NCBI GenBank assembly: GCA_026397035.1
Contig: JAPLVQ010000172.1
Coordinates: 1-14,955 of the forward strand
DNA from: Candidatus Iainarchaeum sp.
GTDB taxonomy: Archaea; Iainarchaeota; Iainarchaeia; Iainarchaeales; JAAZKV01
Length of the DNA: 14,955 nucleotides
Direction: 5' to 3'
Shown: positions 1 to 14,955 of the stretch, piece by piece
How the letters are laid out: each line of letters opens with the position of its first letter
Position numbering within the stretch: the stretch's first letter is position 1
Notes under the pieces: generated by a model
Seen by the model: only the letters and a program-made list of their open reading frames with translations
Databases searched by the model: none
Told to the model about the DNA's origin: nothing
Position numbers and translations under genes: made by a program

Positions 1-2
1 AG

Positions 3-239
3 GTTTTAGCAGAGAATAAGCTTCTTGGGGAGATGCCAGAGGATTTATTGAATCTCATTAGAAGAAGTGTTACTTTATACAATCACATGCATAAAAATTC
101 CAAGGATTATACTGCTAAGCATGGTTATGAACTTACTGTTTCAAAGATTAGGCGTCTTGTTAAATATTATGCAAGAAAGGACAGGATCCCTGAAGGGTGG
201 ACTTATTCCTCTGAACAGGCTGCGCTGCTTGTAAAGTAG
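3..239 (+). CDS. rpsO: 30S ribosomal protein uS15 (S15), 3' part only
   Basis: This is the C-terminal 78 residues of the small-subunit protein uS15, which binds 16S rRNA helices in the platform of the 30S subunit. The frame is open to the left edge of the window (first visible residues VLAENKLLGEMPED), so the real start lies upstream and the Met at 33 is internal. The recognisable family signature is the run PEDLLNLIRRSV followed by the basic stretch ESKIRRLVKYY-like (here VSKIRRLVKYYARK) and the tail PEGWTY...AALLVK, which matches archaeal/eukaryal S15 rather than the shorter bacterial form. An eS1 gene follows about 220 bases downstream on the same strand, a pairing of small-subunit proteins common in archaea. 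Confidence 0.93.
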   Translation, partial: VLAENKLLGEMPEDLLNLIRRSVTLYNHMHKNSKDYTAKHGYELTVSKIRRLVKYYARKDRIPEGWTYSSEQAALLVK

Positions 240-255
240 TTTTGATGGTGGTGTT

Positions 256-354
256 TTGAAAATAAGAGCTAAGCTTTTGAAGGACAAAGAACTTGTTTTT
301 CAGGGCGAGGGTATTAGTGCGTTGAAAAAGATTGATGAGTTGTTAAAGAGTTAA
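256..354 (+). CDS. possible small protein, 32 residues, unrecognised
   Basis: A short frame starts at TTG 256, just behind a GGTGGTG stretch (247-253) that could act as a Shine-Dalgarno site, and ends at TAA 352-354. The peptide begins MKIRAKLLKDKELVFQ and ends KKIDELLKS; it is basic and probably helical at its end. It fills about half of the gap between rpsO and eS1. In many archaea this gap holds recJ-like and KEOPS Pcc1 genes, but I see no convincing Pcc1 or RecJ similarity. It may be a real small gene, a relic of a longer one, or chance. Confidence 0.3.
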   Translation: MKIRAKLLKDKELVFQGEGISALKKIDELLKS

Positions 355-462
355 AGGAATATTGAATTAATAAAGTGGATTAAATTTATTGATGTAACTA
401 GCAGAAATTGAAAAGAATTTTGAAATAGTGGGTTGAAAAGAAAAGTATTGAATGTGATTTTT

Positions 463-1059
463 ATGGCTGAAACTAAAGCACAGAAAGCCTCTGCGGCAAG
501 AAAGACTGTTGATAAGTGGAAGAAAAAGAAATGGTTTACTGTTTTATCTTCAAGGGTTTTTGAAAAGAGACCTTTGGGTGATACTCCTGGAGAGAAACCA
601 AAGAATATTATGGGCAGGACGTTTAAGACTACTCTTGATACGGTTACGGGTCAGAGAGCTAAAAGGGATTATTCTGTTTCGTTTAAGATTAATGATATCC
701 AGGGTCAGACTGCTTCGACTGTTATTTCTCATTTTGAAGTAAGTAAGGGGACTCTTGGCAGAACTGTTAGGCGAAGGAATAGCAAAATTGGGCTTGTTTT
801 AAGGATTCCTGTTGTCGGCGGGGAAGCGATGACTACTGTTGCTGTTGTTACTGAAAGAAAAGCTACTAACGCGCAGAAAACGAGTGTTAGGCAGATGATT
901 AAGGATAGTTTAACTGCTTTGTCAGGAAAAGATTTTGAGCTTACGGTTTTTGAGCTTCTTTTGGGTAATTTCTCAAACGAGCTTTTCAAGAAGGCTTCTA
1001 AAGTTTGCCCCATAAAGAAAGTTATTGTTGCAAAATCTGCTTTTATTGAAGCGAAGTGA
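463..1059 (+). CDS. rps3ae: 30S ribosomal protein eS1 (S3Ae)
   Basis: Small-subunit ribosomal protein of the archaeal/eukaryal S3Ae (eS1) family, 198 residues, close to the usual archaeal length of about 200. Family landmarks are the basic N-terminal segment DKWKKKKWFTVLSS, the GDTPGEKPKNIMGRTF segment, the central TLGRTVRRRNSKIG (family LV-RRR-S-I) and the C-terminal CPIKKVIVAKS. I chose ATG 463 over the GTG/TTG starts further up because the peptide MAETKAQKAS is a normal eS1 N-terminus and because GTGAT lies 4-5 bases before it, complementary to the archaeal 16S 3' end. The next gene begins almost immediately after the stop, with an alternative GTG start overlapping the stop, so co-transcription is likely. 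Confidence 0.95.
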   Translation: MAETKAQKASAARKTVDKWKKKKWFTVLSSRVFEKRPLGDTPGEKPKNIMGRTFKTTLDTVTGQRAKRDYSVSFKINDIQGQTASTVISHFEVSKGTLGRTVRRRNSKIGLVLRIPVVGGEAMTTVAVVTERKATNAQKTSVRQMIKDSLTALSGKDFELTVFELLLGNFSNELFKKASKVCPIKKVIVAKSAFIEAK

Positions 1060-1079
1060 CTTTTTGGCAGGAAATAAAT

Positions 1080-1781
1080 ATGGCTCTCAGTGACCCTGTT
1101 CAGCTTTTTTTTATTCTTGCTTTCCTCGCTTTTTTTTCTATTCTTTCTTACAAAATGAAGTTTCTTGATTTTGAAGGAATACTTATAGGTAATGCCGTGG
1201 GTTTAGCCGCTATTACTTACGGTCCTAATCCTTTGGTTGATTTGTTTGCTGTTGTGGTTTTTTTTATTATTGGGGAAGTTGCGAGTAATTTTCCAAGAAA
1301 GAAGCATGAGAAAAGGAATATTCTTAATGTGCTTGGGAATTCTTCTCCCGCACTCGTGATGCTTGCGCTTATTTTTGTTTTCCCCCAAAATAGTCATATT
1401 CTTGAGCTTGCTTTTTTTGGAGCAGTTTCGGCGGCGCTTGCCGATACGCTTTCTTCCGAGATTGGTTTTTACTCAAAAAAGCAGCCTGTAATGATTACTA
1501 CATTCAAAAAGGTTGCAAAAGGTACTGATGGAGGGATTACTCTGCTTGGGGAATATGCGGCTCTTTTTGGAGGAATAGTTATTGCAATTATTTATTTTGC
1601 GGCCGGCGGGAGTATTATTGAATCAGTACTGATTTTGTTTGCGGGACTTGTTGGTTCTAATGTTGACTCTGTATTTGGAGGGGTTTTTGAAACAAAAAAG
1701 CTTCTTGATAAAACCCAGGTTAATCTGATTGGTTCAATGTCTGGTGCTCTTTTTTGTCTCGGGTTAGGGTTATTAATATAA
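1080..1781 (+). CDS. DUF92/TMEM19 family membrane protein (VTE6-like)
   Basis: Polytopic membrane protein of 233 residues with about six hydrophobic segments. The family is recognised from ADTLSSEIG (121-129), KGTDGGITLLG (147-157) and GSNVDSVFG (192-200), the three polar motifs that define DUF92. The plant member VTE6 is a phytyl-phosphate kinase, so an isoprenoid-phosphate kinase role is a reasonable guess, but the archaeal function is not established and cannot be read from this sequence. ATG 1080 is preceded by CAGGA at a suitable distance. An in-frame GTG at 1056 overlaps the eS1 stop (GTGA) and would add eight residues, so it remains possible. The downstream neighbours make or use archaeal lipids. 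Confidence 0.85.
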   Translation: MALSDPVQLFFILAFLAFFSILSYKMKFLDFEGILIGNAVGLAAITYGPNPLVDLFAVVVFFIIGEVASNFPRKKHEKRNILNVLGNSSPALVMLALIFVFPQNSHILELAFFGAVSAALADTLSSEIGFYSKKQPVMITTFKKVAKGTDGGITLLGEYAALFGGIVIAIIYFAAGGSIIESVLILFAGLVGSNVDSVFGGVFETKKLLDKTQVNLIGSMSGALFCLGLGLLI

Positions 1782-1897
1782 GTAAGCAACATTTTTGTAT
1801 TGATTTGTAAAAATTATTGTATTTAATTAATTGATAAATTATTGAATTAAATTAGCAGTGAATTAAGTTATTAGTGAATTATTGTTTTGTGATTTTA
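1782..1897 (+). promoter_or_regulatory. A+T-rich spacer likely holding the carS promoter
   Basis: This spacer is almost entirely A and T with several overlapping TATA-like stretches (for example around 1820-1832 and 1835-1855), so a single TATA box cannot be picked. It ends in GTGATTTTA directly before ATG 1898, the same Shine-Dalgarno arrangement seen before eS1. A promoter for carS and the archaeosortase is the likely content. Confidence 0.35.
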
Positions 1898-2410
1898 ATG
1901 AGCCCTTTTGACCCTCTTGTTCTTTTTTTGCTTTATCTTCTTCCTATGTATGCGGCTAATTCTATTCCTGTTATTGTTCATGGCAAGACTCCGCTTGATT
2001 TTAATTTTAAGCTTTTTGGAAAACCTTTGTTTGGAAAAGGAAAAACTATTGTTGGAACGTTTGCAGGAATTATTTTTGGGACTATTGTAGGTGCAGTAAT
2101 ACTTCTTATTTTTCCTTATTCTATTTCAATTATTCCTGAATATTTGAGCTTGGCTTTCGGACTCGCGCTTGGAGCGATTATCGGAGATTTATTTAAAAGC
2201 TTTTTTAAGAGAAGATTTGGAATAAAGAGCGGGGAAAAGTGGGATTTTGCTGACCAATTAGATTTTATACTAGGTGGACTTATTATTAGCAGTGTATTTA
2301 GGGTTCCTGAATGGTGGATTGTGATTGCATTAGTGATAATGACTTTCTTTATTCATTCTTCAACAAATTGGGTTGCTTATAGCTGGCAACTTAAAAAGGT
2401 GCCTTGGTAA
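1898..2410 (+). CDS. carS: CDP-archaeol synthase (CTP:archaeol cytidylyltransferase)
   Basis: Integral membrane enzyme of 170 residues that activates unsaturated archaeol phosphate (DGGGP) with CTP to give CDP-archaeol, the precursor of archaeal polar lipids. It belongs to the CarS/DUF46 family related to bacterial CdsA. Visible motifs are YAANSIPV (18-25), the phosphate-binding-like loop GKGKTIVG (46-53), GDLFKSFFKRRFGIKSG (96-112) with its basic cluster, and DQLDF (119-123), all in the order expected for CarS. About five membrane segments are apparent and the length is typical. ATG 1898 is chosen because GTGAT precedes it by a few bases; an in-frame GTG at 1874 would add eight residues. The stop overlaps the archaeosortase start by one base (TAATG), so the two are probably translated together. 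Confidence 0.92.
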   Translation: MSPFDPLVLFLLYLLPMYAANSIPVIVHGKTPLDFNFKLFGKPLFGKGKTIVGTFAGIIFGTIVGAVILLIFPYSISIIPEYLSLAFGLALGAIIGDLFKSFFKRRFGIKSGEKWDFADQLDFILGGLIISSVFRVPEWWIVIALVIMTFFIHSSTNWVAYSWQLKKVPW

Positions 2411-3081
2411 TGTTTAAAAGTAAAAAAAAATGGGATAAAATGCATAAACATTCCTTGCATCATCGTTCTTTGCAACAGTCTGGTTCAGGTACTTTGGACT
2501 CAAAAAGAGACTGGCATACTAGAGTTGGGCTGGATAGTATTCGGCATAGTTTAACCCCAAAGATGCTTATAGCTGAAGAGAAGCTTGCAAGGGCAGAAAG
2601 AGCTCTTTTTATTGAAGGGATTCTATTTTTTATAATAAAATTTCTTATAATCTTTGCAATAGCAACTATTATTGTAACTTCAGTGGATTTATCTTTTATT
2701 AATAAAGCTATTACGAGTTTGAGCGCTGGTTTAGTTGGTCTTACTTATGAGGGGGCGGCATTATCTATCGGCAATAGTGCTTTTTTAGTTACTAATTCCT
2801 GTACCGGGCTTATTAGTGCAGGAATTTTAGCCGGATTGATTTTCGCTTCAAGAAACCCAAAATTTAAGAAAAAACTTGCACTTTTTATTTTTGGGGCAGT
2901 AATTCTTGTTCTGGTAAACATCCCAAGAATTGCTCTTGTTCTTTTGGCCGCAAAGAGCGGGTATAATGCTGAACTGGTTCATGAACTCACTTGGTTTTTA
3001 ATGAGTGCAGTTGTTCTTGTAATTTGGTATTATGGAATAAAACACTTTGGAAAGATTAATGATTTTAAGGAACTGATTTAA
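2410..3081 (+). CDS. exosortase/archaeosortase family protein
   Basis: Membrane protein of 223 residues with a soluble, basic, His-containing N-terminus (1-60) and about five to six hydrophobic segments from residue 68 onward. The archaeosortase catalytic triad is present in order: Cys131 in NSCTGLISAG, Arg173 in VNIPRIAL, and His191 in ELVHELTWF. Such enzymes are transpeptidase-like and are thought to cut surface proteins at a C-terminal sorting signal and join them to a lipid; the subfamily cannot be named from this window. ATG 2410 overlaps the carS stop and has GGTG (2398-2401) upstream. No target protein with a CTERM-type tail (short motif, hydrophobic helix, basic end) is visible here. 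The linkage to carS hints at a shared lipid-anchor role. Confidence 0.88.
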   Translation: MFKSKKKWDKMHKHSLHHRSLQQSGSGTLDSKRDWHTRVGLDSIRHSLTPKMLIAEEKLARAERALFIEGILFFIIKFLIIFAIATIIVTSVDLSFINKAITSLSAGLVGLTYEGAALSIGNSAFLVTNSCTGLISAGILAGLIFASRNPKFKKKLALFIFGAVILVLVNIPRIALVLLAAKSGYNAELVHELTWFLMSAVVLVIWYYGIKHFGKINDFKELI

Positions 3082-3158
3082 TAAACAGACTTAAACTGAA
3101 CTTAGTAGTTTCATAACCTAATTCAATAAATTCAATTTAACCAGAAAGCTTACCTTAA

Positions 3159-3420
3159 TCAAATAAACAAAGAGGACTTCTCTTGCAACTGTAATTTATA
3201 AAACTTTTTCAGGACTTTTTCTTGAACTTTTTTATCAAATTCAACAAAACCTTTTTTTCCAATACTTTTCGTTGCTTGCAGTACTCCAGCATAAAGCTGT
3301 CTGAAGAGGATGCGCTTGCCAAAACAACCCCTTTCTTCGCAAACTTTAATTCATCTTTGCCAATAACTTGTTTGCCTGTGGCCCCAATAATCAAGGGGTA
3401 GTTGCATAATAACCTTGATT
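3159..3420 (-). pseudogene. decayed remnant of a dehydrogenase-like gene
   Basis: Between the archaeosortase and secD no intact gene is found, but the minus strand keeps protein-like sequence in two frames. The first frame (about 3209-3411) reads LIIGATGKQVIG, then KDELKFAKKGVVLASASSSD, which resembles the NAD-binding Rossmann segment of adenosylhomocysteinase-type or related dehydrogenases. The second frame (3159 to about 3300) continues plausibly with LYAGVLQATKSIGKKGFVEF and a Lys/Glu-rich tail ending at TGA 3159-3161. A single-base frame change near 3300 would join them. No start codon with a ribosome site is evident and the 5' part is missing, so I read this as a truncated, frameshifted relic. 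The family match is from memory of the motif and is weak. Confidence 0.35.
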
Positions 3421-3437
3421 GAGTTTGTTAATAAAAA

Positions 3438-5093
3438 CTATTTGTTTTCCTGTTCGTGGCTGTGGACGTGTTCGTGTTCTTCTTTTTTGTTCACTATTGC
3501 TTGTACGATTTTTGTGAATGCTGGTCTTGTAATAAAGATTCCTATTAGCGCTCCTACTATCGCTACTACTGCGAATCCAAAGAGTTTTTCCATTCCGGGA
3601 AAGTTTCTTGAGAATGCTACTATTGGTCCCATTACTGCTACCATCGTGAATGCAGAAGTCATTATGATAAATAAAGCTGATTTTGATCTTTGAACTATTG
3701 AGTCGTGTATTTCTCTTGATTTGCCAAGTATTTCGTCTGTTATTACGATTTCGGAATCTACTCCTGTTCCTATTGCAGCTATTAGTCCGGCGAATGCTGC
3801 TAAATCAAGTGGTCTTTGGGTTATTGCTAAGAATCCCATCATTATTACTATTTCGCTTAGCCCAGTCAAAAATATGGGTATTACAAGCTGTGGTACTCTG
3901 TATCTAACTACAATTACTATTGCTACTGTTATTGCGGCTAAAATTCCCATTAGGATTATATTTGAAAGAAATGATTCACCCAGTGAAGGGGAAATTGTTT
4001 CTCTTGAAATGCTTTTTACCGGTGTTGGCAGTGAACCTGATTCTAAAAGTATTGCCAGCTCTTCAAGGTCTGTTCTTGCTTCTTTAAGATCTGTTCTAGT
4101 TCCTGAGATGCTTAGTGTAGAGAATTCTTTTGCTTGGGACAAATCTGCAACGTCTTCATTTGTTATTCCTTCCGTGAGGCTTATTATTTGTCTTGCTCCT
4201 AGAGTGCTCCATATCCATGGTTCGTTTGTTTTACCCACAGCTATTGTTGTCTCAAAGCCTATTGTATTTAAATCAATTTGGATATTTTGTGGAACATCTT
4301 CGGATAATATTGCCCTTTTGGTACTAGCAAATATACTTCTTGCTTTGTTCATGTCAAGCGGCTGGTTAGCATCAATTACAAGTACTGTAAGCTGGGAATC
4401 AAGAATTAAGTCGTCAATACTTGACCCAGCAGGGATATTGCTGTATCTGTCTCCCTGTGTCATTGATTCGGTATCTTGAGTGTACTGATCTTCTGTGGTT
4501 ATTATGAGCGCCGAAGGCTTGTCCAAGAAAAAGACAGTTTTTTCGCATTCGTAATTTGGTGTTCCGTTTGAATTAACCCCTGCAGCAGCACATTTGTGAA
4601 ATGTTTTTTCCTTAAATCTTTTTGTTGCAGCTTCGTTTAACATAAATGGAAGGCTCCACTCGTAAGTACTGCTGTTAAGTCTATACACTCCAAAAGATGT
4701 GCTTCCTCGCAGGACTTTTGTTAATTCATCTCCTGTGAACACTACTTCCCCGTCAAGCGTCGCTTCAAATTTTCCCTGTTGCCTTATTCTTGATTCTACT
4801 TTCTCCAGCTCTACTGGATTAGTTTCCGTAAGCTGTACAACAATGTATTGTTTACCGACAGGATATACTGTAGCATCCTTTAATCCTGAAGGATCTATTC
4901 TTTGTGAAATAATATTAGATATTCTGTTTATTTCATCAAGCTCTACCGGCTTTTGTAGTTCTATCTGGTAAAGTGTTCCTCCTTTAAAATCCATTCCGAG
5001 TTTTATTCCCCAAAAAAGCATTACTGCCACAGAGATTACTAAAAAAACAGCCAAGAGCGTAATTTGCCAGTTCTTAATTAAAGGGTTTGCCAT
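3438..5093 (-). CDS. secD: protein-export membrane protein SecD
   Basis: SecD subunit of the SecDF complex, which uses ion flow to help pull exported proteins through the Sec translocon. The protein has 551 residues. An N-terminal membrane helix (about 9-30) is followed by GMDFKGGTLY (33-42), the archaeal version of the family's GLDLxGG motif. A large external domain (about 40-370) contains SGSLPTPV and SPSLG (353-372). Five further membrane helices include GTGVDSEIVITDEI (442-455), whose Asp446 corresponds to the conserved motif-D4 acid. Two external cysteines (168 and 183) may form a disulfide. The C-terminus is a short cytoplasmic His/Glu-rich tail, EEHEHVHSHEQENK. The start has GGTGA upstream at a suitable distance. 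It follows secF on the same strand after a repeat-rich spacer. Confidence 0.95.
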   Translation of the reverse strand: MANPLIKNWQITLLAVFLVISVAVMLFWGIKLGMDFKGGTLYQIELQKPVELDEINRISNIISQRIDPSGLKDATVYPVGKQYIVVQLTETNPVELEKVESRIRQQGKFEATLDGEVVFTGDELTKVLRGSTSFGVYRLNSSTYEWSLPFMLNEAATKRFKEKTFHKCAAAGVNSNGTPNYECEKTVFFLDKPSALIITTEDQYTQDTESMTQGDRYSNIPAGSSIDDLILDSQLTVLVIDANQPLDMNKARSIFASTKRAILSEDVPQNIQIDLNTIGFETTIAVGKTNEPWIWSTLGARQIISLTEGITNEDVADLSQAKEFSTLSISGTRTDLKEARTDLEELAILLESGSLPTPVKSISRETISPSLGESFLSNIILMGILAAITVAIVIVVRYRVPQLVIPIFLTGLSEIVIMMGFLAITQRPLDLAAFAGLIAAIGTGVDSEIVITDEILGKSREIHDSIVQRSKSALFIIMTSAFTMVAVMGPIVAFSRNFPGMEKLFGFAVVAIVGALIGIFITRPAFTKIVQAIVNKKEEHEHVHSHEQENK

Positions 5094-5102
5094 TTCATTT
5101 CA

Positions 5103-5230
5103 CCAATTTCTTTTCATTTTTATTACCAATTATTTTTACTTTTATTATTAATTACCTTTACTTTTATTACCAATTACCTTTACCTTTATTACCAATTTCT
5201 TTTCATTTTTATTATTAATTATTCATCTCA
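5103..5230. repeat. degenerate 22-23 bp tandem repeat between secF and secD
   Basis: Five successive units lie at 5103-5125, 5126-5147, 5148-5169, 5170-5191 and 5192-5214, with a partial sixth to about 5230. Each begins CCAATT or TTAATT and ends TTTTATTA or TTTATTA (for example CCAATTACC then TTTACCTTTATTA in unit 4). Units 1 and 5 are identical 23-mers; the others are 22-mers differing at a few C/T or A/T positions. On the secD sense strand the array is a purine-rich stretch with repeated GGTAATT. It occupies most of the spacer between the two genes, just upstream of the secD ribosome site, so it could affect the relative output of SecF and SecD or simply be slippage-derived. Confidence 0.85.
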
Positions 5231-5248
5231 CATCTAAACAAATATTTT

Positions 5249-6307
5249 TTACTGCGCGTGTCTTTTTTTCTCTCTTCTGTCAAGGAACCATAATAATACA
5301 GGAGCATTAAGGAACCATGTTGCTGTTATGTCACCAAGTAAACCAAAAAACAGTATTGCTGAAATCTGGTAGATTACTTCTATTTGGTAAAAGTAAGATA
5401 CAGCTATCATTACTACTAACGCAGCTAGTGTTGTTGAAGTCATTGTGATTCCGGTTTTCATTGCGGCTGTCGCTTTTTGTCCGTTTGTTCCCGCTTCCCT
5501 GCTTTTTAGCAGTCTTGAAGTAAGCATTATGTCTGTATCAATTGAATAACCAATTAACAATAATAGCGCAGAGAGGGAAGTTAGCGAAAATGGGACATTT
5601 AGTATTGCCATTCCTACAAGTCCTGCAAGTATATCAAAGAGCATTGCTTCAATTATTGCTAGAGATGGAATTAACTGCCTGAATGCAAGAAATACTACTA
5701 TCATTATTAGTATTCCGCCAAGTACTGCAATAAACATTGATGCCCCAAATGATGCAGCCCCTAGTGTCGGAGTAATTTCTCTTTTCTGGAATTCTGCTTT
5801 ATCCCCTAAACCAAGTTTTTGAGAAATAGTATCTTGGAGTTTTTTTGACATTACTTCTTTGTACGCGGAAAGCGCGTCTTGCGCAGCTATTAACGCGGTT
5901 TTTGAATTAACAAATTTTTGTTCTGGCTTTCCCAGCGCCGCAAGCGCTTGGTTTGAGTATATAATTGACTGGTTCTCGTCATCAACTGTTTCTGAAGCTT
6001 TTGAAATTATTTCTTCAGCGCTTGATGCTATTGGGTCACGCGAATATTGTACCCATGCACCAAATCCAGTGGGTGAGTTTATTGTAGAGACTTTTAATTC
6101 TTGTAAACTAAAGTTTTCTTTTAGAACACTTATTAATTGTGCTTCAGGGATTGGTTTTTCTGAGCGTATTATTAGTACGTTTCCGCCCGTCATATCCACT
6201 CCCTGGGTTACGCCGGGGTAAATTACCACTAAAATAAGCATTGGTATTACTAGAAGCAAGGGTATGAGCATAAGTTTCTTGTATCTGTTTTGGTATATGT
6301 CCTGCAT
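5249..6307 (-). CDS. secF: protein-export membrane protein SecF
   Basis: SecF partner of SecD, 352 residues, somewhat longer than the shortest archaeal forms because of an insertion in the external domain. The order is an N-terminal membrane helix (about 12-31), GVDMTGGN (36-43, the family GLDFxGG motif), an external domain (about 45-185) with an Ala- and Lys-rich helical stretch at 115-165, ITPTLGAA (178-185), then five membrane helices. The fourth conserved region reads LLIGYSIDTDIMLTSRLL (250-267), carrying Asp257 and Asp259. Upstream of ATG 6305-6307 the minus strand has AAGGT at a suitable distance. The gene is first in a secF-secD unit, the common archaeal order, and is divergent from the NOG1-like GTPase. 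Confidence 0.94.
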   Translation of the reverse strand: MQDIYQNRYKKLMLIPLLLVIPMLILVVIYPGVTQGVDMTGGNVLIIRSEKPIPEAQLISVLKENFSLQELKVSTINSPTGFGAWVQYSRDPIASSAEEIISKASETVDDENQSIIYSNQALAALGKPEQKFVNSKTALIAAQDALSAYKEVMSKKLQDTISQKLGLGDKAEFQKREITPTLGAASFGASMFIAVLGGILIMIVVFLAFRQLIPSLAIIEAMLFDILAGLVGMAILNVPFSLTSLSALLLLIGYSIDTDIMLTSRLLKSREAGTNGQKATAAMKTGITMTSTTLAALVVMIAVSYFYQIEVIYQISAILFFGLLGDITATWFLNAPVLLWFLDRREKKRHAQ

Positions 6308-6462
6308 GTTAAGACCTTTTTAGTAAATTTAAATTCAAAACAATTAAAAAGCGTCGTAATTTGTTCAAAAAACCCTTTTGCAGTAAAAAGTTTCTCTTTT
6401 GGCAGGGATTATAAACCTCTTATTTGCTAATTATTATAAGTAATATTGATTGGTTGTTTTTT
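6308..6462. promoter_or_regulatory. divergent promoter region (secF / NOG1-like GTPase)
   Basis: This spacer separates two divergent genes, so it should contain promoters in both directions. For the plus strand, TTATAAAC at 6409-6416 is a good archaeal TATA box and predicts a transcript start near 6437, about 25 bases before ATG 6463. For the minus strand, the palindrome-like AAATTTAAATT around 6326-6335 is TATA-like but lies too close to the secF start to be convincing, and TTTATAATCC read from the other strand at 6405-6416 is an alternative with a long leader. Confidence 0.5.
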
Positions 6463-7449
6463 ATGAAAGAAATTCCGTTTATGGAGAAACCTCAAGTGCT
6501 TCTTGATGCTGCGCTCTCAAGGGGACGAAAACTAGCTTCTAATTATCCTTCCCAAAAAACTTTTTTTTACACAGTAAAAGGCAAGGAGATTACAAAGATT
6601 GATGTTTCGGGAGATTTTCTTGAGAATACTCTTTTTCGCAGTGTGCAGGCATATCCGAATTTTGATGAGCTTGAGCCTTTTTACAGAGATTTGTATGAGT
6701 GTATTATTGATATTAACGAGTCAAGGATTAATCTCTCAAAACTAGCTTCGGTTGCGCGGCTTATTAAAAAACTTAGACGCGAGTCTATTGTAAGACTTAA
6801 AGAATTAAAATACATACCCGGTGCTGAGAGAAAATCAGTGGAGATTACTCGTTCGTATGTTGGAAGAGTTTCTTCACTTATTAAGAGTCTTTCAAAATCA
6901 ATTGAATTTTATAATAATTCGGCAAGAAAGCTTCGTGAACTTCCTTCCATTAGAACTAATGAAGAATGTGTTATTCTCGCGGGTTTTCCTAATGTTGGTA
7001 AGAGTACGTTATTATCAAAAATCACTGAATCAAAACCCAAAATAGCTAATTATCCTTTTACTACTACAGGGCTTAATGTAGGGATATTTCATAAAAAGTA
7101 TATCCCTGTTCAGATTATTGACACACCTGGTCTTTTGGATAGACCGCTAATGGACAGGAATAAGATTGAGCTTAAAGCGATTGCGGCTCTCCAGCATTTA
7201 AAGGGAATAATTTGTTTTATAGTGGATCCCACGGATGATATGAAAAAGCAAAAAGGGCTCTTTAGCGAAATGAAAAAGCTTTTTACAACGCACAAATTTA
7301 TTATTGTTTCAACTAAATCTGATTTAGCATCTAGCGAATTAATTGAGGAAGCAAAAAAAGTTTTTGACGGGTACGAGTTTTTGATTGAAGGAACCGGACT
7401 TAACGCGCTTAAAGAGAAATTATTAGATAAGGAATTTAAAATCGAATAA
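6463..7449 (+). CDS. NOG1-like GTPase (OBG/HflX class)
   Basis: GTPase of 328 residues in the NOG1 family, which acts in large ribosomal subunit assembly. The N-terminal helical domain (1-165) contains a basic region, RLIKKLRRESIVRLKELKY. The G domain follows: G1 GFPNVGKS (174-181), G2 in NYPFTTTG (196-203), G3 DTPG (220-223), G4 TKSD (284-287). The phrase KPKIANYPFTTTGLNVG is a strong family signature. G4 has Thr in place of the usual Asn of NKxD, a tolerated change in some GTPases. The plus-strand TATA box at 6409 implies a transcript start near 6437, which favours ATG 6463 over the TTG at 6424 that lies before it; ATG 6481 is a further option. It reads away from secF. Confidence 0.88.
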   Translation: MKEIPFMEKPQVLLDAALSRGRKLASNYPSQKTFFYTVKGKEITKIDVSGDFLENTLFRSVQAYPNFDELEPFYRDLYECIIDINESRINLSKLASVARLIKKLRRESIVRLKELKYIPGAERKSVEITRSYVGRVSSLIKSLSKSIEFYNNSARKLRELPSIRTNEECVILAGFPNVGKSTLLSKITESKPKIANYPFTTTGLNVGIFHKKYIPVQIIDTPGLLDRPLMDRNKIELKAIAALQHLKGIICFIVDPTDDMKKQKGLFSEMKKLFTTHKFIIVSTKSDLASSELIEEAKKVFDGYEFLIEGTGLNALKEKLLDKEFKIE

Positions 7450-7563
7450 TTTGTTTGTTGTAATTAGTGTTTCATTCTCTGATTTACAAAACCCGTTTAA
7501 TAACTTAAAAAAACAGATGAATGCCCTAATTCCTTCTAGTTTTGCTTTTTAAAAACAAGTCTC

Positions 7564-7573
7564 TTTTATAAAG
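7564..7573 (+). promoter_or_regulatory. TATA box of the UPF0147/PolD unit
   Basis: TTTATAAAG sits in the 208-base spacer after the GTPase gene, preceded by a weak AAGTCT region in the BRE position. It predicts a transcript start near 7595-7600, leaving a leader of roughly 60 bases before ATG 7658. The rest of this spacer (7450-7657) shows no other gene, tRNA or convincing sRNA. Confidence 0.5.
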
Positions 7574-7657
7574 CTTTATTTGTCTAATTTCTTTATTGGC
7601 TTATGGCGAATCTTAATTGATTTGTTCGCATCATAATTGCCTTTTGGGGTTTTTGAA

Positions 7658-7900
7658 ATGAACGACGAGGTTGTTTTGATAATGCAGGATATTCTTGCTG
7701 ACCGCGCGGTTCCAAGAAACATCAGGGCAAAAGTTGAGGAAGCTGTTTCTAAAGTAAAAAAGAACGGTATTACTGCATTAAGCGAAGCTATTTACTTGCT
7801 TGATGATATTAGTAATGACGTGAATATGCCGGACCATACCCGTACGGATATTTGGCATCTTATTTCACTTATAGAAGCGGAAAAAGAAAAGATTAAATAA
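7658..7900 (+). CDS. UPF0147 family protein
   Basis: Small acidic helical protein of 80 residues, the normal length of UPF0147, an archaeal family of unknown role. Family landmarks are EVVLIMQDILAD, VPRNIRAKVEEA, and the C-terminal half LLDDISNDVNMPDHTRTDIW followed by HLISLIE. It has no membrane segment or cofactor motif. ATG 7658 gives the usual N-terminus (MNDEVVLIM); the in-frame TTG at 7637 would add seven residues that the family lacks. It lies 55 bases before the DP1 gene on the same strand and has its own TATA box, so it is probably first in the transcript that carries PolD. Confidence 0.9.
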   Translation: MNDEVVLIMQDILADRAVPRNIRAKVEEAVSKVKKNGITALSEAIYLLDDISNDVNMPDHTRTDIWHLISLIEAEKEKIK

Positions 7901-7955
7901 AAAGTGTTTTCGCGGACAATTTAGTTTATTCCCTGTCAATAGGGTTTGAATAGGA

Positions 7956-9710
7956 ATGCAGGAAAGTAACACAATTCAGCTTGAAGATAAAGCTTCAAAC
8001 GATACTGTCCAAAAAAGTAATTCTTCTTCTCAAGGCAATGATAACTCCTTAAATAACAATAATTATTCATCTCAAAATAATAATTCGCCCCAAAATAATA
8101 ATTCATCTCAAAGCAACAGTAATTCTCAAATAATTAATTCTTTAGAGAATACTTTTTTAACTCCAAAAGACGAAGAAAATGCTTTTATTTTAAACAAAAA
8201 AATAGAGAATGAAGTTCTTTCTTTTGCTGAAAATATCGGATTAATGCTTTCAAAGTCGGCGGTGTATTTGCTTGTGAAAAATGATTGTTGGAAAGAAATT
8301 CTAAAAGAGCTTTTTAATGAAGGCGTTTTTTTTGTTGACCCCAATGTTCTTGAAAAAAAGCTTTCAAGGACTAAACTTGCGCAGGTAACTCAAGAAGTGG
8401 AAGTTAGAAAAGCTTCTTTTATTGCGCAGGCAAAAGACAGGGCGGCTACTTTTAGAGTAATGGAAGAATATGATGTTACTGGTAAGAGTAATTCTGAAGG
8501 AAAAGTTGATGATTTTTTGAGACTTTTTAGAAGTAAGTTTGAGTTGCTTTCATCAATGTTAAAAACAAGGCATAATCTTTCTCCAAAACCGATTAAGAGT
8601 CTTGCCGGCATTGCCGACAGGGAGAAAGTAGATGTTATTGGTATTGTAAACAAAAAGTGGATTACAAAAAAAGGACATACTGCTTTTGAAATTGAGGATC
8701 TTGAGGCAAAATGTATTGCGCTTGTAATGGAAAAAGAAAAGGATGTACAGGCTAAAGCCGAGAGGATTCTTGAGGATAATGTTGTTGGTATTAAAGGCAC
8801 TAAGTGGGGCAAGGATTTTATTATTATTAAAGAAGTTTATTGGCCTGATGTTCCAATTCGCCCCGCAAAGACTATTAATGATGATGTTTTTATCGGCGGG
8901 ATTACCGATATGCATGTAGGGAGTAAGCTTTTTTTTGAGGATCAGTTTAACAGGCTCCTTGATTATATTAACGGAAAAAATCTTTCACCTAAACAGCAGG
9001 AGAGGGTGGGGAAGATTCAATACTTGATGGTTACAGGGGATAATGTTGCGGGGGTCGGGGTTTATCCGGGGCAGTTTGACGAATTATTAATTAAAGATAT
9101 TTATGAGCAGTACGCAAAGTTTGAGGATTTAATGCTGCAAATTCCTGACTATATTCATACTTTTATTTGTCCGGGACAGCATGATGCGGTTAGGCGTGCC
9201 GAGCCACAGCCTGCGATTGATAAAGAATTTGTTCCGCGGCTCTCAAAGTTAAGAAATTTTCATTTTATTTCTTCTCCTTCCTGGGTGGATGTTGAGGGAG
9301 TGAAGAATCTTATTTATCACGGTCCGAGTGTTAATGACTTGATTAGTAGTGTTAATTTTCTTACAATGTCGGCTCCGCAGGAAGGAATGCTTGAGCTTTT
9401 GAAAAAGAGGGATTTAATGCCTAAATATGGCGGAAAGAACCCTTACGTTCCTGAAGGAAGAGATTATATGGTTATTAAGGAAGAGCCGGATATTATTTGG
9501 TTTGGGGATGTGCATCATAAAGGATACCTTTCTTATCGCGGAACCTCAATTCTTAATTCTGGCTGCTGGGAGGGCCAGACTGATTTTCAAAAAAAGATGG
9601 GCCATACTCCGACTCCCTGTATTTTTCCGACAATTAGCCTAAAAGACCGGGCAATTAGCGAGACGCATTTCTCAAAAGAGACTGTGGAAGAGGGAAAAAC
9701 TAGTGTCTGA
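7956..9710 (+). CDS. polB: DNA polymerase D small subunit DP1
   Basis: Small (exonuclease) subunit of the archaeal replicative polymerase PolD, 584 residues. Residues 1-65 are a disordered Asn/Ser/Gln-rich tail; 70-220 are mostly helical; an OB-fold region (about 222-310) begins VDVIGIVNKKW; the calcineurin-like phosphoesterase domain follows. Its motifs are ITDMHVGS (316-323), GDNVAGVGVYPGQ (361-373), PGQHDAVRRAEPQP (406-419), HG (455-456) and GDVHHKG (517-523), with the family signature TDFQKKMGH (542-550). Several positions differ from the usual GDxVDG, GNHD and GHxH of the family, so the 3'-5' exonuclease may be altered. The start is ATG 7956 with AGG upstream. The stop overlaps the DP2 start by eight bases, so the subunits are translationally coupled. 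Confidence 0.93.
   Translation: MQESNTIQLEDKASNDTVQKSNSSSQGNDNSLNNNNYSSQNNNSPQNNNSSQSNSNSQIINSLENTFLTPKDEENAFILNKKIENEVLSFAENIGLMLSKSAVYLLVKNDCWKEILKELFNEGVFFVDPNVLEKKLSRTKLAQVTQEVEVRKASFIAQAKDRAATFRVMEEYDVTGKSNSEGKVDDFLRLFRSKFELLSSMLKTRHNLSPKPIKSLAGIADREKVDVIGIVNKKWITKKGHTAFEIEDLEAKCIALVMEKEKDVQAKAERILEDNVVGIKGTKWGKDFIIIKEVYWPDVPIRPAKTINDDVFIGGITDMHVGSKLFFEDQFNRLLDYINGKNLSPKQQERVGKIQYLMVTGDNVAGVGVYPGQFDELLIKDIYEQYAKFEDLMLQIPDYIHTFICPGQHDAVRRAEPQPAIDKEFVPRLSKLRNFHFISSPSWVDVEGVKNLIYHGPSVNDLISSVNFLTMSAPQEGMLELLKKRDLMPKYGGKNPYVPEGRDYMVIKEEPDIIWFGDVHHKGYLSYRGTSILNSGCWEGQTDFQKKMGHTPTPCIFPTISLKDRAISETHFSKETVEEGKTSV
8025..8141 (+). repeat. Asn/Ser/Gln low-complexity tract at the DP1 N-terminus
   Basis: Residues 24-62 of DP1 are almost only Asn, Ser and Gln, built on a roughly six-residue unit QNNNSS / QNNNSP (CAAAATAATAATTC repeated). 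The DNA looks like a slippage-grown array. No fold is expected; it would be a flexible tail. Confidence 0.85.
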
Positions 9711-11850
9711 AAATATTTCTTCAAATGAACAGAATTCTAAAAGTATTCAATCAACTGAACAAAGCCCTAAAAATATTTCTTTAACTGAACAAAATCCCAA
9801 AATTACTCCTTTAATTGAACAAAATCATAAAAATATTCAATCAACCGAGCAAAACTCCAAAAATATCCCATTAACCAAGCAAAATTCCAGTATTATTCAA
9901 TTAACTGAACAACAATTCGAGACTCCTTTCACTGTTGAAGAGAAAGAAAAGCGCGGGTTAGTAAAAAAACTTTCCCCGCAGGAAATGATTTTGCAGAAAG
10001 TTCCTTTCGCCGCAGAGAAACATTTGCTGGATTATTTTGAGAGTATTCAAAAACGGACTCTTTCTGTTTTTAATGCGGCTCAGGCTGCAAGAAATAAAGG
10101 ACTGGATCTTGTTGATTCTGTTGAAGTTATTCCTGCAATGGATCTTGCGGATCGTGTGGAATCCATTATTGGTCTTTTTGGTCTTGCGAAAAGGTTTAGA
10201 GAAATTTTTAATGAATCAAAGGACAGGCGTAAAGCATATTTTCAGCTTTTTAGGGAGATTCTTGACCAGAAATGGTGGAAGATTCCTTCCGAACAGCAAA
10301 GGGTTGAGACAGGAATTAAGGCTTGTCTTTTAATTGAAACTGAAGGGGTTGTTGTTGCTCCGCTTGACGGGGTGCCAAAAGTTGAGATTAATTCTAACCA
10401 GGATGGAACAAAATATATTGATATTTATTTTGCGGGTCCGATTAGGGCTGCAGGCGGTTCTTCAACGGTTATTCCGCTTATTCTTGGGGATTTTGCAAGA
10501 ACTCATTTGGGGCTTGACAGATATAAGCCGACCCAAGATGAAATTGAGCGTTACGTTGAAGAGATTGGAATTTATCAGACGGATGTTATTTCGCGCCAGT
10601 ACATTATGAGTGATGAAGAAATTAGGATTATTATTACTGGTTGTCCTGTTTGCATTAACGGGGTTCAGACTGAGGAAGTGGAAGTTTTGGTTCACCGTGA
10701 TATTCCTCAAGTGAAAGGGAATAGGATTCGCGGCGGAATGGGACTTGTTGTTTCTGAAGGTTTAGCGCTTAAGGCGCTTTGGGTGATGAAGACTGCTAAA
10801 GATTTGGGGCTAAATTGGGATTTTTTAGAAAAAATTGTGAAAGTTGAAAAAACTCAGACAAAAATTGAAATTAAACCGAACAAAGCCTATCTAGACAGGC
10901 TTGCCGCAGGCAGACCGATTCTTGCGTATCCAAGTACTTGGGGCGGTTTTAGATTAAGATATGGAAGAGGACGAAATACCGGGATAATGGCTAAAGCAAT
11001 TAATCCTTCTACAATGATTTTGCTTGACGAGTTTATTGCTGTTGGGACTCACGGCCGAATTGAACGCCCTGGTAAAGCAACTCAGTTTTTTCCCTGCAAT
11101 ACTATTGATGGTCCGATTGTTTTACTTAAAGACGGGGAAGTTCGACGTGTTAATACTAAAGAGGAAGCAGAACTGTTAAAGGCAAGCGTTGAAAAAATTA
11201 TTTATATTGGGGATCTTCTTGCAACATTTGGGGATTTTAAAAAAAGCGCTCATCCGCTTATTCCTGTAGGTTATTGCGAGGAATGGTGGGTGCTTGATTT
11301 AAAAAAAGCGGTTGAAATAACTAAAAATAATGAGAAGCTTAAAGAACTGGGTTTAGAATATTTGCTTTCTTCAAATATTTCCGATTTGAGAAAGATTAGC
11401 GAGGACACAGCTCTTCTTCTTTCAAAAGAATTTAATATTCCGCTTCACTCGAACTTTTTACATTTTTACCGCGCGCTTAATCTAAAAGAAATTATTATGC
11501 TAAAAGAGTTTTTAAGTACTGGGCTCTTTGAAACTACAGTTTCTGAAAATAAGAAGTTTGAAGGTAATTCTCCGGAAATTAAAACCAGTAACTTAATTCT
11601 AAAAATTGAGAATAAACCCGAGGAAAAGAAGCTTCTTGAGAGAATTGGTGTTCCTCACAAAATCAGTGCTGGAAAAATTATTATTAGTGATTTTGCAAAA
11701 AGCCTTTTAATGACTTTTGGACTTGAAGCCAGCGCTGATTTAAAAGTTATTGTTACTTTGCGCGAAAATGGAGTCACTTCAGTACAAACCCAAACTGAAT
11801 CATTGGCGGACGAATGGGTCGGCCGGAACAGGCGAAGCCTAGAGAAATGA
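9703..11850 (+). CDS. polC: DNA polymerase D large subunit DP2, N-terminal part
   Basis: First part of the PolD large subunit, 715 residues. It starts at GTG 9703, overlapping the DP1 stop. Residues 9-68 are six decapeptide repeats; the conserved protein begins near 108 (LLDYFESIQKR). Landmarks are EGVVVAPLDGV (214-224) and FAGPIRAAGGSS (243-254), the family GPIRsAGGT segment, then the ITGCPVCINGVQTEEVEV segment and IRGGMGLVVSEG. Native DP2 sequence runs to about residue 700 (TQTES); the last 15 residues, LADEWVGRNRRSLEK, are an out-of-frame reading of the DNA that encodes the conserved GxRMGRPE motif in the next frame. The remainder of DP2 therefore lies in the overlapping downstream gene. 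This part alone lacks the catalytic aspartates. Confidence 0.92.
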   Translation: MSENISSNEQNSKSIQSTEQSPKNISLTEQNPKITPLIEQNHKNIQSTEQNSKNIPLTKQNSSIIQLTEQQFETPFTVEEKEKRGLVKKLSPQEMILQKVPFAAEKHLLDYFESIQKRTLSVFNAAQAARNKGLDLVDSVEVIPAMDLADRVESIIGLFGLAKRFREIFNESKDRRKAYFQLFREILDQKWWKIPSEQQRVETGIKACLLIETEGVVVAPLDGVPKVEINSNQDGTKYIDIYFAGPIRAAGGSSTVIPLILGDFARTHLGLDRYKPTQDEIERYVEEIGIYQTDVISRQYIMSDEEIRIIITGCPVCINGVQTEEVEVLVHRDIPQVKGNRIRGGMGLVVSEGLALKALWVMKTAKDLGLNWDFLEKIVKVEKTQTKIEIKPNKAYLDRLAAGRPILAYPSTWGGFRLRYGRGRNTGIMAKAINPSTMILLDEFIAVGTHGRIERPGKATQFFPCNTIDGPIVLLKDGEVRRVNTKEEAELLKASVEKIIYIGDLLATFGDFKKSAHPLIPVGYCEEWWVLDLKKAVEITKNNEKLKELGLEYLLSSNISDLRKISEDTALLLSKEFNIPLHSNFLHFYRALNLKEIIMLKEFLSTGLFETTVSENKKFEGNSPEIKTSNLILKIENKPEEKKLLERIGVPHKISAGKIIISDFAKSLLMTFGLEASADLKVIVTLRENGVTSVQTQTESLADEWVGRNRRSLEK
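9727..9906 (+). repeat. six tandem 30-bp units encoding decapeptides in DP2
   Basis: Six in-frame units of ten residues follow each other: EQNSKSIQST, EQSPKNISLT, EQNPKITPLI, EQNHKNIQST, EQNSKNIPLT, KQNSSIIQLT, then a final EQ. The consensus is EQNxKNIxLT. Units differ at third positions and some residues, so the array is not freshly duplicated. It forms an extension absent from typical DP2 proteins. Confidence 0.92.
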
Positions 11851-13451
11851 AAGGGAATCCTCACTTGCTTTTCCCAATCGGGTTAAAGGGGGGAAGTACT
11901 AGGAGCCTGAACAAGGCAATTGATTCTATGCATAATGAATCAAGAAAAGCTACTGTCGAGATTGCAGAATATTTTTGTCCGAAGTGCAGAAAAATCTCTA
12001 TTCAAAATACTTGTTTTTCTTGTAATGAGCGCGGGGTGCGTCTTAATTATTGCAAGCAGTGCAAAAAATCTGTTACGGGGGATACTTGTGGTATTTGCAA
12101 CTCAAAAACTGTTGCCGCTGGCGAGCATGAAATTGATCTTTTTGCTCTTACAGAACGCGCAAAACATTTTCTTGGAGAAAATATTCTTCCTGACCCGATT
12201 AAAGCTGTGCGTGGAATGATTGCTGAAGTTAAGGAAGTTGAGCCGATTGAGAAAGGAATTTTGCGCGCAAAGCATAATGTTCATATTTTTCGTGACGGGA
12301 CTTCCCGTTTTGAATTACTTAATGCGGTAATTACTCATTTTCGTCCAAGAGAACTTAATTTGAGCGTGGAGAAAGTTAAGGAACTGGGATATGTAATGGA
12401 TATTTATAGAAAAGATATTACTAGTATTGACCAGACTATTGAGCTTTACCCGCAGGATGTTGTGGTGAACGAGACTTGCGGTGACTGGCTTGTTAGAATC
12501 AGCCAGTTTACTGACGATTTACTTGAAAAGTTTTACAAGCTTCCAAGGTATTATAATGCTAAGACTAAAGAGGATTTAATTGGTGAAATTGTTCTTGGTC
12601 TTGCTCCTCACACGTCTGCTGCTGTGAATTCGCGCATTCTTGGTTATACTAAAGCTCGTCTTGGTTTTGGTCATCCTTACTTTGTTTGCGCAAAAAGAAG
12701 AAACGTGGATGGAGACCAGGATTCTTTAATGCTCTTAATGGATGCTTTACTTAATTTTTCTCATAAATATCTTTCTCATAAAAGCGGGGGCAGAATGGAT
12801 GCGCCGCTTGTTTTCACAATAATTGTTAATCCTTCAGAGGTTGATGATGAAGTACATAAAATGGAGACTTGCTGGAGTTTCCCGCTAGAGCTTTATGAGA
12901 AATCTCTTAATGTTTGCGAACCGAATATGCCTATTGAGACTGTAAAAGATAGATTAGGAAAATCTTCACAATATTGCGGGATTGGTTTTACTCATGACAC
13001 GGAGCTTTTTGATGAAGGACCAAAAATGTCTCGTTATGTTCAGCTCAAAACCATGGATGAGAAAATTCAGCGCCAGAACACTTTGCAGAAGAAAATTATG
13101 GCAGTGAATGCTAAAGATGCTCTTGAAAGAGTAATGGGTTCGCACTTCTTACCTGATATTATTGGTAACGCCCGTGCTTTCTCCCGCCAGACTTTTAGAT
13201 GCACTACTTGTAATGAGAAATACAGAAGAATTCCGCTTAGCGGTAAATGTTATAAGTGTGGTAAGTCAACTATTATTCTTACAATTCATGAAGGCTCGGT
13301 GCGTAAATACTTAAAAATCGCCCAGAATATGGCTCGTCAGGAGAATTTATCTCCTTACTTAATCCAGCGCCTCAATATGATTGAGAAAGAAATTAACTCT
13401 GTATTCAAGAGTGACAAGGTACAGCAAAAAAGCTTGTTTGAGTTCGCGTGA
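11814..13451 (+). CDS. polC: DNA polymerase D large subunit DP2, C-terminal catalytic part
   Basis: Second part of the PolD large subunit, 545 residues, carrying the polymerase active site. It begins at the Met of the conserved motif MGRPEQAKPREMK. Four CxxC pairs follow (55/58, 67/70, 80/83, 92/95), enough for two zinc sites. The catalytic motif NVDGDQDS (297-304) supplies Asp299 and Asp301. A C-terminal zinc site has Cys463/466 and 479/482. The protein ends in QKSLFEFA (538-545), a good match to a PCNA-binding PIP box. Frame -1 relative to the first part, it is open only from 11799, after a TGA at 11796-11798, so it could be made by re-initiation at ATG 11814, by frameshifting, or from a continuous gene if one base is missing here. 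ATG 11847 overlaps the first part's stop as ATGA. Confidence 0.93.
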   Translation: MGRPEQAKPREMKGNPHLLFPIGLKGGSTRSLNKAIDSMHNESRKATVEIAEYFCPKCRKISIQNTCFSCNERGVRLNYCKQCKKSVTGDTCGICNSKTVAAGEHEIDLFALTERAKHFLGENILPDPIKAVRGMIAEVKEVEPIEKGILRAKHNVHIFRDGTSRFELLNAVITHFRPRELNLSVEKVKELGYVMDIYRKDITSIDQTIELYPQDVVVNETCGDWLVRISQFTDDLLEKFYKLPRYYNAKTKEDLIGEIVLGLAPHTSAAVNSRILGYTKARLGFGHPYFVCAKRRNVDGDQDSLMLLMDALLNFSHKYLSHKSGGRMDAPLVFTIIVNPSEVDDEVHKMETCWSFPLELYEKSLNVCEPNMPIETVKDRLGKSSQYCGIGFTHDTELFDEGPKMSRYVQLKTMDEKIQRQNTLQKKIMAVNAKDALERVMGSHFLPDIIGNARAFSRQTFRCTTCNEKYRRIPLSGKCYKCGKSTIILTIHEGSVRKYLKIAQNMARQENLSPYLIQRLNMIEKEINSVFKSDKVQQKSLFEFA

Positions 13452-13471
13452 AATAGCTCTAAGATGATTTT

Positions 13472-14101
13472 ATGAATAAAAAGTTTGAAAGCATTTATCA
13501 AAAACCCGAATCAGCCCCTTGGACATTTAAAAAAATACCCAAAGAAATTAAAGAATTAGTTCAAAAAGGAATTTTGCGTAAAGGTATACGGGTTTTAGAA
13601 GTTGGCTGTGGAGAGGGTCACCACTCCATATTTTTGGCACGGCATGGGCTAAATATCTTGGCGATTGACTCTTCAAGAAAAGCGATTGAATTTGCAAAAG
13701 AAAATGTCAGCAAAGAGAATATCCCAGTTGAATTCAGTCAACCTGACTATCACGAAATACATAAGTTAAAAGAAAAATTTGATTTTATATTTGATTGGCG
13801 CTTTTTGCATGAAATCACTAATGAAAACGACCGGATCAAATACCTTGAAGAAATTTCACAGCATCTCAAACCAAACGGCATGTATTTATCCGTTTCATTC
13901 AGCGGAGATTCTGAATTTATGGGTAAAAGAAAATTAAGGGTAGCCCCTGCAGGATTTGAAATATACTTTTCAACACTCCTCAATTTAGAAAATCTTTTCA
14001 GCAAGAATTTTGAGAGTATTGAATCAAAACACATTTTAGTTCCACAAAAGCCGAATCTAAAAATAAAAGCAAATTATATTCTATGCAGACCAAGGCTATA
14101 A
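13472..14101 (+). CDS. class I SAM-dependent methyltransferase
   Basis: Soluble protein of 209 residues with a Rossmann-type methyltransferase core. Motif I is VLEVGCGEGHHS (41-52), which binds S-adenosylmethionine; the acidic residue closing strand 2 is Asp66 in ILAIDSS; the strand-4 region is FDFIFDWRFLHEI (103-115), and a later strand is LKPNGMYLSVSFSG. The N-terminal PESAPWTFKKIP and the overall layout recall TehB/thiopurine-methyltransferase-like enzymes, which often act on small molecules, but the substrate cannot be named. GATGAT lies just before ATG 13472 as a likely ribosome site. It starts 20 bases after DP2 and could be read from the same transcript; it converges with the radical SAM gene with seven bases between stops. 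Its A-rich wording differs somewhat from the T-rich style of the upstream genes. Confidence 0.85.
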   Translation: MNKKFESIYQKPESAPWTFKKIPKEIKELVQKGILRKGIRVLEVGCGEGHHSIFLARHGLNILAIDSSRKAIEFAKENVSKENIPVEFSQPDYHEIHKLKEKFDFIFDWRFLHEITNENDRIKYLEEISQHLKPNGMYLSVSFSGDSEFMGKRKLRVAPAGFEIYFSTLLNLENLFSKNFESIESKHILVPQKPNLKIKANYILCRPRL

Positions 14102-14108
14102 TAAGATA

Positions 14109-14954
14109 CTAAATTCCAGTTATAAACTTTTTGTACTTTGAGCTCCTGATTACACAGTAAAATTTATCATCAACTTTTCTAAATTGTTTTATAAATTGGT
14201 CATGAATTTTCACAGCAGTTTCAATATCTGTATCAAAAATATTGACTGTTTTGCCAGTCATTTCAAGTGTGTAGGGGCAGGCAAGAAGACTCCCATCTAT
14301 GCCAAATGTTATTCCATTAAAGAAATAGCCGCAATTACCAGTTCTAGGCGTGTAATTTGTAACGGAGTAATTCTTTTTGGCAGTTTTCAAATTACATTCA
14401 AACAATCCCGCGTTTTCTTGAGCGTTTCCTTTCATAACAGGGTAATTAAATGCAAGCTTAATGTCGTTTCCACAAAATTCAAAAATTTGTTTTGCCTCCA
14501 TTTTGCTTGTCGCTGTTATTAATACATTCATTGCCAGCATAACAACTCTTTTTCCTTTTCGTGTGCATGCTTTACCAGAATAAATCTTTCTGCAATACTC
14601 AATATTTTGCATTACCCTGTCAAATGAACCTTTTGTTCCTGTAAGATATTCATACTTGTTCTTTTGCAGACTGTCAACGCTGAAAACAATTGACGCGTTT
14701 TTGCTTACAAGAAAATTAGCAAGTTTCTCATCAAGGTAGTAGCCATTTGTAAAGATTATTTTATACAAGCCAAGTGTTTCGGCATAGGAAATTATTGTTT
14801 TAAAATTAGGGGCAAGGGTTGTTTCACCCTCTCCTATGAAAACTACCGTTCTAATTCCAAGCTTTTCTTTTGCCTCCTTTATAATTGCCTTAATCTTTTT
14901 TATATGAAGTAGCACCGATTTAGATGGAACCATATTGCAGCATTTTTTACAAGC
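14109..14954 (-). CDS. radical SAM protein, 5' end beyond the window
   Basis: The frame is open to the right edge, so the Met at 14933 is internal. The first visible residues, ACKKCCNMVPSK, contain the CxxC half of the radical SAM CxxxCxxC iron-sulfur motif, with the first Cys expected just outside. Further marks are VVFIGEGETTL, the family GGEP-like strand-2 motif, IIFTNGYYL (the TNG motif), and FSVDSLQKNKYEYLTG, typical of the radical SAM barrel. The C-terminal region holds NCGYFFNGITFGIDGSLLAC and a later Cys (260 counting from Met 14933), like a SPASM or twitch auxiliary-cluster domain with few cysteines. The 281 visible residues end at TAG 14109-14111. The substrate is not identifiable; peptide-modifying or cofactor enzymes are both possible. 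Confidence 0.85.
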   Translation of the reverse strand, partial: ACKKCCNMVPSKSVLLHIKKIKAIIKEAKEKLGIRTVVFIGEGETTLAPNFKTIISYAETLGLYKIIFTNGYYLDEKLANFLVSKNASIVFSVDSLQKNKYEYLTGTKGSFDRVMQNIEYCRKIYSGKACTRKGKRVVMLAMNVLITATSKMEAKQIFEFCGNDIKLAFNYPVMKGNAQENAGLFECNLKTAKKNYSVTNYTPRTGNCGYFFNGITFGIDGSLLACPYTLEMTGKTVNIFDTDIETAVKIHDQFIKQFRKVDDKFYCVIRSSKYKKFITGI

Positions 14955-14955
14955 A

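Follow-up and report, generated by a model that had tools for sequence, protein, structure and literature searches.

The window is the whole of one contig (C79; 14,955 nucleotides) of a draft archaeal genome, here called G000, which comprises 1,292,347 bases in 188 contigs and is 77.4% complete. It carries the genes for both subunits of PolD. The gene for the small subunit, DP1, is intact and adjoins the gene for the large subunit, DP2, which is present as a single copy in the genome and is distributed over two open frames that overlap at 11799-11850 (Table 1). The coordinates that had originally been predicted for the first frame were right, including the placement of residue 700 at TCA 11800-11802, and the second frame was indeed open from 11799, following the TGA at 11796-11798, and reads IIGGRMGRPEQAK. 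Both of the ATG codons named in that prediction, at 11814 and, overlapping the upstream stop, at 11847, were also present. When the translations were compared to Pfam, the first frame matched PF03833, the DP2 N-terminal domain (E 1.3e-87), and the second matched PF24846, the catalytic domain (E 4.2e-118). The translated C-terminal part contains an NxDGDxD stretch, which we take to be the catalytic motif within PF24846. The central domain, PF24844, was not complete in any single frame: profile positions 3-255 were matched by the first frame and 283-370 by the second, with the 27 positions 256-282 unmatched. The match stopped at residue 681 (11745) and restarted at the second residue of the C-terminal half. 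In the solved enzyme (PDB 6hms_B), this half begins at chain position 652, to which ATT 11802 corresponds in the alignment.

Table 1. Features of the PolD locus in the window and breaks without N in conserved genes of the same assembly
Feature	Position	Strand	Basis or remark
DP1 (PolD small subunit), intact, immediately 5' of DP2	7956..9710	+	ORFs, translations, Pfam
DP2 N-terminal part, open frame, 715 aa	9703..11850	+	listed with a GTG start; ends at TGA 11848-11850
Segment without family similarity, replacing conserved ...SGLxIxDKAGSF	11728..11801	+	alignment, six-frame profile search
DP2 C-terminal part, -1 frame, open from ATC 11799	11799..13451	+	central-domain end and catalytic domain
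ATG encoding the Met of GGRMGRPE, candidate internal start for the C-terminal part	11814..11816	+	SD-like match upstream, 3 nt
ATGA, later ATG overlapping the upstream stop	11847..11850	+	sequence
N-free break, DP2	window		
N-free break, PorA-like gene	C4, about 3145		
N-free break, SpoIIM/DUF95-like membrane gene	C6, about 440		
N-free break, TsaD/Kae1	C96, about 9590		

The original prediction held that the first frame stayed DP2-like as far as TCA 11800-11802 and that the whole split rested on one missing A, and neither statement agreed with the comparisons made here. Family homology in the N-terminal frame lasted to approximately 11727-11745. In addition to the Pfam match, which ended at residue 681 with profile positions 256-282 skipped, tblastn homology of the first frame ended at 11727 in three of the four comparisons to same-genus genomes, with a weak continuation in the fourth (G004). 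The motif SGLxIxDKAGSF, which is highly conserved in 28 relatives, was replaced in the window by NGVTSVQTQTES. When the window was aligned with these 28 continuous relatives, it matched 5 of the 21 conserved columns among the 30 to the left of the break, where each of the relatives matched 15 to 20 of 20 or 21, and it matched 28 of the 30 columns to the right of the break. By hand count, the distance from the TF motif to IGG was 83 nt in the window and 96 nt in G004. The loss of one base was therefore rejected, since the window falls 13 nt short of G004 here and has lost a conserved motif that a single base would not restore.

The segment of approximately 74 nt at 11728-11801 gave no family-profile match in any of its six frames, three of which were reported, all with negative scores, while the other three were not reported. 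A profile of the lost stretch matched all five of the relatives tested, with 17.8 to 65.4 bits, although two of the five had served to build it, whereas at least 10 of 200 shuffles outscored the window. Residual homology in another frame was rejected because the window frames scored no better than zero and shuffles scored higher. The break is a block and not a single-base event, and it is a true discontinuity, beyond chance, in the sequence as given.

Searches for a source of this segment gave no second copy in its own genome, where the best other match had an E value of 0.09 over 21 bases. One 20-mer of the segment had no exact match in viral contigs, comparison to phage sequences gave no match, and the other loci compared gave chance-level matches only, with a best translated E value of 3.4 and one of those matches in secD of G004. 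The possibility that the segment was copied from elsewhere is therefore unsupported by the searches of the own genome, viral contigs, phage sequences, and these loci. No intein domain was listed by Pfam for either DP2 half, and an intein scar was rejected on this ground. A chimera of two distant lineages was also unsupported, since trees of the N-terminal and C-terminal parts, each built from 28 relatives and the window, both placed the window near P0004, P0005, P0006, and P0010; the supports of these forks, 88/84 and 93/96, did not reach the starred level.

A DP2 match was found in all 53 genomes searched (that of the window and 52 others). It had been proposed that a continuous DP2 in all sister genomes would argue against a stable split, and this is what was found: DP2 was continuous across the site in all four same-genus genomes (G001 to G004), as open frames of 1170 to 1191 aa, and the same split occurred in none of these four. 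When the N-terminal half was used to search the database, 20 of the 21 best-ranked other proteins were 1169 to 1204 aa long, the exception being P0021, a protein of 813 aa that is labelled partial; the search with the C-terminal part covered proteins of up to about 954 aa. Among the best 120 matches listed for each search, the nearest other database proteins were 74% identical to the N-terminal part and 82% identical to the C-terminal part, and no second assembly of the species was found. The C half of DP2 represented by P0147 was then used as a query and had a match in 81 of 87 genomes. Where the table of matches pointed to a break or to the end of a contig, the DNA was inspected base by base, in all 16 stretches from 14 genomes. 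Inside contigs, the DP2 frame changed twice in G029, both times at NN, and also in G048 and G060, and the DP2 of G061 contained an in-frame TAG. Frame or stop breaks of DP2 thus recur in drafts of the phylum, and of the 81 genomes that had a match at least five, G000 included, are affected.

These data bear on whether the species has a genuine two-piece DP2, with an N-terminal piece running to 11850 and a C-terminal piece beginning at ATG 11814, or at the rare start codons ATC or ATT at 11799 or 11802, the two together forming one catalytic core. PolD would in that case be a heterotrimer found in this species alone, its DP2 severed within the two-barrel catalytic core and its C-terminal piece reading from IGGRMGRPE; we consider the two-piece gene very improbable and its heterotrimeric product just as doubtful. 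Both frames are intact and family conservation is kept outside the segment, the non-family sequence ends sharply where the C-terminal frame opens, and candidate starts lie close by. Some database C-half proteins also begin near the same motif, with P0147, P0129, P0162, P0201, P0210, P0224, and P0226 starting at it or no more than about 30 residues before it; P0147 sits on a contig of 387,661 bases, and its best match among the 87 genomes searched was 61%. The altered end of the N-terminal piece could in such a case have drifted once it was unused and freed from constraint, which would be a similarly slim prospect. Against all of this stand the continuous DP2 of the four same-genus genomes, the other breaks in the same genome, and the loss through the cut of the conserved DKAGSF, which lies beside the motif in the catalytic core. 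The IGGR residues 5' of ATG 11814 are still conserved, although they would be unneeded for a start at that codon, and this suggests reading of the frame from further upstream. The SD-like matches 5' of the candidate starts were 3 nt long, no better than those at most of the other starts checked. Furthermore, the database proteins with the N-terminal part only that were inspected end at scattered places, and, judged from these sequences, such ends do not point to a common split site.

The position of the break matters for the enzyme. A published report (PMC6355029) assigns R659 and K661 to the loop between the two catalytic barrels, which also helps to form the cleft that binds the duplex; by position, and if the numbering agrees, these residues would fall in the MGRPEKAK motif. 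A cut at the DP2 break would pass through the catalytic core, and if the two-piece arrangement were true, a two-barrel polymerase core could be halved yet still replicate a genome. Among the titles and openings of abstracts listed in searches of the open-access literature, no report of a split DP2 was found.

Another way to obtain one protein from the two DP2 frames would be to join them during translation by programmed -1 frameshifting, which we regard as hardly credible. The overlap of the frames makes such a shift geometrically possible, but a slippery X-XXY-YYZ sequence was absent from the 20 zero-frame heptamers within 11790-11850, just as had been noted in the original prediction. As a pseudoknot-free fold, 11803-11870 was not unusual for a stimulatory RNA: its z score was -0.36, and 61 of 200 shuffles equalled or exceeded it in stability. 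Moreover, a shift would not bring back the missing family stretch, and the four same-genus genomes need none.

The quality of the G000 assembly was then considered. In a first sample of 41 contigs there were 22 short internal N runs of 2 to 98 bases, and at 6 of these 22 runs the two sides had 6 to 19 identical bases in common directly at the N run, as in unmerged overlapping contig ends. We took the short N runs to be scaffold gaps, and some of them could be stretches withheld from the sequence. Another seven contigs, each shorter than 3,000 bases, consisted of N throughout. The frame-break sample consisted of 61 stretches (60 and the window) with 449,478 non-N bases, for which the references came from G001 to G004. 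A change of frame was found in 8 of 95 unique gene regions, with four of the changes at N runs and four free of N (Table 1). PorA, SpoIIM, and Kae1 are names that we gave to broken genes from their sequences and are presumptive; the identity of TsaD was confirmed by Pfam. The one TsaD locus of G000 is broken where roughly 60 nt of conserved sequence are missing, with no N at the site, although the family is present in 13 of 14 control genomes.

Of the sister controls, G003 showed no change of frame in 75 regions and G002 showed one in 126, which mirrors the TsaD case. Fisher's test against the two controls together gave p 6e-4 for all breaks (8/95 versus 1/201) and p 0.038 for N-free breaks (4/95 versus 1/201, with the G002 mirror of the TsaD case counted against the artefact reading). 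With DP2 left out, the N-free comparison was 3/94 versus 0/201 (p 0.03). Internal N runs numbered 38 in the 449,478 non-N bases of G000, 8 in 145,936 of G003, and 0 in 497,435 of G002. N runs alone do not explain the G000 excess, because G003 also has N runs yet shows no break in its 75 regions. The rate of broken conserved genes in the G000 assembly is thus raised. The other three N-free breaks resemble plain deletions, whereas DP2 instead carries the approximately 74 nt of non-family sequence.

Several observations count against an artefact at the DP2 site: there is no N in the window, the source of the approximately 74 nt was not found, both halves are otherwise intact and are placed by the trees near the same relatives, and the N-free excess without DP2 amounts to only 3/94 versus 0/201. 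The break might then be a real lesion in the sampled population, made by a local deletion with replacement that disabled DP2, whether in part of the cells or in a strain dominating the reads at this spot, so that the split would be non-functional. At the remaining N-free breaks, conserved genes have lost short stretches, and these losses could also be real mutations; the DP2 site is likewise free of N. We nevertheless think a lesion unlikely, since DP2 and TsaD are both single-copy core genes and a consensus in which both are broken is hard to reconcile with living cells. PolD is called essential for archaeal DNA replication in a published abstract (PMC6741145).

We favor, with a probability of roughly 85%, the reading that a faulty assembly join in the draft genome produced the DP2 split as an artefact. 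Two pieces of one ordinary, continuous DP2 would have been joined at about 11728-11802 with the wrong sequence between them, and the net change of reading frame produced by this wrong join would give the appearance of a two-frame DP2. In the living organism, DP2 would then most likely be a single continuous protein of roughly 1,200 residues, working normally with DP1 as the catalytic subunit of PolD. It was observed that family sequence is lost locally, that DP2 is continuous in the four same-genus genomes, and that this assembly has N runs and a raised rate of frame breaks in its other conserved genes; we infer that a faulty join, and not a mutation in living cells, made the DP2 break. The broken single-locus TsaD and the DP2 breaks in other drafts of the phylum also speak for an artefact. 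The original prediction had offered a two-piece protein, a frameshifting site, and a one-base assembly error as options. An assembly error is the best supported of these, but not in its one-base form. The practical value of this result is a caution: 8 of the 95 sampled gene regions of the draft have a frame change, four of these being at N runs, so a split gene seen in G000 needs support from reads before it is given a biological meaning.

Among known systems, split family B polymerases, such as PolB3 of the Methanobacteriales and the PolB of Nanoarchaeum equitans with its intein parts, are likewise archaeal replicative polymerases encoded in two frames, according to a published account (PMC4104785). 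Unlike these, the polymerase in the window belongs to a different family, has no listed intein domain, and has a break that is absent from four same-genus genomes. In G029, too, a conserved gene, again DP2, shifts frame within a draft-genome contig, but both of its breaks are at NN, whereas that of the window is without N. Compared to continuous DP2 (Pyrococcus abyssi, PDB 6HMS; NCBIfam NF003103/TIGR00354), the window differs in that its frame breaks before IGGRMGRPE and 27 central-domain profile positions are unmatched, but both parts match in order over most of the length, and DP1 adjoins DP2 in the window.

Besides the DP2 gene, which encodes the large subunit of PolD, three other conserved genes of the draft Candidatus Iainarchaeum genome that contains the window (G000) were found to carry a frame break free of N. 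In the window itself, both DP2 and the small subunit, DP1, begin with repeat-like extensions that are rich in N, Q, S and T. The positions of all of these features are provided in the table.

Frame breaks in G000 and N-terminal extensions in the window
Feature	Location	Remark
TsaD/Kae1 frame break, N-free	G000:C96, about 9590	short loss within conserved stretch
PorA-like gene frame break, N-free	G000:C4, about 3145	short loss within conserved stretch
SpoIIM/DUF95-like gene frame break, N-free	G000:C6, about 440	short loss within conserved stretch
N/Q/S/T-rich repeat-like extension, DP1 start	window 7956-8200	outside relative-aligned stretch
N/Q/S/T-rich repeat-like extension, DP2 start	window 9703-9930	outside relative-aligned stretch

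Among the database matches listed, P0079 (552 aa) corresponded to the N-part of DP2 and P0139 (587 aa) to its C-part. The longest contig listed for both measures 7,311 bases, so together they are probably another broken DP2, the cut lying some 45 or more residues ahead of the conserved MGRPE motif. Seven C-half-like proteins among the matches listed (P0147, P0129, P0162, P0201, P0210, P0224, and P0226) start at this motif or at most about 30 residues ahead of it. Since P0147 (572 aa) lies on a contig of 387,661 bases, a split or frame break is possible at that locus.

A second, distant DP2 was present within the bin of the same-genus genome G001, on a contig of 8,302 bases (C33); it was 52% identical to the C part of the window's DP2 and is possibly a contaminant of that bin. 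The DP2 of another genome (G061:C148) contained an in-frame TAG, and the rest of it aligned in a single frame. PF14890 was annotated on the fragment proteins P0155 and P0219, among the C-part matches listed. Finally, the DP2 match was divided near C-half residue 297-307 in genomes G010, G038, G045, G051, and G052, within open frames of 1354-1697 aa, a pattern that we take to be the one expected of inteins near the active site.
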